Positions 1-64,000 of a stretch of DNA of 64,000 bases are shown in pieces. Position 1 is the stretch's first letter. Each line of letters opens with the position of its first letter. The notes under the pieces are model-generated. The model was not told the origin of the DNA and did not search any database. It saw only the letters and a program-made list of their open reading frames with translations. Made by a program: the position numbers and the translations under genes. The DNA is taken from assembly GCA_027492205.1 (NCBI GenBank), contig JAOZFN010000017.1:1-64000 (forward strand), given 5' to 3'. This stretch comes from Thermoproteota archaeon (lineage in GTDB: Archaea; Korarchaeota; Korarchaeia; Korarchaeales; Korarchaeaceae).

Positions 1-7
1 AGGTCGG

Positions 8-694
8 ATGAGGGAGCACGACAGGAAGTTCAACGAGATACTCGAGGAGCTCAGGAGGCTGAGGGAGGGGCAGGCGGAGCACTCCAGCAGGCTCGAGGAG
101 CACGACAGGAAGTTCAACGAGATACTCGAGGAGCTCAGGGCCCACAGGCGCCTGCTGGAGGCGCACGAGAGGAGGTTCGAGGGCATAGAGGCCAGGCTGG
201 AGGAGCACGACAGGAAGTTCAACGAGATACTCGAGGAGCTCAGGAGGCTGAGGGAAGACTTCCAGAAGCTTGACATGAGGGTCGAGGTCACCATAGGGAG
301 CATGGGCAGGAGGTGGGGCAGGGACCTGGAGAGGACCACGCTTGAGATCTTCAGGGAGGTGCTGGAGAGGGAGGGGATAGAGCCGGGGAGGGTCAGAAAG
401 TTCAGGTACAGGGATGCAGACGGGGAGTACACGGGCAGGCCAGGATCCGTAATTGACGTTGACATCCTGATCGAGGACCAAAGGCTCTACGTTGTGGAGG
501 TAAAGTCCAGTGCCGAGCTGGACCACGTGGAGAGGCTCGCCGACAAGGTCCCCATCGTGGAGAGGATACTGAACAGGAAGGTGGATCGTGTTTACTTGGT
601 GGCCGTCAACGTGGACGACGATGCCTTGGAGAGGGCTAAGGAACTTGGGTTCAGGGTCATCTACGGTAATGTAATAAGGCTGGAGGGCGGTTAA
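8..694 (+). CDS. Coiled-coil protein with nuclease-like C-terminal domain (DUF3782-like)
   Basis: The protein has an N-terminal coiled coil (about residues 1-95) built from three near-identical copies of a unit containing HDRKFNEILEELR, followed by a globular alpha/beta domain (about 100-228). That domain holds the strands VIDVDILIEDQ and LYVVEVKSS, with the D...E-x-K spacing of PD-(D/E)XK nuclease folds. This matches the archaeal DUF3782 family, whose function is unknown. The reading frame is open to the window edge, so the true start may lie upstream and the repeat array may be longer. It is convergent with the NifX-like operon on the other strand. The family call is by recall; nuclease activity is inference. 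Confidence 0.75.
   Translation: MREHDRKFNEILEELRRLREGQAEHSSRLEEHDRKFNEILEELRAHRRLLEAHERRFEGIEARLEEHDRKFNEILEELRRLREDFQKLDMRVEVTIGSMGRRWGRDLERTTLEIFREVLEREGIEPGRVRKFRYRDADGEYTGRPGSVIDVDILIEDQRLYVVEVKSSAELDHVERLADKVPIVERILNRKVDRVYLVAVNVDDDALERAKELGFRVIYGNVIRLEGG
14..244 (+). repeat. Three identical 42-nt in-frame repeats
   Basis: The same 42-nt unit (beginning gagcacgacaggaagttc) lies at 14-55, 98-139 and 203-244. The offsets are 84 and 105 nt, which are whole numbers of codons (28 and 35). The copies are identical at the DNA level, including synonymous positions, which points to recent duplication or ongoing homogenisation of the coiled coil. Confidence 0.9.
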
Positions 695-763
695 GGGTGG
701 AGGAGATCCCGGGAGGTGGAGGACGGGGCCGCCCGCGGGTAGGGGCCTCTCCCATTGGTCCTG

Positions 764-1336
764 CTAATCACCCTCTAGCCCCAGCTCGCGGAGCCTCTCC
801 TCTATCTGCCTCAGGCGCTCCTCTATCCAGCGCTTCTGCTCCTTCAAGAGGCGAATCTCTTCCTCCCTGGGGACCGCCCCAGTTGGAATGGGGGCCGGCG
901 GTGGAGGGATCGGCGGAAGCGGCTGAGGCAGCGGGGCGGGAACGCCGAGGGGGAAGGTCGTCGGCACCGGCGGGGGCGGCCTGACCGGAGGCGGCGCTAC
1001 CCTTGGCCCCCCCTGCAGGTAGGCCTCAACCGCGTCCCTGACCCTCATCCCGGCGTACCCAGAGACCGGCCGTATCCCGAGGCCCATCAGGGCCTGAACG
1101 GCGTTGATTCCGAAGTCCCCCGCTATGGCTACCTGAGCGCCGAGGCTGGCGACGAACTGAGCGGCCGAGGGCCCGGCCGCGCTCGGCGCGTCGGCATACG
1201 GGTTGGAGTGGGACGTCGCCCCAGAGATCCGGCCCTCGACCACCTCCACCAGCACGAAGTAGGGGGCCCTCCCAAACGTGTAGGACACTATGGCGTCCAG
1301 CCCCTCGGGACCCTCCGCGGCGACCGCCACCCTCAC
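764..1336 (-). CDS. NifX/NifB-family (dinitrogenase iron-molybdenum cofactor-like) protein with coiled-coil tail
   Basis: Residues 1-110 form the alpha/beta domain of the dinitrogenase Fe-Mo cofactor biosynthesis family (PF02579 type). Visible hallmarks are RVAVAAEG at the start, FGRAPYFVLVEVVEG, and AQVAIAGDFGINAVQAL. A proline-rich linker (about 112-152) leads to a charged coiled coil at the C terminus (EEEIRLLKEQKRWIEERL). The coiled coil resembles the ends of the two upstream proteins, so the three may assemble. It starts at GTG 1336, one base after the stop of the upstream gene, in one operon. Family members carry or insert Fe-S or Fe-Mo-S clusters; nothing here indicates nitrogenase. 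A second NifX-like gene lies at 31947-32300. Confidence 0.85.
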   Translation of the reverse strand: MRVAVAAEGPEGLDAIVSYTFGRAPYFVLVEVVEGRISGATSHSNPYADAPSAAGPSAAQFVASLGAQVAIAGDFGINAVQALMGLGIRPVSGYAGMRVRDAVEAYLQGGPRVAPPPVRPPPPVPTTFPLGVPAPLPQPLPPIPPPPAPIPTGAVPREEEIRLLKEQKRWIEERLRQIEERLRELGLEGD

Positions 1337-1337
1337 C

Positions 1338-1823
1338 TCAGATGCCCCCCTCGAGCTCCCTGAGTCGCCTGTCGATCTCCTCCAGCTGCCTCCTCAGGTA
1401 GTCGCGCTCCCTCAGCAGGGAGTCCATGTCAGTCGGGAGCGGCGCCGAGGATGGTGAGGTCGGGGTAGCCGGGAGGATCCCCGGAAACGGGAACGAGGGC
1501 GCCGCCGGGAGGCCCGCCACGCCAGCGCCGTAGACCTGCCACGCGTGGACCAGCCTGCCGTCTGGGGTAACGTAGAACGCGAAGGGGCCCAGCCCGCTCC
1601 TGCAGGGGCCGACGTAGTAGTAGCCCCTAGACGCGGCGGAGCTTATCAGGGGCCAGCCGAGCATCGCTCCCCAGCCCGGGCCGCCCCAACTCCATCCACG
1701 GCCCCAGCCGGGTCCTCCCCATCCTCTGCCCCATCCGAATCCGGCTCCGAACCCCCAGCCTCCCCTTCCCCTACCTCTCCTACCCCTGCCGTAGCCGTAC
1801 CCACCCCAGCCGAACCACCCCAT
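1338..1823 (-). CDS. DUF5320-like Gly/Trp/Arg-rich protein with C-terminal coiled coil
   Basis: The first 60 residues are almost only G, W, R, F and Y (GWFGWGGYGYGRGRRGRG and onwards). A short conserved middle follows, then a C-terminal coiled coil (LLRERDYLRRQLEEIDRRL). This layout matches archaeal DUF5320-like proteins that accompany NifX-like and MinD proteins; their function is unknown. I place the start at ATG 1823 because GAGGTGAT ends a few bases upstream. An ATG at 1829 abuts that Shine-Dalgarno, and the frame is open to 1856. A palindrome at 1840-1852 lies just upstream. Probably the second gene of the minus-strand cluster, or the head of its own transcript. Confidence 0.75.
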   Translation of the reverse strand: MGWFGWGGYGYGRGRRGRGRGGWGFGAGFGWGRGWGGPGWGRGWSWGGPGWGAMLGWPLISSAASRGYYYVGPCRSGLGPFAFYVTPDGRLVHAWQVYGAGVAGLPAAPSFPFPGILPATPTSPSSAPLPTDMDSLLRERDYLRRQLEEIDRRLRELEGGI

Positions 1824-1839
1824 GGGCATCACCTCAAGT

Positions 1840-1852
1840 GTAACATTGTTAC
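1840..1852. promoter_or_regulatory. Inverted repeat GTAAC-ATT-GTTAC, candidate operator
   Basis: A 5-bp perfect inverted repeat with a 3-nt centre lies 17 nt upstream of the start of the DUF5320-like gene. The 7-mer GTAACAT recurs at 2206-2212, 22 nt upstream of the next minus-strand gene. The neighbouring PadR-type regulator is the obvious candidate ligand; this is inference. Confidence 0.5.
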
Positions 1853-1890
1853 CCATTGGTGGCGTAAAAATGTTGCGGCCGGGGGAGGGG

Positions 1891-2184
1891 TCAGGACTCG
1901 CCCTCCAGCGTCCTGAGCCGCCTCTCCACCTCCTCCAGCTGCCTCTTCAGGTAGTCGCGCTCCCTCTCCAGAGCCTCTCTTGTAGAGTACCCGGCGGGAG
2001 GCACCCACGAAAACGGCCAGAACCACGGAACGGGTGGGAGGTACTGAGGCCAGTGCTGGCTCAGCAGCGGGAGCCAGAAGAACCACCAGCACCAGCCTCT
2101 ACCTCTGCCCCTCCCCCAGCCCCACCACCAAAACCACCAGGGCCACCAGTATGCCGAGCCGGAGGTCGGGTACCACTGAGACAT
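1891..2184 (-). CDS. Trp-rich DUF5320-like small protein
   Basis: A 97-residue protein with a remarkable tryptophan-rich N-terminal half (YWWPWWFWWWGWGRGRGRGW, then WCWWFFWLP). It ends in a coiled coil (RERDYLKRQLEEVERRLRTLE) nearly identical in layout to that of the protein at 1338-1823, so the two are paralogues. Start choice: GGGGAGTGATGCCCATG gives a Shine-Dalgarno with good spacing to ATG 2184; an ATG at 2190 and a GTG at 2193 are alternatives. Its function is unknown. The Trp cluster could form a membrane-interfacial or aromatic-stacking surface. It is divergent from the PadR gene. Confidence 0.7.
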   Translation of the reverse strand: MSQWYPTSGSAYWWPWWFWWWGWGRGRGRGWCWWFFWLPLLSQHWPQYLPPVPWFWPFSWVPPAGYSTREALERERDYLKRQLEEVERRLRTLEGES

Positions 2185-2202
2185 GGGCATCACTCCCCCC
2201 TA

Positions 2203-2240
2203 TAGGTAACATCACTATCCATATTGTGACTATTTATAGT
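2203..2240. promoter_or_regulatory. Divergent promoter/operator between Trp-rich gene and PadR gene
   Basis: TATTTATA at 2231-2238 lies 26-33 nt before the PadR start, fitting a leaderless transcript. Read on the other strand (TATAAATA) it can serve the minus-strand gene with a leader of about 20 nt. Between it and that gene are GTAACAT (2206-2212) and an inverted pair TCAC-N10-GTGA (2212-2229). The arrangement suits one repressor controlling both directions. Confidence 0.55.
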
Positions 2241-2263
2241 TCGCCCAGGGGAAGGGGCCTGAG

Positions 2264-2617
2264 ATGGGAAGGAGGTGGAGGTGGGGGGCCCGGAGTGCTG
2301 GCCTCTACGGCCTGTACCCGACCCTGGTGCTCCTGATGATCTCTAAAGGGCACACCCATGGATACGAGATCAAGAGGAGGATCGAAGAACTCACGGGCTC
2401 CCCCCTCCCCGAAGGCTTCATCTACGTGACCCTTCGGCGCCTCGAGGCGTCGGGGTTGGTCGTCTCGGCGCTGGTTCCCGGAGACCCGAGGGGCAAGAGG
2501 GTGTATCAGCTCACGCCAGCCGGTTGGCAGGTCCTGTCGGCGAGGCTGGCGGAGCTCAGGGCCATGAAGGGGTTCATCGACGCCGTCTTGAGGTTCTATG
2601 AGTCGGGAGAGGTGTAA
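2264..2617 (+). CDS. PadR-family winged-helix transcriptional regulator
   Basis: After a short basic leader, the protein shows the PadR wHTH core: LYPTLVLLMISKGHTHGYEIKRRIEE, then GFIYVTLRRLEASGLV, with the wing KRVYQLTPAGWQVL. At 117 residues it is a short one-domain PadR plus a C-terminal dimer helix. The ATG at 2264 sits about 26 nt after a TATA box, so translation is probably leaderless. It is divergent from the Trp-rich/DUF5320/NifX-like genes and probably controls them and itself. PadR proteins respond to small molecules or phenolics in other organisms; the ligand here is unknown. Confidence 0.88.
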   Translation: MGRRWRWGARSAGLYGLYPTLVLLMISKGHTHGYEIKRRIEELTGSPLPEGFIYVTLRRLEASGLVVSALVPGDPRGKRVYQLTPAGWQVLSARLAELRAMKGFIDAVLRFYESGEV

Positions 2618-2675
2618 GTGCCGCCTCTCCCGGCTTACACGACCGCCATTTCGGTCCTTGAATCCCTCCAGTGGA

Positions 2676-3947
2676 TTAACTCTGAATAACCACCGAGACG
2701 GGCCTCCCGTTGACGACGATCGTCCACTCGCCGGGCTCCAACGGGCCGATCTGAAGCGTCGTCGTTATGACACCGACGCACTGAATGCAGATGACCGGCT
2801 TCCTCTCAAGCGCCAGGGTGACCTCCACGGCCCTGCTCGACGCGGAGACCGAGACTGAGGAGATCACGTGGAACGCGCAGGGGTTCGGCCCGCCCTCCCG
2901 GTACGTGACGAACGCGTACTCCCCCTCGGCGGAAGCCTCGACGCCCATCCCCTCGCCGACCGCACAGCTCCCCGAACTCGAGACGATCCTCACGCAGACC
3001 CCGCCGGGACACGCCAGAGCGGACGCGAGCCTCTCTGGCCACCCCTGCGAGATGAACTCCCCCACCGCCCCCTTGGTCTCCCAGCGGTCCGCGCCGGCCA
3101 GGACAACGATGGTCACACCGCCGACCGACTCCACTTGGACCAGCCTAGGGGTTTCCCCAGTCGCGAGCTCCTGGGCCGCGGTCGGGCCCACGAAGGGCGA
3201 CACGGCGGGGCCGGTGCCCGGGGCCAGGTGACCGCCGAGGAATATCACAATCGGGTACCTGAGAAGCGCCTCTGCGGCCCTCTCAGGAGGAAGTAGGACC
3301 GTGTTGAGGCCGGCGCTCTCGAAGGCGCTCCTGAGGAGCGGGTAGCTTATGTTGGCATCTATCTCGTTAGCCACGACGGCAGCGACGCCGACCCACAGTG
3401 ACGGGAGTGTGGGGGCCACGCCTAACGGTCCGCCGCACCTCCATACGCGGACCTTCTCCCTGATCTCCAGGCCCAGCTCAAGCTCTGCCCACCTCACAAC
3501 GGCCTCTGGAGGAGACTCGTTGTTGGGCGACCCCAGGGGGCCGACCACCAGGGTCCTGGGATCCAGGACCCCAACGGAGGCCAGGATCGAAGTGGCCAGC
3601 CTGAGCCACCCGGCGTCGAGGTCCGTCGAGGTCTCGGAGAGGACGAGCGTCGCCTGCTCCCCAGCGATGAGGTAGGCCCTGAGGGGCCTGCCATCCGGCC
3701 AGCGCCCAACCACGAACTCCACGGCCCTAAGCCTCAGGACGCCGCCCGCGTAGGGGAAGGTCGCGTCAACGCTGTTGGCCCTCACCCCTGACTCCCTCAG
3801 GGCTTCCAGGGCGCGCTCCAAGTCAACGGCCGCCGAGAAGATCGATCCCACGTATCCTCCCGTGGGGGGGCACGCGAGCGACGGAATCGACTGCGGGGCG
3901 AGGACCAGCGGGATGAGCAGAGCGGCGATCGCGGCTCTCCGTGGCAC
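2676..3947 (-). CDS. Secreted surface protein, S-layer-like, unknown function
   Basis: The mature protein follows a signal peptide (AAIAALLIPLVLAPQSIPSLAC). I choose GTG 3947 as start because TTTTAT (complement of 3970-3975) lies 23-28 nt upstream, the leaderless spacing seen elsewhere in this window; the frame itself stays open to 4007. Residues after the signal include blocks such as YPIVIFLGGHLAPGTGPAVSPF and TIVVLAGADRWETKGAVGEFI, which resemble the gap-and-strand pattern of archaeal S-layer-type domains that discuss ownership of a hidden value. It contains one CxxC (ICIQC) near the C terminus. No enzyme motif is recognised. It is followed by a larger secreted protein gene with a similar C-terminal domain. 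Confidence 0.6.
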   Translation of the reverse strand: MPRRAAIAALLIPLVLAPQSIPSLACPPTGGYVGSIFSAAVDLERALEALRESGVRANSVDATFPYAGGVLRLRAVEFVVGRWPDGRPLRAYLIAGEQATLVLSETSTDLDAGWLRLATSILASVGVLDPRTLVVGPLGSPNNESPPEAVVRWAELELGLEIREKVRVWRCGGPLGVAPTLPSLWVGVAAVVANEIDANISYPLLRSAFESAGLNTVLLPPERAAEALLRYPIVIFLGGHLAPGTGPAVSPFVGPTAAQELATGETPRLVQVESVGGVTIVVLAGADRWETKGAVGEFISQGWPERLASALACPGGVCVRIVSSSGSCAVGEGMGVEASAEGEYAFVTYREGGPNPCAFHVISSVSVSASSRAVEVTLALERKPVICIQCVGVITTTLQIGPLEPGEWTIVVNGRPVSVVIQS

Positions 3948-4035
3948 ACTCAATAGTCCATCTTGGGCGATAAAAGGGAAGCGGGTCTGGTGCGAGGGTC
4001 GTCGCACCAGACTAGTGGGGCGCCCGGGCGAAAGA

Positions 4036-6108
4036 TCACCCGGAGACGGGGAACCTGGCCACCTGCCTCACCTCCGGGGGCTCCACCTCCCCGTCCCCGT
4101 CGTAGTCCCTCCACTCTATCACGGACCCATAACCGCCCGTCAGCCATCCGTAGTGTGAGTTCAGCCAGATGGCCGCCGCCCTGGTCCCGTACCTCGTGAG
4201 GCCCATCGCGGCGTAGACCCTGTTGCCAGCCTCGTCCACGTAGGAGAAGGCCACGGCGTAGTCCCGCGCGCCCCAGTCTGACCCGTTCACCCTCCACGTC
4301 TGCTCGATGGAGGCGACCCTCATCACCAGGTACCCACCCTCCCTGTAGAAGAGCACCCTCGCCCTTCTGGCCGCCTCGGCCCCGAGCTCGTGGGCGAACG
4401 GGCCCCCGAGGATCACGTAGTCGCCGTCGGCTGGCACCTGCGACGTTATCGAGGCGCCCCTCGAGCTGGCCAGCGCGAGGGCCGCCTCCATGTCCGCCGG
4501 AGAGGGGGAGAGCACGTACCTGAACGGGGGAGGCTGGGGAGTCGGCGGCGGGGTCGTCGAGGGCGGGGCCCCCTCTTGAGAGCGGTAGGTGCACCCGCAG
4601 TACCTCACCGGGACGTGGGTGCCGGGCGACCAGCTCTTGACCTCAAGGGTCCTCGGCGAGTGGGTGGAGGAGATGGCCAGGTACCCGAGGGAGGCCTGCA
4701 GCTCGCACCCTCCCACGGGCACGCAGAACCCCTCGGTCACCCTGTAGATGCCGAACCTTCCCCAGCTCGTACAGTTCACCCCGCAGCAGGTCTCTCTCGG
4801 AGAGACGGACGTCACCTCTATTGCGGTGAGCGCGTAGACGTCTCCTCCGTACTCCCTCTCCTCCCCGACCCCCCAGGTGCCGTTCTCGAACACCGCGTAC
4901 CACGCCGGGTCGTGGACCTCGACGGGATCCCCGTACGCCCAGGTATACGAGGTGACCCCGTGGATCCTCCCGAGGGCCCCCCAAGTCGCGGCCCTGACGG
5001 CGAAGGGGCCCCTCCTGACGCCGTCCAGGATCACGTAGCCGACGAAGTAGGGGCCGTCGGAGGCGTACTGGATCCACCAGTCGAAATCCGAGGTCGGAGA
5101 GTCAGAGGGCCAGCTCTCCTCAAGGTCGGTCACGTCCGGGTAGCCATCTCCGTCGAGGTCGACCCTCTCGAACGCCTGGACGTCTATCCACGGGCTGCTG
5201 AGGAGGACCTCCAAGTAGTCCTGATCCGCGTCCACCCGGTAGACGTGGAGGAAGAATATCATCGGCACCGGCTGGCCGCCGAACCGGACGGGGGACGAGA
5301 GCCTGTTCCCGCCGAGGTCTTCGTAGTATAAGAAGAGCCTGTTCACGGTGCCGTCCGGCTGAGACGAGTACTCCAGGTTGAGAATGGTCACCGGGGAGAG
5401 TGACTCGTCCAAGATCACGAACTGGGCGCCGGTGTCGGAGACGCTCCTGACCTCGAGCCAGTAGCCCAAGAACTGGACAAAGTACCTGTCCCCCTCCCTC
5501 AGGATCGCCGTCGACGAGCCCGACGGGGCGAAGGTCAGGAAGAAGCCCGGCCTGTTGAGGGAGTACTCTACGTCCACCCCTGAGTAGATGTCGGTGGCGT
5601 TAACCTCGGCGTCGGCCGTCGTCCCTCCCCTGTAGAAGTCGGAGTCGCCGTACCTCACCACGACCTCCTCGTAGGTGACCGCGGGGGTGTCTGCGTCGTT
5701 GTATGACTCTATCCAGGTCACCCCGTCCAGGGTCGCCGCCCGCGTGTCGGAGGGGAGGGAGCCCAGCTTGGAGGCCGAGCTGTAGACGATCACCGGATAC
5801 CTGCATGTCTCCCCGCCCAGGCCCGGGCACACGGGACACGTGGGCACCTCCCTCTCCTCGATCCTCAGGTCCCTGGGGACCATGAGGTAGTCCGGCTCGG
5901 TGGGGTCGCCGAGCGGGTAGGCCAGCTGTTGCGGGTAGCTTGAGGAGAAGGGAGGGGTCGCCGTCCCGGATGACAGGCCGAACCAGAGCCCCACCCCAGA
6001 TGGGATCTCGTGGACGCCGCAGGGGGTGGTGGGGCTCGTCTGGGCGGGGGCCGGAGGGGTGGCAGCGGTCAGCGCCAGCACTCCGATGACCGCCCACGCG
6101 CGCCTCAT
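4036..6108 (-). CDS. Large secreted protein with Ca-binding-like Asp loops and S-layer-like C-terminal domain
   Basis: A signal peptide (RRAWAVIGVLALTAATPPAPAQ) follows ATG 6108. The complementary TATTATTA near 6131-6138 lies 23-30 nt upstream, so I prefer 6108 over the upstream ATG at 6177. The ectodomain is rich in Tyr, Asp and beta-strand patterns. It has two Asp-rich loops of the DxDxDG type (DLDGDGYPDVTDLEE and DYDGDGEVEPPEV) typical of calcium-binding repeats, and a Cys pair in ETCCGVNC. A Pro/Thr linker (PPSTTPPPTPQPPP) leads to a C-terminal domain containing DYVILGGPFAHELGAE, which resembles part of the neighbour at 2676-3947. Probably a cell-surface protein; function unknown. Confidence 0.65.
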   Translation of the reverse strand: MRRAWAVIGVLALTAATPPAPAQTSPTTPCGVHEIPSGVGLWFGLSSGTATPPFSSSYPQQLAYPLGDPTEPDYLMVPRDLRIEEREVPTCPVCPGLGGETCRYPVIVYSSASKLGSLPSDTRAATLDGVTWIESYNDADTPAVTYEEVVVRYGDSDFYRGGTTADAEVNATDIYSGVDVEYSLNRPGFFLTFAPSGSSTAILREGDRYFVQFLGYWLEVRSVSDTGAQFVILDESLSPVTILNLEYSSQPDGTVNRLFLYYEDLGGNRLSSPVRFGGQPVPMIFFLHVYRVDADQDYLEVLLSSPWIDVQAFERVDLDGDGYPDVTDLEESWPSDSPTSDFDWWIQYASDGPYFVGYVILDGVRRGPFAVRAATWGALGRIHGVTSYTWAYGDPVEVHDPAWYAVFENGTWGVGEEREYGGDVYALTAIEVTSVSPRETCCGVNCTSWGRFGIYRVTEGFCVPVGGCELQASLGYLAISSTHSPRTLEVKSWSPGTHVPVRYCGCTYRSQEGAPPSTTPPPTPQPPPFRYVLSPSPADMEAALALASSRGASITSQVPADGDYVILGGPFAHELGAEAARRARVLFYREGGYLVMRVASIEQTWRVNGSDWGARDYAVAFSYVDEAGNRVYAAMGLTRYGTRAAAIWLNSHYGWLTGGYGSVIEWRDYDGDGEVEPPEVRQVARFPVSG

Positions 6109-6186
6109 CGGGAGTCGGGGGGATGGGCTGGTAATAATACCCCCGAGCCAGGGGTCGTCGAGGCGGACGCCCGACATCGGCGGGCG

Positions 6187-7107
6187 TCAAACGATGACCT
6201 CCCAGGCGGACGACAGCCTGAGCGCGGCCAACGCCGGTCTGGCGACTCCCCTCTCGCTCGATCGAGCCATCTCCTGGATGCTGCCGACGTCTGCAGTCCG
6301 ACCTGCGAGCACGTCGGACAGCGCCTGGCAGCTGGACCTATCGGGATCGTTATTTAGGGCCCTCCTGACCTCGACGGCGGCGCCCAAGAGCCAGAGCCCC
6401 AAGAGTTCGCCTCTTATGAGTTCCTCTGCGCCCAGCCGCGCGGCCTCCTCCACGTCGGCATCCTCCAGGGAGGCCATGGCTCTGAAGGCCTCCACCAGAT
6501 CGGGGCGGTCCGCGGCGGCCTTCCGGGCCGGCAGCCCCCTGAGCTCCAGGCCGGCCAGCCTCAGGTAGTCCCGAGGGTAGCTGCAGAGGAGCCCGTGGCC
6601 GGCGCCGGCCCAGCCGGCTGCCACCTCCAGCTCCGCCAGACCCGTCTCCTGACAGACCGAGGCGGCGGCCAGGCAGCGAAGGAGCCTTGGGAGGATCTCT
6701 CGCGCGGCCTCCTCGCCCAGCTCGGACCTGACCGACACCTTCCCGGTGATGAAGACGTTCACCCTCAAGTCGGCGCTCTCTCCTATCACCATCTGCCCCC
6801 TAAGGGCGGTCCTCGTCCTCAGACCCAGGGCGGGGAGCGTCAGCGAGGCGGCCTCGTGATCCAGCGGCCTGAACCTGGCGCCCTCCGGGGAGAGGGAGAG
6901 GACCACCTCCGCCAGGGCGGGCCTGGACGGACACGGCCTGACCACCCTGAGCCTGGCGGGCCTGGCTATCCAGGGGGGGCCGATCGAGGGCCTGGCGAAC
7001 GGGCACTCCACGTCCCGCCCTCCCAGCTCCATGTGGCGCGCGGCCGAAGAGCACGACGGAAACCCGCAGAGGCCGCAATCGTAGCCCGGAAGACCCACCC
7101 AGCTCAT
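6187..7107 (-). CDS. Fe-S cluster protein (PF04060-like N-terminal motif), unknown function
   Basis: The N terminus carries C11-x2-C14-x4-C19-x15-C35 (DCGLCGFPSC...ECPF), the pattern of the Fe-S domain found in RnfB and in corrinoid Fe-S proteins of acetyl-CoA synthase. The rest (about 250 residues) has a beta-rich middle and a helical C-terminal half that I do not recognise. The start is supported by a TATA-like element on the minus strand (7134-7141) 27-34 nt upstream. It is divergent from the antiporter and shares the TATA region. It may be an electron-transfer or regulatory Fe-S protein; the cluster is inferred from the cysteine pattern only. Confidence 0.6.
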   Translation of the reverse strand: MSWVGLPGYDCGLCGFPSCSSAARHMELGGRDVECPFARPSIGPPWIARPARLRVVRPCPSRPALAEVVLSLSPEGARFRPLDHEAASLTLPALGLRTRTALRGQMVIGESADLRVNVFITGKVSVRSELGEEAAREILPRLLRCLAAASVCQETGLAELEVAAGWAGAGHGLLCSYPRDYLRLAGLELRGLPARKAAADRPDLVEAFRAMASLEDADVEEAARLGAEELIRGELLGLWLLGAAVEVRRALNNDPDRSSCQALSDVLAGRTADVGSIQEMARSSERGVARPALAALRLSSAWEVIV

Positions 7108-7133
7108 GGCTCCATTGGCGAGGGGGTTGGCAC

Positions 7134-7141
7134 ATTTTTAA
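7134..7141. promoter_or_regulatory. Shared TATA box of two divergent leaderless genes
   Basis: The element ATTTTTAA lies 24-31 nt before ATG 7165 on the plus strand and 27-34 nt before ATG 7107 on the minus strand. No other AT-rich stretch exists in this 57-nt gap, so one TATA element probably serves both directions. Confidence 0.55.
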
Positions 7142-7164
7142 CGCCAGCCCGCCGCGCGGGCCCG

Positions 7165-8844
7165 ATGACAGAGGCCGCCCTAGACTTCTTGAGGGCACAG
7201 GGGCCGCTGATCCACCTGGGGATTGCCTCCGCCCTCGCCCTTGCGTACGCCAAGAGGAGGTCCATCGTCATCCTGCCTGCCGTGATGTTCGCCTCCCTGA
7301 TCTCTCTCCTCCTCGGGGTCGAAGCCCACGAGAGCCTGCTGGCCATAGCGCCCATAGCGGCGGCCCTGATAGTGTTCATCGCCGGCCTGGAGCTGGACAT
7401 CGAGGTGTTCATCGCCGAGAAGGAGAGGCTCTTCCTCATGTTCACGATAGAGGCCGCAATACTCCTGAGCCTTCTGTACCTCCTCGCAACCAGCTTTGAG
7501 GGACCCACGCCCTTCGCTGTGATAGCCCTGATGATAGCCTCCAACGAGTACTTCGTCCTAGAGCTGAAGAAGCTGGGGAAGGAGAGGATCGCCAACGTGG
7601 GGATAGCCCTCTCGGTCATGGAGGACTCCCTCGCGGTGGCCCTGGTCTCGTTCGGGGTATTGGCCGGAGGGGGTGAGCTCACCTCCATAAGGCCGGAGGT
7701 GATAGACCTCCTGGCGATCACCGCCCTCCTGGTGCCGATCCTCTACCTGGCCGCGAAGCCCTTCGACAGGTTCCTGAAGGCCACCGACAGGCTCGACGCC
7801 AGGGTGCTGACAACCCTGCTCTACCTGTTCCTCCTGATCTCTATAGGGCACAGCCTCCACGTGCCCGAGGCGATCCCGGTCTTCATAGGCTCGATAATGC
7901 TCTCTCTCGGTGGTTTCGACAGGGAGACCTTCCACGTCGTCGAGGGCTACCTCATGCTGGCGCTCCTGGGCTTTGTCTCCTCGTTCCCCTTCAACCTCCG
8001 CGCCCAGGTGGACCTGGGGACCTTCCTCCTGGCCGTCGCATACGGCCTGATATGGGCGCTCCTCGCCTGCGCGCTCAGGGGGCTCATCCTATTCTCGTCC
8101 GCGATCCTGGCCGGTTTCGAGCCCCAAGACGCTGCCGAGATGGCAATGGTCCTCGCCAACACCGGTGAATTCGGCCTGATAGCCATCGCAGGGATGCTGA
8201 ACCAGCTCCCCCCTGTAGTTGCGCTGGCCGCAATGTTCGCCTACGGCTTTAACCTGACCCTGGTGTCGGAGGTCACGAAGAGGGTCCACGCGTTGGCCGA
8301 GAGGGCTATAGGGGGTCTGCCGCAGGTGGTTAGGTCCTTCCTGGAGGAGATAAGCGAGGGCGCCAACAGGGTCGTGGAGGACGTGGAGTTCAGGCGCTGG
8401 ATGTACGGCTCGCTCTTCAGGCTGGTGGTCATCTACCTGATACTCAGCGCCTCGAAGCTCCTCGTTGCTCAAACCCCCATGCTGCAGTTTTTGCTCACCG
8501 TACTCTCCATGGGGGTCTTCATCTCCACGATCCAGCACACCTACACCTACTTCGAGCGGAGGATAATGACCGTCATAGCCAGGGGGGCGGCCTCCCTGAT
8601 ACTGGCGCTCAGGCTGCTGTTCACGTACCTAGCGCTGGCTCCCGTGATGAGCGTCCTGGAGGGCCTGCTGTTCACGGTCTCAAAGGTGGGCGGGCCCGAG
8701 ATCTCGCTCTCCTCACCCATCGCGATTCTCGGAATGTTCGCCGTCGCGTACCTGATCAACAAGGCGAGCAGGGGTGTCGTGGGGAGGCTGGTTCCGGAGA
8801 GACCGGCGATGAGGGGGGAGCCTCCCCCGGTGAAGCCCACTTGA
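7165..8844 (+). CDS. CPA2-family cation:proton antiporter with extra C-terminal membrane region
   Basis: The first 370 residues are the Na+/H+ exchanger fold of the KefB/CPA2 type: about 12 hydrophobic segments, with AALIVFIAGLELDIEVF and the GEFGLIAIAGMLNQLPP segment. Residues after about 375 form a soluble helical stretch (GLPQVVRSFLEEISEGANRVVED), then about four more membrane helices, ending in a short cytoplasmic tail. There is no TrkA/RCK nucleotide-binding domain, unlike KefB. ATG 7165 is chosen because of the TATA box 24-31 nt upstream; the frame is open far upstream but that part is antisense to the Fe-S gene. The transported ion is not predictable. Confidence 0.85.
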   Translation: MTEAALDFLRAQGPLIHLGIASALALAYAKRRSIVILPAVMFASLISLLLGVEAHESLLAIAPIAAALIVFIAGLELDIEVFIAEKERLFLMFTIEAAILLSLLYLLATSFEGPTPFAVIALMIASNEYFVLELKKLGKERIANVGIALSVMEDSLAVALVSFGVLAGGGELTSIRPEVIDLLAITALLVPILYLAAKPFDRFLKATDRLDARVLTTLLYLFLLISIGHSLHVPEAIPVFIGSIMLSLGGFDRETFHVVEGYLMLALLGFVSSFPFNLRAQVDLGTFLLAVAYGLIWALLACALRGLILFSSAILAGFEPQDAAEMAMVLANTGEFGLIAIAGMLNQLPPVVALAAMFAYGFNLTLVSEVTKRVHALAERAIGGLPQVVRSFLEEISEGANRVVEDVEFRRWMYGSLFRLVVIYLILSASKLLVAQTPMLQFLLTVLSMGVFISTIQHTYTYFERRIMTVIARGAASLILALRLLFTYLALAPVMSVLEGLLFTVSKVGGPEISLSSPIAILGMFAVAYLINKASRGVVGRLVPERPAMRGEPPPVKPT

Positions 8845-8853
8845 TCCGAACCG

Positions 8854-8859
8854 TTTTTT
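8854..8859 (+). terminator. T6 run, probable terminator of the antiporter and TATA-like element for the next gene
   Basis: Ten bases after the antiporter stop, TTTTTTAGG provides an archaeal oligo-T terminator. The same bases lie 30-36 nt before ATG 8890 and are the only AT-rich candidate for its promoter. Confidence 0.5.
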
Positions 8860-8889
8860 AGGCCGCCCCTTCACCTCTTCCCGGATCAG

Positions 8890-10584
8890 ATGTCGAGAAG
8901 GGCCGCGGCGCTTGTGCTGCTGGTTGCGGCCGCCGCCCCCTCCCTGTCGGTGGCCGCGGAGGACCTATCCTATCGGATCGCCCGGGAGTGGATCGTCCTG
9001 CAGATCGAGCGGGACGGGACGATCCTGCTCTCCTACAACCTGACCGTGGCCGTGGACTCTGGAGCGATCAGGCGCTTCGTCAGGGTCGGCATGCCCGTCG
9101 GGAGCTTCGAGGTGCTGGAGGCCCGGGAGCTGGAGACGGGGTTGGACGTGGGCTACGACGAGATCAGGGAGGGAGACTACTACGCCGTGGAGCTCCACCC
9201 CAGCGGCCCAATAGAGGCCGGGCAGTCGAGGACCTTCACGTTCACCGCGCTGGTCGAGGACTTCGTCAATCCCGACGAGACCAACCCGGGTAACGTGGGG
9301 GTGCAGTTCACCCCCTCCTGGTTTGACGACGCGCCGGTGGAGGACCTCAGGCTCCTGGTGGTGCTTCCCGAGGGCGTGGATCCGTCGGAGGTCAGGAACA
9401 ACCCGGACTACGACAACCTGATGAACCTAGACGGGAGGGTCGCCCTCTACTGGGAGAGACGCAACCTGTACCCGGGGGAGCGGTTCGAGGTCGGGGTCAG
9501 CTTCCCATCGCAGTACGTGGGGCATTACGTGGAGGCGCCGGGCTCCAGGGGGATACTCTACAGGATCGGCCAGATCCTGGGCGTCCTGGTCATGCTGGCC
9601 CCGTTCGCGCTCGTCGCGGCGTACGTCCTCTACACGCGGACCAAGAAGTATCTGGGAGAGTATGAGCCCCCGTGGATTGGGATCGAGGCCTTGGGCCCGC
9701 AGAAGCAGCTGAACCCACCCGAGGCCGCCTACCTGATGCTCCTGGAGTCTGGCGGGAGGGAGTTCTCCAGGGTGATAACGGTGGCGCTGGTAGAGGGGCT
9801 CAAGTTGGGCGTCCTTGAGCTTGAGAGCCTGAGACCTCTGAGGCTGAGGGTGAGGGACGACGGGGGCCCTCTGAAGTACTACCTGAGGAGGCTCGTCCGC
9901 TGCGTCCAGGACGACGGGTCCCTGGACGGGGACTGCCTCGCGAGGCTGATCAAGGCCGTACACAGGGCCACCTACCGCAAGCTGTCCGGCTTCTCTAGGA
10001 AGGAGACTGTGGACTTCTACCGCAAGAAGATCGCGGAGGGTTGGAGGGAGCTCCAATCTGCACCTCCCGAGAAGAAGAGGGAGGTCCTGGACGAGTGGAT
10101 CGAGTGGCTCATGATCGACGAGAACTTCTTCGAGAGGCTCAGGGAGGCCATGAGGGCCCCCGAACCGGCTCAGGTCGTTCTGCCGAGCGACTGGTGGATG
10201 TACAGGATCTGGCGGTGGACGTGGCCCGGCTGGGACGGGCACGTCGTCGTGACAAGGCCGGCCCCCGGCGCTCCCCGAGTCGAGCCCGTGATGGAGCCCA
10301 GGACCGTCACCAGGATTGAGCGGAGGGCAGAGGGGCCGGTCGTCTCCCTGGAGAAGGCCGCCGACGAGGTGGCCAGGGGGGTCGAGTCAGTCTTCGACTC
10401 CGTGGCGGACAGCGCGGAGGGACTGGCGGACAGGGTGGCCAGGCTCATAGCGCCGGAGCGGACCAGGCCGAGGAGCAGGACCAGATCCGCCGTGAGTTCC
10501 TGCGTCTGCGCCTGCGTGTCCTGTGCGTGCGCCTGCGCCTGCGTCTCCTGCGCCTGCGCATGCGCCGGAGGGGGTGCTGGCTGA
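8890..10584 (+). CDS. DUF2207-like membrane protein with alternating-cysteine C-terminal tail
   Basis: A signal peptide (residues 1-22) precedes an extracytoplasmic beta domain of DUF2207 type (about 25-215; YRIAREWIVLQIERDGTILLSY). One membrane helix follows (about 228-249, LGVLVMLAPFALVAAYVLY), then a long cytoplasmic region with PPEAAYLMLLESGGREFSRVI, as in DUF2207 proteins. The last 27 residues hold ten cysteines at 538, 540, 542, 545, 547, 549, 551, 554, 556 and 558, in a CxC/CxxC ladder separated by A, V or VS, ending in GGGAG. By topology the tail is cytoplasmic. The stop overlaps the start of the radical SAM gene (TGATG), so the two are translationally coupled; the tail is the likely substrate. 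Confidence 0.85.
   Translation: MSRRAAALVLLVAAAAPSLSVAAEDLSYRIAREWIVLQIERDGTILLSYNLTVAVDSGAIRRFVRVGMPVGSFEVLEARELETGLDVGYDEIREGDYYAVELHPSGPIEAGQSRTFTFTALVEDFVNPDETNPGNVGVQFTPSWFDDAPVEDLRLLVVLPEGVDPSEVRNNPDYDNLMNLDGRVALYWERRNLYPGERFEVGVSFPSQYVGHYVEAPGSRGILYRIGQILGVLVMLAPFALVAAYVLYTRTKKYLGEYEPPWIGIEALGPQKQLNPPEAAYLMLLESGGREFSRVITVALVEGLKLGVLELESLRPLRLRVRDDGGPLKYYLRRLVRCVQDDGSLDGDCLARLIKAVHRATYRKLSGFSRKETVDFYRKKIAEGWRELQSAPPEKKREVLDEWIEWLMIDENFFERLREAMRAPEPAQVVLPSDWWMYRIWRWTWPGWDGHVVVTRPAPGAPRVEPVMEPRTVTRIERRAEGPVVSLEKAADEVARGVESVFDSVADSAEGLADRVARLIAPERTRPRSRTRSAVSSCVCACVSCACACACVSCACACAGGGAG
10501..10563 (+). repeat. Low-complexity tgcgcc-type tract encoding the Cys-rich tail
   Basis: The tract is built of tgc/tgt alternating with gcc, gcg, gca or gtc, and encodes CVCACVSCACACAC and its continuation. 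The pattern CACACAC/VS/CACACA suggests expansion by slippage of 6- and 9-nt units, kept in frame. Synonymous codons vary, so it is not a fresh expansion. Confidence 0.85.
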
Positions 10585-11921
10585 TGAGAGTCGGGGTAGG
10601 GAGAGATCCCAAGAGGAGCGCGCGCATGCTCGGCTTCGTGTACAGGGGCCAGAAGGTCCACCTGAGGGTCGATCCGTCCGGCGTCGGCGTGCTGGTGGTG
10701 GCCGCCAGGAGGTCCGCATACCTCAACAGGTCAGGGACGCTGTTCGCCCAGTCATTCCTGAGCGGGGAGCCGCCGGAGACCGCGGTGGGTAGGGCCGTGA
10801 GGGCATTCAAGGGACTCACGAGGGAGAGGGCAGAGAGGGACTACAGAGACTTCGTCAGGAGGCTCAAGGCCTTCCTAGACGCCGAGGAGGTCTGCCCCGT
10901 CACCGACCTCGGGTTCGCGAGGGTCGACCCCCTCTCGGTCAGGACCTCGGCGCCCTTCAGGATGGACCTCGCCCTCACCTACAGGTGCAACAACAGGTGC
11001 GTGCACTGCTACAGCGGGTCTCCCGAGCCAAAGCCCGAGATGAGCACAGAAGAGTGGAAGGAAGTCCTGCGGAGGCTGGAGAACCTTGGTGTACCCAACG
11101 TGGTCTTCACCGGGGGAGAGCCAACCCTGAGGGACGACCTGGTGGAGCTGGTGGCGGAGGCCCAGCGGCTGGGCCTGGTCGCCGGGCTGGTGACCAACGG
11201 CAGGAGGCTGGCGGACAGGTCCTTCGCTGAGGCCCTAGTGAGAGCCGGGCTGGACTACGTCCAGGTCACGCTTGAGTCCCACAGGCCGGAGGTCCACGAA
11301 AGGATAACTCGGGCCCCTGGGAGCTGGAGCGAGACGGTAGAGGGTATCAGGAACATCGCTGACCTCGGGATATACGTGGACGTCAACGCCACCCTCAGCA
11401 GGCTGAACGTGGGCGACGTCGTCGGGCTCGTCGAGCTGGCCCACGAACTCGGGGCCGACGCAGTTTCCGCGAACCGCCTCATATACAGCGGTCGGGGCCT
11501 TGAGGTCAGGGAGTGGTTCGAGCCCTCGCCGGGGGAGACGCTGGTTGCCCTGGAGGAGATGGCGGACGCCGCGGCCGAGAGGGATCTGGAGTTCAGGTGG
11601 TACGGCGTCACTAGGTACTGCGAGCTGAACCCGCTGGAGCATCAGCTCGGGGTGAAGTTCTGCTCGGCCTGCTCGATAACCATGGCCGTCGAGCCCGACG
11701 GTACCGTGATACCCTGCCAGAGCTACTACGAGCCCCTCGGCCACATCCTCAGGGACGACTGGGGCTCCATATGGGATCACTCGCTCTGCGAGGGGATAAG
11801 GTCGAGGAGCTTCGCTGGACCCGCGTGCAGGTCCTGCCCGTTCTTCAGCGCGTGCGGGGGAGGCTGCCCCCTGGAGGCCAGGGTCAGGCCCTACCCCGAG
11901 TCTCCGCCGGAGGTAGCCTGA
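10584..11921 (+). CDS. Radical SAM/SPASM peptide maturase with N-terminal PqqD-like domain
   Basis: Residues 1-100 look like a PqqD/RRE precursor-binding domain (YLNRSGTLFAQSFLSGEPPE, then a C-terminal helix). The radical SAM core starts with C135-x3-C139-x2-C142 (TYRCNNRCVHCY) and has GGEP at 177-180 for S-adenosylmethionine binding. The C-terminal SPASM domain carries C363, C378 after a CX9GX4C pattern, and C415-x2-C418-x5-C424-x3-C428, enough ligands for two auxiliary 4Fe-4S clusters. Such enzymes make thioether, C-C or other crosslinks in ribosomal peptides. ATG 10584 overlaps the stop of the upstream gene by one base; the longer frame from 10527 is the shadow of the Cys tail. Substrate assignment is inference from coupling and the RRE domain. 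Confidence 0.9.
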   Translation: MRVGVGRDPKRSARMLGFVYRGQKVHLRVDPSGVGVLVVAARRSAYLNRSGTLFAQSFLSGEPPETAVGRAVRAFKGLTRERAERDYRDFVRRLKAFLDAEEVCPVTDLGFARVDPLSVRTSAPFRMDLALTYRCNNRCVHCYSGSPEPKPEMSTEEWKEVLRRLENLGVPNVVFTGGEPTLRDDLVELVAEAQRLGLVAGLVTNGRRLADRSFAEALVRAGLDYVQVTLESHRPEVHERITRAPGSWSETVEGIRNIADLGIYVDVNATLSRLNVGDVVGLVELAHELGADAVSANRLIYSGRGLEVREWFEPSPGETLVALEEMADAAAERDLEFRWYGVTRYCELNPLEHQLGVKFCSACSITMAVEPDGTVIPCQSYYEPLGHILRDDWGSIWDHSLCEGIRSRSFAGPACRSCPFFSACGGGCPLEARVRPYPESPPEVA

Positions 11922-11995
11922 GCCTCGGACGCCGCGGCGGAGCGGGGAATACGTCAAACCGTCGGGTGATCTCACAGCCCAGCCTCCCGCCCCCA

Positions 11996-12405
11996 TCAGG
12001 GTGTGAACTCGGCCACGTGCCTCACCACTCCCAGGCTCGACGCCTTTCTGATGAGCCTCTCGTCGGCCGTGTACAGGACGGTCTCGTTTATCAGGGCGAG
12101 CGCCACGTAAGAGGCGCCGTATATTGTCAGACCCTTTCTCATGGCGATCTCTACGGTCCTCTCCGCATATCTCCCCGCGAGGTCATGCAGGGTGAACTGA
12201 TAGCCCTAGATGACCGAGGAGACCTCCCTCAGCTCATCCTCCCAAAGCGCCCGGAGTACTTCAGGGCGTTGAGGACCTCCATTGGCAGGAGATACGGGGC
12301 GAGGAGGTCTACTAGGCCGTCGACGTAGGCGTCCCTGAGCCTGAGGGGCTCTCCCGTGTACTCCTCCCTAACGAACCACTTCACCACCACGGAGGCGTCT
12401 ACCAC
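11996..12405 (-). pseudogene. vapC: Broken VapC (PIN-domain) toxin gene
   Basis: From GTG 12405 the frame encodes a PIN start (VDASVVVKWF) and PMEVLNALKYSGRFG, then stops at 12229-12231. The rest of the PIN domain continues in another frame down to TGA 11996-11998 (MRKGLTIYGASYVALAL, then TADERLIRKASSLGVV). One missing G in a GGG run near 12240 would rejoin them. Even so, TAG at 12206-12208 interrupts the second part, and the third catalytic acid (normally YDASY) is Gly in IYGASY. Three lesions make true decay more likely than sequencing error. GTG overlaps the VapB stop, the usual vapBC arrangement. Confidence 0.8.
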
Positions 12406-12665
12406 CGCCTCGCCTCTCTCCAGCGCCTTATCTCCTCCACCCCGCTCCAAACGGGCACCTCCCTGCGGAGCGCGTCGGTACGAATGGCGGCCGCCCGCAT
12501 GGCGGACCTGTCCTTCCGGCGCATCATCGCCTCCTCCCGCCTGACGACCTCTTCTATGGCCCTCCTCACCACGGCGCTCCAGTTGACGTGCCTCAACCTG
12601 TCCATCCTCTCCTTGAGCCTTCTATCAACCCTGAAGCTGATTACGACGCTCAATTCCCTCGCCAC
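12399..12665 (-). CDS. vapB: VapB-like ribbon-helix-helix antitoxin
   Basis: The N-terminal segment ELSVVISFRVDRRLKERMDRL followed by NWSAVVRRAIEEVVRREE is a ribbon-helix-helix DNA-binding motif; the C-terminal half (VWSGVEEIRRWREARRW) would be the toxin-wrapping peptide. I prefer GTG 12665 as start, since TGTAAACAATT (12688-12697 complement) lies about 26 nt upstream; ATG 12686 is the longer option but sits only 2 nt from that element. The gene is intact although its toxin partner is broken, so it is an orphan antitoxin or in early decay. It probably represses its own promoter. Confidence 0.75.
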   Translation of the reverse strand: MARELSVVISFRVDRRLKERMDRLRHVNWSAVVRRAIEEVVRREEAMMRRKDRSAMRAAAIRTDALRREVPVWSGVEEIRRWREARRW

Positions 12666-12732
12666 ATTGTATACACCTCTCGTCATAATTGTTTACAGGT
12701 ACGTGGCGCTCTGGGGCCAACGGGATGGGTAT

Positions 12733-13033
12733 GGAGTCGAGTGAGCGCTAGGGGATGGTGGAAGCGGCGTTTTCACCACAACGGTGGGGACTGAATCGAT
12801 CCGGGCCCCGGGAACCCGCTATGCGGGCTCGTGGATCGCTGCGGGATCCGCCACAACAGCATGGGTGAGGCCCCGGAACTCGGGAGAATCGGGGAGCACG
12901 GCCATCTGCAGGAACGCCTTTCCGCCGTACGCGCGGAGTACGCGGTTCTGAACTCCCTCGCGGCCCTCAACTCTGTCGAGAGCGGGGCCTACCCGAGCGC
13001 GGGCCATATAAGGATCCTCGCCCCGGCTATCGA
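12733..13033 (+). pseudogene. Eroded fragment of a parallel beta-helix gene (paralogue of 16284-18056)
   Basis: One reading frame here aligns in order with the middle of the intact beta-helix protein. Matches are FHHNGGD-IDPG against VHHNGGDGIDLG, RCGIRHNSMGEA against RCRVHHNGMEGV, and EYAVLNSLAALNSVESGAY against EYRVLRTLVAFNSVESRAY, then AG...LAP against AG...LAP. DNA similarity is also visible (TTCACCACAACGG in both). TGA at 12792-12794 interrupts the frame, segments between the matches are shortened, and no start or 3' end remains. It fills what otherwise looks like a 370-nt gap. Confidence 0.7.
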
Positions 13034-13039
13034 GCGAGG

Positions 13040-14395
13040 TTGAAGGGGCCAGTAAGGATCACTTACGACAGGGGGACCGTGCTCGTCTGGGGGGCAAGGT
13101 CGGCCCCCTACTGCGCCTGGGATCCGAGGGTCGGGGCCCTGAGGGCCATGGCCCACAGGTACAGGGAGGTCAGGGAGGCGCTCCCTCACGCCGTGGACGA
13201 GGTGATGGATCCCCTCCCGGTGCCGCCGCTAAGGTCGGACATCAGGCTGAAGCCGTTCCAGAGGGAGGCGCTCGACGCCTGGATGGAGAGGCGGAGGGGG
13301 ATAGTCGTCCTCCCCACAGGGGCGGGGAAGACCTTCGTGGCCCTGAAGGCGGTGGAGGAGTTGAGCGTCTCCACGCTGGTGGTGGTTCCAACGCTCCCGC
13401 TCCTCACCCAGTGGGCCGAGAGGATCTCGGAGGCATTTGGCGTGGAGGTTGGCGTGGTCGGCGGCGGCAGGTCGGAGCTGAGGGGCATAACCGTCATCAC
13501 GTACGACTCGGCCTACCTCAGGGCCCCGGAGATAGGGAACAGGTTCCTCCTCGCGGTGTTCGACGAGGTCCACCACCTGGCGGCCGAGGGATACATCGAG
13601 ATAGCGGAGAGCCTGGCCTCCCCCTACAGGATGGGCCTGACGGCCACCCTTGAGAGGGAGGACGGGAGGCACGTCCACCTGCTGACCCGCGTGGGAGGGG
13701 TGGTCTACAGGCTCGGCCCCAGGGAGCTTGCCGGAGAGCACCTCGCGGAATTCGACACCGTGAGGGTGAGGGTGAGGCTGACCGAGGACGAGAGGAGGGA
13801 GTACGAGAGGCTGATCTCCGAGTACAGGGAAGGCCTGAGGAGGGCGGGGCTGAGCGTCGGCTCCCTCGAGGACTTCAGGAGGCTGGTGATGAGGAGCGGG
13901 TCCAGCATGGCGGCAAGGAGAGCCCTCATCAGCTGGAATAGGGCGAGGAAGCTCGCGATAAACGCCAAGAGGAAGCTTGAGGTCCTGGAGGAGTTGCTGG
14001 AGAGCCACAGGGACGACAAGGTGATCATATTCACGGAGTACAACGAGATGGCCGAGGAGGTCAGCAGGAGGTTCCTGATTCCTCTGATAACCCACCGGAC
14101 AAGTCAGAGGGAGAGACAGGAGATACTATCCGCCTTCAGGACGGGAGGGTTGACCAAGGTGGTCACGTCCAAGGTGCTGGACGAGGGCGTGGACGTCCCC
14201 GACGCGAGGGTGGGCATCATACTCGGCGGCACCGGGAGCAGGAGGGAGTTCATCCAGAGGCTCGGGAGGATACTGAGGAAGAGGGAGGGCAAGAGGGCGG
14301 TCCTGTACGAGGTCGTAACCGCGGGCACCTCGGAAGTCAGGGCCTCCGCCAGGAGGAGGAGGGCCCTGGACCCCGGAGGTCAGGGAGGCGGCTAG
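13040..14395 (+). CDS. xpb: XPB/Rad25-type DNA helicase
   Basis: The protein is a superfamily 2 DNA helicase of the archaeal XPB type, used in DNA opening or repair. Visible motifs are LPTGAGKT (91-98, Walker A), FDEVHH (174-179, motif II), GLTATLERED (199-208, motif III region), TKVVTSKVLDEGVDVPDA (motif V region) and QRLGRILRK (406-414, motif VI). At 451 residues it matches short archaeal XPBs that lack the TFIIH-binding extensions. TTG 13040 is the start; CATATAAGG at 13003-13011 is a candidate TATA box about 30 nt upstream. The gene overlaps the next by one base, the conserved xpb-bax1 pairing. Confidence 0.92.
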   Translation: MKGPVRITYDRGTVLVWGARSAPYCAWDPRVGALRAMAHRYREVREALPHAVDEVMDPLPVPPLRSDIRLKPFQREALDAWMERRRGIVVLPTGAGKTFVALKAVEELSVSTLVVVPTLPLLTQWAERISEAFGVEVGVVGGGRSELRGITVITYDSAYLRAPEIGNRFLLAVFDEVHHLAAEGYIEIAESLASPYRMGLTATLEREDGRHVHLLTRVGGVVYRLGPRELAGEHLAEFDTVRVRVRLTEDERREYERLISEYREGLRRAGLSVGSLEDFRRLVMRSGSSMAARRALISWNRARKLAINAKRKLEVLEELLESHRDDKVIIFTEYNEMAEEVSRRFLIPLITHRTSQRERQEILSAFRTGGLTKVVTSKVLDEGVDVPDARVGIILGGTGSRREFIQRLGRILRKREGKRAVLYEVVTAGTSEVRASARRRRALDPGGQGGG

Positions 14396-15975
14396 TGGGG
14401 GGTGGTGCCTTGCTCCCGTCTCAGCTGCTGAGGGCGAGGAGGTTCCGGGACAGGCTCACGCTGCGATGGGCCACCGGCGGGGGGGAGGAGCTGGCCCTCG
14501 CCAAGGAGCTGATATCCCAGTTCAGGCCAGGCCGCAGCCTGGCCGAGGTACACTCCGCCGTGGAGGAGATCGAGGAGGCCTACGGGGCCGCCGGGATAGA
14601 CTTCAAGCTGGTCAGGGGCCTCGCCCTGATCCTGGAGAGGAGGTGCTCCTTCGAGAGGCCCGAGACGAGGGTGAGCCCGGAGAGGGCGAGGCTCGCTGTC
14701 TACAGGGTCGTTAACAGGAGGTTCCACGGGTTCGCCTCCGGGGCCCAGAGGGAGGAGGCGCTGAGGCTCGCTGCAGACGAGCTGGGCGTGACGGTCGAGG
14801 AGCTCGAGGAGGCCTTGTGGGCCGACTCGGACGAGGCCCTCAGGCTCGCTGAAGCCGAACTGCCTGACCCGGAGGGCCTGCTCAGGGAGTACAACCTCTC
14901 CCTCCTCCAGACCGCACTCTTCAGGAGCGTGAGACTCACGGTAGAGACGGGATCGCCGGGCTGGCAGGTCAAGCGCCTGCTGAGGGCGGTCAAGGCCCTG
15001 GGCCTCATGTACACGGCGTCGAGGGTGGGAGGGGCCCTGAGGCTCGACGTCGACGGACCCGCCACGGTCCTCAAGATGACGACGCGATACGGAACGGCCC
15101 TGGCCAGGCTGGTGCCGAGGGTGGTCTCCATGGACGACTGGAGGATGTTCGCGTGGGTGGTCAGGGGGTCCGGGTCCTGGGAGGGGAGGCTGTCCCTGAG
15201 GCTCGAGGTGGACTCCTCCCATCGGAACCTATTCCCGGTCGCACGGGAGCCGGGGTGGGAGGTCGAGTACGACAGCTCGCTGGAGAGGGACTTCGCGATC
15301 GCCTGCTCCCTCGACGGGTGGAGGGTCGAGAGGGAGCCCGAGCCGCTCCTGGCTGGGAGGTCCGTCCTCATCCCCGACTTCCTCATACAGAAGGGGCCGG
15401 TCAGGGTTTACGTGGAGGTCATGGGGTTCTGGACGCCCCAGTACATCAGGAGGAAGCTAGAGAAGCTCAAGGAGGTTGAGAGACCCGTTCTGGTTGTCGT
15501 CAAGAGGGACCTGGCGTGCGCCCCCGTGGAGGAGGTCGCCCGGGACGTCCTCTACTTCGAGGGGAGGGGGGACGTGAAGCCCCTCCTCGAGAGGCTCAGG
15601 GAGATAGAGGAGAGGGAGTGGAATAGGGTGGTCTCCTCTGGGGGTCTGAGTGGCCGCCTCAGACCGGAGGGAGACCTGGTTAGCCTGAGGGACCTCGCCG
15701 AGGGGCACGGCCTGACGCCGGAGCAGGCTCTTGAGATTGCGGATCTCAGGGGTTATCGGGTCGTGGGGGATCACCTCATCTCCGAGAACCTCCTCTCGAG
15801 GGCCGCCGAGATTCTCCTCAGCCGGAGGCCGGGCACCGTCGGGCAGGCGAGGGCCGCTCTGGAGGAGATTGGGGTCGCGGGGGAGCTGGCCGCCCCCGTG
15901 ATAGAGGCGGTCGGGCTGAAGGTCAGGTGGAGGTCCCTGGAGGAGGACGACGCCGAGGTGGTGTACCCGCCCTAG
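14395..15975 (+). CDS. bax1: Bax1 nuclease, XPB partner (DUF790)
   Basis: Bax1 is the structure-specific nuclease that binds XPB in archaea and cuts near bubble junctions. Here GTG 14395 overlaps the XPB stop (TAGTG). The N-terminal half contains the XPB-binding region typical of DUF790, and a nuclease core lies near residues 300-350, with LIPDFLI followed by VYVEVMGFWTPQYIRRKLEKL. These supply the D and E-x-x residues of a PD-(D/E)XK-like site. The C-terminal region (LRDLAEGHGLTPEQALEIA, GTVGQARAALEEIG) looks helical and DNA-binding. Its 526 residues are in the normal range for the family. An internal TTG at 14410 is a possible alternative start. Confidence 0.9.
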   Translation: MGGGALLPSQLLRARRFRDRLTLRWATGGGEELALAKELISQFRPGRSLAEVHSAVEEIEEAYGAAGIDFKLVRGLALILERRCSFERPETRVSPERARLAVYRVVNRRFHGFASGAQREEALRLAADELGVTVEELEEALWADSDEALRLAEAELPDPEGLLREYNLSLLQTALFRSVRLTVETGSPGWQVKRLLRAVKALGLMYTASRVGGALRLDVDGPATVLKMTTRYGTALARLVPRVVSMDDWRMFAWVVRGSGSWEGRLSLRLEVDSSHRNLFPVAREPGWEVEYDSSLERDFAIACSLDGWRVEREPEPLLAGRSVLIPDFLIQKGPVRVYVEVMGFWTPQYIRRKLEKLKEVERPVLVVVKRDLACAPVEEVARDVLYFEGRGDVKPLLERLREIEEREWNRVVSSGGLSGRLRPEGDLVSLRDLAEGHGLTPEQALEIADLRGYRVVGDHLISENLLSRAAEILLSRRPGTVGQARAALEEIGVAGELAAPVIEAVGLKVRWRSLEEDDAEVVYPP

Positions 15976-16253
15976 GATGGCGCGGCGTCCCCGAACCCTA
16001 GGCCCTCTCCAGGGACGAGATCGGTTTGCCCGCGTGAGCGCGGCCGCGTCTGGGCCCGTCCTCACAGGGCGGTCGGCCTGGGCCGCAAGGGGGGGCTGAT
16101 CAGGTGCCGGTCCGTGCGAGCCGAGTAAGCACGGTCAGTCCGGGTGGGATCGGGAGAGGACACCCATCGGCAACAGTCAACGGTGTGCGTGGTGTGCCCC
16201 CGGCGGACGGGCCTTCGTAGGAGACCACGCGTGGGCCCGAACGCCTGCCATGG
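15976..16253. other. Non-coding gap with several potential stems
   Basis: No convincing reading frame is present. I see inverted pairs CCGTGC (about 16112) / GCACGG, GGGTG / CACCC near 16142 and 16162, and CGGGCC / GGCCCG near 16208 and 16235. The stretch does not show the conserved blocks of tRNA, SRP RNA or RNase P RNA that I can recognise. It could hold an unassigned structured RNA or be a decayed remnant. Confidence 0.25.
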
Positions 16254-16262
16254 TTTAAATTA
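16254..16262 (+). promoter_or_regulatory. TATA box of the beta-helix gene
   Basis: TTTAAATTA lies 22-30 nt before ATG 16284, fitting a leaderless transcript. The GGAGGTA that touches the start codon is too close to act as a Shine-Dalgarno. Confidence 0.6.
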
Positions 16263-16283
16263 AGCAGACCTCCCCAGGAGGTA

Positions 16284-18056
16284 ATGGAGAGGTCTCCCAT
16301 CTTGGCGGCCGCGCTGGCGGCCCTCCTCCTGGCACCCCACGCCGCGGCGGCGGGGGGACAGGGTCGCGTGTACCACGTGTCCCCGGGTGGGAGCGACTCC
16401 AACCCGGGGACCGAGTCCAGGCCCTGGGCCACGATCTCACGCGGGGTCGCCGCGCTGGGGCCCGGGGACAGGCTGGTCATCCACGGGGGGACCTACCACG
16501 AGGTCGTCGACATCAACGTCTCGGGAACCCCGGACGCCCCGATAGAGATAGTGGGGGCCGAGGGAGAGCTTGTGACGGTGGACCAGTCGGGGTTCGGCTC
16601 CAGCGGGGTCATCTTCAGGCCGGGCGTGTCCTACGTCAGGTTCGGGAACCTCAGGCTCGTGGGGGCCGACGTGTGGGCCGTCTCGCTGGAGGGGAACAAC
16701 AGCCACATAGAGCTCTTCAGGCTGGACGTCTCCGGCGCCGAGGTGGGGATCCACATGACCGTCGGCGAGAGCGGCCAGTGGCCGACCCACGGGCCCGTGG
16801 ACAACGTGACCATAGAGGAGAGCGCCATACACGACAACCTCTACGGGGGGATCGACTGCACTCCCGGACCCTGCAGCGACGTCAGGATAAGTTGGTGTTC
16901 CGTCTTCAACAACGGGGCGGAGGGGGACTTCGGGGGAGACGGGATCTCGGCCGAGAGCGGGTTGAGGTGGGGGATCTTCGGCAGCAACGTTCACCACAAC
17001 GGCGGGGACGGGATAGACCTGGGCTCCAGGACCAGCCTTTACGGGTTCCCGTACTCCCTCGGCCTCTACCTTGTCAAGAGGTGCAGGGTGCACCACAACG
17101 GGATGGAGGGGGTGAAGCTTTGGAAGAAGGGCGACGTCGACACCAGCGAGGTCTACAGGAACGGGCTCACCGGGATAGACTTCATCTACGAGGGGGAGTA
17201 CAGGGTCCTCAGAACGCTGGTGGCTTTCAACTCCGTCGAGAGCAGGGCCTACTCCCTCTCGGCAGGTTACCCGGAGCCAGAGCCCCTGGCCCCCCAGAGC
17301 GGGATCAGTCTGACGATATACAACTCGATATTCGCCTTCAACGGTCCGAGGGAAGCTCCGGTGGGGATATATGTTGGAGAGGGCGTGGTGGAGTTCGTGG
17401 AGGACTACAACATATGGTACAGCAGGAGCGACTCGGAGATCTGGCTCGAGGGTGAGCAGAGGGACGTGACGTGGGACGACATCACGTCGGGCGCCTGGAC
17501 CAGGGAGAGCGGCCAGGGTGGGCACGACATAGTCGCTGACCCCATGTTCGTGGATCCAGAGTCCGACGACTTCCACCTTAGGGAGGGGAGCCCGGCCATC
17601 GACGCGGGATTCAGTGAGTGGGCCCCTAGGTTGGACATAGAGTGGGGGGAGAGGGTTGGCGCGCCGGACATAGGCCCCCACGAGTTCGGGTCCATCCCCA
17701 CCGGAAGGCCGGGCGCGCCGGATGACGTGCTGGCTTGGGCTGGAGCGCCCCAGCCAAGCGCGTCGCCCTCGACGGCTCCTCCGACTCAGCCTCAGGCCAC
17801 CGAGGGTCCAACACCCGCCCCCCGGGGCGCCGGAGGGGAGGGGGGTGGAAGGGCCCCGCTGCTGGGGCTTGCCGTGGTCCTCGTGGCAGCGGTCGGAGTC
17901 GCCCTGGCGGCCTCCGCCAGGCGAGGGCCTGGCCGGCCGGGGGCTCGAATATCCTCCGAGAGGGAGAAGAAGTTGGCTCTACTTGAGGAGAGGTACAGGT
18001 CCGGCGAGATATCGAGGGAGACATACGAGGAGCTGAGGAGGAAGTACGGTGGATAG
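16284..18056 (+). CDS. Membrane-anchored right-handed parallel beta-helix surface protein with SHOCT-like tail
   Basis: A signal peptide (ILAAALAALLLAPHAAAAGG) leads to a DUF1565-type opening (VYHVSPGGSDSNPGTESRPWATI), the usual start of secreted parallel beta-helix or NosD-like proteins. Repeated coils with VHHNGGDGIDLG, VHHNGMEGVKLW and TSEVYRNGLTGIDF follow to about residue 470. A Pro/Thr/Gly-rich linker, one membrane helix (LLGLAVVLVAAVGVALAAS) and a cytoplasmic 35-residue tail (KKLALLEERYRSGEISRETY) of SHOCT type complete it. Beta-helix proteins of this kind bind or cleave polysaccharides; no catalytic residues can be assigned. A decayed paralogue fragment lies 3.5 kb upstream at 12733-13033. 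Confidence 0.8.
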   Translation: MERSPILAAALAALLLAPHAAAAGGQGRVYHVSPGGSDSNPGTESRPWATISRGVAALGPGDRLVIHGGTYHEVVDINVSGTPDAPIEIVGAEGELVTVDQSGFGSSGVIFRPGVSYVRFGNLRLVGADVWAVSLEGNNSHIELFRLDVSGAEVGIHMTVGESGQWPTHGPVDNVTIEESAIHDNLYGGIDCTPGPCSDVRISWCSVFNNGAEGDFGGDGISAESGLRWGIFGSNVHHNGGDGIDLGSRTSLYGFPYSLGLYLVKRCRVHHNGMEGVKLWKKGDVDTSEVYRNGLTGIDFIYEGEYRVLRTLVAFNSVESRAYSLSAGYPEPEPLAPQSGISLTIYNSIFAFNGPREAPVGIYVGEGVVEFVEDYNIWYSRSDSEIWLEGEQRDVTWDDITSGAWTRESGQGGHDIVADPMFVDPESDDFHLREGSPAIDAGFSEWAPRLDIEWGERVGAPDIGPHEFGSIPTGRPGAPDDVLAWAGAPQPSASPSTAPPTQPQATEGPTPAPRGAGGEGGGRAPLLGLAVVLVAAVGVALAASARRGPGRPGARISSEREKKLALLEERYRSGEISRETYEELRRKYGG

Positions 18057-18110
18057 AGCTCCGAGTGAACCACTCAAGCTTTTGTGCTCTCGGCTCCTGG
18101 CGGACGAGGG

Positions 18111-19274
18111 GTGTTCCACTCGAGGGCGGCCGTGGTAGGACTGGGGTCCGTTGGCCGGGCGGCGGCGTGGGACCTCTACGAGCGGGTGTCTGGAAGGGAC
18201 CTCCTTCTGGTGGACAGGGACGAGACCGCCCTCAGGGAGGTCTCGACCAGGCTGAGGGGGAGCCGGGCGGTTAAAGTAGACGCCTCCGATGTGGACGCGC
18301 TTGCGAGGACGCTCAGGGATGTGGACGTGGCCGTCGGGTCTCTACCGGGGAGGCTCGGGAGGAACGTCTGGCTGTCGGCCATCAAAGCCGGTGTCGACCT
18401 CGTGGATGTCTCCTACTCTCCGGATGACCCCCTCTCCCTCAATATCCAGGCCAGAGAGGCCGGGGTCACGATAGTGCCGGACGCCGGAGTGGCTCCAGGC
18501 CTCAGCAACATGCTGGCGGGGAGGGCCTACGCCAGGCTCGAGGGGAGGGTCGAGGAGCTGGTGATATACGTCGGCGCCGTACCCGAGGAGCCGACGACCC
18601 CGCTGGGGTACGTGGTCACGTGGAGCCCAGAGGATCTCATTGAAGAGTACACCAGGCCCGCTCGGGTGATAAGGGACGGGAGGCTGACTTCCCTGCCGGC
18701 CCTCTCCGAGGTCGAGGAGGTGGACCTGGAGGGGGTGGGGAGGATGGAGGCGTTCCTCACCGACGGCCTGCGGACGATGATCAAGACCCTTAGGGGCGTC
18801 AGGAGGATGGAGGAAAAGACCCTCCGGTGGCCCGGGCACGCGGAGAGGATCGCCGTGCTGAGAGACCTCGGCTTCTTCGACTCCGCCCCCCTAGAGGTGG
18901 ACGGAACAGGCGTGATCCCGGCGTCTGTCACGGCGGAGCTGTTCAGGAGGCGGCTCTCAGGTGACCCCAGAGACATGGTCGTCCTGCTCGTGAGGGCCAG
19001 AGGGATGACGCCGGAGGGCAGGGTGGAGGTGGAGTACGGGGTCGTCGACAGGTACGACGACTCAAGCGGCCTCACGGCCACGGCCAGGACCACCGCTTTC
19101 ACCGCAACCGCGGTCGCGGAGCTGCTGGCCGAGGGGATGGCGCCGGGGCCTGGGGTGGTGCCTCCAGAGGCCATCGGGATGGAGGAGTCCCTCATGAGCC
19201 ACGTGGCCCAGTGGCTGGCCAGGCGTGGCATCGTGATCCATGAGAGGGTGACAACCGAGGGGCGGCTGGGATAG
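18111..19274 (+). CDS. Saccharopine dehydrogenase-like NAD(P)-dependent oxidoreductase
   Basis: The N terminus is a Rossmann fold (AAVVGLGSVGRAAAWDL, then LLLVDRDETALREVSTRL). The saccharopine dehydrogenase hallmark region follows: DVDVAVGSLPGRLGRNVWLSAIKAGVDLVDVSY and VPDAGVAPGLSNMLAG. Family members reduce or oxidise amino-acid adducts such as saccharopine or carboxyspermidine; the substrate here is not predictable. GTG 18111 is preferred because homologues begin just before the GxGxxG loop and AGCTTTTG lies 25-34 nt upstream. A GTG at 18084 would add nine residues. It is convergent with the transporter gene. Confidence 0.82.
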   Translation: MFHSRAAVVGLGSVGRAAAWDLYERVSGRDLLLVDRDETALREVSTRLRGSRAVKVDASDVDALARTLRDVDVAVGSLPGRLGRNVWLSAIKAGVDLVDVSYSPDDPLSLNIQAREAGVTIVPDAGVAPGLSNMLAGRAYARLEGRVEELVIYVGAVPEEPTTPLGYVVTWSPEDLIEEYTRPARVIRDGRLTSLPALSEVEEVDLEGVGRMEAFLTDGLRTMIKTLRGVRRMEEKTLRWPGHAERIAVLRDLGFFDSAPLEVDGTGVIPASVTAELFRRRLSGDPRDMVVLLVRARGMTPEGRVEVEYGVVDRYDDSSGLTATARTTAFTATAVAELLAEGMAPGPGVVPPEAIGMEESLMSHVAQWLARRGIVIHERVTTEGRLG

Positions 19275-19282
19275 TGGGGGGG

Positions 19283-20476
19283 TCAGCCCCCCGGAGAGAC
19301 CTCCTCCAGCGACCTGCCGGCCGTCTCAACCCCCAGCCCAGCCACCACGCCCGCTGAGATCAGCTGGGCGACTCCAAAGGTGAGGAAGGCCAGGGAGTAG
19401 CTTCCAGTCGCGTCCAAGATTGCGCCGACCAGGTACGGGCCGAGTATCCCGCCGAGCCTGCCGAAGGAGTTGGCGGCCCCCGACCCTAGCCCCCTGAGGC
19501 TCGTCGGGTAGAGCTCAGGTGTGTAGGCGTAGGTAATCCCCCAGGCGCCGAGGTTGAAGAACGACAGCACTATCGCCCCGGCCAGGGCCTGATTCGGCGT
19601 GGTCGCGAACCAGTAGAGAAGCGCCCCGAGGCCCGCGAGGCCCATGTAGAGTGAGAGGCTCAGCCTCCGGCCCAGGCGCTCGATAACCCAGGCCCCGCTC
19701 CAGTACCCGGGGATCTGGGCCAGAGTGATCAGGAAGGACCACTGGAGGGACTTGACGAGCGTCAGCCCCCTCTGGGCCACCAAGACCTTGGGGAACCAGA
19801 GGAAGACGCCCCAGTAGGCCATGACGATGACGAACCAGTGGATCCAGAGCATCAGGGTCCTGCGGAGGTACTCGCCCCTGAAGAGCGAGGATATCGGTGG
19901 CTTCTCGGGCTTGGCCGCCTCCTCCAGGAACATGGATGACTCTGGCACGATCTTGAGGAGAGGTATAGCCGCCAGCGGAGCGACTCCAGCGAGGAAGATC
20001 GGCCGCCACCCCTTCGAGGGCGCTATGACGAGTCCCAAGAGAGAGGCGAGCAGCCAGCCGTAGGCCCAGAACGACTCGAGTATCGCGACGTTCCTCCCCC
20101 TAACCTCCGTGGGCGAGAGCTCCGACAGCAGCGTGCTTGCGACGACCATGTATCCCGTGGCGCCCACGCCGGCGAGCAGCCTCATCAGGCCCATGGAGAC
20201 CCAGTTGGGGGCCAGCGCGCACGCCGCCGTCCCTATCGCGAGGAGCGTCAGCGAGGTCACGGCCGCGGGCTTTCGGCCGAGGGCGTCTGCGAGCTTGCCC
20301 AGCGCGAAGCCCCCGATGAGCATGCCCAGTAGGTAGAGGTTCAAGAGGAGGCCTATCTGCGTGCCTTTCAGGGCCCACTCCGAGGCTATGAGCGGGAGAG
20401 CAAAAGAGATCAGCCCGGAGTTGGACGCCACGAAGGCCCATCCAACGCCGAGTGCGAGCAGCTCCCTCCTGCCCAT
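19283..20476 (-). CDS. MFS transporter
   Basis: The protein has 12 predicted membrane helices and the MFS loop-2 signature (GFALGKLADALGRKPAAV, matching GxLaDrxGRrp). The second half repeats it in degenerate form (GAWVIERLGRRLSLSLY). It resembles the sugar/aromatic-acid/proton symporter branch (TPELYPTSLRGLGSGAANSFGRLG is the PESPR-like motif after helix 10). The substrate is unknown. It starts at ATG 20476 with a short leader behind an AAAAGAATTT element. It is tail to tail with the saccharopine dehydrogenase-like gene, eight bases apart. Confidence 0.85.
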   Translation of the reverse strand: MGRRELLALGVGWAFVASNSGLISFALPLIASEWALKGTQIGLLLNLYLLGMLIGGFALGKLADALGRKPAAVTSLTLLAIGTAACALAPNWVSMGLMRLLAGVGATGYMVVASTLLSELSPTEVRGRNVAILESFWAYGWLLASLLGLVIAPSKGWRPIFLAGVAPLAAIPLLKIVPESSMFLEEAAKPEKPPISSLFRGEYLRRTLMLWIHWFVIVMAYWGVFLWFPKVLVAQRGLTLVKSLQWSFLITLAQIPGYWSGAWVIERLGRRLSLSLYMGLAGLGALLYWFATTPNQALAGAIVLSFFNLGAWGITYAYTPELYPTSLRGLGSGAANSFGRLGGILGPYLVGAILDATGSYSLAFLTFGVAQLISAGVVAGLGVETAGRSLEEVSPGG

Positions 20477-20620
20477 AGTCGGTCGAGAAGCCTGCCGTGG
20501 GCCTCATGAAATTCTTTTCCACTACTTCGTCAGGGGCGATCTAAGGCGACTTCTCCGGATTCTGGCGCACCTCCGCACCAGACTCTGAGGGAGGGGCTGA
20601 GGGCGGCTGGCCAAGTTATG

Positions 20621-20652
20621 TTATCTCATTTGGGAATAACGGTTTTATCTTA
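20621..20652 (+). promoter_or_regulatory. tupA promoter with candidate tungstate-responsive operator
   Basis: TTATCTCATTTGGGAATAAC (20621-20640) immediately precedes a TATA-like GTTTTATCTT. With the preceding G, it forms arms GTTAT and ATAAC. Fifteen of its 20 bases match the sequence at 29090-29109 overlapping the start of the ModE-like regulator gene. A further inverted pair TTATC...GATAA lies at 20650-20673. The rest of the 218-nt gap upstream (20477-20620) shows no gene. Confidence 0.55.
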
Positions 20653-20694
20653 TCGAAATTCATTCAGTGATAACGAGAAGAGGGGTGGCGGAGA

Positions 20695-21597
20695 GTGAAT
20701 TGGAGTCTTAAGACCGTCGCAGTGGTGATTGCAATCCTCCTGGTGGCTTCTCTATCCGGACTGATGTGGTTTCAGGGGAGATACAGAGGCACCCTCAGGG
20801 TGACCACCACCACGAGCCTCTACGCCACGGGCCTGTTGGACCTCCTGGCCGATGAGTTCCAGGAGACGTACCCCGGAGTGAGTGTTCAGTTCATCCCGGT
20901 GGGCAGCGGCGAGGCGCTGCGTAGAGCCTCCCTGGGAGATGCCGACGCGGTCACCGTCCACGCCCCATCCCTAGAGGCCCAGTACGTAGAGGAGGGCTAC
21001 CTGATCGATGGGAGGGTATTCGCGTACAACCACTTCATCATCGTGGGCCCGCCCGAGGACCCCGCCGAGATCTCGGGGGTCGACCCCGTCGAAGCCATGA
21101 GGAGGATCTACGAGGCCGGAGAGAGGGGGGTTGCCCTCTTCGTGTCTAGGGGAGACAACTCCGGGACCCACATTAGGGAGCTCTCGCTTTGGGAGGCTGC
21201 CGGTCTCGATCCGAGGGGGAAGCCCTGGTACATAGAGAGCGGCTCGGGAATGTCTCAGACTCTCATGCTGGCCAACGAGAAGAGGGCTTACACTCTCTCA
21301 GACATCGGAACGTACCTCAAGATGTCCGAAAGGCTGGCGGAACTCACCATACTTCTCGACCGGGGGGAGGAGCTCATCAACATCTACAGCGTGTACGTGG
21401 TGAACCCGGACAAGGTTCCCGGCGTGAACTCCAGGCTGGCGAGGGCGTTCGCCGACTTTTTGGTGTCAGACGAGGCGCAGGAACTCATAGAGAGCTACGG
21501 AGCGGAGAAGTTCGGCAGACCCCTCTTCTACCCGGCACGGGGCGACCCGACTGGGGAGCTCAGGGCGGCCTGGGAGAGGCTCGCGACCGGGGGATGA
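20695..21597 (+). CDS. tupA: Tungstate ABC transporter substrate-binding protein
   Basis: An N-terminal membrane anchor (VAVVIAILLVASLSGLMWF) is followed by the TupA oxyanion-binding protein fold. The family signature TTTTSLYATGLLDLL and the later SRGDNSGTHIRELSLWEAAG and GSGMSQTLMLANEKRAYTL match TupA, the tungstate-specific binder, rather than ModA or WtpA. The likely role is high-affinity tungstate capture at the cell surface. It starts at GTG 20695 after a weak GGAG. The permease and ATPase genes follow in order, and a ModE-like regulator at 28012-29088 probably controls the operon through the shared upstream site. Confidence 0.92.
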   Translation: MNWSLKTVAVVIAILLVASLSGLMWFQGRYRGTLRVTTTTSLYATGLLDLLADEFQETYPGVSVQFIPVGSGEALRRASLGDADAVTVHAPSLEAQYVEEGYLIDGRVFAYNHFIIVGPPEDPAEISGVDPVEAMRRIYEAGERGVALFVSRGDNSGTHIRELSLWEAAGLDPRGKPWYIESGSGMSQTLMLANEKRAYTLSDIGTYLKMSERLAELTILLDRGEELINIYSVYVVNPDKVPGVNSRLARAFADFLVSDEAQELIESYGAEKFGRPLFYPARGDPTGELRAAWERLATGG

Positions 21598-21690
21598 CGC
21601 CCCCTCCCTTTATTTCCTCCCACCCCTGAGGACGCCGAACGCGTGAGGTGAGCTGCCCTGAGTGGTCTGGCCGCCGAGGTCGCCCAGATC

Positions 21691-22308
21691 GTGGCCCGAT
21701 CGCTCGCGATATCCGGCTCGGCAACGCTGCTGGCCTCGACCTGGAGCATCCCGCTTGCCGTAAAGCTGGTGATCGGCGGAGACTCCAGGGCGAGTAGGCT
21801 AGCCCTGGACCTGCTAAACTCCCTCACCAGCGTGCCGACCGTGGTGATAGGGCTCGTCATGTACCTGATCCTCTCGCGATCAGGTCCGCTGGGATTTCTC
21901 AACCTACTCTACACGCCCGTCGCGATAGCGTTGGGCCAGGCCGTCCTGGTGACGCCCCTCATCACCTCCGCGGCCGCGGCCTCTCTCTCTGGCGTCCACG
22001 AGGTCGTCTGGGAGATGGCCATGGCCCTAGGGGCGACGGAGAGGCAGGCCGCGGGGGCCATGCTGAGGGAGGCCCTCCCCTCCATCCTCACCGTGGTGCT
22101 TCTCGGGTTCAACAGGGCGCTGGGCGAGCTGGGAATAGCCCTCATGCTGGGGGGCAACATCAGGGGATTCACCAGGGTGATGACGACGGCCATAGCGCTG
22201 GAGGTCTCCAGGGGAGAGTTCGAGCTAGCCCTCTCGCTGAGCGGCATCCTCCTCAGCCTGGCCATCGTGGTCAACGTGGCGATCAGGAGGATGGGGGAGA
22301 GGAGGTGA
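21691..22308 (+). CDS. tupB: Tungstate ABC transporter permease
   Basis: The sequence is a short inner-membrane permease with about five helices and the ABC permease loop EMAMALGATERQAAGAMLREALP (EAA motif), which contacts the ATPase. It pairs with TupA upstream and TupC downstream. The start is uncertain: GTG 21691 has GAGGT ten bases upstream. The family usually has about ten more residues before the first helix, and in this frame only CTG 21658 could supply them; GAGGTGA ends six bases before that CTG. A CTG start is therefore possible. An internal TATA-like TTTATTT lies at 21609-21615. Confidence 0.88.
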   Translation: MARSLAISGSATLLASTWSIPLAVKLVIGGDSRASRLALDLLNSLTSVPTVVIGLVMYLILSRSGPLGFLNLLYTPVAIALGQAVLVTPLITSAAAASLSGVHEVVWEMAMALGATERQAAGAMLREALPSILTVVLLGFNRALGELGIALMLGGNIRGFTRVMTTAIALEVSRGEFELALSLSGILLSLAIVVNVAIRRMGERR

Positions 22309-22312
22309 TCGG

Positions 22313-22993
22313 TTGATCGAACTCCTCGACGTTCGGTACAGCTACCCTCGCGGGGCGGAGGCGCTGAGGGGGGTGGCCCTCACGATCCGGGAGGGAATCA
22401 CCTCCCTGGTGGGACCCAACGGCTCCGGGAAAACCACCATCCTGAAGATCTCGGCTGGCCTCCTCCGCCCAGCGGCCGGGCAGGTCCTGGTGGACGGATC
22501 AGACCTGTGGAGCGCTGACCCAGAGGAGAGGCTCCGGCTGAGGAGATCTGTTGTTTACGTCCACGAGTCTCCGGTTGTGATGAGGGGCACCGTCGAGGAG
22601 AACGTTGCATTCGGGCTGAGGCTCAGGGGAGTGCCGGACGAGGAGGCGAGGGAGAGCGTGAGGGAGGCCATGGAGATGCTTGGCTTGTCCCAACTCGCGT
22701 CCGCAAGTGCGAGGGCCCTGTCCGCTGGCCAGAGGCAGCTGGTAGCCCTGGCCAGGGCGCTGGCGGTCTCCCCAAGGCACCTCCTGCTGGACGAGCCCAC
22801 GGCCAACCTTGACAGGGAGAACAGGAGGCGGGTCGCGCGGGTCCTGAGGACCCTGGCGAAGGAGGGTGTGAGCGTGGCTGTGGCCACCCACGACCGCCTC
22901 TTAGCCCTGGAGATATCGGATAGGGCCGTTCTAATTGAGGACGGGCTCGTGGCGGCGGAGGGTGAGCCGTCAGAAGTCCTCGAGGGACTCTAG
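22313..22993 (+). CDS. tupC: Tungstate ABC transporter ATP-binding protein
   Basis: The ATPase shows Walker A GPNGSGKTT (about 34-42), signature LSAGQRQ, Walker B HLLLDEPT and an H-loop histidine in ATHD. It powers tungstate import with TupA and TupB. The TTG start at 22313 follows GGAGGTGATC with six bases of spacing, a near-perfect complement to the 16S rRNA 3' end; the stop of tupB lies inside that Shine-Dalgarno. At 226 residues it lacks the extra C-terminal regulatory domain that ModC proteins carry. Confidence 0.9.
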   Translation: MIELLDVRYSYPRGAEALRGVALTIREGITSLVGPNGSGKTTILKISAGLLRPAAGQVLVDGSDLWSADPEERLRLRRSVVYVHESPVVMRGTVEENVAFGLRLRGVPDEEARESVREAMEMLGLSQLASASARALSAGQRQLVALARALAVSPRHLLLDEPTANLDRENRRRVARVLRTLAKEGVSVAVATHDRLLALEISDRAVLIEDGLVAAEGEPSEVLEGL

Positions 22994-23025
22994 AGGCGCG
23001 CTGTGGGGAGGGGGTCCTACATCGG

Positions 23026-23748
23026 CTACCCCCCGTGGGCCCACAGGTCCCCCGCCAGCCTCTTAACCTCCTCGACCGGCAGGTTAAGCTGGCCGGCCGC
23101 CGTCTCCGGGGTCAGGCCGGGGTTCGTCTCGTACAGGGACTTCACCTCCTGCCTGACGTACTCCTCGTAGCTCACGGTGCCCTCCGCGCCCCAGTGGGAC
23201 TCGAACCTCTCCAGCAGCATCGAGGCGAGCGTGGGCGACTCTATAACGTAACCCTTCTTGGTGGGTTCCTCCTCGCCCTGCCCCCTCGGCTGTCCGATTA
23301 TCACCCTGCTCTCATCCACAACCATGTACCTGAGGTCGTAGACGGCCAGGCCTGCCCTGTACCTCACCTCGGCCCCGGCCCGACAAAGCAGGTGGCCCAC
23401 GTGGAGGTGGGCGGCGGACCTGGGGATGAGGTACCTGATCCTCACGCCCCTCTTCGAGGCCTCCCGGACCTTCTCGGCTATGGAGTTCAACACCTCCTCT
23501 TCCTCCTCGTCCCTGGGCGGCGTCCCGGTGATGACCGCGATCACGCTCTTCCTGGCGTCGCGGAGGGCGTCCTGAACGGCCGAGAAGTACTCCCTCCTGG
23601 TCAGCGCGGTTATGGCGAGGCTGAGCAGCTTCAGGAGTTCGTGCCTTCCGGCGTGCTCCCTCCTGCTCAGGTAGAGCAGTATCACGGTCGCGATGAGCAG
23701 GACGAACTCCACAGAGAGGAGGGCGAGTTCCAGAGACACCTGGGGCAT
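23026..23748 (-). CDS. Membrane-anchored phospholipase D-like domain protein, HKD motif degenerate
   Basis: One N-terminal membrane helix (FVLLIATVILLYLS) is followed by a domain with the PLD half-fold: RKSVIAVIT...VRIRYLIP...AEVRYRAGLAVYDLRYMVVDESRVIIGQP. In active PLD enzymes the strand carries HxKxxxxD; here it reads YDLRYMVVD, so the His and Lys are lost. This resembles sensor-type PLD domains such as those of TrmB-like regulators. The C-terminal helix-turn segment (GLTPETAAGQLNLPVEEVKRL) could be a small HTH. The start is supported by GCATAAATC about 25-32 nt upstream (leaderless). It may be a membrane-bound sensor; function unknown. Confidence 0.65.
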   Translation of the reverse strand: MPQVSLELALLSVEFVLLIATVILLYLSRREHAGRHELLKLLSLAITALTRREYFSAVQDALRDARKSVIAVITGTPPRDEEEEEVLNSIAEKVREASKRGVRIRYLIPRSAAHLHVGHLLCRAGAEVRYRAGLAVYDLRYMVVDESRVIIGQPRGQGEEEPTKKGYVIESPTLASMLLERFESHWGAEGTVSYEEYVRQEVKSLYETNPGLTPETAAGQLNLPVEEVKRLAGDLWAHGG

Positions 23749-23797
23749 TTGCCCGCCCCCTGCGGCCTTCCCGATTTATGCCTTGCCCTAGGAAAGA

Positions 23798-23846
23798 TTT
23801 ATAATCGAATAACTTCGGATAAATTCTAACAAACCGAAGTTATTCG
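23798..23846 (+). promoter_or_regulatory. TATA box plus perfect 13-bp inverted repeat over the transcription start
   Basis: TTTATAAT (23798-23805) is directly followed by CGAATAACTTCGG (23806-23818), a 15-nt spacer, and the exact reverse complement CCGAAGTTATTCG (23834-23846). The expected transcription start, about 26 nt after the TATA box, falls in the spacer. This is a strong operator candidate for the HTH protein encoded at the end of the same operon (25319-25966), or a 5' hairpin in the mRNA. Confidence 0.75.
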
Positions 23847-23847
23847 G

Positions 23848-24618
23848 GTGATGTCGGGTATGGCCGGACCCTTCAGGAGCGGCCTTTACAGGGTCGGCGG
23901 AGTTCTCCTCCATCCCAGGCAGGCCTTTGAGGTAATGGCGCACGAGGACGTGTCAATAGGGCTTCCGCTGCTGCTCGCGGCCGGCATATCCTTCGCCGAG
24001 GGTGCCCTCTTCGTCGCAGCCGTCCTAAGGATCATTCCGCTCCCTCTCGCCCCCGTGATCTCCATAGCCAGCCCTCTCGTGGGCATAGGCGCGGCCGTCT
24101 CCAACGTCGTGCTGATGGTCATCGCGGCCCTGCTGATCCACCTGGACGCCCGGCTCCTCGGCGGAACGGGAGACGTCACCAGAGCCCTCAGCGTGGTGGC
24201 CTACTCGATCCTGCCCTCGGCCCTCCCCCTTGGGGCCTTCGCCCTGGCGGTGCTCGTCGGGGGGCTGGGGGCGATCGGGTGGCTCGCCCTCGGCGGCGCG
24301 CTCTGGCTCGTCGCGGCCGTCTGGGGGGTGGCCCTGCTGGTCATCGGGGTCTCTGTGTTCTACAACGTCGACGTGGGATCTGCGTTCCTCGCCGCACTGC
24401 TCATACCGCTGGTGGACCTGCTCGTGGTGATCTTCCTGGGGAAGTACGGGCTCGTCCTGCTGATGGCGGCCTACGCGCTGGCGTACTACTTCAGCAGGCA
24501 GTCGAGGGCGGGGGGAGCCGCGTGGGCCCCCGCACGGGAGCCGGTAGGTGCGGACGTGGGTGAGATCGCCCCCGAGGGGTTGGATGAGGAAAGGCCGGGG
24601 GAAGATGGAGGTGAGTAG
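23848..24618 (+). CDS. Yip1-family integral membrane protein
   Basis: A short cytoplasmic leader (GVLLHPRQAFEVMAHED) precedes five or six membrane helices; this is the Yip1/DUF1282 layout. The C-terminal tail is hydrophilic and acidic. Archaeal Yip1-domain proteins have no established function. It starts at GTG 23848 or ATG 23851, right after an inverted-repeat operator, and the next gene begins two bases after its stop. It forms a three-gene operon with a secreted beta-domain protein and an HTH regulator. Confidence 0.75.
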   Translation: MMSGMAGPFRSGLYRVGGVLLHPRQAFEVMAHEDVSIGLPLLLAAGISFAEGALFVAAVLRIIPLPLAPVISIASPLVGIGAAVSNVVLMVIAALLIHLDARLLGGTGDVTRALSVVAYSILPSALPLGAFALAVLVGGLGAIGWLALGGALWLVAAVWGVALLVIGVSVFYNVDVGSAFLAALLIPLVDLLVVIFLGKYGLVLLMAAYALAYYFSRQSRAGGAAWAPAREPVGADVGEIAPEGLDEERPGEDGGE

Positions 24619-24620
24619 AA

Positions 24621-25322
24621 GTGAGGGTTGAGGAGGCGGTGGGTTTACTGATCGTCGGTTTGGTGATCTTCAGCGTCGGGGCCAGCCTGGCCGCGCCCGC
24701 CCTCGCCCCCAAGCCCACCCAGCAGGAGGTCGAAGAGCTGGGAGGCCTCCTGAGCCAGATCATGAAGGACTTTTTCGGACCTGCTAGGGTGTGCGGGGGG
24801 GCGTCCAGCGCCGGCGGGCAGTGGAGGATCGAGCTTGATCCCCGAGAGGCTCGAGAGATGCTCATTAGAGTCGGCGTCGGCAGCGTCGAGCTCAACCCGT
24901 CGGACTCAAGCGGGGGGGCTGTGGTCGTTGAGATGGAGGGGGTGAGGGAGTGGGCCCCTAGCGAGAACGTCATCTCCCTCTGCTTCGGGGAGGTGAGGGT
25001 CTACCTCCCCCCTGGCTTCGCCTTCGACAACCTGACGATCGAGGTCGGCACCGGAGAGGTTCGCGGCACGCTGCCCGTCTCCCCCGGTGGTTCGGCGGAG
25101 GTCGACCTGGGAACGGGAGAGGTTCTGCTCGACCTGGCCCCTCAGTCCCCGAGCGGCGTCGCGACGCTGAGCGTTGGGATGGGGTCCGCTGAGGCCTACG
25201 GGTTCGACTCCACCTCCGAGGGCCCCGGGGAGGTTAGGGCCACCCTGGGCTCTGGGATCGGCTTCACCCTTGAGGTTGACCTGGGGATGGGAGACGCGGA
25301 GGTCAGGGTGTCCAGGCCTTGA
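24621..25322 (+). CDS. Membrane-anchored DUF4097-like beta-repeat protein
   Basis: An N-terminal helix (AVGLLIVGLVIFSVGASLAAPALA) anchors or exports the protein. The rest is a beta-solenoid-like array whose turns repeat the VGxGxVxL theme (VGVGSVELNP, VGTGEVRGTL, LGTGEVLLDL, VGMGSAEAYG, LGMGDAEVRV), as in DUF4097/adhesin-like proteins. Its function is unknown. GTG 24621 follows the Yip1 stop by two bases; its stop overlaps the TTG start of the HTH gene by three bases (TTGA). It may act with the Yip1 protein at the membrane. Confidence 0.7.
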   Translation: MRVEEAVGLLIVGLVIFSVGASLAAPALAPKPTQQEVEELGGLLSQIMKDFFGPARVCGGASSAGGQWRIELDPREAREMLIRVGVGSVELNPSDSSGGAVVVEMEGVREWAPSENVISLCFGEVRVYLPPGFAFDNLTIEVGTGEVRGTLPVSPGGSAEVDLGTGEVLLDLAPQSPSGVATLSVGMGSAEAYGFDSTSEGPGEVRATLGSGIGFTLEVDLGMGDAEVRVSRP

Positions 25323-25966
25323 GGATACCGTCAAACAGGCCCCTTGCAGCCCGGAGGGTCATGCAGGCGCTCTCGAGCGACGCCAAGCTCAGACTGCTCA
25401 GGGTGCTGGCGAGGGGTCCCGCCTCGCCAGCCTCAATGGCGAGGGAACTCGACATGGCGCTCAGCGTGGTTACGGAGCACCTGCGCGACCTGGAGGCCGC
25501 CGGCCTGGTGAGGACGGCGGGCTACGCCCGGGTCGGGCGCGGCAGGCCGGCCAAGCTCTACGCCCTCTCCAGCCCGAGGGTCGTGATAGAGGTCGACCTG
25601 CCCCTGTACGCTGAGGTCGGATCCGAGGACAGGGTGGCGAGCCTCGCCCTGGAGTACGTCAGGAGGAAGATGGAGGGACCCGGGCTGCCGGCCTCCCCCT
25701 CCGCGCTGGACATCGCGGAGACCCTGGGGATCGACGTCAAGCTGGCCTCCATAGTCCTAGGATACGTCAGACCCACGTCGGAGGATCTGATGGGCATCCT
25801 AGAGGGATCCGTCATGGACGTCCTTCGGGAGCGCGGAGGGGCCGACGTCGGGGAACTCTCCGACTCGCTCAACGTCGACAGGTACTGGATCGTGGCCGCC
25901 CTCAAGAGACTCTCTGAGAAGGGACTCATCGAGATCCGGCGGGGCATTGCCAGGCCGATCGTCTGA
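25319..25966 (+). CDS. Two-domain winged-helix transcriptional regulator (ArsR-like N-terminal domain)
   Basis: The N-terminal wHTH reads SSDAKLRLLRVLARGPASPASMARELDMALSVVTEHLRDLEAAGLV with a basic wing (GYARVGRGRPAKLYAL). A second HTH-like unit lies at the C terminus (LRERGGADVGELSDSLNVDRYWIVAALKRLSEKGLIEI). The middle may bind a ligand or form the dimer. The TTG start overlaps the upstream stop. It is last in the Yip1 operon and is the best candidate for binding the 13-bp inverted repeat at 23806-23846, giving autoregulation; that link is inference. Confidence 0.8.
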   Translation: MRIPSNRPLAARRVMQALSSDAKLRLLRVLARGPASPASMARELDMALSVVTEHLRDLEAAGLVRTAGYARVGRGRPAKLYALSSPRVVIEVDLPLYAEVGSEDRVASLALEYVRRKMEGPGLPASPSALDIAETLGIDVKLASIVLGYVRPTSEDLMGILEGSVMDVLRERGGADVGELSDSLNVDRYWIVAALKRLSEKGLIEIRRGIARPIV

Positions 25967-25984
25967 TCCCTCCTCCGCCGCGCC

Positions 25985-25990
25985 TTTTTT
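25985..25990. terminator. T6 run between convergent genes
   Basis: CGCCTTTTTTCACG sits 19 nt after the plus-strand HTH stop and 10 nt beyond the minus-strand glycosyltransferase stop. It is a typical archaeal oligo-T terminator for the plus strand. Confidence 0.5.
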
Positions 25991-25999
25991 CACGCTCTC

Positions 26000-27082
26000 T
26001 CACAGGACTGGGCTCGGACCTCGGAGTTCCTCCGTCTTTGCGGCAAAGCGGAATCTGTCTGCCCTCCTCCAGGTGACGTCCCCCCTGTTCAGGAGGAGCT
26101 CGCTCACCGCTGTCCCCATCCACAGGAACCCGTCGATGACCCTGACTATCGGGGAGAACAGGGCCGCGGGGATCAAGTCGATCCTCCTCAGCCGGAGGGC
26201 CCCGTAGAGGGCCATCGCAAGCCACGAGACGACCTCTCCCAACACGAACGCCAGCGCGAGGGATTCCCTCCTGCGGGCGCCCGCGAGGTACACCGCGAGG
26301 AGGGGCGTGACGGTGCCCATCATGTTCTCGATCGAGAGATAGGCCATCTGGAACTTCATTCTCCTCGGCAAGGAGGAGAAGTGCTTTCTCACGTTCTGGA
26401 AGTACCCCGAGAACCACCTCCAGCTTTGCCTGACGTAGGAGCGTAGGTTGGGCGGGTCGCTGGTCACCGCCACCGCCCTCGGCTCGTAGACGACCCTGTG
26501 GCCGGCCTTCACGACCGTGAGGGTCTGGTCCATGTCCTCGGTGACCGTGTCTGGGCTGGGGTCGAACAGATCCCTCCTCACGGCCCCAACGCAGCCGGGG
26601 ATGACCATGACCGTTCCGAGGACCCCCATCCCCCTCTTGTAGACCTCCTGCCCCATTATGTACTGGAGCTCCCTGACCGAGGTCAGGAGGTTGTGCCTGC
26701 GGGAGACGACGATCCCGGAGACGGCCCCCACCCGGGGGTCGAGAAAGTGCGCGAGCAGGAGCTCAACGGCACGGGGGTGGAGCTCGGAGTCCGCGTCGGT
26801 GTAGACCACTACGTCCCCTTTGATGTGGGGGAGGGCCGCCCTGAGGGCCAGCGCCTTGTTGCCTGAGTTCTCGACCAGGGTCACCACCCCGATCCGGCCG
26901 CGGAACTCCTCGAGTATCCGGGGGGTCCCGTCCGTCGAGCCGTCGTCCACCACGATAACCCGATCGGGAGCCACCGTCTGCCGTAGAACGCTCTCCAGGC
27001 AGGCTCTAACCCCCTCCTCCTCGTTGTACGCCGGGATCACCACGGTGACGGAGAGGCGGAGGGGGGATGCCCCCCTCCCCAT
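26000..27082 (-). CDS. Membrane-bound family 2 glycosyltransferase
   Basis: The GT-A core is complete: VVIPAYNEEEGV, nucleotide-sugar DDGSTDG at 46-52, YTDADSE (DxD at 96-98), TEDMD at 181-185 and the acceptor-site QSWRW at 219-223. This Q/RxxRW set is typical of processive GT2 enzymes such as cellulose- or hyaluronan-synthase-like proteins. Two or three membrane helices follow (about 245-330). The product could be a surface polysaccharide or glycolipid. ATG 27082 comes after the upstream stop with a single base between (TGAGATG), so it is the third gene of an operon. Confidence 0.88.
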   Translation of the reverse strand: MGRGASPLRLSVTVVIPAYNEEEGVRACLESVLRQTVAPDRVIVVDDGSTDGTPRILEEFRGRIGVVTLVENSGNKALALRAALPHIKGDVVVYTDADSELHPRAVELLLAHFLDPRVGAVSGIVVSRRHNLLTSVRELQYIMGQEVYKRGMGVLGTVMVIPGCVGAVRRDLFDPSPDTVTEDMDQTLTVVKAGHRVVYEPRAVAVTSDPPNLRSYVRQSWRWFSGYFQNVRKHFSSLPRRMKFQMAYLSIENMMGTVTPLLAVYLAGARRRESLALAFVLGEVVSWLAMALYGALRLRRIDLIPAALFSPIVRVIDGFLWMGTAVSELLLNRGDVTWRRADRFRFAAKTEELRGPSPVL

Positions 27083-27083
27083 C

Positions 27084-27395
27084 TCAGTGAGCCCCCATCC
27101 GGTAGAACCCGTACCCGAAGGAGAGCGCCCCCAGGGACGTCAGGGCCACGTACGTGGACGCGACGCCCAGCGGCCAGATCGCCAGCCTCTCCAAGAGCAT
27201 CATGAGGGATAGGAAGAGCAGGAATATCCCTGCGGAGGTGAAGCCCGCCGCTATGGCGTACCTCCGCATCCGGGCCCTCCTGACCCTCTCTACCTCCTCC
27301 CAAGCCCTCTCGAGGGCCGACTTCAGCTCCTCGGGGGACCTCGGTCCGACCTCCTGGGGAGCCACACCGTACTCCAAACTCACGGACTCCTCCAT
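27084..27395 (-). CDS. Small membrane protein with N-terminal helix and two TM segments
   Basis: A charged helical start (PEELKSALERAWEEVERVRRARMRRY) is followed by two membrane helices (AAGFTSAGIFLLFLSLMMLL and ALTSLGALSFGYGFYRMG). I do not recognise the family. It is joined to both neighbours by the same TGAGATG junction, one base between stop and start. It may be an accessory subunit for the glycosyltransferase downstream. Confidence 0.65.
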   Translation of the reverse strand: MEESVSLEYGVAPQEVGPRSPEELKSALERAWEEVERVRRARMRRYAIAAGFTSAGIFLLFLSLMMLLERLAIWPLGVASTYVALTSLGALSFGYGFYRMGAH

Positions 27396-27396
27396 C

Positions 27397-27921
27397 TCAA
27401 TCCTTCTCCCATCTCAACAGCTCGCTGGCCAGCCTGACGAACTCCTCTGGGGTGATCAGTTCCTTCCTGAAGGCGTCGACTATCACCTGCAGGGGAGAGG
27501 CTGGGGTGAGCCCGAACTCCCTGGCCATCGCCCTCGCGCGTTCGTTCACCAGGAAGACCATGTCGTGGGCCGTCGCTACGGCCGTGGCTATCGTCGCAGC
27601 CTCCCCGACGGAGAGGCCCAGGCCCAACAGCCCTCCGGCAAGCTCGACGGCCGCCCCCGGAGAAGGCGCCGTCCTGAGGAGCTCCCCAGTTATGTAGAGC
27701 CCCCAGGGAACCTCGCCCGCCGCGGCCGCGCAGAGCTCGCGGTCCATCAGGATCTCGTCGTAGGTCCTCCCCACGAGCCATGGGTATCCGAGGTCGTTGA
27801 AGAGTCGGAGGATCTCCGGCTCCACGACTACCCTGGATCCCGTGGACCCGGCCGCCGCCCCTGCGGCGGCCGCCCCACCCAGAAAAAGGGCCGACAGGGA
27901 CCCTCCCCAGACCACGCTCAA
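27397..27921 (-). CDS. PIN-like (DUF3368-like) protein, probably inactive
   Basis: The C-terminal half reads LGLSVGEAATIATAVATAHDMVFLVNERARAMAREFGL, then SPLQVIVDAFRKELITPEE. This follows the DUF3368/PIN pattern GEAEAIALA...LLLIDDRRAR...G. In that pattern the acidic pair after the strand is needed for metal binding; here it is VNERAR, with Asn in place of Asp. The first strand (VVVEPEILRLFNDLG) also lacks the usual VxDxS. The N terminus is Ala/Gly-rich and hydrophobic. It starts at TTG 27921 behind GTTTAAATAG (27958-27967 complement). It leads the glycosyltransferase operon. The assignment is tentative. Confidence 0.5.
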   Translation of the reverse strand: MSVVWGGSLSALFLGGAAAAGAAAGSTGSRVVVEPEILRLFNDLGYPWLVGRTYDEILMDRELCAAAAGEVPWGLYITGELLRTAPSPGAAVELAGGLLGLGLSVGEAATIATAVATAHDMVFLVNERARAMAREFGLTPASPLQVIVDAFRKELITPEEFVRLASELLRWEKD

Positions 27922-28011
27922 GCTGACCTAACCTCTACTACACCTAGTGTTAGCCCTCTATTTAAACTATCAACATTACGTGTGATATACCCCTATTTGC
28001 TTGAAAGTATC

Positions 28012-29088
28012 TCAGGGGTAAATCTGACGGCCAGAGTCCGGGGTCAGCCTGTAGCCCGGCATGGCAGATATGATCTCGCCAACCTCTCCGGACCTGAACA
28101 GCCCGAGGATCTCTTGGGCGGCCGGCTTGCGCAGCGAGTCCCTCCTTATGGCGAGGTCGTACCACTCCCACGCCAGCCTCCTGAATCCGAGCCCGAACCG
28201 CTCTGCGACGTATCGAATGGCCACTCCGACGTCGGCATCACCGGACGAGACCTTCCTGGCAACGCCGACGTGCGTCCTGACCTCCAGCTGATACCCTTTA
28301 ACCCTCTTGGGGATATCCGCTGGGTCCGCGCCCTCGTCGAGCGCCGCCCTCTTGAGCAGGTAGTCCAGCAGGATCCTGCTCCCAGATCCGGGGTTTCTGT
28401 TCACGAGCTTGACCCTTCCCGCCAAGATGTCCCTGAGGCTGTACTCCTCCCCCCTCCTGAAGACCAGGCCGATCTCCCTCTGGTACCCCCTAATCATCAC
28501 GACGCGGTCCTCGAGCCAGTATCTGGGAATGTAGGGGACGTTGTAGCGGCCCGTCTCGGGGTCCAAGAGGTGCGTCCCCGCGGCGTCCGCGTACTCGAGC
28601 ATCAGCGCGGCGAGTCCGCCCGCCGAACCGAGCCACTCCCTCCTGAGCTCGATGTCCGGCGCCGACTCCCTCACCCTGGAGAGTATGACGTCGAGGGCTG
28701 GGTCGTGGCTCCCCAGCAGGAGGAAGTCGGGCGGGGTCATCAAGCTCCTGCCCAGGGGGCCAACCCTGGAGCCTCCCCTCACCTTGGCCCTCTCCTCGAC
28801 GTAGATCCTGAGCAGCGCCTTCCCGAACCTGGTGAGCCTCGCCCCGCCGCCGCCCGGGCCGCCCCTCCTCACCTCCAGTATCCTCTTGCCGAGCAAGCCC
28901 TCCAGGTCGGATATCCTCTCCCATATTCGGGAGTACGAGGCGCCGACGGACTTGCAGGCGGAGAGCAGAGACCCCCTCCTCTCAACCTCCTCCAGTATCT
29001 TGGCCAGCCTGTCGTCCAAGACCGCCTCGCCGCGATACTCCAGGATCAGGGCGACGCGAGGCCTCAGCTCGTTTAGGATTTCCTCCAC
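28012..29088 (-). CDS. ModE-like regulator with C-terminal periplasmic-binding-protein-like sensor domain
   Basis: Residues 1-100 form a ModE/LysR-type wHTH (SLLSACKSVGASYSRIWERISDLEGLLGKRIL, then the Gly-rich wing GGPGGGGARLTRFG). Residues 125-358 are a PBP-like oxyanion-sensing domain (PF12727 type; SHDPALDVIL, VNRNPGSGSRILLDYLL, GDADVGVAIRYVAERFGL). This architecture is known for archaeal and bacterial regulators that sense molybdate or tungstate. GTG 29088 is a leaderless start with TTATAT about 26 nt upstream. A 20-bp sequence touching the start codon is shared with the tupA promoter, so it probably controls itself and tupABC. Confidence 0.85.
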   Translation of the reverse strand: MEEILNELRPRVALILEYRGEAVLDDRLAKILEEVERRGSLLSACKSVGASYSRIWERISDLEGLLGKRILEVRRGGPGGGGARLTRFGKALLRIYVEERAKVRGGSRVGPLGRSLMTPPDFLLLGSHDPALDVILSRVRESAPDIELRREWLGSAGGLAALMLEYADAAGTHLLDPETGRYNVPYIPRYWLEDRVVMIRGYQREIGLVFRRGEEYSLRDILAGRVKLVNRNPGSGSRILLDYLLKRAALDEGADPADIPKRVKGYQLEVRTHVGVARKVSSGDADVGVAIRYVAERFGLGFRRLAWEWYDLAIRRDSLRKPAAQEILGLFRSGEVGEIISAMPGYRLTPDSGRQIYP

Positions 29089-29089
29089 A

Positions 29090-29117
29090 TTATCCCCATC
29101 GGGAATATCGCATATAA
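29090..29117 (-). promoter_or_regulatory. Promoter and candidate operator of the ModE-like regulator
   Basis: Reading the plus strand, TTATCCCCATCGGGAATATC (29090-29109) matches the tupA site at 20621-20640 in 15 of 20 positions, including GGGAATA. The adjacent ATATAACGG contains the complement of CGTTATAT, which resembles one half of the classical ModE box. The minus-strand TATA box overlaps it, so binding should block transcription. Confidence 0.55.
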
Positions 29118-29231
29118 CGGTTTGGCGGTGACCATTAGGTGCTCAGAGACCTTGGGTTGGCAGTCTAGGGGTGAATTCAGCGTGCGCGCGGCAAAACAGG
29201 CCGGTCCAGCTGCGCCTGCGGGCTGGAGAAA

Positions 29232-29272
29232 AGGATATAACGGTGTCATTCATCGGAGTTAGGTGAGCCTAA
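29232..29272 (+). promoter_or_regulatory. Promoter region of the DUF59/MinD/NifX operon
   Basis: GGATATAACGG (from 29234) is the likely TATA element; a leader of about 20 nt would carry GAGGGGG as Shine-Dalgarno. TTAGG-TGAG-CCTAA (29259-29272) is an inverted repeat at the expected transcription start. The preceding stretch 29118-29231 shows no gene. Confidence 0.45.
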
Positions 29273-29282
29273 ATCGAGGGGG

Positions 29283-29672
29283 ATGGGCGGGTTGACGGAT
29301 ATAGGGGAGAAACCGAGTCGAGAGATAAGGCAGAGGGTGATCGAGGCCCTGAAGGGCACCTTCGACCCGGAGATCCCGGTGAACGTCTACGACCTGGGGC
29401 TCGTGTACAGGATCGACGTGGATGAGGAGGGGAACGTGGAGGTCGACATGACGATGACGGCCCCCGGATGCCCGGTGGCGGGGATGGTAATCGCCATGGC
29501 CGAGGCTGCCATCAGGGAGGCCGTGGGTCCCGGCAGGAGGGTGAAGGTGAACCTCGTGTGGGACCCGCCCTGGACCCCGGAGAGGGTGACCCCCCAGGGC
29601 AGGGAGAGGCTGAGGGAGATCTACGGCTACGATGTGGTTGGGGAGTGGATCAAGAGGGCCAAGAGGGGGTGA
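29283..29672 (+). CDS. MIP18/SufT-like (DUF59) Fe-S assembly factor
   Basis: The protein has the DUF59 core: TFDPEIPVNVYDLGLVYRIDVD, then MTMTAPGCPVAGMV with the conserved reactive cysteine (C63), and VNLVWDPPWTPERVT. SufT/MIP18 proteins help mature or deliver 4Fe-4S clusters to target enzymes. It is the first gene of an operon with two ferredoxin-domain MinD ATPases and a NifX-like protein, which supports a role in cluster assembly or carriage. Its GTGA end overlaps the next reading frame. Confidence 0.9.
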   Translation: MGGLTDIGEKPSREIRQRVIEALKGTFDPEIPVNVYDLGLVYRIDVDEEGNVEVDMTMTAPGCPVAGMVIAMAEAAIREAVGPGRRVKVNLVWDPPWTPERVTPQGRERLREIYGYDVVGEWIKRAKRG

Positions 29673-29677
29673 TCCGG

Positions 29678-30085
29678 TTGGGGGAGCCGGACAGAGATTC
29701 GAGGTTGGTCGCCTACATCCTTGCGAGGCTCGGCTGCACCCACCCCTTCAGGGTATCCCGAATCCTCCTGCTGGCAGATTGGAGGGCCGAGGAGGTCGGA
29801 CTGGGGAGGCTCACGGAGGGGCTGAGCTACGTGGCGGAGCCCTACGGGTTTTACGTCGAGGGCCTGCAAGGAGTCCTGGAGCGCCTGGAGCGATCTGGGT
29901 GTTTGAGGCGCAGAGAGGAGGAGAGGTGCCTAGAGTACACGTGCGCCGAGCCTGGCCTCATGCCCCAAGAGCGCGAGGTCCTTGACGAGGTTATCCGAGA
30001 AGTCTACGACCTGAGCGACAGGGAGCTGAACCGGCTGGTGACCCGAGACGAGAGATACGTCGAGCTGACTGGCAGGGGGCGGTAG
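29678..30085 (+). CDS. SocA/Panacea-like (DUF4065-like) small helical protein
   Basis: The sequence has RVSRILLLADWRAEEVGLGRLT, a residue pattern AEPYGFYVEGLQGVLERLERSG, and MPQEREVLDEVIREVYDLSDRELNRL near the end. This resembles the helix order of the SocA/Panacea (DUF4065) family, in which an opening LLYLAD helix and a closing LSxxEL helix are typical. Those proteins often act as antitoxins or chaperone-like adaptors. TTG 29678 follows GGGGGTGATC with good spacing; GTG 29669 overlaps the previous stop and is an alternative. Its role inside this Fe-S operon is unknown, and the family match is tentative. Confidence 0.6.
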   Translation: MGEPDRDSRLVAYILARLGCTHPFRVSRILLLADWRAEEVGLGRLTEGLSYVAEPYGFYVEGLQGVLERLERSGCLRRREEERCLEYTCAEPGLMPQEREVLDEVIREVYDLSDRELNRLVTRDERYVELTGRGR

Positions 30086-30087
30086 AG

Positions 30088-30960
30088 TTGATGGTCTCGG
30101 TGTCGGGCGGGAAGGGGGGTACGGGCAAGTCGACGGTGGCCGTTAACCTGGCCGCGCTCCTCTCGCGGGATCTCAGGCTGGTGCTGGCTGATCTAGACGT
30201 GGAGAACCCCAACGACCACATCCTCTTGGGGGCCGAACTCGCGGGCGAGCGGCCCGTCAACATCATGCTGCCCTTCGTGAACTACCAGAAGTGCGTCAAG
30301 TGCGGGGCCTGCGGGAGGGTGTGCGACACCGGAGCCATGCTGATCTCGCCTGACGGCCTCCCCTACGTGATACCCAGGCTCTGCAGCGGGTGCAGGTCCT
30401 GCTACTTCGCGTGTCCCGTGGACGCCATCGTGGAGGGGAAGAGGACGATCGGGTACACCTACCTGTCGGAACTCGAGCTCGGCGAGTCCAAGATCACGCT
30501 GGTCACCGGATCCCTGAGGGAGGGAGAGGAGCACACTCCGCCTGTCGTCCTGGCCGCCAGGCGCAGGGCGCTCTCCGTCGAGGCGGACCTGCACCTGGTG
30601 GACACCTCCGCGGGGACGAGCAACTCCGTCGCGGCGGCGGTGGACGGGTCTAGGCTCCTCATAGCAGTCACGGAGCCCACCCCTCTGGGCCTGCACGACC
30701 TCGACCTGATTCTGGAGATGGCCCAGACCCTGGGGATGGAGGCATGGGTCGTCATAAACAGGGCCGGAATAGGACCGGAAGACGACCACGTCAGGCTGGT
30801 GAGGGAGAGGGGGGCCGAGATAGTCGCCCGGATACCCTACTCCAGGAGGGTGGTGGAGTCATACATCCGGGGGGTCCCGATCGTGCTCCACAGTCCCAAC
30901 TCTCCGGAGGCGGAGGAGTTCAGGCGGCTGGCAGAGATGGTGAGGGGGGTGGTTTCGTGA
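30088..30960 (+). CDS. MinD/ParA-type ATPase with inserted 2[4Fe-4S] ferredoxin domain
   Basis: A deviant Walker A (GGKGGTGKST, 7-16) opens a MinD-type ATPase. A ferredoxin domain is inserted after the first strands, with C69-x2-C72-x2-C75-x3-C79 and C99-x2-C102-x2-C105-x3-C109, then the second half of the ATPase follows (HLVDTSAGTSNSV). It starts at TTG 30088 or ATG 30091, just after the previous stop. Such proteins occur in pairs next to NifX-like genes in many anaerobes and are thought to handle metal-sulfur cofactors, related to Mrp/NBP35 carriers. It overlaps the second MinD by four bases (GTGA). Confidence 0.9.
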   Translation: MMVSVSGGKGGTGKSTVAVNLAALLSRDLRLVLADLDVENPNDHILLGAELAGERPVNIMLPFVNYQKCVKCGACGRVCDTGAMLISPDGLPYVIPRLCSGCRSCYFACPVDAIVEGKRTIGYTYLSELELGESKITLVTGSLREGEEHTPPVVLAARRRALSVEADLHLVDTSAGTSNSVAAAVDGSRLLIAVTEPTPLGLHDLDLILEMAQTLGMEAWVVINRAGIGPEDDHVRLVRERGAEIVARIPYSRRVVESYIRGVPIVLHSPNSPEAEEFRRLAEMVRGVVS

Positions 30961-31937
30961 TCGAGATAGCGATAGCCAGCGGGAAGGGCGGGGTCGGGAA
31001 GTCTACCGTCTCCGCCACGATAGTCCTGGCCGCGGCGAGATCCGGAAAGAGCGTGATCGCCGTCGACGCCGACGCGGACGCGCCAAACCTGCACCTGATA
31101 TTCGGGGTCAGGGAGTGGGAGTGGGAGAAGTCCTACGTCGAGAGCAAGGTCGCCGAGATAGTCCAGTCGCTCTGCACGAGGTGCGGCAGGTGCCGGGAGG
31201 TCTGCCCCTACGAGGCCATCCACGTTGACGAAGGGGGGAGGTTTGCGGTGAACCAGGTCATCTGCGAGGGGTGCCTGACGTGCTCCCTCGTGTGCCCGGA
31301 GAGGGGGGCCATAAGGCTGCTCTCCGCCGAGTCGGGGAGGCTCAGGAGGACGACCACTAGCTACGGCTTCCCGCTCGTCTCCGCGAGGCTTAACCCGGGG
31401 AGGCCGAACTCCGGCAAGCTGGTGACCGAAGAGAAGTCAATGGCCAAGGAGCTTGCCTCGCAGGACTCCCTGGTGGTGGTGGACTCCGCGGCAGGGATAG
31501 GGTGCCAGGTGGTCTCGAGCCTGGCCGGGGCCAACGCTGCCATACTGGTGGCCGAGCCAACCCCGGCGAGCTTCGCCGCGCTGAAGAGAGTCTTCAGGCT
31601 CACGAGGCACTTCATGCAGCCCGCCGGGCTGGTCATCAACAAGCACGACGTCAACCCCGGGGTGACGGAGGAGATGGAGGCGTTCGCCCGGAGGAAGAAC
31701 ATTGACCTGCTGGGCCGGATCCCCTATGACGATGCCATTCCCAAGAGCATGGCCGTGATGAAGCCGGTGGTCGAGGCCTTTCCGGACAGCCCCGCGTCGA
31801 GGGCCCTGATGGAAGTCGCGGAGAGGGTCATGGCAATAGTCGACGACTGGCAGTCGTGGTTCACGAGGTTCAGGCCGAGAGAGCCCGAGCCGTACCGGCC
31901 CATCATAATAAGGCCGGAGGGGCTTCCGGGGGATTGA
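30957..31937 (+). CDS. Second MinD-type ATPase with ferredoxin insertion
   Basis: Walker A SGKGGVGKST (8-17) and VDADADAPNLHL identify a MinD ATPase. The ferredoxin insertion has C73-x2-C76-x2-C79-x3-C83 and C103-x2-C106-x2-C109-x3-C113. The C-terminal half includes VVVDSAAGIGCQVVSSLAGAN and LVAEPTPAS. It is longer than its partner by a Pro-rich tail (RPREPEPYRPIIIRPEG). GTG 30957 overlaps the first MinD stop, so the two are made together and probably form a heterodimer. No other partner enzyme in the operon identifies the client. Confidence 0.9.
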   Translation: MIEIAIASGKGGVGKSTVSATIVLAAARSGKSVIAVDADADAPNLHLIFGVREWEWEKSYVESKVAEIVQSLCTRCGRCREVCPYEAIHVDEGGRFAVNQVICEGCLTCSLVCPERGAIRLLSAESGRLRRTTTSYGFPLVSARLNPGRPNSGKLVTEEKSMAKELASQDSLVVVDSAAGIGCQVVSSLAGANAAILVAEPTPASFAALKRVFRLTRHFMQPAGLVINKHDVNPGVTEEMEAFARRKNIDLLGRIPYDDAIPKSMAVMKPVVEAFPDSPASRALMEVAERVMAIVDDWQSWFTRFRPREPEPYRPIIIRPEGLPGD

Positions 31938-31946
31938 CGAGGGGGG

Positions 31947-32300
31947 ATGCTCGTGGGAACGGTGAAGGTGGGTCTGGCCGTGGAGGACGACTCTGGTCTG
32001 GACTCAAGGGTGAGTTCCAGGTTTGGGAGGGCCCCGTTCCTCGCCATAGTCGAGCTGGAGGACGGGGAAATCGGGGGAGTGAGAGTGGTGGAGAACCCCG
32101 GCGCCTCGGCCAGGAGCGGCGCGGGGATCAAGGCAGTCCAGAGGCTGCTGGAGGAGGGCGTCAGGGTAGCGGTCGCTGGCGCCTTCGGACCGAACGCCAT
32201 GACGGCGCTGGAGGAGCTGGGGATAGAGACCGTAGAGCTCGCTGGTGTCTCGGTCGAGGAGGCCCTGCAGAGGATCCGGACGAGGCTACAGGGCCAATGA
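31947..32300 (+). CDS. NifX-like (dinitrogenase iron-molybdenum cofactor family) protein
   Basis: A single PF02579-type domain: VGLAVEDDSGLDSRVSSRFGRAPFLAIVELEDGEI, a central SGAGIKAVQRLLEEGVRVAVAGAFGPNAMTAL, and a C-terminal helix. Such proteins can hold Fe-S or Mo-Fe-S clusters. It ends the operon with DUF59 and two MinD ATPases. A paralogue at 764-1336 carries an added coiled coil. The start is unsure: ATG 31947 touches GAGGGGGG, so GTG 31953 or 31962 may be used. Confidence 0.85.
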   Translation: MLVGTVKVGLAVEDDSGLDSRVSSRFGRAPFLAIVELEDGEIGGVRVVENPGASARSGAGIKAVQRLLEEGVRVAVAGAFGPNAMTALEELGIETVELAGVSVEEALQRIRTRLQGQ

Positions 32301-32401
32301 GACCTGTAGCGCCCAGAGGAAACTCCTGCAGAGAGATAGGGGCCTGAGATGAGTCGTGAGGCAACAACTTCGGTTCGACGCTTGACTTGACCGACGGGGC
32401 G

Positions 32402-32407
32402 AAAAAA
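32402..32407 (-). terminator. Oligo-T terminator for minus-strand operon
   Basis: On the minus strand TCTCTTTTTTCG begins about 14 nt after the stop of the 102-residue gene at 32422. The remaining stretch 32301-32401 holds nothing else that I recognise. Confidence 0.5.
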
Positions 32408-32421
32408 GAGAGATTGGGGGC

Positions 32422-32730
32422 CTACCTCAGGAGCACGTCGTGTCTCAGGGGATGCTTGGTGGCCTGGCTCGCAAGGACGAAGGCGGTCTCTAGGTCCGCC
32501 GCCTGGGCGGCGTCGGCGTACCCGTTCCACACCCATCTCACAACAAGCCTTCCCCCGTCGAATCGCATCTCCAAGACTAGAAGGAGCTGACCACCGGCAT
32601 AGGGTTGCAGGTCACGTGTGAGCGCTGCAGCGGGAGTTGCCAATCCCTGACGGTGCGGGAATTTATGGTACTGGGCCTCTGCTGACCCGGCATTCAATTC
32701 GCAGATTATTCGAGCCAGTTCAGTATCCAC
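32422..32730 (-). CDS. Small uncharacterised protein overlapping the COG2401 gene
   Basis: A 102-residue protein with a predicted beta-strand stretch (QLLLVLEMRFDGGRLVVRWVW) and a final helix (ETAFVLASQATKHPLRHD). I do not recognise it. GTG 32730 overlaps the end of the ABC/GNAT gene by 11 bases, so translation is probably coupled, and an oligo-T terminator follows its stop. Coupling suggests a partner of that protein. Confidence is moderate because the gene is short. Confidence 0.55.
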   Translation of the reverse strand: MDTELARIICELNAGSAEAQYHKFPHRQGLATPAAALTRDLQPYAGGQLLLVLEMRFDGGRLVVRWVWNGYADAAQAADLETAFVLASQATKHPLRHDVLLR

Positions 32731-34636
32731 CCTTCGACTCGGACACGGTGCCGTATCCGACGAAGAGTATCCTATCCGGGTCCAGGGCTCTGATCACCTC
32801 CCTCCTGTGGGTTACAACCAAGGCGGTTATCCCAGACTCTCTGGCCAGCTTCCCGAAGGCCCTGGCAATCCTCATCGCCGTCAGGGCATCTAGGTGGGCG
32901 GCGAACTCGTCAACCAGCAGCACGTTGGGCCTCTCGGCGAGCACGCTGGCCAGCCTCGCCCTCTCCCTCTGGCCCGTGGAAAGCTCGGCGTACCTGGCCC
33001 TGTAGAGGACGGCGTCGGAGAGGCCGCACCTGTTCAGCACCTCGACGGCGGTCCTCTCGTCGCCCAGCCTGGCGTAGACGTGTTCTAGGATGGACTCGTC
33101 TCCAAACCGCGGCTCCCTCTCCCCGGGGATCAGAACGCCCACCCTGGAGTTCTCCGGGGCCCGAACCCTCCCCGCGGTTGGCTCGAACTTCCTCCCCCTC
33201 AGCCCCCCGCAGGCCCCCCAGATCAGCCTGAGCAGCGTGGTCTTGCCGGCCCCCGAGGCCCCGACCACGGCGATCACCTCCCCCGGAGAGATCTCCAGGT
33301 TCACGTTCCTCAGGACCTGCCTCTGTATGACCCTGCTCCTCACCCCAAAGGCTTCCAAGAGGTCCCTGAGCCTATCGGGGAGGCCATCGACGTTCAACTC
33401 GCTCTCGAACACCATGGATACGTCCTCGAGCCTTATGGGACCCTTGAGCCGCTCGACCTGCCCGTAGGTCGGGACGCAGAGCCTGCCGCCGTGCTCCCTG
33501 GCGACGGGGTCGGTCCGCAGGAATCTCTCCAGCGCCTCCCTCCCCTCGTCGGTCAGCGGGTAGTAGAGGACCGGCCTGCCCGAGGCGGTGTCCCAGACGT
33601 ACCTGAAGCCCACCTTCTCGAAGAAGGGGTTGTACCTGGCCATCTGGGCGATGGTCTCGACCAGGTGCTTCCTCCTCCTCATCTCGGGGATCCTGCGCTC
33701 CCGGATCCACTCGTGGGCCGCCCTCACCGAGAGCTGTCCCAGCCCGTCGGACCTGTAGTCCGGGTGCACGACGACCCTCGCCACCCTGGACGCGGCGGCG
33801 TTCGTCCTCCTCAGCGCCTCCGTCTTGACCTCTTCCCAGAGCCTCCTCAGCCCGACTTGAACGCCGTACCTCCTCCTGAGCTCGGCCAGCCTCTCCCTAA
33901 GGAGCTCCTCGGGGTTGTAGACCGGGTGGAACCAGTCCTCCGGGAACACCCTCTCCCTGATGTCCCTCACGATAGAGCCGTCCGGGAGCCTTCGGTGCAT
34001 CTTCGGCACCGGAGGGTCGATCCGCACGTAGGCCACATACTGGGGCTCGTACTCCTCCCTCTCGACGAGTTCTAGAACCAGAAACCTCGAGGCCGGGGTC
34101 GACCCCTTGATCTCCAGTATGTGGACGCGCTCGTCGGTGCCGCAGTTCGGGCACGTGGGCTTCGTGTTGGCCTCCATTATCTCGCCGCAGACGTCGCACC
34201 TCCACAGGGCGACGAGCTCCTTCTCGGAGGCGTAGTGATACTGCTCCAGCTCCGCGACGGCCTCGAAGTCCCTCTCGTAGGCGGCCTCCCTCGCCCTGAT
34301 CTTGTAGGTGTAGACGGGCTCCCCCGTCACCGGGCTCACCCTCTGGGACTCGTGGTGCCTGGAGAAGACCGGCCACGCCTGCACGGGCCCCTCCACGGTG
34401 ACTCTCCACAGGGCGTAGTCGTCGAACCCGAGCCTCGAGCCGTCCCTCAGTAGCCCATTCCTGACCTCCAGCAGGACCGGCTCGCCGGTGTCAAACCACT
34501 GGGCCACCGTCCCGGACATGAGGAGAGAGACCTCCGAGCCGTCGACCTCGACCTGGAGGATCCCGAACCACCTGCTCCTGAAGCGGGGAATCTCGGAGCC
34601 GACCACGCGGCCCCTCAGCTTGGACCTCGACGCCAC
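32720..34636 (-). CDS. ABC-type ATPase fused to Zn ribbon and GNAT-like acetyltransferase domain (COG2401 type)
   Basis: Domain order: an N-terminal beta domain, a rubredoxin-like Zn ribbon (C147-x2-C150...C162-x2-C165), a GNAT-like region (about 280-365; VARVVVHPDYRSDGLGQLSVRAA fits the acetyl-CoA loop, and YNPFFEKVGFRYVW fits the end), and a complete ABC ATPase (Walker A GASGAGKT 459-466, signature LSTGQ 552-556, Walker B LLVDEF 573-578, H-loop H610). This fusion is known in archaea as COG2401; its substrate is unknown. There is no membrane segment, so it is not a transporter by itself. The start GTG 34636 has GTATTTAG about 22-28 nt upstream. RNA or protein acetylation is a plausible role. 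Confidence 0.88.
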   Translation of the reverse strand: MASRSKLRGRVVGSEIPRFRSRWFGILQVEVDGSEVSLLMSGTVAQWFDTGEPVLLEVRNGLLRDGSRLGFDDYALWRVTVEGPVQAWPVFSRHHESQRVSPVTGEPVYTYKIRAREAAYERDFEAVAELEQYHYASEKELVALWRCDVCGEIMEANTKPTCPNCGTDERVHILEIKGSTPASRFLVLELVEREEYEPQYVAYVRIDPPVPKMHRRLPDGSIVRDIRERVFPEDWFHPVYNPEELLRERLAELRRRYGVQVGLRRLWEEVKTEALRRTNAAASRVARVVVHPDYRSDGLGQLSVRAAHEWIRERRIPEMRRRKHLVETIAQMARYNPFFEKVGFRYVWDTASGRPVLYYPLTDEGREALERFLRTDPVAREHGGRLCVPTYGQVERLKGPIRLEDVSMVFESELNVDGLPDRLRDLLEAFGVRSRVIQRQVLRNVNLEISPGEVIAVVGASGAGKTTLLRLIWGACGGLRGRKFEPTAGRVRAPENSRVGVLIPGEREPRFGDESILEHVYARLGDERTAVEVLNRCGLSDAVLYRARYAELSTGQRERARLASVLAERPNVLLVDEFAAHLDALTAMRIARAFGKLARESGITALVVTHRREVIRALDPDRILFVGYGTVSESKGGY

Positions 34637-34681
34637 AGGGTTACGGGGGCCCGAATGCTAAATACTCAGCGGGCTGCGGGC

Positions 34682-36037
34682 TCACCCTACCGCCGATCGC
34701 TCCCCCTGGTCGACTGTGGTCACCCTAACCACGGCGAGGGCGTCCGGGGCGACCTCGGCGAGGGCAGCCTGCACCTCGTGGGCGAGCCTGTTGGCCTCGG
34801 CCAGGCTCATGGATGGGTCGGCCCCCACGGTGACCTCTAGCCTGAACCCTCCGTCCGCGCACCTGACGCTCATCACCCTGGCCCACTTCACGGAGGGGAC
34901 AGATTCGACGGCGCGCCGGACGGCCTCGAGGTCGAGGTCATGCCGAGGCCGCTGGGCGAAGTGGTCTATGTGCGCCACGACCTGTCGGAGCGACAGCTCC
35001 TTAGCGATCTTCTTCTCGACCCTCCGGGCGATCTCGTCAGCCTCACCCAGCCTCAGACTCCCGTCTATCACCAAGTGGAGGGTGAGCCTGTCCCTGCCCG
35101 GTCCGTAAAGCTCTATGGAGTGGGCGCCTATGACCCCGGCCTCGGACTTCGCGATCCTCGCTGCCTTGACCGCCAGGCTCTCACCGGCCGGCCTCACGGC
35201 GAGGGTCACGTCGCACGGGCTGTTGACGATCCTCTCAACGGCCCGATGGGCCTCCATCATCACCCGAGAAGCCTGCTCGGTGGTGAGCTCCGGGTCTACC
35301 CCCACCACCGCGTCGACCAGCACGAGTCGTCCGACCCTCCGGGCCCTTACCCTCTCGACCCGCCTCACGCCGGGCGTGGACGAGAGGGCCTCCCGGATCG
35401 ACTCGACGAGCCACGGATCGATCCTGTCCAGCAGATCGGTGGCCGACCAGTAGGCGACCCTCAGCGTTGACGGCATGATGGCCAGCGAGACCACGATCGC
35501 CGAGGCGGGGTCCAGCCACGGCGCAACCCTGCTGGATATCAGGAGGACTCCGGCGACCACAAGAGTCCTGCCGGCGTCCCAGCCGTAGTTCAGGGCCTCC
35601 GACTGGAGCACCCTGCTCTCCTCGCCCCTGCCGACGGCCCAGAGGGCGGCTGACCTGAAGACGTTGACGACGCTGGTGCCGACTAGGGCCCACAGAGCCA
35701 CAGCGGGCGCGCGGGGCGCCGCGTAGCCGAGGAGGAGGGACCCAGCGCTTCTGAACAGCACGTAGGCCTCGGCCTCGAAGAGGAGGGCCGAGGTGAGGAG
35801 TCCCAGCAGGCTGTCGTACTTGGCGTGTCCGTAGGGGTGATCCGCGTCGGGCGGCCTCCTAGAGAGCCTTATGGCCAAGAGGCTGACCGATGACGTGGCC
35901 ACGTCGCCTAGGGAGTCGACGACCTCCGCTGCAACCATTACGCTCCCAGTGATTAGCTGGACGAACGCCTTCACGGCCACTGTGGCAACTGACACCGCTA
36001 TCGATGCCGCGGCGGCCCTCTCAGCGCGTGTCGACAT
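34682..36037 (-). CDS. CDF-family metal cation exporter with three tandem C-terminal domains
   Basis: Residues 1-190 are a six-helix cation diffusion facilitator (EVVDSLGDVATSSVSLLAI, DHPYGHAKYDSLLGLL, EALNYGWDAGRT). It probably expels Fe, Mn, Zn or similar ions in exchange for protons. The cytoplasmic region is unusually long: I count three copies of the ferredoxin-like dimerisation domain, starting near VRRVERVRARRVGRLV, VIGAHSIELYGPGRDRL and VKWARVMSVRCADGGF. Typical CDF proteins have one and about 300 residues in all; this has 451. I set the start at ATG 36037; the frame runs on to 36553 but that part is antisense to the SDR gene. Confidence 0.85.
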   Translation of the reverse strand: MSTRAERAAAASIAVSVATVAVKAFVQLITGSVMVAAEVVDSLGDVATSSVSLLAIRLSRRPPDADHPYGHAKYDSLLGLLTSALLFEAEAYVLFRSAGSLLLGYAAPRAPAVALWALVGTSVVNVFRSAALWAVGRGEESRVLQSEALNYGWDAGRTLVVAGVLLISSRVAPWLDPASAIVVSLAIMPSTLRVAYWSATDLLDRIDPWLVESIREALSSTPGVRRVERVRARRVGRLVLVDAVVGVDPELTTEQASRVMMEAHRAVERIVNSPCDVTLAVRPAGESLAVKAARIAKSEAGVIGAHSIELYGPGRDRLTLHLVIDGSLRLGEADEIARRVEKKIAKELSLRQVVAHIDHFAQRPRHDLDLEAVRRAVESVPSVKWARVMSVRCADGGFRLEVTVGADPSMSLAEANRLAHEVQAALAEVAPDALAVVRVTTVDQGERSAVG

Positions 36038-36065
36038 TCGCTCCGGGCGACGGAGCGGCGGCAGG

Positions 36066-36070
36066 TTTAA
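36066..36070. promoter_or_regulatory. Shared TATA element of CDF and SDR genes
   Basis: GGTTTAAGG is symmetric at its core (TTTAA). It lies 26-30 nt before GTG 36096 on the plus strand and 29-33 nt before ATG 36037 on the minus strand. No other AT-rich block lies in this 58-nt gap. Confidence 0.5.
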
Positions 36071-36095
36071 GGGGTTTTCCCCGCGAGTATGAGGC

Positions 36096-36884
36096 GTGGA
36101 CCTGGGTCTCAGGGGCAAGCTGGCGCTGGTGACGGCGTCAAGCAGGGGGATAGGCCGCGCGTGCGCGGAGGCCCTGGCCAGGGAGGGCGCCAGGGTCATC
36201 ATATCCTCCAGGGACGAGGGGGCCCTGAGGCGGGCGGCGCGGGAGATCTCCGCTGCAACCGGGTCAGAGGTCCTGTGGAAGGCGGCGGACCTCACGTCGA
36301 GGGCGGACGTCGAGTCGCTGGCGGACTTTGTGGGGGAGGCAGGCGGGGCGGACGTGTTCGTCTTCAACACGGGAGGTCCCAGGCCCGCGAGGTTCTTCGA
36401 GACGTCGGAGGAGGACTGGTACCACGCGTTCGAGCTCCTCCTGATGAGCGCCGTCAGGCTGACAAGGAGGCTGGCGCCCACCATGATCGAGAGGGGGTGG
36501 GGGAGGATCGTATACGTGACGTCCGTGGCCATAAGGCAGCCGATTCCCGACATAGCCCTCTCGAACGTCGTAAGGATCTCGCTGGCCGGATTGGTGAAGA
36601 CCCTGGCGCTGGAGCTGGCGCCTCACAACGTGCTCGTCAACGGGGTCATGCCCGGCATAACGCTCACCGACAGGGTCAGGCAGCTGGCCGAGGCGAGGGC
36701 GCAGAGGGAGGAGATCACCGTGGAGGAGGCGATCCGCAGGATGACCTCCGGCGTGCCGGTTGGGAGGGCCGCGTCGCCAGAGGAGGTCGCGTGGGTCGTG
36801 GCATTCCTGGCCAGTGAGAGGGCCAGCTACGTGACGGGCGCCATGATCCCAGTGGATGGGGGCAGGATACTCTCCGTGTTCTGA
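36096..36884 (+). CDS. Short-chain dehydrogenase/reductase lacking the usual catalytic Tyr
   Basis: The Rossmann start LALVTASSRGIGRACAEALA gives the TGxxxGIG cofactor loop; the N-x-G-G variant VFNTGGPRPAR replaces NNAG. The catalytic region reads YVTSVAIRQPIPDIALSNVVRISLAGLVKTLA. A Ser is present but the YxxxK pair of classical SDRs is replaced by LSNVVR. This occurs in an SDR subgroup annotated as FabG-like whose activity is unproven. The C terminus has the conserved GAMIPVDGG. It starts at GTG 36096 with a TATA box 26-30 nt upstream. The substrate is unknown. Confidence 0.85.
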   Translation: MDLGLRGKLALVTASSRGIGRACAEALAREGARVIISSRDEGALRRAAREISAATGSEVLWKAADLTSRADVESLADFVGEAGGADVFVFNTGGPRPARFFETSEEDWYHAFELLLMSAVRLTRRLAPTMIERGWGRIVYVTSVAIRQPIPDIALSNVVRISLAGLVKTLALELAPHNVLVNGVMPGITLTDRVRQLAEARAQREEITVEEAIRRMTSGVPVGRAASPEEVAWVVAFLASERASYVTGAMIPVDGGRILSVF

Positions 36885-36944
36885 GCTCGCCGGTCTCCGG
36901 CGCGGCACGGTTATAGCCAGGCGCGCCGGGCTCTGCAGGGAGAC

Positions 36945-37547
36945 ATGGGCAGGAGGGCCGTCGCCTTCGACTTGGACGGGACGCTGCTGACCCTGCCGGT
37001 ACCCTGGACGGAACTCAAGCTAAAGGTCTCTAAGGCGCTATCGAGGCCGGTTTACAGCTTCAGAGACCTCTTCAGGGAGCTGTGGGGAACCGAGGACTAC
37101 TGGACGGTAAGCTCCATGGTTGAAGAAGCCGAGGTTGAGGCGGTCTCAGGATCGGCTATGTTCTCAGAGGCCAAGACGGTCCTAGGGGGACTCGCCACCA
37201 GGTTTGACATCTACCTGATAACCCTTCAATCGAGGAGGGCGGCAGACGCCGCGCTCAGGTTTCACGGGATCAGGCGGCTGTTCCGGGGGCTCATAACGAG
37301 AGAGGACGGGCCCGACAGGCCCTCACAGGCCAGGGTCCTAGTGAGGCGGGTGGGGCGCGCCGTCTCCCTGGTCGATGATCACCTAGACCAGCTGGTCGAG
37401 GTCCAGGCGGCGGGGCTGGGTCTCAGGGAGATCTGGGTGTGCAGAGAAGGCTCGATAGACTGTGTGAGGAGGGCTGAACGTCTGGGCTTCAGGGGCGACG
37501 TGGTGAGGAGCCTCAGGGAGGTCCCGCTGCTCCTTAGCGGGGGGTGA
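36945..37547 (+). CDS. HAD-superfamily hydrolase
   Basis: Motif I is AFDLDGTLL with the nucleophile Asp; motif II Thr/Ser lies in LITLQS; the acidic motif IV is LVDDHLDQLVEVQAAGLG. The cap is helical (PWTELKLKVSKALSRPVYSFRDLF). It is likely a phosphatase of the HAD-IA type; its substrate is unknown. CACGGTTATAGCC around 36907-36915 may be the promoter. The stop overlaps the transporter start by four bases (GTGA), so the two form an operon. Confidence 0.8.
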   Translation: MGRRAVAFDLDGTLLTLPVPWTELKLKVSKALSRPVYSFRDLFRELWGTEDYWTVSSMVEEAEVEAVSGSAMFSEAKTVLGGLATRFDIYLITLQSRRAADAALRFHGIRRLFRGLITREDGPDRPSQARVLVRRVGRAVSLVDDHLDQLVEVQAAGLGLREIWVCREGSIDCVRRAERLGFRGDVVRSLREVPLLLSGG

Positions 37548-38401
37548 CGGGCCTGATCACGTACATGCTCGAGGCCCTGGCGGCGGCCGTGATCTGGGGG
37601 CTCGTACCCCTCATGATCGAGTTCGCCGTCCGCAGGACCGACCCCGTCTACGTCAACGCGTGGCGCAACGTTGGGGCCGCGGCCGCGCTGATCCCGGTCT
37701 GCGTCTCCGAGGGGGTTCTGGGCATGAGCGCCCGGGCGGCGGCCTTCACGCTGGCCAGCGCGGCCGTGGGTCCGGGAATAGGCCTCCTGGCCTACACGGA
37801 GGCGCTTAACAGAGAGGGCCCCTCCAGGGTAGTACCCATATCCTTCACCTACGTCGTCTGGGCCCAAATGCTGGGAGGGGTCCTCTTCGGGGAGCCCGTC
37901 GGGCCGCTCACCCTGGCTGGAGCCCTCTTGTCTGTCTCGGGAATATGGGTGCTGTCGTCTGGCGGAGAGGCCCCCCGAGGATCCTCGGCCGTTGGACTAG
38001 CCCTCCTGACGTCGGCCTCTTGGGCCCTAGGCGCCGTCCTCTCCAGGGAGGCGTTGTTCTACGCTCACCCGCTCACGGTGGCCGCCTGGAGGGCCGCTGC
38101 GCTGGCGGCGGCCTTCTCAGGCTGGTACGCTCTCCGCGGATCCTCTTTGTCCAGGGACCCCCCGGCGGCGGGGGTCTCGGCGGCCAGCGGCACCTTAGGG
38201 CTGGGGGTGGGGCTCGTACTCTACTACACGGCCATGGAGGTCCTGGGGGTTGGGCCTTCGTCTCTGGCCAGCTCGGTCACACCACTAGTGTCGCAGGTCG
38301 CCGGGAGGCTGGTCAGCGGGGAGCCTCTGAGCGCCAGGATATTAGCGGGCGGGATACTGATCAGCCTGGGGCTCGCCATGGTTGCGCTCCAGCTCACGTG
38401 A
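37544..38401 (+). CDS. EamA/DMT-superfamily transporter
   Basis: Ten predicted membrane helices arise from two EamA repeats. The first begins ALAAAVIWGLVPLMIEF and ends LSVSGIWVLSSG; the second begins LLTSASWALGAVLSREALF and ends ILISLGLAMVALQ. The family exports amino acids, nucleosides or other metabolites; no substrate clue is present. GTG 37544 overlaps the HAD stop, suggesting joint expression. Confidence 0.85.
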   Translation: MTGLITYMLEALAAAVIWGLVPLMIEFAVRRTDPVYVNAWRNVGAAAALIPVCVSEGVLGMSARAAAFTLASAAVGPGIGLLAYTEALNREGPSRVVPISFTYVVWAQMLGGVLFGEPVGPLTLAGALLSVSGIWVLSSGGEAPRGSSAVGLALLTSASWALGAVLSREALFYAHPLTVAAWRAAALAAAFSGWYALRGSSLSRDPPAAGVSAASGTLGLGVGLVLYYTAMEVLGVGPSSLASSVTPLVSQVAGRLVSGEPLSARILAGGILISLGLAMVALQLT

Positions 38402-38438
38402 TCGAGCGAAGGGTTCTTCGCCGGTGAACGCGCGGATA

Positions 38439-38834
38439 TCAGCTGTAGCCGGTCCTCTCCAGTTCTTCTGCGAGCATTCTGCCTATCCTGCTCATCTCAT
38501 ACTTGATCAGTCCCAGCTTGGAGTTCTTTCCGGCCAGCACGACGAGGAGAGCGTCACCATTTACGGGCTTCACTATCACGAATCCCTTGGAGCCGCTCAC
38601 CAGCGCTGTCTCGAACTCCCCCCTGTCCAGCTCGGCCCCAATCTTCTCGGCCACCGAGAGGAGGGCCGCGCTCATTGCGGCCACCCTGTCCTCGTCTGCG
38701 CCTCCTTCCAGAGAAGAGGCCATGATGAGTCCATCGTAGCTCACCAGCGCGGCAGCCTCGACGCCTGGGCAGTCGTAGGCCATGAACCTCAGCAGCCTCT
38801 CCAGCCTCTCGGAGAGGGAGGCCTCCCCGTACAT
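38439..38834 (-). CDS. Roadblock/LC7-domain protein
   Basis: A complete roadblock fold of about 115 residues: PGVEAAALVSYDGLIMASSLEGG, a central helix DRVAAMSAALLSVAEKIGAEL, and the strands GFVIVKPVNGDALLVVLAG. Roadblock proteins scaffold or regulate small GTPases such as MglA. The adjacent GTPase gene at 38938-40521 is of a different (GTPBP1) type, so partnership is unproven. Promoter candidate: GTGTAAAACTT (38870-38880 complement), with AGGAG before ATG 38834. Confidence 0.88.
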   Translation of the reverse strand: MYGEASLSERLERLLRFMAYDCPGVEAAALVSYDGLIMASSLEGGADEDRVAAMSAALLSVAEKIGAELDRGEFETALVSGSKGFVIVKPVNGDALLVVLAGKNSKLGLIKYEMSRIGRMLAEELERTGYS

Positions 38835-38937
38835 GGAGAATCGCTCCTACCCGAGGCTCGGAAGTGATAAGTTTTACACTCATGAATGGAAGGTCTCGCG
38901 CGCTTGATCCAAATCGAACCTCTCGGGGGCGGGCTGG

Positions 38938-40521
38938 CTAGGAGAGGAGCCTCGTCACCCTGCCCATCCCCTTGGTCCTGCCCTCCCTGAAGAAGAACAC
39001 GTCGCCCTCGTTGATGTACTCCGGCCTGATCTTGAACCTGAAGACGGCCGTGTCAACGTCCCCGCTCCTGAGGACGCCCTTGGTGCAGTAGACCAGCTTC
39101 GCGCTCTGCCTTATGGTCTTGAGCTGTATCACTGGCTCGTAGCCGGGCCTTATCGTGGTGGGGTGGTGGAGGACCCTTATCTTGGCCTCGAACTCCCTCA
39201 CCGCCCTGGGCCTCTCGTTCAGATCGAGGAGGACCATGCCCCTCCGGACCTCGTCGTACTCGACGTTTGCGAGGGCGAATCCGGCCATCTGCCCGGCGAC
39301 CGCCCTCTCAACGGGGAGCCTGTTCACGTGGATCGACCTGACCCTCACCGTCCTGAAGGAGCCGTCGTCGAACGGACCGAGGAGGACCCTGTCTCCCGCG
39401 GACACCGAGCCCGACTCGACCAGCCCGGAGACCACCAGCCCGACCCCGGAGACGTCGAACTTCTCGTCGACGTAACTCAGGAACCTCCCACCCTGCTTCT
39501 CGGACCAGTCCAGCCTGGGCGGGAGCATGTTGATGAAGGACTTCAGGAGGTCGAGGCCCTCGCCCGTGACGTTGGACACCAGGAATATCGGCGCTACCCT
39601 TCCGTGAGGCATGTTCCTCGCCGCCACGGCGGCGTCTCCCGGGGACTTCACGACGAACGGGATCTTGTTGACTCCCGGGAGCTTCAGGTAGGCCTCGATG
39701 TCCCTGAGGGTCCTCCCCAGCACCTCAGGGGGCGCCATGTCGACCTTGGTCACCACCACGAAGACCGGAATCCGGAGGGCGACCGCCATGCCCAGGTGCT
39801 CCCTGAAGCTCCCTATGGGTCCGGCGTTTCCGGCCACGACCATGCAGGCATAGTCTGGGGCGGAGCCCAGGACGCCCCTCATGGTGGTCTTGAGGTAGCG
39901 CTCGTGCCCCGCCAGGTCCACCAGGGTGACGACCTTCGAGGCCCTGAGGTAGACCTGGGCCTCGTCGTAGGCCCCTAGCTCGTCGTTGACGCTCCTCCCC
40001 CTCTCGTCGAACCCCAGGACGTGAAAGGTCACGCTGGAGGACCTGCGGAACTTCAGCTCGTGCAGGTACCTGGCCACCATGCTCATGGCCAGGCCGTCCC
40101 CGTCGTCCAGCTGGCCGTACACCAGGACCCCCTTCAGGGTGGACTTTCCGGCGTCCACGTTGCCGAGGAGGACCACGGAGACCTGTATCGGCGGGGTGTC
40201 GACGGTCCTCCTGATCAGGAGCTCGTAGACGTGCCCCCTCTTGGCCCTCTCCTTCCTCACGACGATGTAGGAGGCGCCGACTATCTCGCAAACCTGCTCC
40301 ATCACCTGGAGGGACCTCTCGGCCTCCTCATCGGTCAGCCCCACCGGCTCTCCGTCGTCCGTCACGCCAAGCTCGTAGAACGCCTCGCCCCCGCCCTCGT
40401 TGAGCCGGTAGTTCAGCTGGGTGGCGAGCTTCTGGACCCTCTCTGGCGTGGAGGGATCGAGCCTGAGCTTGTACTCCACGCAGCCCTCGTCCCTCTCGGG
40501 CTCACGGGCGGGGGGCATCAC
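38938..40521 (-). CDS. GTPBP1/GTPBP2-like translational GTPase
   Basis: The N-terminal 110 residues are family specific (ESYKLRLDPSTP-type opening). The G domain has GNVDAGKST (120-128), DLAGHE (202-207) and TKVD (258-261), the last a variant of NKxD. Two EF-Tu-like beta barrels follow (SVDEKFDVSGVGLVVSGLVESG, then the C-terminal KIRVLHHPTTIRPGYEPV). Eukaryotic GTPBP1 rescues stalled ribosomes and delivers aminoacyl-tRNA; archaeal homologues are uncharacterised. GTG 40521 is leaderless with AATTATTAAG 20-29 nt upstream; that TATA box lies inside the 3' end of the MNT gene. Confidence 0.9.
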   Translation of the reverse strand: MMPPAREPERDEGCVEYKLRLDPSTPERVQKLATQLNYRLNEGGGEAFYELGVTDDGEPVGLTDEEAERSLQVMEQVCEIVGASYIVVRKERAKRGHVYELLIRRTVDTPPIQVSVVLLGNVDAGKSTLKGVLVYGQLDDGDGLAMSMVARYLHELKFRRSSSVTFHVLGFDERGRSVNDELGAYDEAQVYLRASKVVTLVDLAGHERYLKTTMRGVLGSAPDYACMVVAGNAGPIGSFREHLGMAVALRIPVFVVVTKVDMAPPEVLGRTLRDIEAYLKLPGVNKIPFVVKSPGDAAVAARNMPHGRVAPIFLVSNVTGEGLDLLKSFINMLPPRLDWSEKQGGRFLSYVDEKFDVSGVGLVVSGLVESGSVSAGDRVLLGPFDDGSFRTVRVRSIHVNRLPVERAVAGQMAGFALANVEYDEVRRGMVLLDLNERPRAVREFEAKIRVLHHPTTIRPGYEPVIQLKTIRQSAKLVYCTKGVLRSGDVDTAVFRFKIRPEYINEGDVFFFREGRTKGMGRVTRLLS

Positions 40522-40540
40522 GGGAGTTGAGGGCTCCGAC

Positions 40541-40933
40541 TTAATAATTGGGGGGTCCAGGCCGGGTCCTCCCCGAGAGGCGCCTCAGCAGGCCCAGGTC
40601 GTCGACGAGCGGCACCCCCCCCACCACGTCGTCGATGACGGGGGCCCCCTTCTCCACCAGCCTCTCGACGTCCTCGGGCCTGAGCGGGATGGGCTCAATC
40701 CCCGGGAGGAGGTGGGGTCGTAGGAGATCGTACCTCTCGAGTGGGTTCTTGGGCAGGGACGGGGAGACTACCAGGACGTCTATGTCACTCCAGGCGTTGA
40801 AGTCACCCCTCGCGGTCGATCCGATCACTATCACGGAGGCGGGACGCACGAGGTCTAGGATGGACTCGGCGAATATCCTGGCCCTCCTCAGCCTCTCTTC
40901 CCTCTCCCTCCTCCTCCTCTCAATGACCCCCAC
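40541..40933 (-). CDS. MNT-type nucleotidyltransferase, HEPN partner
   Basis: The domain shows the polymerase-beta-like signature VIVIGSTARGDFNAWSDIDVLVV (GSTARG then SDIDVLV), with both catalytic Asp residues. The rest is a C-terminal helix with EDVERLVEKGAPVIDDVVGG. It is paired with the HEPN gene just upstream, as in MNT/HEPN toxin-antitoxin modules, where MNT adenylylates and disarms HEPN. I choose GTG 40933, which overlaps the HEPN end by 46 bases; the frame is open to 41029. Confidence 0.85.
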   Translation of the reverse strand: MGVIERRRREREERLRRARIFAESILDLVRPASVIVIGSTARGDFNAWSDIDVLVVSPSLPKNPLERYDLLRPHLLPGIEPIPLRPEDVERLVEKGAPVIDDVVGGVPLVDDLGLLRRLSGRTRPGPPNY

Positions 40934-41310
40934 TTCTCCTCGACGAACTCGATCACCCTCCTGGCATAAAAAATGGCCTCCTCCGCCTCCCTCCTCGTGT
41001 AGTACTCGTGGGGGGATCCCTCTGACCACATGTCCGCGTACCTCGGCGCCGTGTAGAATTTGTCCAGCCTCGCGCAGGCATCCCTCACGTCGTCGGGAAC
41101 CTCTCCAATAAGCTCCGAGAGCCTCAGCAGGCTGTGCCCAAAGGCAGGCTGCCCCACGCCCCAGAGGTACGCTTTGAGGGCGTACTCTGCGGCCTGCTGG
41201 GACTTGAAGCAGGCCCAGTTGTAGTCTCCGCCCTCCAGGTCCCTAATGGCTGATCGGAGCGTGTGCCTGGCGCTGCCCATCCAGCGCCTGAACTCCTCCT
41301 CGTCGAACAT
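40888..41310 (-). CDS. HEPN-domain protein
   Basis: A four-helix HEPN domain: RHTLRSAIRDLEGGDYNWACFKSQQAAEYALKAYL, then GHSLLRLSELIGEVP, and PRYADMWSEGSPHEYYTRREAEEAIFYARRVIEFV. The RxxxxH ribonuclease motif of toxic HEPN proteins is not evident, so this is the non-RNase subtype or acts by binding. The ATG at 41310 has CTATTTTGAAG 23-33 nt upstream and is leaderless. It is the first gene of the HEPN/MNT module. Confidence 0.88.
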   Translation of the reverse strand: MFDEEEFRRWMGSARHTLRSAIRDLEGGDYNWACFKSQQAAEYALKAYLWGVGQPAFGHSLLRLSELIGEVPDDVRDACARLDKFYTAPRYADMWSEGSPHEYYTRREAEEAIFYARRVIEFVEEKWGSLRGGGGRGKRG

Positions 41311-41407
41311 TCGGGGCGGGTCCCGCCGGCTTCAAAATAGGTGTTTGGTGGGATCCGGGGGGCCTGCGCGGCGGCCGTTATTAGTGGGGTCGGGCGCGAA
41401 CTCAGGG

Positions 41408-43765
41408 ATGGCCACCACACCCTCCGAGGGGAGGGCCGGGAGGTGGCTCTCCAGGCTCCTCCTGCTGGAGCGGCCCGGGGTCGAGATGGTCCGAACCCCG
41501 GAGACGGAGAGGCTCCTCAAGAAGAGGGTGGACGTGCTGGTTCCGGAGTCCGCCAGGCCCCTGGAGGAGGCGGTCCTCCACCACCTGTGCGGAGAGGTCG
41601 TCGACGGGGTTCCCCCGCCTAGGGTCATCGTCCTCCTGGGACCCCTCGGCTCGGGGAAGACGGCGGTGTGCGAGAAGATAGCCCAGGAGGCTGCGGCAAG
41701 GTCGAGGGCGCTGGAGGTCAAGTTCGTGAGCCCCAGCGACGTGTTCAGCAAGTGGTACGGCGAGAGCGAGAGGAGGGTGGCCTCTCTCTTCTCAGTGCCC
41801 AGGGGGAGGAGCAGGCTCGTCGTCTTCGACGACTTCGACAGCTTCGTGTCCGTGGACGTCTCCTCGATGGACCTGGACAGCCCCGGACAGGTCGCCGACC
41901 TCAGGGTGAGGGACGAGCTGGTCCACAGGCTGGACGAGCTCGCCTCTGGGGACGAGGCCATCGTGGTGGTGTTCACAAGCAACTCCGACCGGGTGATCCC
42001 GGACTACAAGAAGAGGGCCAGGATCGTCAGGCTGACGTACAGCAGGGAGGAACTCGTCCAGGTCACGAGGATCCTACAGGAGAGGTATGGGGTCGAGGCG
42101 GACCCCGAGGAGGTGCTGGAGGCCGTGGAGGAGGCCGTCTTCACCCTGGGGTACAGGTACGTGGTACCCGGAGACCTGGAGAACGTCCTCTACTCGGCGG
42201 CCGAGGAGGCGCGGAGGGAGGGGAGGAGGGCGACCATCCAGGACGTCAGGGCGAAGGCGCTGAGCGCGAAGGACTACGCGGAGTCCACCGTCCTTGACGC
42301 GGCCCTCATGATCAAGCCGAAGACCACGCTCAGGGACGTGGGCGGGATGTGGAGGGTGAAGAGGGCCGTCGTCGTTCCCGTGGCCGTGGTGATGATGAGC
42401 CCGAGCGTCGAGGCCCCCAGGGGGATCCTGCTGTACGGCCCGCCGGGCACCGGGAAGACCACGCTGGCCAGGGCCCTTGCCGGGACCTTCAATGCCACCT
42501 TCCTCTACGTCAAGCTGACCGACATATATGGCCACAGGGACCCCCTGAAGGTGCTCAGCGACGTCTTCAGGGAGGCGAGGAAGAGGCAGCCCAGCATCCT
42601 GTTCTTCGACGAGTTCGACGCCATAGCCGCGGACAGGAGGGTCAACCCGGTGGCCGCCAGAATAGTGAACCACCTCCTACAGGAGATGGAGGGGCTCCTG
42701 CAGGGCAGGAACAGGATCATCGTGATAGCCGCCACGAACTTCGTGGAGAGGGTCGACCCGGCGATAATCTCGAGGTTCCAGCCCAACGTGATCTACGTCG
42801 GGCTGCCGGAGACCTACGAGGAGCTGAGGGAGATACACGAGGTCTACGTGAGGAGGTACGGGGCCTCGTTCACGGCCGAGGAGGCTCTCAGGCTGGTCGG
42901 ACTTAGGGTGAGGGTGCCCAGGATGATATCGAGGCTCTACGAGGAGGCCGAGAGGCTCAGGCAGGCGGAGCTCGTCTCGGAGCTCGTGGACGACTGCCTC
43001 CTGGGAGGGATCTTCGAGGAGCACAGGAGGAGGCGGAGGGCCATAGAGGAGAGGCACGGCCGCGGCGACGGATATCCCCTGAGGCTGGAGCACCTGTCAG
43101 AGGCCCTGAGGAGGTTCACCGGTCTGAGCGAGACCCTGAACGCGATCTCCGTCTCGGCCACCCCCGGGGGAGATAGGGTCGTGGGCAGGGCCATGGCCGT
43201 CGCCTCGCTGAGCGACAGCGGCGAGGGGGTGGTGTTCCCTGTCGAGGCGGTCTCATCGACAGAGAGGCGGGGCGTGGAGGTGCTCGGGGCCGACGAGACC
43301 GTCCTGGAGTCGGCGAAGGCCGCTAGGGCCTGGCTCGCCCAGAGGCTGCCGGAGGCCGACAGGCGCGGCTGGACCGTCCAGTTCATCACGCCAGCGGAGG
43401 GATCCCCCCAGAGGCCCTCTGGGCCAAGCGCGGGCCTGGCCATCGCCGTCGCGATGTGGAGCGAGCTCACAGGGACCCCGATCAGGCAGGACGTCGCCCT
43501 ATCGGGCAAGGTCTCCGCCAAGACGGGGGTCGTCGGGCCCGTGGGCGGGTGGGACAGCGCCAACACGGGAAAGATCTCGGCGGTCCTCGCGGCAGACTGG
43601 GTCAGCTGCGTGGTCATCCCGGAGGCTAACAGGTTCGAGTACGGGGTGGAGGTCAGGGAGAACCTTGCCGTGAGGGAGCTGGAAAGGAGGGGCAAGAGGG
43701 TGGTGTTCGTGAGGACCGTTGACGAGGCCATCGAGGTGGCCTCCGGGGGGCGGGGCTCGGAGTGA
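41408..43765 (+). CDS. Double AAA+ (CDC48-like) ATPase fused to a C-terminal Lon protease domain
   Basis: Two AAA+ modules are arranged as in CDC48/VAT. D1 has Walker A GPLGSGKT (78-85), Walker B VVFDDFD (138-144) and sensor FTSNSD (189-194). D2 has GPPGTGKT (344-351), FFDEFD (399-404), AATN (441-444) and an Arg-finger context DPAIISRF. Residues about 575-785 are a Lon (S16) proteolytic domain with GPSAGLA, catalytic Ser674, and K722 following GGWDSANTG, where Lon has a shorter GGxxxK loop. There is no membrane helix, unlike archaeal LonB. The start ATG 41408 has GTTATTAG 24-31 nt upstream. An ATP-driven unfoldase-protease is inferred. Confidence 0.88.
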   Translation: MATTPSEGRAGRWLSRLLLLERPGVEMVRTPETERLLKKRVDVLVPESARPLEEAVLHHLCGEVVDGVPPPRVIVLLGPLGSGKTAVCEKIAQEAAARSRALEVKFVSPSDVFSKWYGESERRVASLFSVPRGRSRLVVFDDFDSFVSVDVSSMDLDSPGQVADLRVRDELVHRLDELASGDEAIVVVFTSNSDRVIPDYKKRARIVRLTYSREELVQVTRILQERYGVEADPEEVLEAVEEAVFTLGYRYVVPGDLENVLYSAAEEARREGRRATIQDVRAKALSAKDYAESTVLDAALMIKPKTTLRDVGGMWRVKRAVVVPVAVVMMSPSVEAPRGILLYGPPGTGKTTLARALAGTFNATFLYVKLTDIYGHRDPLKVLSDVFREARKRQPSILFFDEFDAIAADRRVNPVAARIVNHLLQEMEGLLQGRNRIIVIAATNFVERVDPAIISRFQPNVIYVGLPETYEELREIHEVYVRRYGASFTAEEALRLVGLRVRVPRMISRLYEEAERLRQAELVSELVDDCLLGGIFEEHRRRRRAIEERHGRGDGYPLRLEHLSEALRRFTGLSETLNAISVSATPGGDRVVGRAMAVASLSDSGEGVVFPVEAVSSTERRGVEVLGADETVLESAKAARAWLAQRLPEADRRGWTVQFITPAEGSPQRPSGPSAGLAIAVAMWSELTGTPIRQDVALSGKVSAKTGVVGPVGGWDSANTGKISAVLAADWVSCVVIPEANRFEYGVEVRENLAVRELERRGKRVVFVRTVDEAIEVASGGRGSE

Positions 43766-44376
43766 CTAGGAGGGGGCTGGGCGCCCTGATAGCCGCGCTG
43801 GCCTACGCCCTGACCGTCATCCACGTCACGTGGGCGGGCATGACGCACTTCGGCCAGGTAACGTTGGAGCTGGACGCGAGCTCGGAGTCGACTCTGGTAG
43901 TCAGGAACCTGGCCGGGAGGAGCGCTGTCGTGAGGCTCGTCTTCGTGGGGGACAGGAGGATCCAGGTGGGCCGGAACGTGGGTCCTGGGGGCCTGGTGAG
44001 GGTGGACCTGGGTGGGCCGAGCGGAGAGAGGATCCTGGTCGTCACAGATGCCGGGGAGTGGGTGCTGTTCCCCGGGGGAAAGAGGGTGGTGACGAACAGG
44101 CTGACCAGCCAGGCGGCCCTCGTCGTCGTATCGGTCTGGACGCTGTTCCCGCCACTGGTGGTGTTCCTGTGGGAGTACTTCAAGGGGGTGAGGGGGGTAG
44201 CCGCCCCCTACCTCCTGGCCTACGCGCCCACGGCGGCCTCGTGCCTCCACGCCGGAGGGGCCTGGGCGGCCTTCTCTCCCCTGGTGTCGTCCCTGGCGGG
44301 GAGCGCCTCGGCCCTCCTACTGTCGGAGTACGCCAGGAGGAGGTTAATTGTCGAGGAGGGGGCGAGGGAGGGGTGA
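43762..44376 (+). CDS. Uncharacterised membrane protein coupled to the AAA-Lon gene
   Basis: GTG 43762 overlaps the AAA-Lon stop (GTGA). The protein has one N-terminal membrane helix (GALIAALAYALTVIHVTWAG), an extracytoplasmic beta domain of about 85 residues (VTLELDASSESTLVVRNLAGR and onwards), then three membrane helices and a basic tail. I do not recognise the family. Its position suggests it is a membrane partner or regulator of the protease encoded upstream. Confidence 0.7.
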   Translation: MTRRGLGALIAALAYALTVIHVTWAGMTHFGQVTLELDASSESTLVVRNLAGRSAVVRLVFVGDRRIQVGRNVGPGGLVRVDLGGPSGERILVVTDAGEWVLFPGGKRVVTNRLTSQAALVVVSVWTLFPPLVVFLWEYFKGVRGVAAPYLLAYAPTAASCLHAGGAWAAFSPLVSSLAGSASALLLSEYARRRLIVEEGAREG

Positions 44377-44383
44377 GGGTGGG

Positions 44384-45577
44384 TCAGGCCAGGGCCTCGA
44401 GCCTCACCCCCTTGGTCTCCGGGACGGTCCAGATCAGGGCAGCGGCGAGAAGCACAGCCACCGCAGCGGCCATGAGGCCGGCGTTAAACCCGGCAAGGCC
44501 GGCGACGTAGCCCAGCAGGACCGGGGCGGCGAACGAGACGGCCCTAGCCCCGTTGTAGCACAGGGAGGCCCCGGTCGCCCTGACCCTCGTCGGAAAGATC
44601 TCGCCGAAAAGCGCCCCGTAGACCGAGAAGAACCCGCAGGCAAACGTGTTTGCGGCCAGGGCCGCGAATCCCGTAAGCCCGGGCCCGGCTGCCGTCAGCC
44701 CCAGGACCGAGGCGGCGAACATGGCGGCGTAGATGGTGAAGGTCGGCCTCCTCCCGATCCTGTCCGCCGCGACGCCGAAGAGCGCGTGCCCGAACCACCC
44801 AATGAGCCAGGAGGCCCCGACGAAGGTCGCCGACCTGACCATGGACATGCCCTTGACGGTCTCTAGGTAGGCCGGAGCCCAGGACCAGAGCGTGTAGAAG
44901 GCGAACATCCCGAGGGACGCGAGGGCGAGGCCCTTGAGCGTCCTCCCGATCAGGTCCCCGTGGAAGAGCTGGCGCAGGGTGGGCCACCCAGCCTTCTCGG
45001 AGAGCTCGGGCGGGAGTTCGCCCCTATCTTTGGCCCTCTTGTACTCCAGCCAGAGCCTCGACTCGGGCATCTTCCCCCTGACGACCACGAGCAGGAGTAT
45101 GGGGAGTACGGCCACGGCGAATCCCGCCCTCCAGCCGAACCTCGACATGACGAGGGCCGCGTCCGTAGAGGCTATGGCCATGCCTATGGGCCAACCCGCC
45201 TGCGTGAGGCCCACCATGCTTCCCCTGGTATCTGGGGGCCAGACCTCGTTCAGGATCGCCATGCCTAGGCCCCACTCCCCGCCGATGCCCAGGCCGGCCA
45301 CGAACCTGAACAGGGCGACCTCCCAGAGGTTCCCGCTGAGGGCCGTGAGCCCGGTGGCCACGCTGTAGAGGGCAATGTCAAGCATGAGTCCCCTCTTCCT
45401 GCCTATCGCGTCGGCTATGACCCCAAAGAGCACCCCGCCCAGCCCCGTGGCCACCAGCTGCAGCCCGAACACGGAGCCGATGACCGTCTTGGAGACGCCG
45501 AACTCGGCCATCATCTGATTGAGCGCGAAGGATAGGACCGAGAAGTCAAAAGCGTCAAAGGCCCAGCCAGCCACCAC
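44384..45577 (-). CDS. MFS transporter with a frameshifted or missing N-terminal start
   Basis: Twelve predicted helices and the MFS loop GVLFGVIADAIGRKRGLML identify it; the sequence resembles the lactate/sialate-type carboxylate symporters (AGWAFDAFDFSVLSFALNQM). In the coding frame only GTG 45577 or 45580 can start it, which cuts into helix 1 (the frame upstream reads SERYWTLFVVVAGWAFD with no start codon). The expected leaderless start is GTG 45632, 26 nt after ACTTTTAAC, but this GTG is in another frame that stops after ten codons. A single indel near CCCGGGAC would join them. Confidence 0.75.
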   Translation of the reverse strand: MVAGWAFDAFDFSVLSFALNQMMAEFGVSKTVIGSVFGLQLVATGLGGVLFGVIADAIGRKRGLMLDIALYSVATGLTALSGNLWEVALFRFVAGLGIGGEWGLGMAILNEVWPPDTRGSMVGLTQAGWPIGMAIASTDAALVMSRFGWRAGFAVAVLPILLLVVVRGKMPESRLWLEYKRAKDRGELPPELSEKAGWPTLRQLFHGDLIGRTLKGLALASLGMFAFYTLWSWAPAYLETVKGMSMVRSATFVGASWLIGWFGHALFGVAADRIGRRPTFTIYAAMFAASVLGLTAAGPGLTGFAALAANTFACGFFSVYGALFGEIFPTRVRATGASLCYNGARAVSFAAPVLLGYVAGLAGFNAGLMAAAVAVLLAAALIWTVPETKGVRLEALA

Positions 45578-45760
45578 GACGAACAGCGTCCAATACCTCT
45601 CAGAGCGGGTGTACTCGGCCGTCCCGGGTCACCGGCGCGGTCTTCGGCATTTCAGTTAAAAGTTTGGCCACTTGGGGGCGACCTCGCGGGAGGACACGGG
45701 CCACGCGCGCCCGCCGGAGGCTGGGTAACCTTTTTCGATTCGTCCGGACGTCGGAGTAAG

Positions 45761-46633
45761 GTGCTCGTAAGGCCTCTCGCGTTCGACTCCATGGGCGTCC
45801 GCAGCATGGCCACGTACGTGGAGACGAGGGACGTGAGCCTGCTGATCGACCCGGGCGTGGCCCTGGCGCCGAGGAGGTTCGGCCTGCCTCCCCACGACGT
45901 GGAGAGGGAGAGGCTCAGGAGCCTCGCCAGGGTCATAGAGGAGCACGCCAGGCGGGCCCGGATTCTGGTTGTGACGCACTACCACTACGACCACCACGAC
46001 CTGGGGAGGAGGATACCCCTGGACGTGTACGACGGCAAGCTCGTGTTCGTGAAGCACCCAGAGGAGAACATCAACAGGAGCCAGGCGGTCGTGAGGGCGC
46101 CCAGGTTCCTCAAGGCCATAGAGGGGCGGCCCGAGAGACTGGAGTACGCCGACGGAAGCTACCTGCGCGTGGGCGACACGGAGATCCTGTTCTCTGAGGC
46201 CGTGCCGCACGGGGCGGACTCCAGGCTGGGTTACGTCGTTCAGGTGGCGGTGAAGGAGGGAGACGAGACCTTCCTGTTCACGTCAGACGTCGAGGGGCCC
46301 GCGCTGAGGGAGCAGCTGAGGTTAGCACTCGAGGTGAACCCGACCGTCGCCTACGTGGACGGCCCCATGACCTACATGCTGGGCTTCAAGTACCCCGAGG
46401 AGATCCTGAGGGCGTCGGTCGAGAACCTGCTCAAGCTGATCTCCGAGACCCACCTCCGGACGATCGTCCTGGACCATCACTTCGCCAGGGACCTGGGCTG
46501 CTGGGAGCACCTCTCGGAGGTCGTGTCGGCGGCCAGGGAGAAGGGGGTGAAGCTCATCCTGGCGGCCCAGGAGGCCGGCCAGGACGTCAACATGCTGGAG
46601 GCCCGCAGGCGGGAACTCTACGGTAGGGCCTGA
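45761..46633 (+). CDS. UPF0282-family metallo-beta-lactamase fold hydrolase
   Basis: The protein opens with the UPF0282 signature RPLAFDSMGVRSMATYVETRDV and LIDPGVALAPRRFGLPPH. The MBL metal motif is THYHYDHHD, and the later metal ligands lie in VPHGADSRLGYVV, TSDVEGP and DHHFARD. UPF0282 is widespread in archaea; the substrate is unknown. GTG 45761 has TTTTTCG 24-30 nt upstream (leaderless). The gene is intact although the adjacent genes on both sides are damaged. Confidence 0.88.
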   Translation: MLVRPLAFDSMGVRSMATYVETRDVSLLIDPGVALAPRRFGLPPHDVERERLRSLARVIEEHARRARILVVTHYHYDHHDLGRRIPLDVYDGKLVFVKHPEENINRSQAVVRAPRFLKAIEGRPERLEYADGSYLRVGDTEILFSEAVPHGADSRLGYVVQVAVKEGDETFLFTSDVEGPALREQLRLALEVNPTVAYVDGPMTYMLGFKYPEEILRASVENLLKLISETHLRTIVLDHHFARDLGCWEHLSEVVSAAREKGVKLILAAQEAGQDVNMLEARRRELYGRA

Positions 46634-46654
46634 TCCCCGGATCGGAGCCCAGAT

Positions 46655-47230
46655 CACCCCTTCCGCGTGCGGAACCTCCCTGCGTCGGGCCAGAACCAAC
46701 CTTACCGGCTCTACGGACGCCCCTTCCGGCCGCGTGGAAGGGAACCTCCGCCCTCCTCAGGTCCCACGTGCCTGTCGCTGAACGTCCCCTCCACCGCCCC
46801 GGCCCCGACCACATCGGCCAGTACGAGGGTCATCGCGTCCCACCTGAACGGTCTGGTGCACCCTGCACTCCACCACCCCGAGGGCGTTGTCAAGGGCCGG
46901 CGCGCTCACTTCTCTGGCCCGAGCCGCCCTCCAGCCGACGACCGAGAGCTTGTCCACATCCCTCCCGCTCACCGAGCTCAGGTAGAGGATCTCGTCCACC
47001 TGATCCACGGAGAGAACTCGCAGCGTGAACTCCCCTCGCTCCAGCAGAAGCCCGCGGGTGCAGGACTCCTCGCTCAGGGCAATCGCCACGACCGGCGGCC
47101 CGTCGGACACCGGCGTCACCCACGAGGCCGGCGCGAAGCTGTACTCTCCATCGATGTCTCCGGCTCCCACCAGGACCACAGGCCTCGGGTGCAGCATCCT
47201 CCAGGAGACCTCTGGATCGACCTCCCTCAC
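46655..47230 (-). pseudogene. Frameshifted flavin reductase (flavoredoxin-like) gene
   Basis: From GTG 47230 the frame encodes a flavin reductase N terminus: PRPVVLVGAGDIDGEYSFAPASWVTPVS, PPVVAIALSEESCTRGLLLE, and ALDNALGVVECRVHQTVQV. It then loses sense and stops at 46757. The next part (MTLVLADVVGAGAVEGTFSDRHV) is in a second frame, and DLRRAEVPFHAAGR in a third. Both switches occur at GTGGGAC, where dropping one G would restore the frame. The 3' end is not clear. Intact, it would be an FMN-binding reductase. A TATA-like CTAAACTG lies 25-40 nt upstream. Confidence 0.75.
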
Positions 47231-47343
47231 GGCCGCTCCCTGGAGGTTCCCCTCTAGCTACAGTTTAGCGACGCGCCTCGCCAGCAGGGGGCGGGTGAAG
47301 CCGGAGGATGAGCCGACACCATGGCACCAGCGGGGAGCTGCCC

Positions 47344-47372
47344 CCGGAGGCGGTGACCGAGTGGTCCTCCGG
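47344..47372. other. Hairpin CCGGAGG/CCTCCGG in a gene-free stretch
   Basis: The 204-nt gap 47231-47434 has no convincing gene. It contains a perfect 7-bp stem at 47344-47350 and 47366-47372 with a 15-nt loop. It could be part of a small RNA or a transcript end; I cannot assign it. Confidence 0.3.
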
Positions 47373-47434
47373 CGACCCCCATCTCCCCAGATTCCGCAGC
47401 GTTCTAGTCTCCGTCTCTAGGCCCTATGCGCGGA

Positions 47435-48133
47435 TCACTCCCTGAGGGGCATCATGACGTCTGGCCTGTTCGAGGCCACCCCGTCGGCCCCCCTCCTCTT
47501 GAGTTCCCTCGCCGTCTCGAGGTCGTCCACGGTCCACGGGACGACCCTCAGCCTCATCCTGTGGGCGAAGGCGATGGCCTTCCCTGTGGCGAGGCGGTAG
47601 TACGGCAGGACGAACTCGCAGCCGAGCTTCTTGGCCCCGACAATCCCGTCGGAGGGCTTGAAGTAGATCAGCCCAATGTGTGCCCCCTCTTCCTCGGCCC
47701 TCACATGTGAAAGGGCGATCTCACTGAAGGAGATGAACAGGACCTCGTCCAGCATCCCCACATCCCTGACCAGCTTCAGGGACGGCAGCGCCGCCTCATC
47801 CACCTTCAGCTCCACGAACAGAATCGCCCTGCCCCTGACCTCGTCGAGGACCTCTTCGAGGGTCGGGATCCTCTCGCCCTGACCGGCGTCAAGCCTTCTC
47901 AGCTCCTCAAGCGTCATCTCCGCCACCTTCCCGGCGCCGTCGGTGGTCCTGTCGACTGTCTCGTCGTGAATGACCACGGGAACCCCGTCGGCCGAGAGCC
48001 TGACGTCGACCTCCACGGCGTCCGCGCCGATCTCCAGGGCCCTCCTGACCGCTCTCACGGTGTTCTCGGGCTCGTAGGCGCTCGCTCCCCGGTGGGCTAC
48101 CACGAAGAACTTGGCCTCCTCGAGCATGAACAC
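47435..48133 (-). CDS. glpQ: Glycerophosphodiester phosphodiesterase
   Basis: The GDPD TIM barrel is complete: VVAHRGASAYEPENTVRAVRRAL (catalytic HRG and PENT), AVEVDVRLSADGVPVVIHDETVDRTTDGAG (E-x-D metal ligands and HD), ILFVELK, and the end WTVDDLETARELKRRGADGVASNRPD. Such enzymes release sn-glycerol 3-phosphate from deacylated phospholipids; archaeal members may act on archaeal lipid head groups. The start GTG 48133 has CGTTTTTCTGG 22-30 nt upstream. At 232 residues it is a normal cytoplasmic GDPD, with no signal peptide. Confidence 0.9.
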   Translation of the reverse strand: MFMLEEAKFFVVAHRGASAYEPENTVRAVRRALEIGADAVEVDVRLSADGVPVVIHDETVDRTTDGAGKVAEMTLEELRRLDAGQGERIPTLEEVLDEVRGRAILFVELKVDEAALPSLKLVRDVGMLDEVLFISFSEIALSHVRAEEEGAHIGLIYFKPSDGIVGAKKLGCEFVLPYYRLATGKAIAFAHRMRLRVVPWTVDDLETARELKRRGADGVASNRPDVMMPLRE

Positions 48134-48178
48134 TCGCGACGCCCCCCGGAGAGACCAGAAAAACGTGAGGTCGCCCCC

Positions 48179-48526
48179 TCACCTGACCGGGATCACCCTT
48201 CCCGCGCGCCTGAGCCAGTCAAGCCCATCGGGGGGGGCTACGTGTATCTCCAAGGGGGCGGCCAGGTCTCCCAGCCTCGAGAAAATCTCCACCCTCAGCT
48301 CAGCCAGCTTGCCCAGCTTCGTTGGAAGCCCTGTCAGAGATCACGAGGACGCCGATGTCGCTCGCCCCAGGAATAGCCCTTCCCCGACCGCCGAGCCGAA
48401 AAGGAACACCCTGACGTTTGGGTAACCAAGAAGATCCCGAGCGATTTCCGCTATTCGAGACGCGTACTCCATGGGACGCTGAAAGTACTCCCTCTCCTTC
48501 TCGACGATCTCTCTCTGTAGATCCAT
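48179..48526 (-). pseudogene. Frameshifted MNT-type nucleotidyltransferase
   Basis: ATG 48526 starts a frame with YASRIAEIARDLLGYPNVRVFLFGSAVGEG. The required SDIDVLV strand then lies in a second frame (AIPGASDIGVLVISDR). The end of the protein lies in a third (LPTKLGKLAELRVEIFSRLG, up to TGA 48179-48181). The switches lie near 48383 (GGGGAAGGG) and 48329 (AGGGC), both at G runs. The second catalytic Asp is also lost: SDIG instead of SDID. The overlap TGATG with the small gene upstream is the usual arrangement of an MNT pair. Confidence 0.7.
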
Positions 48527-48660
48527 CAGGGTTTTTTAGGCACCTCCTCATCCCCTCCAGTAGCTCCTCGTAGGCGCTCAACATATCCCTGACCTCGACA
48601 TCCTGCCTGGCATTCCTGTAGGAGCTGTCTGCTCTTCCTGAGGAACTCGAACTCAGGCAC
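48526..48660 (-). pseudogene. Small helical protein gene upstream of the MNT remnant, probably with two compensating indels
   Basis: GTG 48660 begins PEFEFLRKSRQLLQE in one frame. The middle (ARQDVEVRDMLSAYEELLEG) makes sense, with the GC-rich third positions typical of this genome, only in another frame. The last codons return to the first frame and end in TGATG at the MNT start. The frame change back is at an A6 run. Joined, it would be a helical protein of about 44 residues, perhaps the partner of the MNT enzyme. The region 48661-48767 shows no gene. Confidence 0.45.
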
Positions 48661-48767
48661 TCCTTCCCTCCTTCCTCCATTATTCTGGATTCGCTATAAC
48701 CATGCCCTTCAGCCCACCCCTCCAGCCCCGGGGAAGTCGGCGCGTGGCGTTCCCGGGTGGAGGTTCC

Positions 48768-49478
48768 TTAGATGCCCAGGTAGTGCTCTCTCACCTTCTT
48801 GTTGCTCGCGACCTCCTCGGAGGTCCCGCTCAGCACTATCCTCCCGTTCTCCAGGACGTACGCCCTGTCGCTGACCCTGAGGGCGACGGGCACGTGCTGC
48901 TCCACCAGGAGTATCGTGACCCCCCTCTCCCTGAGCCTCTGTATCGACCGGAAGACCTTCGACACCAGGATCGGAGCGAGGCCCATGGAGGGCTCGTCGA
49001 GCATCAGCAGCCGCGGGTTGGTGATCATGGCCCTGGCGATGGCCAGCATCTGGGCCTCCCCCCCGCTGAGCGTCCTGGCGACCTGATCCCTCCGCTCCTT
49101 CAGCCTCGGGAAGAGGTCGAAGACCATCTCCAAGTTCTCCTCGAAGCTGTCCCTGCACCTCCTCATGTAAGAGGCCGCCATGAGGTTCTCGAGGACCGTC
49201 AGGTTCGGAAATATCCTCCTGCCCTCAGGTACGAGGGACATCCCCCTCTCCGCCAGCTCCCACGCGGGCAGCCCGGTCACGTCTTCCCCGTAGAAGGTTA
49301 TCCTCCCCGAGAGGGGGGTGAGTATGCCGGATACCGTGTGGAGGGTCGTGGTCTTGCCGGCACCGTTTGGTCCGATTATGCAGACGCTCTCCCCCTCTTC
49401 CACGTGGAACGAGACGTCCCAGAGGACCTGAACCTTCCCGTAGGCCACGTTGAGGTTCTGAACCTCCAGCGCCCTCAT
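48768..49478 (-). CDS. livF: Branched-chain amino acid ABC transporter ATP-binding protein
   Basis: A LivF-type ABC ATPase: Walker A GPNGAGKTTT, the family-specific GRRIFPNLTVLENL, signature LSGGE, Walker B LLMLDEPSMGL, and the C-terminal VALRVSDRAYVLENGRI. At 236 residues it has the standard LivF length. Its ATG overlaps the livG stop by four bases (ATGA). It is the last gene of the livKHMGF operon on the minus strand. Confidence 0.92.
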   Translation of the reverse strand: MRALEVQNLNVAYGKVQVLWDVSFHVEEGESVCIIGPNGAGKTTTLHTVSGILTPLSGRITFYGEDVTGLPAWELAERGMSLVPEGRRIFPNLTVLENLMAASYMRRCRDSFEENLEMVFDLFPRLKERRDQVARTLSGGEAQMLAIARAMITNPRLLMLDEPSMGLAPILVSKVFRSIQRLRERGVTILLVEQHVPVALRVSDRAYVLENGRIVLSGTSEEVASNKKVREHYLGI

Positions 49479-50212
49479 ATCACCACCTCCGCTCCGAGGT
49501 AGGCCTCCACCACCTTGGGATCGTGGGCCACCTGCTCGGGCGGACCCTCAGCGATCTTCTCGCCGTAGTGGAGGACGACTATCCTGTCCGAGATCCCCAT
49601 CACGAACCTCATGACGTGCTCGACCACCCAGAGGGTGACCCCCATCTCCCTGTTCACCCTCCTCAGGAGCTCGATGAGGTCGTCCACCTCGCCAGGGTTG
49701 AGACCCGCGGCCGCCTCGTCCAGCAGCAGGAGCTTTGGATCCGTGGCCAGGGCCCTAGCAATGGCGGTCTGCTTGATCTGGACTATGTTGAGGTCCCTGC
49801 AGAGCCTGTCCCTCAGCCTGTCCAGGCCCATGAACTCGAGGATCTCCCTCACCCTCCTCTCGACTTCGGCCTCGTCGGAGAGGCGGTTGTACGCCCCGAC
49901 CCTGACGGCGTCCTCGACGGTCAGCCCCAGGAACGGCTTGACCACCTGGAACGTCCTGCTGATCCCCAGCTTGGCTATCTCGTGTGGTGGCCTTCCTGTG
50001 ATGTCCTCTCCGCGAAATATGACCTTCCCGGAGTCCGGAGGGTAGTATCCGGTGACCACGTTGAAGAGGGTTGTCTTCCCGGCCCCGTTGGGCCCTATCA
50101 TCCCGAGTATCTCCCCCTCGTACACGTCGACGTCCACGCGGTCCAGCGCCACAATGCCGCCGAACCTCTTGGTCACCCCCCTCACCCGGAGGAGGGCCTC
50201 AGCCTCTGTCAA
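49475..50212 (-). CDS. livG: Branched-chain amino acid ABC transporter ATP-binding protein
   Basis: A LivG-type ABC ATPase: GPNGAGKTTLFNVVTGYYPPDSG, the LivG-specific GISRTFQVVKPFLGLTV, LLLDEAAAGLNPGEVDDL (Walker B, with DEAAAGLN typical for LivG) and HVMRFVMGISDRIVVLHYGEKIAEG. TTG 50212 is preferred as start: GGAGGTG ends six bases upstream, and homologues begin near this point. The frame remains open to 50311. The signature motif region is degenerate (NIVQIKQTAIARAL in place of LSGGQ), as is common in LivG, where the Gln is kept. Confidence 0.9.
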   Translation of the reverse strand: MTEAEALLRVRGVTKRFGGIVALDRVDVDVYEGEILGMIGPNGAGKTTLFNVVTGYYPPDSGKVIFRGEDITGRPPHEIAKLGISRTFQVVKPFLGLTVEDAVRVGAYNRLSDEAEVERRVREILEFMGLDRLRDRLCRDLNIVQIKQTAIARALATDPKLLLLDEAAAGLNPGEVDDLIELLRRVNREMGVTLWVVEHVMRFVMGISDRIVVLHYGEKIAEGPPEQVAHDPKVVEAYLGAEVVI

Positions 50213-50213
50213 C

Positions 50214-51212
50214 CTACCCACCTCCCGCCCGTCTCCTGAGCAGGGCCGCCCTGATCCGTCCGTAGAGCCTCTCGTAGGTCTCAGACAGGCCCTCCGGCTT
50301 AAGCAAAACAACGACCGTCAGTATCACGCCGTAGAAGATCAGGTGGATGCCGGGGATCCACCCCCCCAAGGTCGACCTGAGAAGCTCCGATATCGAGTAG
50401 ATGATGAAGGTGGTCGCGGGCAGGCTGTAGATGGACCCCACGCCCGCCCCGCCAACTATGCCGAGGATGGCGACCTGGAGGCTTGTCCAGGTGTCGAAGT
50501 GGTGCGGGTGCAGGTACCCGCTGATCAGGGCGAAGATCCCCCCTATGCAACCCGTGACGAAGGCGTAGATGAGCAGGGCCCTGAGCTTGTACTTCCTCAC
50601 GTCGATCCCCAGTATCTCGGCCGCCTCCTCGTTCTCCCTTATCGCCAGCAGGTAGTAGCCGGTCTTGCTCCTCCTGATCTTGACGTTCAGGAGCAGCACC
50701 ATGACCAGGACGGCCAGCAGGATGTAGTAGTACGGCGCATAGCCCCTGAACCTGAGGTAGTAGAGCTCGCCGTACCTGGCTGGCAGGTACCTCTCCTCCG
50801 GCCCTCCGACCCCCTCCCACACCAGGAAGAGCTTCTGCAGCACGACCACGCTGCTTATCGTCGCCAGGGCGTACCAGGCCTCCTTCAGCCCGAACCTGAA
50901 GGTCGGGTAGCCCACCAGGGCCGCGAAGCCCGCTGCAACCAGCCCTCCCAGCGGTATACCCACCCATGGGGTCACGTCGAGCCTCGTCAGCAGGGTCCCC
51001 ATCGTGTAGGCGCCCAGACCTATGTACGACGCGGCCGCCAGGTCCAGCTGACCGGCCAGGCCTCCGATCACGTTCCACGCCGTCACCAGAGTTGAGTAGT
51101 AGAGGATCCACGTTAGGAGGAGGACGTAGTAGTTGTTCATCCTGACCGCCAGTGGGAGGGCGGCCAGCATGGCCGTCAGCGCGACTATGGGCTTTAGGTC
51201 GGACGCCCTCAT
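50214..51212 (-). CDS. livM: Branched-chain amino acid ABC transporter permease
   Basis: A LivM-type permease of 332 residues with about nine helices. It has NVIGGLAGQLDLAAASYIGLGAYTM near the N terminus and the cytoplasmic loop LAIRENEEAAEILGIDVRKYKLRAL, which touches the ATPases. Its stop lies inside the Shine-Dalgarno of livG. It follows livH by two bases. Confidence 0.92.
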   Translation of the reverse strand: MRASDLKPIVALTAMLAALPLAVRMNNYYVLLLTWILYYSTLVTAWNVIGGLAGQLDLAAASYIGLGAYTMGTLLTRLDVTPWVGIPLGGLVAAGFAALVGYPTFRFGLKEAWYALATISSVVVLQKLFLVWEGVGGPEERYLPARYGELYYLRFRGYAPYYYILLAVLVMVLLLNVKIRRSKTGYYLLAIRENEEAAEILGIDVRKYKLRALLIYAFVTGCIGGIFALISGYLHPHHFDTWTSLQVAILGIVGGAGVGSIYSLPATTFIIYSISELLRSTLGGWIPGIHLIFYGVILTVVVLLKPEGLSETYERLYGRIRAALLRRRAGGG

Positions 51213-51214
51213 GG

Positions 51215-52078
51215 CTACCTCCTCCCAAAGAGGCCCCTCGGCTTGACCCAGAGGATCAGGATGAAGAGAGAGTACATCACCGCCAAGCTGGCCCTTGGAT
51301 CCCAGAACGTGATCTCCAGGGCCTCGACCATCCCCAGTATCAGGCCCGACAGGAGGACCCCGCTTACCCCTCCCAGCCCGGCCATGACGACTATTATCCA
51401 GCTTATCAGCCCCCAGGTGAGCCCGGACTCCGGGTTAACCTGCTGGAAGGTCATGATGAAGGCGGCGGCTATCCCGATTATCGCGCAGCCCAGGCCGAAG
51501 GCAAGCGCGAACATCCTCCTGACGTTGATCCCCAGGAGGGAGGCGGCCTGCATGTCGTCACTCGTGGCCCTCAGCGCGAGGCCCAGCCGGGTGTGCGTCA
51601 GGAACCAGTGGAGGGCCAGCATCGTGCCGACGCTTACCAGGGCTGCGGTCAGCCTCGATATGGGCACCACCACGGGCCCCAGGGTCACGCTCCCCCTCAG
51701 CACCTCGTACTGGAGGCCCCTTGGCTGGGCCCTCCACGCCGCCAGGGCGAGGTTCCTGAGGAGTACCATGAGCCCTATCGTGGCCGCTATCTGGGCCAGT
51801 GGGTAGGTGCCGACGATCCGGTCTATGACAAGCTTGTAGACTACTAGCCCGAAGACGAAGTAGATGGGCGCGACGATCAGGGATGTCAGGGAGCCGGGGA
51901 TCGCAAGGTAGAGGCTGATCCAGAAGACCAGGTACATAGCGATCATGACGAACTCGCCGTGGGCGAAGTTGATGATGTCCATGACGCCAAACTGCAGGGC
52001 GAGGCCCAGCGCGACGAGCGCGTAGACGCAGCCCATCAGGATTCCGTTCACTAGGTTCTGCAGGAGCAGCTCGAGCAA
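51215..52078 (-). CDS. livH: Branched-chain amino acid ABC transporter permease
   Basis: A LivH-type permease (287 residues, about eight helices). Family-typical blocks are NGILMGCVYALVALGLALQFGVMDIINFAHGEFVM and the loop ALRATSDDMQAASLLGINVRRMFALAFGLG. It sits between livK and livM with two to forty bases of spacing. Nothing unusual is visible. Confidence 0.92.
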   Translation of the reverse strand: MLELLLQNLVNGILMGCVYALVALGLALQFGVMDIINFAHGEFVMIAMYLVFWISLYLAIPGSLTSLIVAPIYFVFGLVVYKLVIDRIVGTYPLAQIAATIGLMVLLRNLALAAWRAQPRGLQYEVLRGSVTLGPVVVPISRLTAALVSVGTMLALHWFLTHTRLGLALRATSDDMQAASLLGINVRRMFALAFGLGCAIIGIAAAFIMTFQQVNPESGLTWGLISWIIVVMAGLGGVSGVLLSGLILGMVEALEITFWDPRASLAVMYSLFILILWVKPRGLFGRR

Positions 52079-52121
52079 GCTCTCACCTCCGGAAACGGGA
52101 AAAATTGTGGGGAGGGGGGCC

Positions 52122-53459
52122 CTACGGCTTGTACCCCGGTATCGGGAAGATGGGCTCGGCCTGGGCGTACTCGAACGGGTAGACCAGGACGGGCTCCCCG
52201 TTCTGAACCTGGAGGACCACGGCCATCGCGTAGATGTTGTCTCCGTTCGGGCCGAACTTGATGTGTCCGGACGGGTAGGTCTCCGCGGCGGGCCCGCTGG
52301 TTATGTCCAGGGCCAGGAAGGCCTGCCTCAGGTTGTCGGGGTTCAGCGGGTCCTCCGGGAACATCTGGCCCGCCAGCTCGAGGGCCTCCTTGATGGTCCA
52401 GAGGGAGTAGAAGATTATCCCGCCAGCTTCCGTCGGGAGCTTCCCATACCTCTCCTGGAACTTCTGCACTATCTCCCGGTTGTACGGGGTGTTCAGGAAC
52501 GGGTTGTAGCTGTAGGTCTGGGTGAATCCCTCAACGGCCGACCCTGCCGCGCTTATGGAGTCCGGATCGCAGTAGCCGCACCCTCCTGCCCCGGCGACTA
52601 TCATGGGCTTGTAGCCCACCTCCTCCATGGTCGTGGCGATGAGCACGCCGTCGGAGAAGTAGGGCACGGAGATCACAACGTCCGGGTCGAGCTCCATGAG
52701 CCTGCTGACTATCGGGGAGGCGTCGGCTATGTCGTACGGATACTCTATCTGGTCTAGGACCGTCAGGCCGAGGCCTAGCGCCTCGTGATAGGCTCCCAGG
52801 GCCGTGTACCTCCCGAAGACCGAGTCCTCGTTGATGATGACAACCGTCTTGATATCGATCCCCTTTCTCTGGGCAGTCTCGTAAACGAAGTCCATCGCGG
52901 TCTTGCCGTGGATGGACGTCTTCGGGCAGGCCCTGAAGAAGTACTTCCAGCCCTTCTCGCTGAGGAAGTCCACGAGGGCGTCAGCCACCAGTATGACCTT
53001 CTCGCGCTCTGTCACCTCAGCCATGGCCGCCGTGTGCCTGCTGATGTAGGCGCCGATTATGATCGGCGGGTGATACTGGGAGATCAGCTTCTCCGCCGCG
53101 AGCTTCGCCCCCTCGATGCTGTCCTTGGAATCCTCCACAACCAGCTTGAGCTTGGCGCCGCCCAGGGACTTTATTCCCCCCTTGGCGTTGATGTCCTCTA
53201 TGATCAGCTCGGCGGCCTGCTTTGCCTCGATCCCGAAGATGGAGTGGGTCCCACTGAGGGGCTCCACCATCCCTATGACGATCTCCTCTATCTTGGGGGC
53301 CGGCGGTGCTGTCGTCGGGGGTGCGGTCGTCGGGGCAGGAGTTGGCGAGGGAGTTGGGGCCGGCTTCCGCATGTAGAAGGCGGCTAGGGCAACGAGGAGT
53401 ATCAGAACAATCAGGGCCCCCACGAGGATGGTTCTACCGATCCCGGGTCGCCTCCGCAT
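52122..53459 (-). CDS. livK: Branched-chain amino acid ABC transporter substrate-binding protein
   Basis: An N-terminal membrane anchor (TILVGALIVLILLVALAAFYM) is joined by a Pro/Thr-rich linker to a type I periplasmic-binding fold (EIVIGMVEPLSGTHSIFGIEAKQAAELIIEDINAKGGI, PDVVISVPYFSDGVLIATTMEEVGYKPMIV). It is a membrane-tethered solute receptor, as expected in archaea that lack a periplasm. The ligand may be Leu/Ile/Val, but family members also bind amides and others. ATG 53459 has AGTTTATTAG 25-37 nt upstream. It is the first gene of the operon. Confidence 0.9.
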   Translation of the reverse strand: MRRRPGIGRTILVGALIVLILLVALAAFYMRKPAPTPSPTPAPTTAPPTTAPPAPKIEEIVIGMVEPLSGTHSIFGIEAKQAAELIIEDINAKGGIKSLGGAKLKLVVEDSKDSIEGAKLAAEKLISQYHPPIIIGAYISRHTAAMAEVTEREKVILVADALVDFLSEKGWKYFFRACPKTSIHGKTAMDFVYETAQRKGIDIKTVVIINEDSVFGRYTALGAYHEALGLGLTVLDQIEYPYDIADASPIVSRLMELDPDVVISVPYFSDGVLIATTMEEVGYKPMIVAGAGGCGYCDPDSISAAGSAVEGFTQTYSYNPFLNTPYNREIVQKFQERYGKLPTEAGGIIFYSLWTIKEALELAGQMFPEDPLNPDNLRQAFLALDITSGPAAETYPSGHIKFGPNGDNIYAMAVVLQVQNGEPVLVYPFEYAQAEPIFPIPGYKP

Positions 53460-53785
53460 GTTGAATTTTCTTGAAGGTCAGAATCTAATAAACTTTCACG
53501 GCTATCGGAGTCCATAGTTGTCTATACGGGGTGGAATCGCCAATATTTCGATGACATTTATGACTCAAGGAGGAATTTCGGTTAAATAGATCATCCATCA
53601 GGTTCAACAGGTACACTGGTGGCGCTGTTTAGCCGGAGACAGGAAAACTGTGGGAGGGCGAACCCGGCCAGCGTCGGGTGGAAATCTCCTTGGCGCGATC
53701 CGCCGGCCTGACCGCATTTCCCGAGCAGCCCCTCGTGTGAAAGTGCGCGGGAGGTCGACCGGGGTGACAGGCCGGAGGTCGAGCC
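53460..53785. other. Gene-free stretch upstream of livK
   Basis: The 326 bases contain the livK promoter (TTTATTAG near 53485-53494 complement) and a relatively AT-rich part up to about 53620, followed by a GC-rich part ending at the dihydroorotase stop. I see no reading frame with protein-like content and no tRNA pattern. Confidence 0.4.
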
Positions 53786-55141
53786 CTAAGCTGACCCCCT
53801 GGGTATCCAAGCCCCGCCGGGGGTCTCCCTGACGACCCGTCCCTCGCGGGCGACGACGGTCCCCCTCAGCACCGTGTAGACCACCCTGCCCCTCAGCCTC
53901 CAGCCGTTAAATGGGGTGAGTGGATGCTTGGCGTACAGCTCCTCGGCACTCACCACCCACTCCCCCCTCGGATCCACGATCGTGAGGTCCCCGTCGCTCC
54001 CGACCGCTATCTCGCCCTTCCTGGGGTGCAGCCCGAAGAGCCTGGCCGGATTCCTGGACATGAGCTCCGGTATCTTGGTTATTGGAAGCCTCCCCCTGAG
54101 CGCCGCGTCTAACATTAGGGGGAGGAACGTCTGGACGGCCGGCACGCCCGAGGCGGCCGACATGATGTCTCCAGACTTCTCCTTGGCGGAGTGAGGGGCG
54201 TGGTCGGACCCCAGGGTCTGGAGGGTCCCGTCGTTGACGGCCCTCCAGAGTTCGGTCTGGTGCCTCGCCTCCCTGACGGGCGGATTCACCTTCATCAGGG
54301 CGCCGTACCTGGGGTAGTCGCCGGCCGAAAGAAGCAGGTAGTGCGGGCAGGTCTCCCCGTGGAGGTCGACCCCGAGGGCCCTGGCCCTCCTAATCGCGTC
54401 AGCCGCCTCTGCCGCCGCCACGTGGACGATCAGGGCCCTGCCCCCGGCCCTTCGCGCAAGGAGCGCGATCCTCTGAACGGCCTCCTCCTCGCAGACCGGC
54501 GGCCTGGATCTCAGGTGTGCCAGCGGATCCCGCCCCCCCGAGGACCTGACTCTCTCGGTGAACCTCCTCACCAAGTCCCAGTTCTCCCCGTGGAACGCCA
54601 CGGTGAAGCCGAGCCTCGAGGACTTCTCAAGCGCCTCGTAGATGGCCCCGTCGCCCGGCGGGGGGATGTTCCCGGTGGTGGGACCTAGGAAGGCCTTGAA
54701 GCCCACGGCGCCCGCCTCAAGCATGCCCTCGAGTTCGTCTAGGTTCTCGTCGTGGAGGACCCCAAGCAGGGCGAAGTCCACGTGCGCCTTCCCCGACAGG
54801 AGGCTCGCCTTGCTCCTCAGCTTGCCCGGGTCCTCGACCGGTGGGAGGGTGTTGGGCATCTCCACGACCGTCGTCACGCCGCCGGCCGCGGCTGCCATCG
54901 TCCCGTGGGTGAAGTCGTCCTTGTACTCCAGCCCGGGCTCCCTCATGTGAACGTGCTCGTCGACGATGCCGGGGAGGACGAGCATTCCAGAGGCATCAAG
55001 GACCTCGTGTCCGGACGACCTGAGCCCCCTGCCCACCCGAACTATCACGCCGTCCTCGATCATGACGTCGGCCTCTCTGGCCCCCTCCGGCGTTACGAGC
55101 GTGCCCCCCCTGACCAGGAGGTCGCCGCCAGGCAATTCCAT
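53786..55141 (-). CDS. pyrC: Dihydroorotase (amidohydrolase family)
   Basis: A class I dihydroorotase/allantoinase-type amidohydrolase. Metal ligands visible are HVHMREPG (H63 and H65), carboxylated-Lys candidate K149 in GFKAF, H184 and H240, and catalytic D313 in SDHAPH. The loop KVNPPVR matches dihydroorotases better than allantoinases (usually CPPIR). It should close carbamoyl-aspartate to dihydroorotate in pyrimidine synthesis; the aspartate carbamoyltransferase at 59118-60044 supports this. It starts at ATG 55141; TTG 55135, six bases after GGAGGG, is an alternative. It is divergent from a xanthine-dehydrogenase-like gene. Confidence 0.82.
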   Translation of the reverse strand: MELPGGDLLVRGGTLVTPEGAREADVMIEDGVIVRVGRGLRSSGHEVLDASGMLVLPGIVDEHVHMREPGLEYKDDFTHGTMAAAAGGVTTVVEMPNTLPPVEDPGKLRSKASLLSGKAHVDFALLGVLHDENLDELEGMLEAGAVGFKAFLGPTTGNIPPPGDGAIYEALEKSSRLGFTVAFHGENWDLVRRFTERVRSSGGRDPLAHLRSRPPVCEEEAVQRIALLARRAGGRALIVHVAAAEAADAIRRARALGVDLHGETCPHYLLLSAGDYPRYGALMKVNPPVREARHQTELWRAVNDGTLQTLGSDHAPHSAKEKSGDIMSAASGVPAVQTFLPLMLDAALRGRLPITKIPELMSRNPARLFGLHPRKGEIAVGSDGDLTIVDPRGEWVVSAEELYAKHPLTPFNGWRLRGRVVYTVLRGTVVAREGRVVRETPGGAWIPRGSA

Positions 55142-55173
55142 CCCTCCGTCAGTCTATCGGAGGTGACCAAGGC

Positions 55174-55181
55174 TTAATTTA
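55174..55181. promoter_or_regulatory. TATA element between dihydroorotase and XDH-like gene
   Basis: TTAATTTA lies 22-29 nt before GTG 55203 on the plus strand, giving a leaderless start. On the minus strand it is 33-40 nt before ATG 55141, leaving a short leader with GGAGG. Confidence 0.5.
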
Positions 55182-55202
55182 GAGCCTTCTCTCGATCGGC
55201 TC

Positions 55203-57608
55203 GTGAGATCTTTGAGCGCCGAGGGCCGGTTCAGGTTCGTCGGCGTGAGGGTCGGCAGGAAGGACGGGGTCCTGAAGGCCACGGGGAGGGCCACCTACGC
55301 CTACGACGTCTGGCTGCCGGGGATGCTCCACGGGCGCATTCTGAAGAGCCCCTACGCCCACGCCGAGGTCCGCGTTGACGCGACCGAGGCGGAGAGGATG
55401 GGGGCAGTCGTGCTCACCCCGAGGGACGTGCCCGACGTTCTCTTCAACCCGAGGCTGGTCAGCGTGGAGGAGGACACCTTCAAGGACTGGAGGGTCCTCA
55501 CCGACCACCCGAGGTACGTGGGCGAGCCCGTGGCCGCGGTCGCGGCGGCCTCGGAGGAGGCGGCCCAGCGCGCGCTGGAGGCCGTCAGGCTGGAGCCCGT
55601 CAGGGTGTACAGGCCCCTCCTCGACCCGTTCGAGGCCACCAGGCCGGGTTCCCCGGCCATCCACGAGAGGGTCATGAGGGGCGGGGCCTGGGTCGACGTG
55701 GAAGACAACGTCGCCTGCACCCTCGAGTACTCCGAGGGAGACGTCGACCGAGCCCTGTCGGAGGCCGACGTGGTGATAGAGAGGAGGTTCCACACCAACC
55801 GCAGGTACCACCTCCAGCCCGAGCCCAAGGTGGCGGTGAGCAGGCCGGACCCCGACGGCGGCGTCACGGTCTGGACCACGACGCAGACCGTCCACAACAC
55901 CAAGATCCTCATATCGCAGGTCTTCGGGATCCCGCAGAGCAAGGTCAGGGTGAAGAAGGTCTTCCTGGGCGGGGGGTTCGGGTCCAGCATCCACACCAAC
56001 CTCGTGACCCTGGTGGCCGTCGCCCTGAGCAGGAAGGCCAGGAGGCCCGTGAGGATGGCCCTGACGAGAGAGGAGGACATGATGCACGACCACGTCTCCT
56101 TCGAGATGCACATGAGGATCAGGGCGGGGGCGAAGAGGAACGGGAGGCTGTCAGGGGCGGAGTTCGAGAACGTCATGGACATAGGGGCCCACCAAATTCA
56201 ACCCTACCCGCTGCTGGGCACCGCGCTGGGCTGGTTCGTTTCCCTCTACAAGTGGGGGGCCATCAGGTACTTCGGGAGAGCCGTCTACACCAACAAGGTC
56301 CCGAGCTGCGCCCTCAGGGGATACGGGAACCCCCAGGTCACCTGGGCCGTCGAGACCGTCGTGGACGAGCTGGCCGAGGAGCTGGAAATGGATCCCGTGG
56401 AGTTCAGGCTGAAGAACTACGTGGGCAAGGGCGACCTGTTCTGGGGACAGGGGCCCACTGTGAAGAGCATCATCAGGAGCGACGGCGTCCCGGAGCTCAT
56501 GAGGAGGGGAGCGGAGCTCATCGGCTGGAGGAACAGGCCGAGGCCCGGGGAGCAGACCGGCAGGTACAGGCGCGGCATAGGGGTGGCCAGGGGGTTCCAC
56601 ACCTCCGGGGCCGGCGGACCCCTGTCCGGGTCGGTGATCGACTACTCCGGGGCGTTCCTCAAGGTGAACGAGGACGGGAGCGTGGACTACGTCACGGCCC
56701 TGCAGGACCACGGCGGGGGCACGCTGGACGCCCACGCCAAGATCATCGCGGAGGAGCTCTGCATCCCGCTGGAGAAGGTCAACGTGGTCTGGTCGGACAG
56801 CTCCACCACCGTCTACGACGTGTGCACCCACGCCTCCAGGGGCGTGTACGTGGGAGGGGAGGCCGCCAGGAGGGCCGCCAGGGAGGTGAAGAGGAAGATC
56901 CTGGAGTACGCGGTTAGGATCCTGAACGTCGCCGTGGGCCCCGAGGCCCTGAGGATGAGGTACGACGAGGAGTTGAAGGACGCGGTCATCTACGTGGAGG
57001 GTTCAGACGCCCAAACGACCCTAAGCGAGGTGGCCAGGACGGCTTGGCAGAGGAACTGGGGGTCCATCTCGGCGTCGGTGAGCTTCAGGGCCACCGCCGC
57101 ACCTCCAAGCTTCACCGCCTACTTCGTGGAGGTCGAGGTGGACACCGAGACGGGCAGGGTCAGGCCCGTCAGGGTCGTCGCGGGCGCCGACATAGGCACG
57201 GTGATCAACCCCGAGCTGGCGGAGGGGCAGGTGCAGGGCGGATTCGTCATGGGCTGGGGCTGGGCCGTCTTGGAGGACACGCCCTACAACCCGGAGACCG
57301 GGGCGCTGGAGAACATGGGGTTCATCACCGACTACAAGGTCCCCACCGCCGGGGACATACCGCCAATCGAGGACTTCAGGGTGATATTCGCCGACACCTA
57401 CGAGCCAACGGGCCCGTTCGGGGCCAAGGGAATAGGGGAGGCCGCCAGCAACCCCGTCGCGGCCGCCGTGGCCAACGCGATCTACGACGCCATAGGGATC
57501 AGGTTCTACGAGCTCCCGATCACCCCTGAGAGGATACTGAGGGCCCTCAGGGAGAGGGAGCGCCAGGGGCGGGAATCCGCCCAGGAGAGGGGGGGTGGCC
57601 TGAGCTGA
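55203..57608 (+). CDS. Xanthine dehydrogenase family molybdopterin-binding large subunit (set 1)
   Basis: The protein follows the XdhA/CoxL architecture: FKDWRVLTDHPRYVGEPVAAVAA, VFLGGGFGSS (Mo-cofactor loop), SCALRGYGNPQ, and the C-terminal GPFGAKGIGEAA, whose Glu is the catalytic base. At 801 residues it has the usual length. Two points differ from set 2: the order of genes is large-medium-small, and the loop normally EIGQG reads DHGGG, so the Gln beside the Mo centre is absent. There is no AYxCSFR motif, so it is not form I CO dehydrogenase. The substrate is unknown. GTG 55203 is leaderless. Confidence 0.88.
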   Translation: MRSLSAEGRFRFVGVRVGRKDGVLKATGRATYAYDVWLPGMLHGRILKSPYAHAEVRVDATEAERMGAVVLTPRDVPDVLFNPRLVSVEEDTFKDWRVLTDHPRYVGEPVAAVAAASEEAAQRALEAVRLEPVRVYRPLLDPFEATRPGSPAIHERVMRGGAWVDVEDNVACTLEYSEGDVDRALSEADVVIERRFHTNRRYHLQPEPKVAVSRPDPDGGVTVWTTTQTVHNTKILISQVFGIPQSKVRVKKVFLGGGFGSSIHTNLVTLVAVALSRKARRPVRMALTREEDMMHDHVSFEMHMRIRAGAKRNGRLSGAEFENVMDIGAHQIQPYPLLGTALGWFVSLYKWGAIRYFGRAVYTNKVPSCALRGYGNPQVTWAVETVVDELAEELEMDPVEFRLKNYVGKGDLFWGQGPTVKSIIRSDGVPELMRRGAELIGWRNRPRPGEQTGRYRRGIGVARGFHTSGAGGPLSGSVIDYSGAFLKVNEDGSVDYVTALQDHGGGTLDAHAKIIAEELCIPLEKVNVVWSDSSTTVYDVCTHASRGVYVGGEAARRAAREVKRKILEYAVRILNVAVGPEALRMRYDEELKDAVIYVEGSDAQTTLSEVARTAWQRNWGSISASVSFRATAAPPSFTAYFVEVEVDTETGRVRPVRVVAGADIGTVINPELAEGQVQGGFVMGWGWAVLEDTPYNPETGALENMGFITDYKVPTAGDIPPIEDFRVIFADTYEPTGPFGAKGIGEAASNPVAAAVANAIYDAIGIRFYELPITPERILRALRERERQGRESAQERGGGLS

Positions 57609-57655
57609 CCGAGGGAGTTAGGCCTGGGGCCGGGGGCGGTATCCGGGAGCTCCCC

Positions 57656-58555
57656 GTGAACCGGTTCAACACCCACATAATCCCGGTGGCGTTCGAGTAC
57701 CACGAGCCCAGGACGATAAGGGAGGCCCTTGAGCTGCTGGCGAGGTGGGGGGAGGACGCCAAGATACTGGCCGGGGGGACCGACCTCCTGGTGCAGATGA
57801 AGATGCGGAGGGTCGAGCCGAAGTGCCTAATCAACATCAAGGGGATCCCGGAGCTGGACTACATCAGGGAGGGGCCCACGGGCGTGAGGATAGGGGCCGC
57901 CACCCGGCTGAGGAGGCTTGAGAGGAGCGGCGCCATCAAGAGGCTCTTCCCGGCGCTGCACCGGGCGATCAGGTGGATGGCCTCGGTTCAGGTCAGGAAC
58001 ATGGCCACCATAGGGGGGAACCTGTGCAACGCCTCCCCCGCGGCCGACACCGCGCCTCCCCTGATCGTCTACGGGGCGAGGGTAAAGCTCGCCAGCGTCT
58101 CTGGCGAGAGGACCCTGCCCGTCGAGGACTTCTTCACCGGGCCGGGGCAGACGGCCATGAGGCCCGGGGAGATGCTGACGGAGATCTGGATCCCCAGGCA
58201 GCCGGAGGTGACGGGGTCGGCGTTCATCAAGGTGGCGAGGACCGCCATGGACCTGGCCAAGGTGAACGTGGCCGTCGCGCTGACCCTGAAGGGGTGGTCG
58301 GCCTTCAACGTCCGGATAGCCCTGGGCTCGGTGGCGCCAACGCCCATGAGGGCGAGGGAGGCGGAGGCCGCGCTGGAGGGGAGGCCGCCCACCGAGGACC
58401 TGCTGAGGAGGGTCGGGGAGATAGCTTCGGAGGAGATCAGGCCCATCACGGACGTCAGGTCAACCGCCGAGTACAGGCGCGAGGTCACCAAGGTCATCGT
58501 GGCGGACGCCCTCCGCGAGGCTCTCGGGATGGTGAGGGTCGGGGGTGTGGCGTAA
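57656..58555 (+). CDS. Xanthine dehydrogenase family FAD-binding medium subunit (set 1)
   Basis: The FAD-binding fold of the vanillyl-alcohol-oxidase type is shown by KILAGGTDLLVQMK (pyrophosphate loop) and VRNMATIGGNLCNASPAADTAPPL (flavin-contact TIGGN). It passes electrons from the Fe-S subunit to FAD. GTG 57656 starts 47 bases after the large-subunit stop, and its TAA overlaps the small-subunit ATG (TAATG). Confidence 0.9.
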   Translation: MNRFNTHIIPVAFEYHEPRTIREALELLARWGEDAKILAGGTDLLVQMKMRRVEPKCLINIKGIPELDYIREGPTGVRIGAATRLRRLERSGAIKRLFPALHRAIRWMASVQVRNMATIGGNLCNASPAADTAPPLIVYGARVKLASVSGERTLPVEDFFTGPGQTAMRPGEMLTEIWIPRQPEVTGSAFIKVARTAMDLAKVNVAVALTLKGWSAFNVRIALGSVAPTPMRAREAEAALEGRPPTEDLLRRVGEIASEEIRPITDVRSTAEYRREVTKVIVADALREALGMVRVGGVA

Positions 58556-59070
58556 TGGAGCCCAGGGTCATCAGGTTCAGGCTGAACGGGGAGTGGGTCC
58601 GGCTCAGCGTGATGCCGAACGAGCTCCTGATCAACGTGCTCAGGGAGAAGCTCCACCTCACGGGAACCAAGTACTGGTGCGGAATAGGGGAGTGCGGCGG
58701 GTGCACGGTCCTGCTGGACGGCGAGCCCGTCCTGTCGTGCCTGACCCTGGCCGTGGACGTCGACGGCAGGAAGGTCACCACCATAGAGGGCCTCGCCACC
58801 GGAGAGGACGACCTCACGCCTCTTCAGAGGGCCTTCATAGAGGAGGGGGCGATCCAGTGCGGGTTCTGCACGCCCGGCTTCATACTCACGGCTCAGGCCC
58901 TCCTGAGGGAGAACCCCAACCCCACAGAGGAGGAGATCAGGGAGTACGTCCGAGGGAACCTCTGCAGGTGCACGGGCTACGTCAGCATAATCAGGGCCGT
59001 CAAGAGGGCCGCCTCAGAGGCGGTGAAGTCCCGGAGACCTGGGCCGGCCGCCGGCGCCGCGTCGGGGTGA
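58555..59070 (+). CDS. Xanthine dehydrogenase family 2Fe-2S small subunit (set 1)
   Basis: Two 2Fe-2S clusters are ligated by YWCGIGECGGCTVLLDGEPVLSC (plant-type) and by QCGFCTPG with CRCTGY (the XDH-type C-terminal cluster). The order is standard for the family. The ATG overlaps the stop of the FAD subunit, so the two are translated together. The C-terminal tail is Pro/Ala-rich (GPAAGAASG) and looks disordered. Confidence 0.92.
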   Translation: MEPRVIRFRLNGEWVRLSVMPNELLINVLREKLHLTGTKYWCGIGECGGCTVLLDGEPVLSCLTLAVDVDGRKVTTIEGLATGEDDLTPLQRAFIEEGAIQCGFCTPGFILTAQALLRENPNPTEEEIREYVRGNLCRCTGYVSIIRAVKRAASEAVKSRRPGPAAGAASG

Positions 59071-59117
59071 CGCGGGCCCCCGTCTCGAGGTGTGGAGAGA
59101 GTCGGGAGGTGCGCGAG

Positions 59118-60044
59118 TTGGGTCTGAAGGGTCGGGACGTGATCTCCGCCCTGGACTTCTCCAGGGCGGAGGTGGAGGAGCTCTTTCGGTTGGCCGAGAG
59201 GCTGAGGGAGGAGATCGCGGAGAGGAGAATCCTGGACTACGCCAGGGGGAGGCTGATGGCCACCGTCTTCATGGAGCCGAGCACCAGGACCAGGCTCAGC
59301 TTCACCTACGCCATGATCAGGCTGGGGGGAGCCGTGGTGGACTTCGGGCCGGAGGCCGCAACCAGCAGGGCGAAGGGGGAGAGCCTGGAGGACTCCCTGA
59401 GGATGGTCGACGGCTACGGTCCGGACGTGATCGTCCTGAGGCAGGGCACCCCGGGCATGGCCGAGAAGGTGGCAGAGGTGTGCGAGGCCCCCGTGATAAA
59501 CGCCGGGGACGGGTGGAACGAGCACCCCACTCAGGCCCTGCTGGACGTCTACACCATCTGGAGGGAGCTGGGCAGGGTCGACGGCGTGACGGTGGGCATA
59601 ATGGGGGATCTGAAGCACGGGAGGACCCCGAGCTCCCTGTCCTACATGCTCTCCCTGTTCGACGGCGTCAAGATCTGGTACATAGCCCCAGACCCCCTGC
59701 AGATCAGGCCCGAGGTCGTGGAGAGGGTAGAGGGCAGGGTCGAGTACTCCAAGACCTCCAAACTTGAGGACGTGATCGAGGAGCTCGACGTGCTCTACGT
59801 GACCAGGCTCCAGAAGGAGAGGTTCCCTGATCCGGAGGAGTACGAGAGGCTGAAGGGGAGCTACAGGGTGGACGCCGACTTCCTGAGAAAGTTCAGGAAG
59901 ATCCCGATCATAATGCACCCGCTGCCGAGGGTGTGGGAGCTCGACGAGAGCGTCGACTCCCTCCCGCAGGCCAAGTACTTCGAGCAGGCCGTCAACGGGA
60001 TGTACGTGAGGGCGGCGCTGGTCAAGGAGATCCTGGGGATCTGA
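59118..60044 (+). CDS. pyrB: Aspartate carbamoyltransferase catalytic chain
   Basis: All main ATCase residues are visible: STRTR (55-59, carbamoyl phosphate), K86 in SRAKGES (reaches into the neighbouring site), HPTQ (136-139), R230-x-Q232 in TRLQKERF (aspartate binding, which separates it from OTCase) and HPLPR (267-271). TTG 59118 is the start: GGAGGTG lies six bases upstream, and homologues begin with xLKGRD; the frame remains open upstream. The 308 residues match the family. No regulatory PyrI gene is seen next to it, which is unusual in archaea. It lies between two molybdopterin-hydroxylase gene sets. Confidence 0.9.
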   Translation: MGLKGRDVISALDFSRAEVEELFRLAERLREEIAERRILDYARGRLMATVFMEPSTRTRLSFTYAMIRLGGAVVDFGPEAATSRAKGESLEDSLRMVDGYGPDVIVLRQGTPGMAEKVAEVCEAPVINAGDGWNEHPTQALLDVYTIWRELGRVDGVTVGIMGDLKHGRTPSSLSYMLSLFDGVKIWYIAPDPLQIRPEVVERVEGRVEYSKTSKLEDVIEELDVLYVTRLQKERFPDPEEYERLKGSYRVDADFLRKFRKIPIIMHPLPRVWELDESVDSLPQAKYFEQAVNGMYVRAALVKEILGI

Positions 60045-60185
60045 ACTCCGGCCGGCCGGTGTCTGGCCGGGGGCCCACCCCTCTCCTCAACTATTTATTG
60101 AAGCCGAGCCCGTTGTTGCCGGATCTGGGCGCCCGAGCTCGCATAGTCGGCCTCGGGCGTCTGACTAGAGGAGGGGCAGGTTGAC

Positions 60186-61058
60186 ATGCTGCCCGAGTTC
60201 GAGTATCACAGGCCAGCCTCTCTAGAGGAGGCCGTCAGGCTCCTCTCGGAGCTCGGTCCTGACGCCAAGGTGATCGCCGGGGGGACCGACCTGGTAGTGA
60301 AGATGAGGGCCGGGCTGGTGAGCCCGAGGCACGTCGTCGACCTGAGCAGGCTAACCGAGATTCGGTTCATCAGGGACGAGGGGGACCGGCTCAAGATAGG
60401 GGCCGGGACCACCCTGTGGGAGATAGAGAACTCCAGGGAAGTCGCCCGCGGGGTCCCGGTCCTCCGGGAGGCCGTCGAAGAGATGGCGAGCTGGCACGTC
60501 AAGACCACCGCCACCATAGGAGGGAACCTGTGCAACGCCTCCCCCGCGGCCGACGCCGCGCCTCCCCTGATGGTCCACGACGCCACGCTGGTCGTCGTCG
60601 GCCCGGAGGGGAGGAGAGAGGTTCCAATCGGTGAGTTCTTCACGGGACCCGGTCAGACGGTCCTGGGGGTGGGAGAGATCTTGGCGGAGGTGGTCGTCCC
60701 GAAGATGCGCCGAGGGCAGGGGGCGGCCTTCGAGAAGCTCACGGTGAGGGAGGGGGCCCTGTCAATAGCGTCCGCCGCCGCCCTAGTCGAGATCTCCGGC
60801 GGGCGCTTCGTCGACGCGAGGGTTGCGCTCGGGGCCGTGGCCCCGACGCCAATAAGAGCCCTTAAGGTCGAGAGGGCGCTTAAGGGGCGGCCGGCCACCA
60901 GGGAGATCCTGAGAAGCGCCAGCAGAGAGGCCAAGGCTGACATCAAACCGATAACCGACGTCCGGGGGTCGAGGGAGTACAGGGAAGAGATGTCGGTGGT
61001 CCTGGTGAGGCGGGCCCTTGAGAGGGCCGTCGAGAGGGCGGGGGGTGCCTGGGCTTGA
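60186..61058 (+). CDS. Xanthine dehydrogenase family FAD-binding medium subunit (set 2)
   Basis: The FAD subunit of a second enzyme: KVIAGGTDLVVKM, TTATIGGNLCNASPAADAAPPL, and PGQTVLGVGEILAEVVVP. It is related to but distinct from the one at 57656-58555, so the two sets are not a simple duplication in place. A TATA-like ACTATTTATTG at about 60090-60100 lies upstream, leaving a long leader before ATG 60186. Its end overlaps the small-subunit start (TTGA). Confidence 0.9.
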   Translation: MLPEFEYHRPASLEEAVRLLSELGPDAKVIAGGTDLVVKMRAGLVSPRHVVDLSRLTEIRFIRDEGDRLKIGAGTTLWEIENSREVARGVPVLREAVEEMASWHVKTTATIGGNLCNASPAADAAPPLMVHDATLVVVGPEGRREVPIGEFFTGPGQTVLGVGEILAEVVVPKMRRGQGAAFEKLTVREGALSIASAAALVEISGGRFVDARVALGAVAPTPIRALKVERALKGRPATREILRSASREAKADIKPITDVRGSREYREEMSVVLVRRALERAVERAGGAWA

Positions 61059-61552
61059 GGGCCGGGGGAGGCGGGATCGTCGTGAGGTTCACCCTCAACG
61101 GCCGGGAGGTGGAGGTGACCACCAGGCCCAACGCCACGCTGCTGGACCTTCTGAGGAACGAGCTGAAGATCCTCAGCGTGAGGCGGGGCTGCGAGACGGG
61201 TGAGTGCGGGATGTGCACGGTGCTGGTGGACGGCCTCCCGGTAAGGTCGTGCCTGATGCTGGCCCCGCAGGTCGACGGGAGGAGCGTCACCACGGTCGAG
61301 GGCGTCGGAGACCCGGAGAGGCTGCACCCCGTTCAGGAGGCATTTGTGGAGGCCGGGGCCGTGCAGTGCGGGTTCTGCACGCCCGCCATGGTCCTCACGG
61401 CCAAGGCCCTGCTCGACCGGGATCCGAACCCGGACGAGCGCACGGTGAAGGAGGCCATCCTCGGCGTGCTCTGCAGGTGCACCGGGTACGCCAAGATAGT
61501 CAGGGCCGTGAGGCTGGCGGCCGAGAGGGTGGCGGGGGGTGTGAGGGAGTGA
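61055..61552 (+). CDS. Xanthine dehydrogenase family 2Fe-2S small subunit (set 2)
   Basis: The clusters are bound by GCETGECGMCTVLVDGLPVRSC and by QCGFCTPAM with CRCTGYAKIV. TTG 61055 overlaps the previous stop; GTG 61082 just before RFTLNGREVEV is a possible alternative, since homologues begin about there. The stop overlaps the large-subunit GTG (GTGA). Confidence 0.92.
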   Translation: MRAGGGGIVVRFTLNGREVEVTTRPNATLLDLLRNELKILSVRRGCETGECGMCTVLVDGLPVRSCLMLAPQVDGRSVTTVEGVGDPERLHPVQEAFVEAGAVQCGFCTPAMVLTAKALLDRDPNPDERTVKEAILGVLCRCTGYAKIVRAVRLAAERVAGGVRE

Positions 61553-63882
61553 GCTCGAGCTCCGTACTGGAGGAGATTCGGAGGGCAGAGGAGTTCCTGG
61601 TCGTGGGCAAGGGAGTCAGGAGGATCGACGCCCTGGACAAGGTCACCGGGAGGGCCAGGTTCACGGGCGACTTCGTCCTGAAGGACGCCCTCCACGTCAG
61701 GCTGGTGAAGAGCCCCATACCCCACGGGAGGATCATCGAGATAGACGCCGAGAGGGCCCTTAGCCTGGGCCCCGTCCGCTTCTTCACGGCCGCGGACATT
61801 CCTGGGGAGAACCAGGTGGGCTACGCCCTGCCGGATCAGCCCCTCCTGCCCGCGGACAAGGTCAGGTACGTCGGAGAGCCGGTCGCCCTCGTGGCGGCCC
61901 CCGACGAGGACCTCGCCGAGAAGGCCGCCGAGCTCGTGGAGGTGAGGTACGAGGAGCTCCCGGCAGTGTTCGACCCGCTCGAGGCGATGGAGCGGTCCGA
62001 CGTGCTGGTGCACGAGGACAGAGGCACGAACATAGCCGAGATGACCAGGGTGAGGAAGGGGAACGTTGAGAGGGGCTTCGAGGAGTCCGACGTCGTCGTG
62101 GAGAACACCTACAGGACCGGCCACCAGGAGCACGCCCCCTTGGAGACCGAGGGGGCCGTCGCCATACCGGACACCCAGGGGGGCGTCACCGTCATCGCCT
62201 CCATACAGTACCCGCACCTCTGCCAGAGGATCACGGCGAGGGTCCTGGGGCTGCCCCACAGCATGGTCAGGGTCGTCCAGCCCTACGTCGGCGGGGGGTT
62301 CGGCGGGAAGGACGACATGGGTCCCGTAGTGAGCGCCATGGCCGCGCTGGTGGCCTTCAAGACCGGCAAGCCGGCCGTGCTGGTCTACAGCCGGAGGGAC
62401 AGCTTCACCTCCACCTGCAAGAGGGACCCGTCGGTCGTCAGGTACAAGACGGGCGCCACAAGGGACGGGAGGCTGAAGGCCATCGAGGTCCAGATAATAC
62501 TCGACTCGGGGGCGTACGCGAACAGGGGACCGTACGTCCTCTGGAGGGCGACGATGCACGCGGGCGGGCCCTACGAGGTACCGAACGCCAAGGTCGACGG
62601 CTTCCTGGTCTACACCAACAAGGTGTTCGAGGGGTCCTTCAGGGGGTTCGGGAACCCCCAGGTCCAGTTCGCGGCCGAGAGCCAGCTCGACGAGCTGGCC
62701 GAGAGGCTGGGCATGGATCCGCTGGAGATAAGGCTCAAGAACCTGCTGAGGCCCGGGAGCAGGACCATAACCGACCAGCTCCTGGAGTCCTCGGTCGGGA
62801 TCTACGAGGCCGTCAAGCTCCTGGGAGAGAAGACCGGGTTCAGGGCGAAGTGGCGCGAGTACAGGAGGGAGAGAGCTGGCAGGGTGAGGAGGGGGATAGG
62901 GATAGCCTGCGGCTACCACGGGATAAGCACCAGCAGGGGGGTGCCGGACTGGTCCAACGCCACCGTCATACTCGGGAGGGACGGGAGCGTCACTGTGGAG
63001 ACGGGCATATGCGAGATAGGCCAGGGCAGCTGGACGGCCCACGCCCAGATAGCTGCGGAGGTGCTGGGCGTGCCGGTGGAGAGGGTCAAGGTGGTCGGGG
63101 GGACCAGCGACGCCCCCGACACCGGGGCGACGCACGCGTCCAGGGGGTCGAGCATAGGCGGGATAGGGGTGTACGTCGCGGCGAGGAGGCTGAGGGAGAG
63201 GCTGGCGGATGCGGCCGCCAGGCTGCTGGAGTGCGACCCCTCTGACGTGGAGATCAGGGAGGGCAGGGCGTTCCGCAGGGACAACCCAGACGACTACGTG
63301 GAGTGGGAGGAACTCGTCCAGGCGGCCTACGGCATGGGCTACGAGATGAGCGCCACCGGCTACTTCTTCCTCCCGAAGGGCAAGTTCGACATGGAGAGGG
63401 GTCTGGGGTACGCGTACCCGGCGTTCAGCTACATCGCCAACGTGGCGGAGGTGGAGGTGGACCTGGAGACCGGCAAGGTCAGGGTCGTGAGGGTCTGGCC
63501 GGCCCTCGCCGCCGGGAGGATCCTCAACCCGGTGCTGGTGGAGGGGCAGATCGAGGGGGCCATCGCCCAGGGAATGGGATACGCGCTGACCGAGGAGCTG
63601 AAGTTCGAGGATGGGCGCATCCTGAACCCGAACTTCACGGACTACCTGATCCCGACATCGCTAGACGTGCCGGAGGTGGAGGAGCCGATATACGTGGAGG
63701 ACCTCTACGAGTACGGGCCGTTCGGTGCCAAGGGAGTCGGGGAGATGGCGCTGATCCCGACGCCGGCGGCCATAATGAACGCCGTGAAGAACGCGACGGG
63801 CGTCAGGATAACTGAGATCCCGGCCACCCCCGAGAAGGTTTACTTCGCCCTGAGGAGGGCGGGGGTGGTAGCCGGAGAGTGA
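61549..63882 (+). CDS. Xanthine dehydrogenase family molybdopterin-binding large subunit (set 2)
   Basis: A 777-residue XDH-type large subunit. Motifs are VGGGFGGKDD (Mo-cofactor loop), EGSFRGFGNPQ, EIGQGSWTAHAQ (the Gln near Mo is present) and GPFGAKGVGEMA (catalytic Glu). The AYxCSFR motif of CO dehydrogenase is missing. A short N-terminal extension (SSSSVLEEIRRAEEFLVVGKGV) precedes the usual DALDKVTGRARFTGDF. A MoaD-like gene follows after seven bases, tying the operon to cofactor supply. The substrate, such as a purine, aldehyde or aromatic compound, cannot be read from sequence. Confidence 0.9.
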   Translation: MSSSSVLEEIRRAEEFLVVGKGVRRIDALDKVTGRARFTGDFVLKDALHVRLVKSPIPHGRIIEIDAERALSLGPVRFFTAADIPGENQVGYALPDQPLLPADKVRYVGEPVALVAAPDEDLAEKAAELVEVRYEELPAVFDPLEAMERSDVLVHEDRGTNIAEMTRVRKGNVERGFEESDVVVENTYRTGHQEHAPLETEGAVAIPDTQGGVTVIASIQYPHLCQRITARVLGLPHSMVRVVQPYVGGGFGGKDDMGPVVSAMAALVAFKTGKPAVLVYSRRDSFTSTCKRDPSVVRYKTGATRDGRLKAIEVQIILDSGAYANRGPYVLWRATMHAGGPYEVPNAKVDGFLVYTNKVFEGSFRGFGNPQVQFAAESQLDELAERLGMDPLEIRLKNLLRPGSRTITDQLLESSVGIYEAVKLLGEKTGFRAKWREYRRERAGRVRRGIGIACGYHGISTSRGVPDWSNATVILGRDGSVTVETGICEIGQGSWTAHAQIAAEVLGVPVERVKVVGGTSDAPDTGATHASRGSSIGGIGVYVAARRLRERLADAAARLLECDPSDVEIREGRAFRRDNPDDYVEWEELVQAAYGMGYEMSATGYFFLPKGKFDMERGLGYAYPAFSYIANVAEVEVDLETGKVRVVRVWPALAAGRILNPVLVEGQIEGAIAQGMGYALTEELKFEDGRILNPNFTDYLIPTSLDVPEVEEPIYVEDLYEYGPFGAKGVGEMALIPTPAAIMNAVKNATGVRITEIPATPEKVYFALRRAGVVAGE

Positions 63883-63889
63883 TCCCCGC

Positions 63890-64000
63890 GTGATCAGGGT
63901 CAGAGTCCGCTTCTACGCCGGACTGAGGCACCGCGTCGGCGTGAGCGAGGTCACGCTTGAGCTGCCTGGTGGGGCGAGGGTGGAGCACGCCGTGGATGAG
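63890..64000 (+). CDS. MoaD/ThiS-like sulfur-carrier protein, 3' end beyond the window
   Basis: Thirty-seven codons from GTG 63890 read IRVRVRFYAGLRHRVGVSEVTLELPGG, the first strands of a ubiquitin-like MoaD fold. MoaD is the small subunit of molybdopterin synthase and ends in GG; that end lies outside the window. It follows the molybdopterin-enzyme operon, and GGAG.GTGATC just upstream acts as Shine-Dalgarno. Confidence 0.8.
   Translation, partial: MIRVRVRFYAGLRHRVGVSEVTLELPGGARVEHAVDE

Follow-up and report, generated by a model that had tools for sequence, protein, structure and literature searches.

A cysteine-rich membrane-protein tail and its paired radical SAM–SPASM enzyme in archaea and Chloroflexi

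What links a cysteine-rich tail at the extreme C terminus of a membrane protein to the radical SAM enzyme encoded directly behind it? The question is raised by two genes in the 64,000-nucleotide stretch of archaeal DNA analyzed here (the window). They are joined by TGATG at positions 10582–10586, in which the stop codon of the membrane protein (TGA, 10582–10584) provides the first letter of the start codon of the enzyme (ATG, 10584–10586). A preliminary description had read the pair as a DUF2207-like protein with ten cysteines at residues 538–558, translationally coupled to an enzyme with PqqD-like, radical SAM and SPASM domains that matures this tail in place. The start of the enzyme gene inside the stop codon was read directly from the sequence, and all ten cysteines were confirmed in the open reading frame, at residues 538, 540, 542, 545, 547, 549, 551, 554, 556 and 558, followed by AGGGAG and the stop codon. 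The C-terminal sequence of the protein is SSCVCACVSCACACACVSCACACAGGGAG. Features of both genes are collected in Table 1.

Table 1 Features of the two-gene locus and the evidence for each
Feature	Residues	Coordinates	Strand	Evidence
Membrane protein gene, distant DUF2207 relative with Cys tail	564 aa	8890..10584	+	ORF; homolog search; profile–profile match to DUF2207
Signal-peptide-like N terminus	1–23	8890..8958	+	Hydropathy; helix 2–14 in model
Outside beta-sandwich domain	24–222	8959..9555	+	AlphaFold2 pLDDT mostly about 88–98; Foldseek
Transmembrane helix, then TRTKK	223–249	9556..9636	+	Hydropathy peak 2.57; model helix 222–252
Predicted cytoplasmic helical domain and Pro-rich stretch	250–481	9637..10332	+	Model
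Helices preceding the tail, possible recognition stretch	484–520	10339..10449	+	Model helices 487–508 and 512–520
Cys tail CVCACVSCACACACVSCACACAGGGAG	538–564	10501..10581	+	Sequence; conservation; invariance among relatives
RRE–radical SAM–SPASM enzyme gene	445 aa	10584..11921	+	Pfam Radical_SAM 105.6 bits, SPASM 31.7 bits; SkfB is nearest solved structure
PqqD-like RRE domain	14–99	10623..10880	+	Model strands 14–47, helices 49–99; PqqD match in 12/28 relatives
CxxxCxxC motif, radical SAM 4Fe–4S cluster	135–142	10986..11009	+	Invariant in 28 relatives
Auxiliary-cluster region	C346, C360, C378, C415, C418, C424, C428	11619..11867	+	Invariant in 28 relatives; PF13186

The membrane protein and its cysteine tail

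The AlphaFold2 model of the membrane protein has a mean pLDDT of 77.8, with the tail modeled without confidence (pLDDT about 30–40). Foldseek matched the outside domain best to the beta domains of OST1/ribophorin I and M1 aminopeptidases, at TM-scores so low that the matches indicate the fold class only. By the positive-inside rule, the TRTKK after the transmembrane helix would place the C terminus in the cytoplasm. Homologs were present in 25 genomes of the phylum, its own included, at E ≤ 2e-8 and with fragments counted. The window protein exceeded the cut-off of no Pfam or NCBIfam model, DUF2207 (PF09972) included, and the Pfam DUF2207 model was matched by 3 of 36 relatives, with a best E of 8e-4. 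A profile of 36 tailed proteins nevertheless aligned with a profile built from seven canonical DUF2207 proteins at a probability of 98.9% (E 1.3e-17, 313 aligned columns), so that the term ‘DUF2207-like’ is right as remote homology but not as Pfam membership. The canonical DUF2207 membrane proteins (PF09972/PF20990) share the Gly-rich C terminus (Gly/Asp-rich in locus L269) but are Cys-free there, and the RRE–radical SAM–SPASM enzyme was absent from the approximately 1.5-kb flanks fetched around them. Given these Gly-rich, Cys-free ends, the Cys tail may have arisen by elaboration of a Gly-rich DUF2207 end.

Conservation was assessed in 21 orthologs gathered by protein search, without the tail as a criterion. 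A 16-residue tail stretch, CACACVSCACACAGGG, is identical in 21 of 21 and is encoded by a different DNA sequence in each; in pairwise comparison, the tail codons differ by a mean of 58% at third positions and by 1.6% at first and second positions. These sequence data place selection on the tail at the protein level. Along the protein, mean conservation is 97% over residues 544–562 and 29–47% in the regions before residue 536. An alignment of 36 proteins, most of them about 20–50% identical to the window protein, has 16 of its 28 invariant columns within the last 20 residues, a count that is partly ascertained because most of the 36 were picked by the pattern SCACACAGGG. As loci derived in this way were chosen by the tail itself, our conservation claims rest on the ortholog-based set instead. 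Chance low-complexity DNA, a microsatellite or a tail preserved because another reading frame overlaps it might be suspected from the GC-rich TGCGCC-like repeats and from false pattern matches in Roseomonas and others. This reading is refuted by the 21 distinct DNA sequences for one identical stretch, with third positions near saturation, and by the true tails, which always end one to three residues before the stop codon. The tail is hydrophobic on the Kyte–Doolittle scale; its assignment as a second membrane span was rejected, as a version of the tail built from CHSA repeats bears His and Ser. In the window protein, no trypsin site lies between the last arginine, residue 532, and the C terminus.

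Searching the exact back-translated tail pattern (SCACACAGGG) over 84,980 species genomes returned 85 stretches. Those not at a C terminus, from Roseomonas relatives, Burkholderiales, Comamonas, Holophagaceae and Eubacteriales, were set aside, and the remaining matches were C-terminal tails ending in CACACAGGG plus one to three residues. By record label, the tail-bearing metagenome-assembled genomes (MAGs) belonged to Thermoproteota, Crenarchaeota, Bathyarchaeota, Hermodarchaeota, Thermococci, Methanomicrobia, Methanofastidiosia, Methanomethylicia and Chloroflexi/Anaerolineaceae. Altogether, the 89 tail genes gathered formed one BLAST-linked cluster. The preliminary description had not foreseen that the tail would extend to several archaeal phyla and to Chloroflexi, nor had it foreseen a second tail code or the separability of the two genes.

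Pairing of tail and enzyme in two matched types

Across 341 archaeal genomes, the enzyme family was called at ≥358 bits in 31, the next unrelated match scoring 216 bits, and tails were found by pattern in 24 genomes for the CA type and six for the CHSA type. Tail and enzyme occurred together in 29 genomes, the tail alone in one, the enzyme alone in two and neither in 309 (Fisher p 1.5e-38, an optimistic value because related genomes are treated as independent). The enzyme family is thus present in 29 of 30 tailed genomes and the tail in 29 of 31 enzyme-bearing ones. In both enzyme-only genomes (G006 and G022), the contig breaks off within the membrane-protein gene. Among the 78 fragments that contain both genes, 73 have the enzyme gene downstream of the tail gene and in the same orientation. 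At four Anaerolineaceae loci, no enzyme gene adjoins the tail gene; each of these genomes encodes one 74–77% ortholog elsewhere, and enzyme loss was therefore rejected for these Chloroflexi. The enzyme was not found in G025 (91% complete, 210 contigs) or in a Hermodarchaeota MAG (L189, G351), both of which carry the tail. Two observations that could have spoken against the pairing proposed at the outset thus turned out otherwise: tailed proteins are not common without the enzyme, and the loci examined included none in which the enzyme adjoins an intact untailed protein. Genome content and gene order together establish tail and enzyme as a pair.

Tail and enzyme also vary together. In genus g2 of the window’s own family, a homologous membrane protein (E 6.5e-12) ends in CHSA repeats, as seen in G002, and the enzyme next to the CHSA-tailed gene, with one coiled-coil-like gene between them, is only 36% identical. 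Four genomes of a distant archaeal family (G191, G209, G226 and G277) were picked up through the enzyme alone; once CHSA repeats had turned up in G002 and G100, CHSA tails were predicted for these four and were found by reading or by pattern. An unrooted enzyme tree of 24 rows separates CHSA from CA enzymes by one branch with a support of 100/100. Although G002 and G006 belong to the window’s own family, their enzymes group with those of the distant archaeal family. This grouping indicates that enzyme relationships track tail type and not species, and defines two matched tail/enzyme types at the sequence level.

Further genes recur around the pair. In 33 loci, the gene immediately upstream, usually with a short overlap, encodes a small zinc-ribbon membrane protein, most copies of which have EEPKW or EEPTW at the C terminus. 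It was rejected as a universal third part for the window’s family, with no match in the window’s genome (G000) and only weak ones in some relatives. A class I methyltransferase follows the pair in Chloroflexi and lies near it in G243 and G334. Loci L144 and L166 encode enzyme paralogs that kept the RRE region and lost the cluster cysteines; in some Chloroflexi (L166), this dead paralog, not the active enzyme, adjoins the tail gene. Among the commonest neighbor clusters, judged from example sequences, no peptidase or exporter was recognized as a recurrent neighbor.

The enzyme and known maturation systems

All three parts expected of an RRE–radical SAM–SPASM maturase, such as those that mature sactipeptides and ranthipeptides, can be recognized in the enzyme from sequence and model. 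The radical SAM core scored 105.6 bits against a Pfam cut-off of 29.5, and its motif, C135xxxC139xxC142, already noted in the preliminary description, is invariant across 28 relatives. SPASM scored 31.7 bits (cut-off 21.5). Its cysteines lie in C360X12G373X4C378 and C415X2C418X5C424X3C428, and these, together with the linker residue C346, are likewise invariant in the 28 relatives. The CX2CX5CX3C motif of the preliminary description thus stands, but the window enzyme lacks the last of the seven SPASM-motif cysteines; a cysteine C-terminal to the motif occurs in 18 of 28 relatives. The invariant C346 is comparable to a linker ligand described for SuiB (PMC6231123). For the N-terminal domain, the window enzyme remained below the Pfam PqqD cut-off (19.3 versus 23.4 bits), whereas 12 of 28 relatives matched at E < 0.001 and the predicted fold, beta-strands plus three helices, arranges its strands and helices as an RRE does. 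The enzyme model has a mean pLDDT of 86.6 and a pTM of 0.87.

Among solved structures, SkfB (PDB 6EFN), the sactisynthase of the sporulation killing factor, is closest to the enzyme by sequence profile (E 4.9e-33, 393 columns) and by fold (E 4.3e-20), followed by SuiB, with PqqE and the SCIFF thioether maturase (5WHY) lower. Enzyme and SkfB share an RRE, a radical SAM barrel and an auxiliary-cluster domain, which is a Twitch domain in SkfB (PMC6231123) and SPASM in the window enzyme. The substrates differ: SkfA is a short peptide precursor, in contrast to the 564-residue membrane protein here. SCIFF/ranthipeptide systems (CteA/CteB and PapA/PapB) similarly place a Cys-rich C-terminal substrate beside an RRE–radical SAM–SPASM maturase (PMC8172795), but their substrates are short peptides with spaced cysteines, and the PapB model gave a CHSA-type enzyme 94.8 bits, far below its cut-off of 340. 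Compared with sactipeptides and ranthipeptides in general, the locus has the Cys-rich core paired with a maturase gene but, in place of a short precursor with leader and core, a candidate of 564 residues with signal sequence, outside domain and transmembrane helix.

Most known work of radical SAM–SPASM maturases is on small peptides. For thioethers at the level of a protein, the main case that we found is QhpD, a radical SAM enzyme that forms thioethers within QhpC, the gamma subunit of quinohemoprotein amine dehydrogenase, which keeps them (PMC8172795). Unlike the tailed proteins, QhpC is a subunit of a bacterial enzyme complex, in which Cys is linked to Asp/Glu, and it has neither CxC repeats nor a membrane-protein tail. 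The His-Xaa-Ser system (HxsA/B/C/D) also pairs radical SAM proteins with a repeat-bearing region, superficially like the CHSA repeats, but the repeat is different, and the NCBIfam HxsC model gave the enzymes scanned about 56–110 bits, below its cut-off of 267.9. In TvgA/TvgB, one radical SAM enzyme acts on tandem short repeats and yields poly-cyclopropylglycine (PMC9062424); these TVGG repeats lack cysteine and belong to a free peptide. No curated family naming either protein was found among Pfam and NCBIfam models. Literature on DUF2207 with radical SAM enzymes, on archaeal radical SAM enzymes and RiPPs (ribosomally synthesized and post-translationally modified peptides), and on membrane-protein substrates yielded nothing describing the pair, weak evidence of absence given its partial coverage. 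We rate the locus as a known enzyme class with an unusual, very widely kept substrate.

Proposed tail maturation and its rivals

The idea that the enzyme has the tail as its dedicated substrate, put forward in the preliminary description, is well supported by the pairing and by the joint shift of tail type and enzyme clade. The further parts of that proposal, maturation while attached and a polythioether or metal patch as product, are what we infer beyond this. In the reading that we favor, at a probability slightly below 60%, the enzyme would be a maturase dedicated to the Cys tail at the C terminus of the membrane protein that the preceding gene encodes. This protein would be inserted with the tail facing the cytoplasm, and the PqqD-like domain would bind the stretch preceding the tail, perhaps the helices of residues 484–520. 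The enzyme would then act repeatedly along the CA units, or the CHSA units in the sister clade, most likely joining a Cys sulfur to carbon in a residue close by; repeated Cys chemistry is suggested by the short repeats, in which Cys is the constant residue. The modified tail would stay on the membrane protein, which is favored because no recurrent peptidase or exporter was recognized nearby, and the finished tail might form a stiffened or metal- or redox-active patch at the inner membrane face.

Modification of the tail in place could also take another chemical form. Epimerization, C–C links, cyclopropane formation or oxidation of the Cys/Ala units, with thiols left free for metal, would be in line with TvgB, whose conversion of TVGG repeats to cyclopropylglycine (PMC9062424) means that repeats and this enzyme class need not imply thioethers, and the His and Ser of CHSA tails could take part. 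Cys is, however, the most strictly kept residue, and a sactisynthase, SkfB, is the closest match in both sequence and structure, which makes a non-thioether outcome unlikely. Another possibility is that the membrane protein is an oversized precursor from which the modified tail is cleaved to give a free peptide. RiPP loci are usually laid out in this way, with a Cys-rich C-terminal core next to an RRE–radical SAM–SPASM maturase, but the core here is carried by a conserved membrane protein and hardly varies between phyla, whereas peptide products change fast. In addition, the recurrent partners are the zinc-ribbon membrane protein and the methyltransferase, the latter in Chloroflexi and two archaea, with no peptidase or exporter recognized among the commonest neighbor clusters. 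We consider release distinctly improbable.

Runs of CxC such as those of the tail are typically seen in proteins that bind metal through thiolates, and in rare genomes the tail occurs where the enzyme was not found; the tail might thus be an unmodified metal-thiolate or redox tail, with the enzyme acting on another target and linked to it for a different reason. Against this stand the enzyme clade, which tracks the tail type across distant groups, and the co-occurrence, which persists when the genes are unlinked, and we hold this reading to be very unlikely. Modification of the tail in place, with retention on the protein, remains our preferred reading.

In its broadest form, on which our judgment is evenly balanced, the proposal is a previously undescribed system. 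In it, radical SAM enzymes of two clades would write cross-linked Cys arrays, in CA and CHSA codes, on cytoplasmic tails of membrane proteins in several archaeal phyla (the window’s lineage, Bathyarchaeota, Asgard Hermodarchaeota and others) and in Chloroflexi, the product being retained as a structural, metal or redox device. One enzyme family is locked to a membrane-protein tail over a very wide archaeal range and some bacteria, and the tail is the strictest-kept part of that protein. The two naturally matched tail/enzyme sets provide a ready test of substrate choice and cross-link placement. In-place modification of the tail, if confirmed, would represent a new class of membrane-protein modification. 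The pairing also offers a lead to the function of the widespread, poorly understood DUF2207 proteins.

Neighbours of the tail genes

A zinc-ribbon membrane protein is encoded immediately 5′ of the tail gene in 33 loci, in most of which the two genes share a short overlap; its C terminus reads EEPKW or EEPTW in most cases. At CHSA-type loci, the enzyme gene of G006 adjoins a gene whose Cys-rich product carries CPTGxx repeats and has a TM helix at its C terminus; this ORF runs open at the contig end. Small conserved proteins (about 133–193 and 108 aa) lie upstream of the CHSA tail genes of family f42 (L235–L237), and the two from L235 had no match in Pfam. On the 3′ side of the window's tail gene–enzyme pair, two small overlapping genes look like an antitoxin and a PIN-type toxin.

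Coordinates of features at tail and enzyme loci
Feature	Locus	Position	Strand
Zinc-ribbon membrane protein (example)	L106	2376-2747	
CPTGxx repeat protein (G006)	L076	3854-4582	-
Two small genes	Window	12229-12686	-
Enzyme paralogue without cluster cysteines (Chloroflexi)	L144	6108-7445	
Enzyme paralogue without cluster cysteines (Chloroflexi)	L166	5439-6596	
Tail protein, apparently in two ORFs (G334)	L240	6829-8475	
Tail gene and PspA/IM30 gene (G025)	L077	1891-2631 and 3060-4526	Opposite, convergent

Divergent enzymes and tails

Both Chloroflexi paralogues of the enzyme are intact and keep the RRE region, with the CxxxCxxC and the SPASM cysteines absent. The tail at L166 has only three Cys, and a better enzyme copy is present elsewhere in that genome. 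The G334 tail protein, with tail CACACACACACAGGGR, appears to be divided between two ORFs by a frameshift.

PspA/IM30 neighbourhood

In G025, a genome with a tail but no enzyme found, a small membrane/HTH-like gene sits between the tail gene and the PspA/IM30 gene. This PspA/IM30 neighbourhood possibly represents a membrane-stress context.
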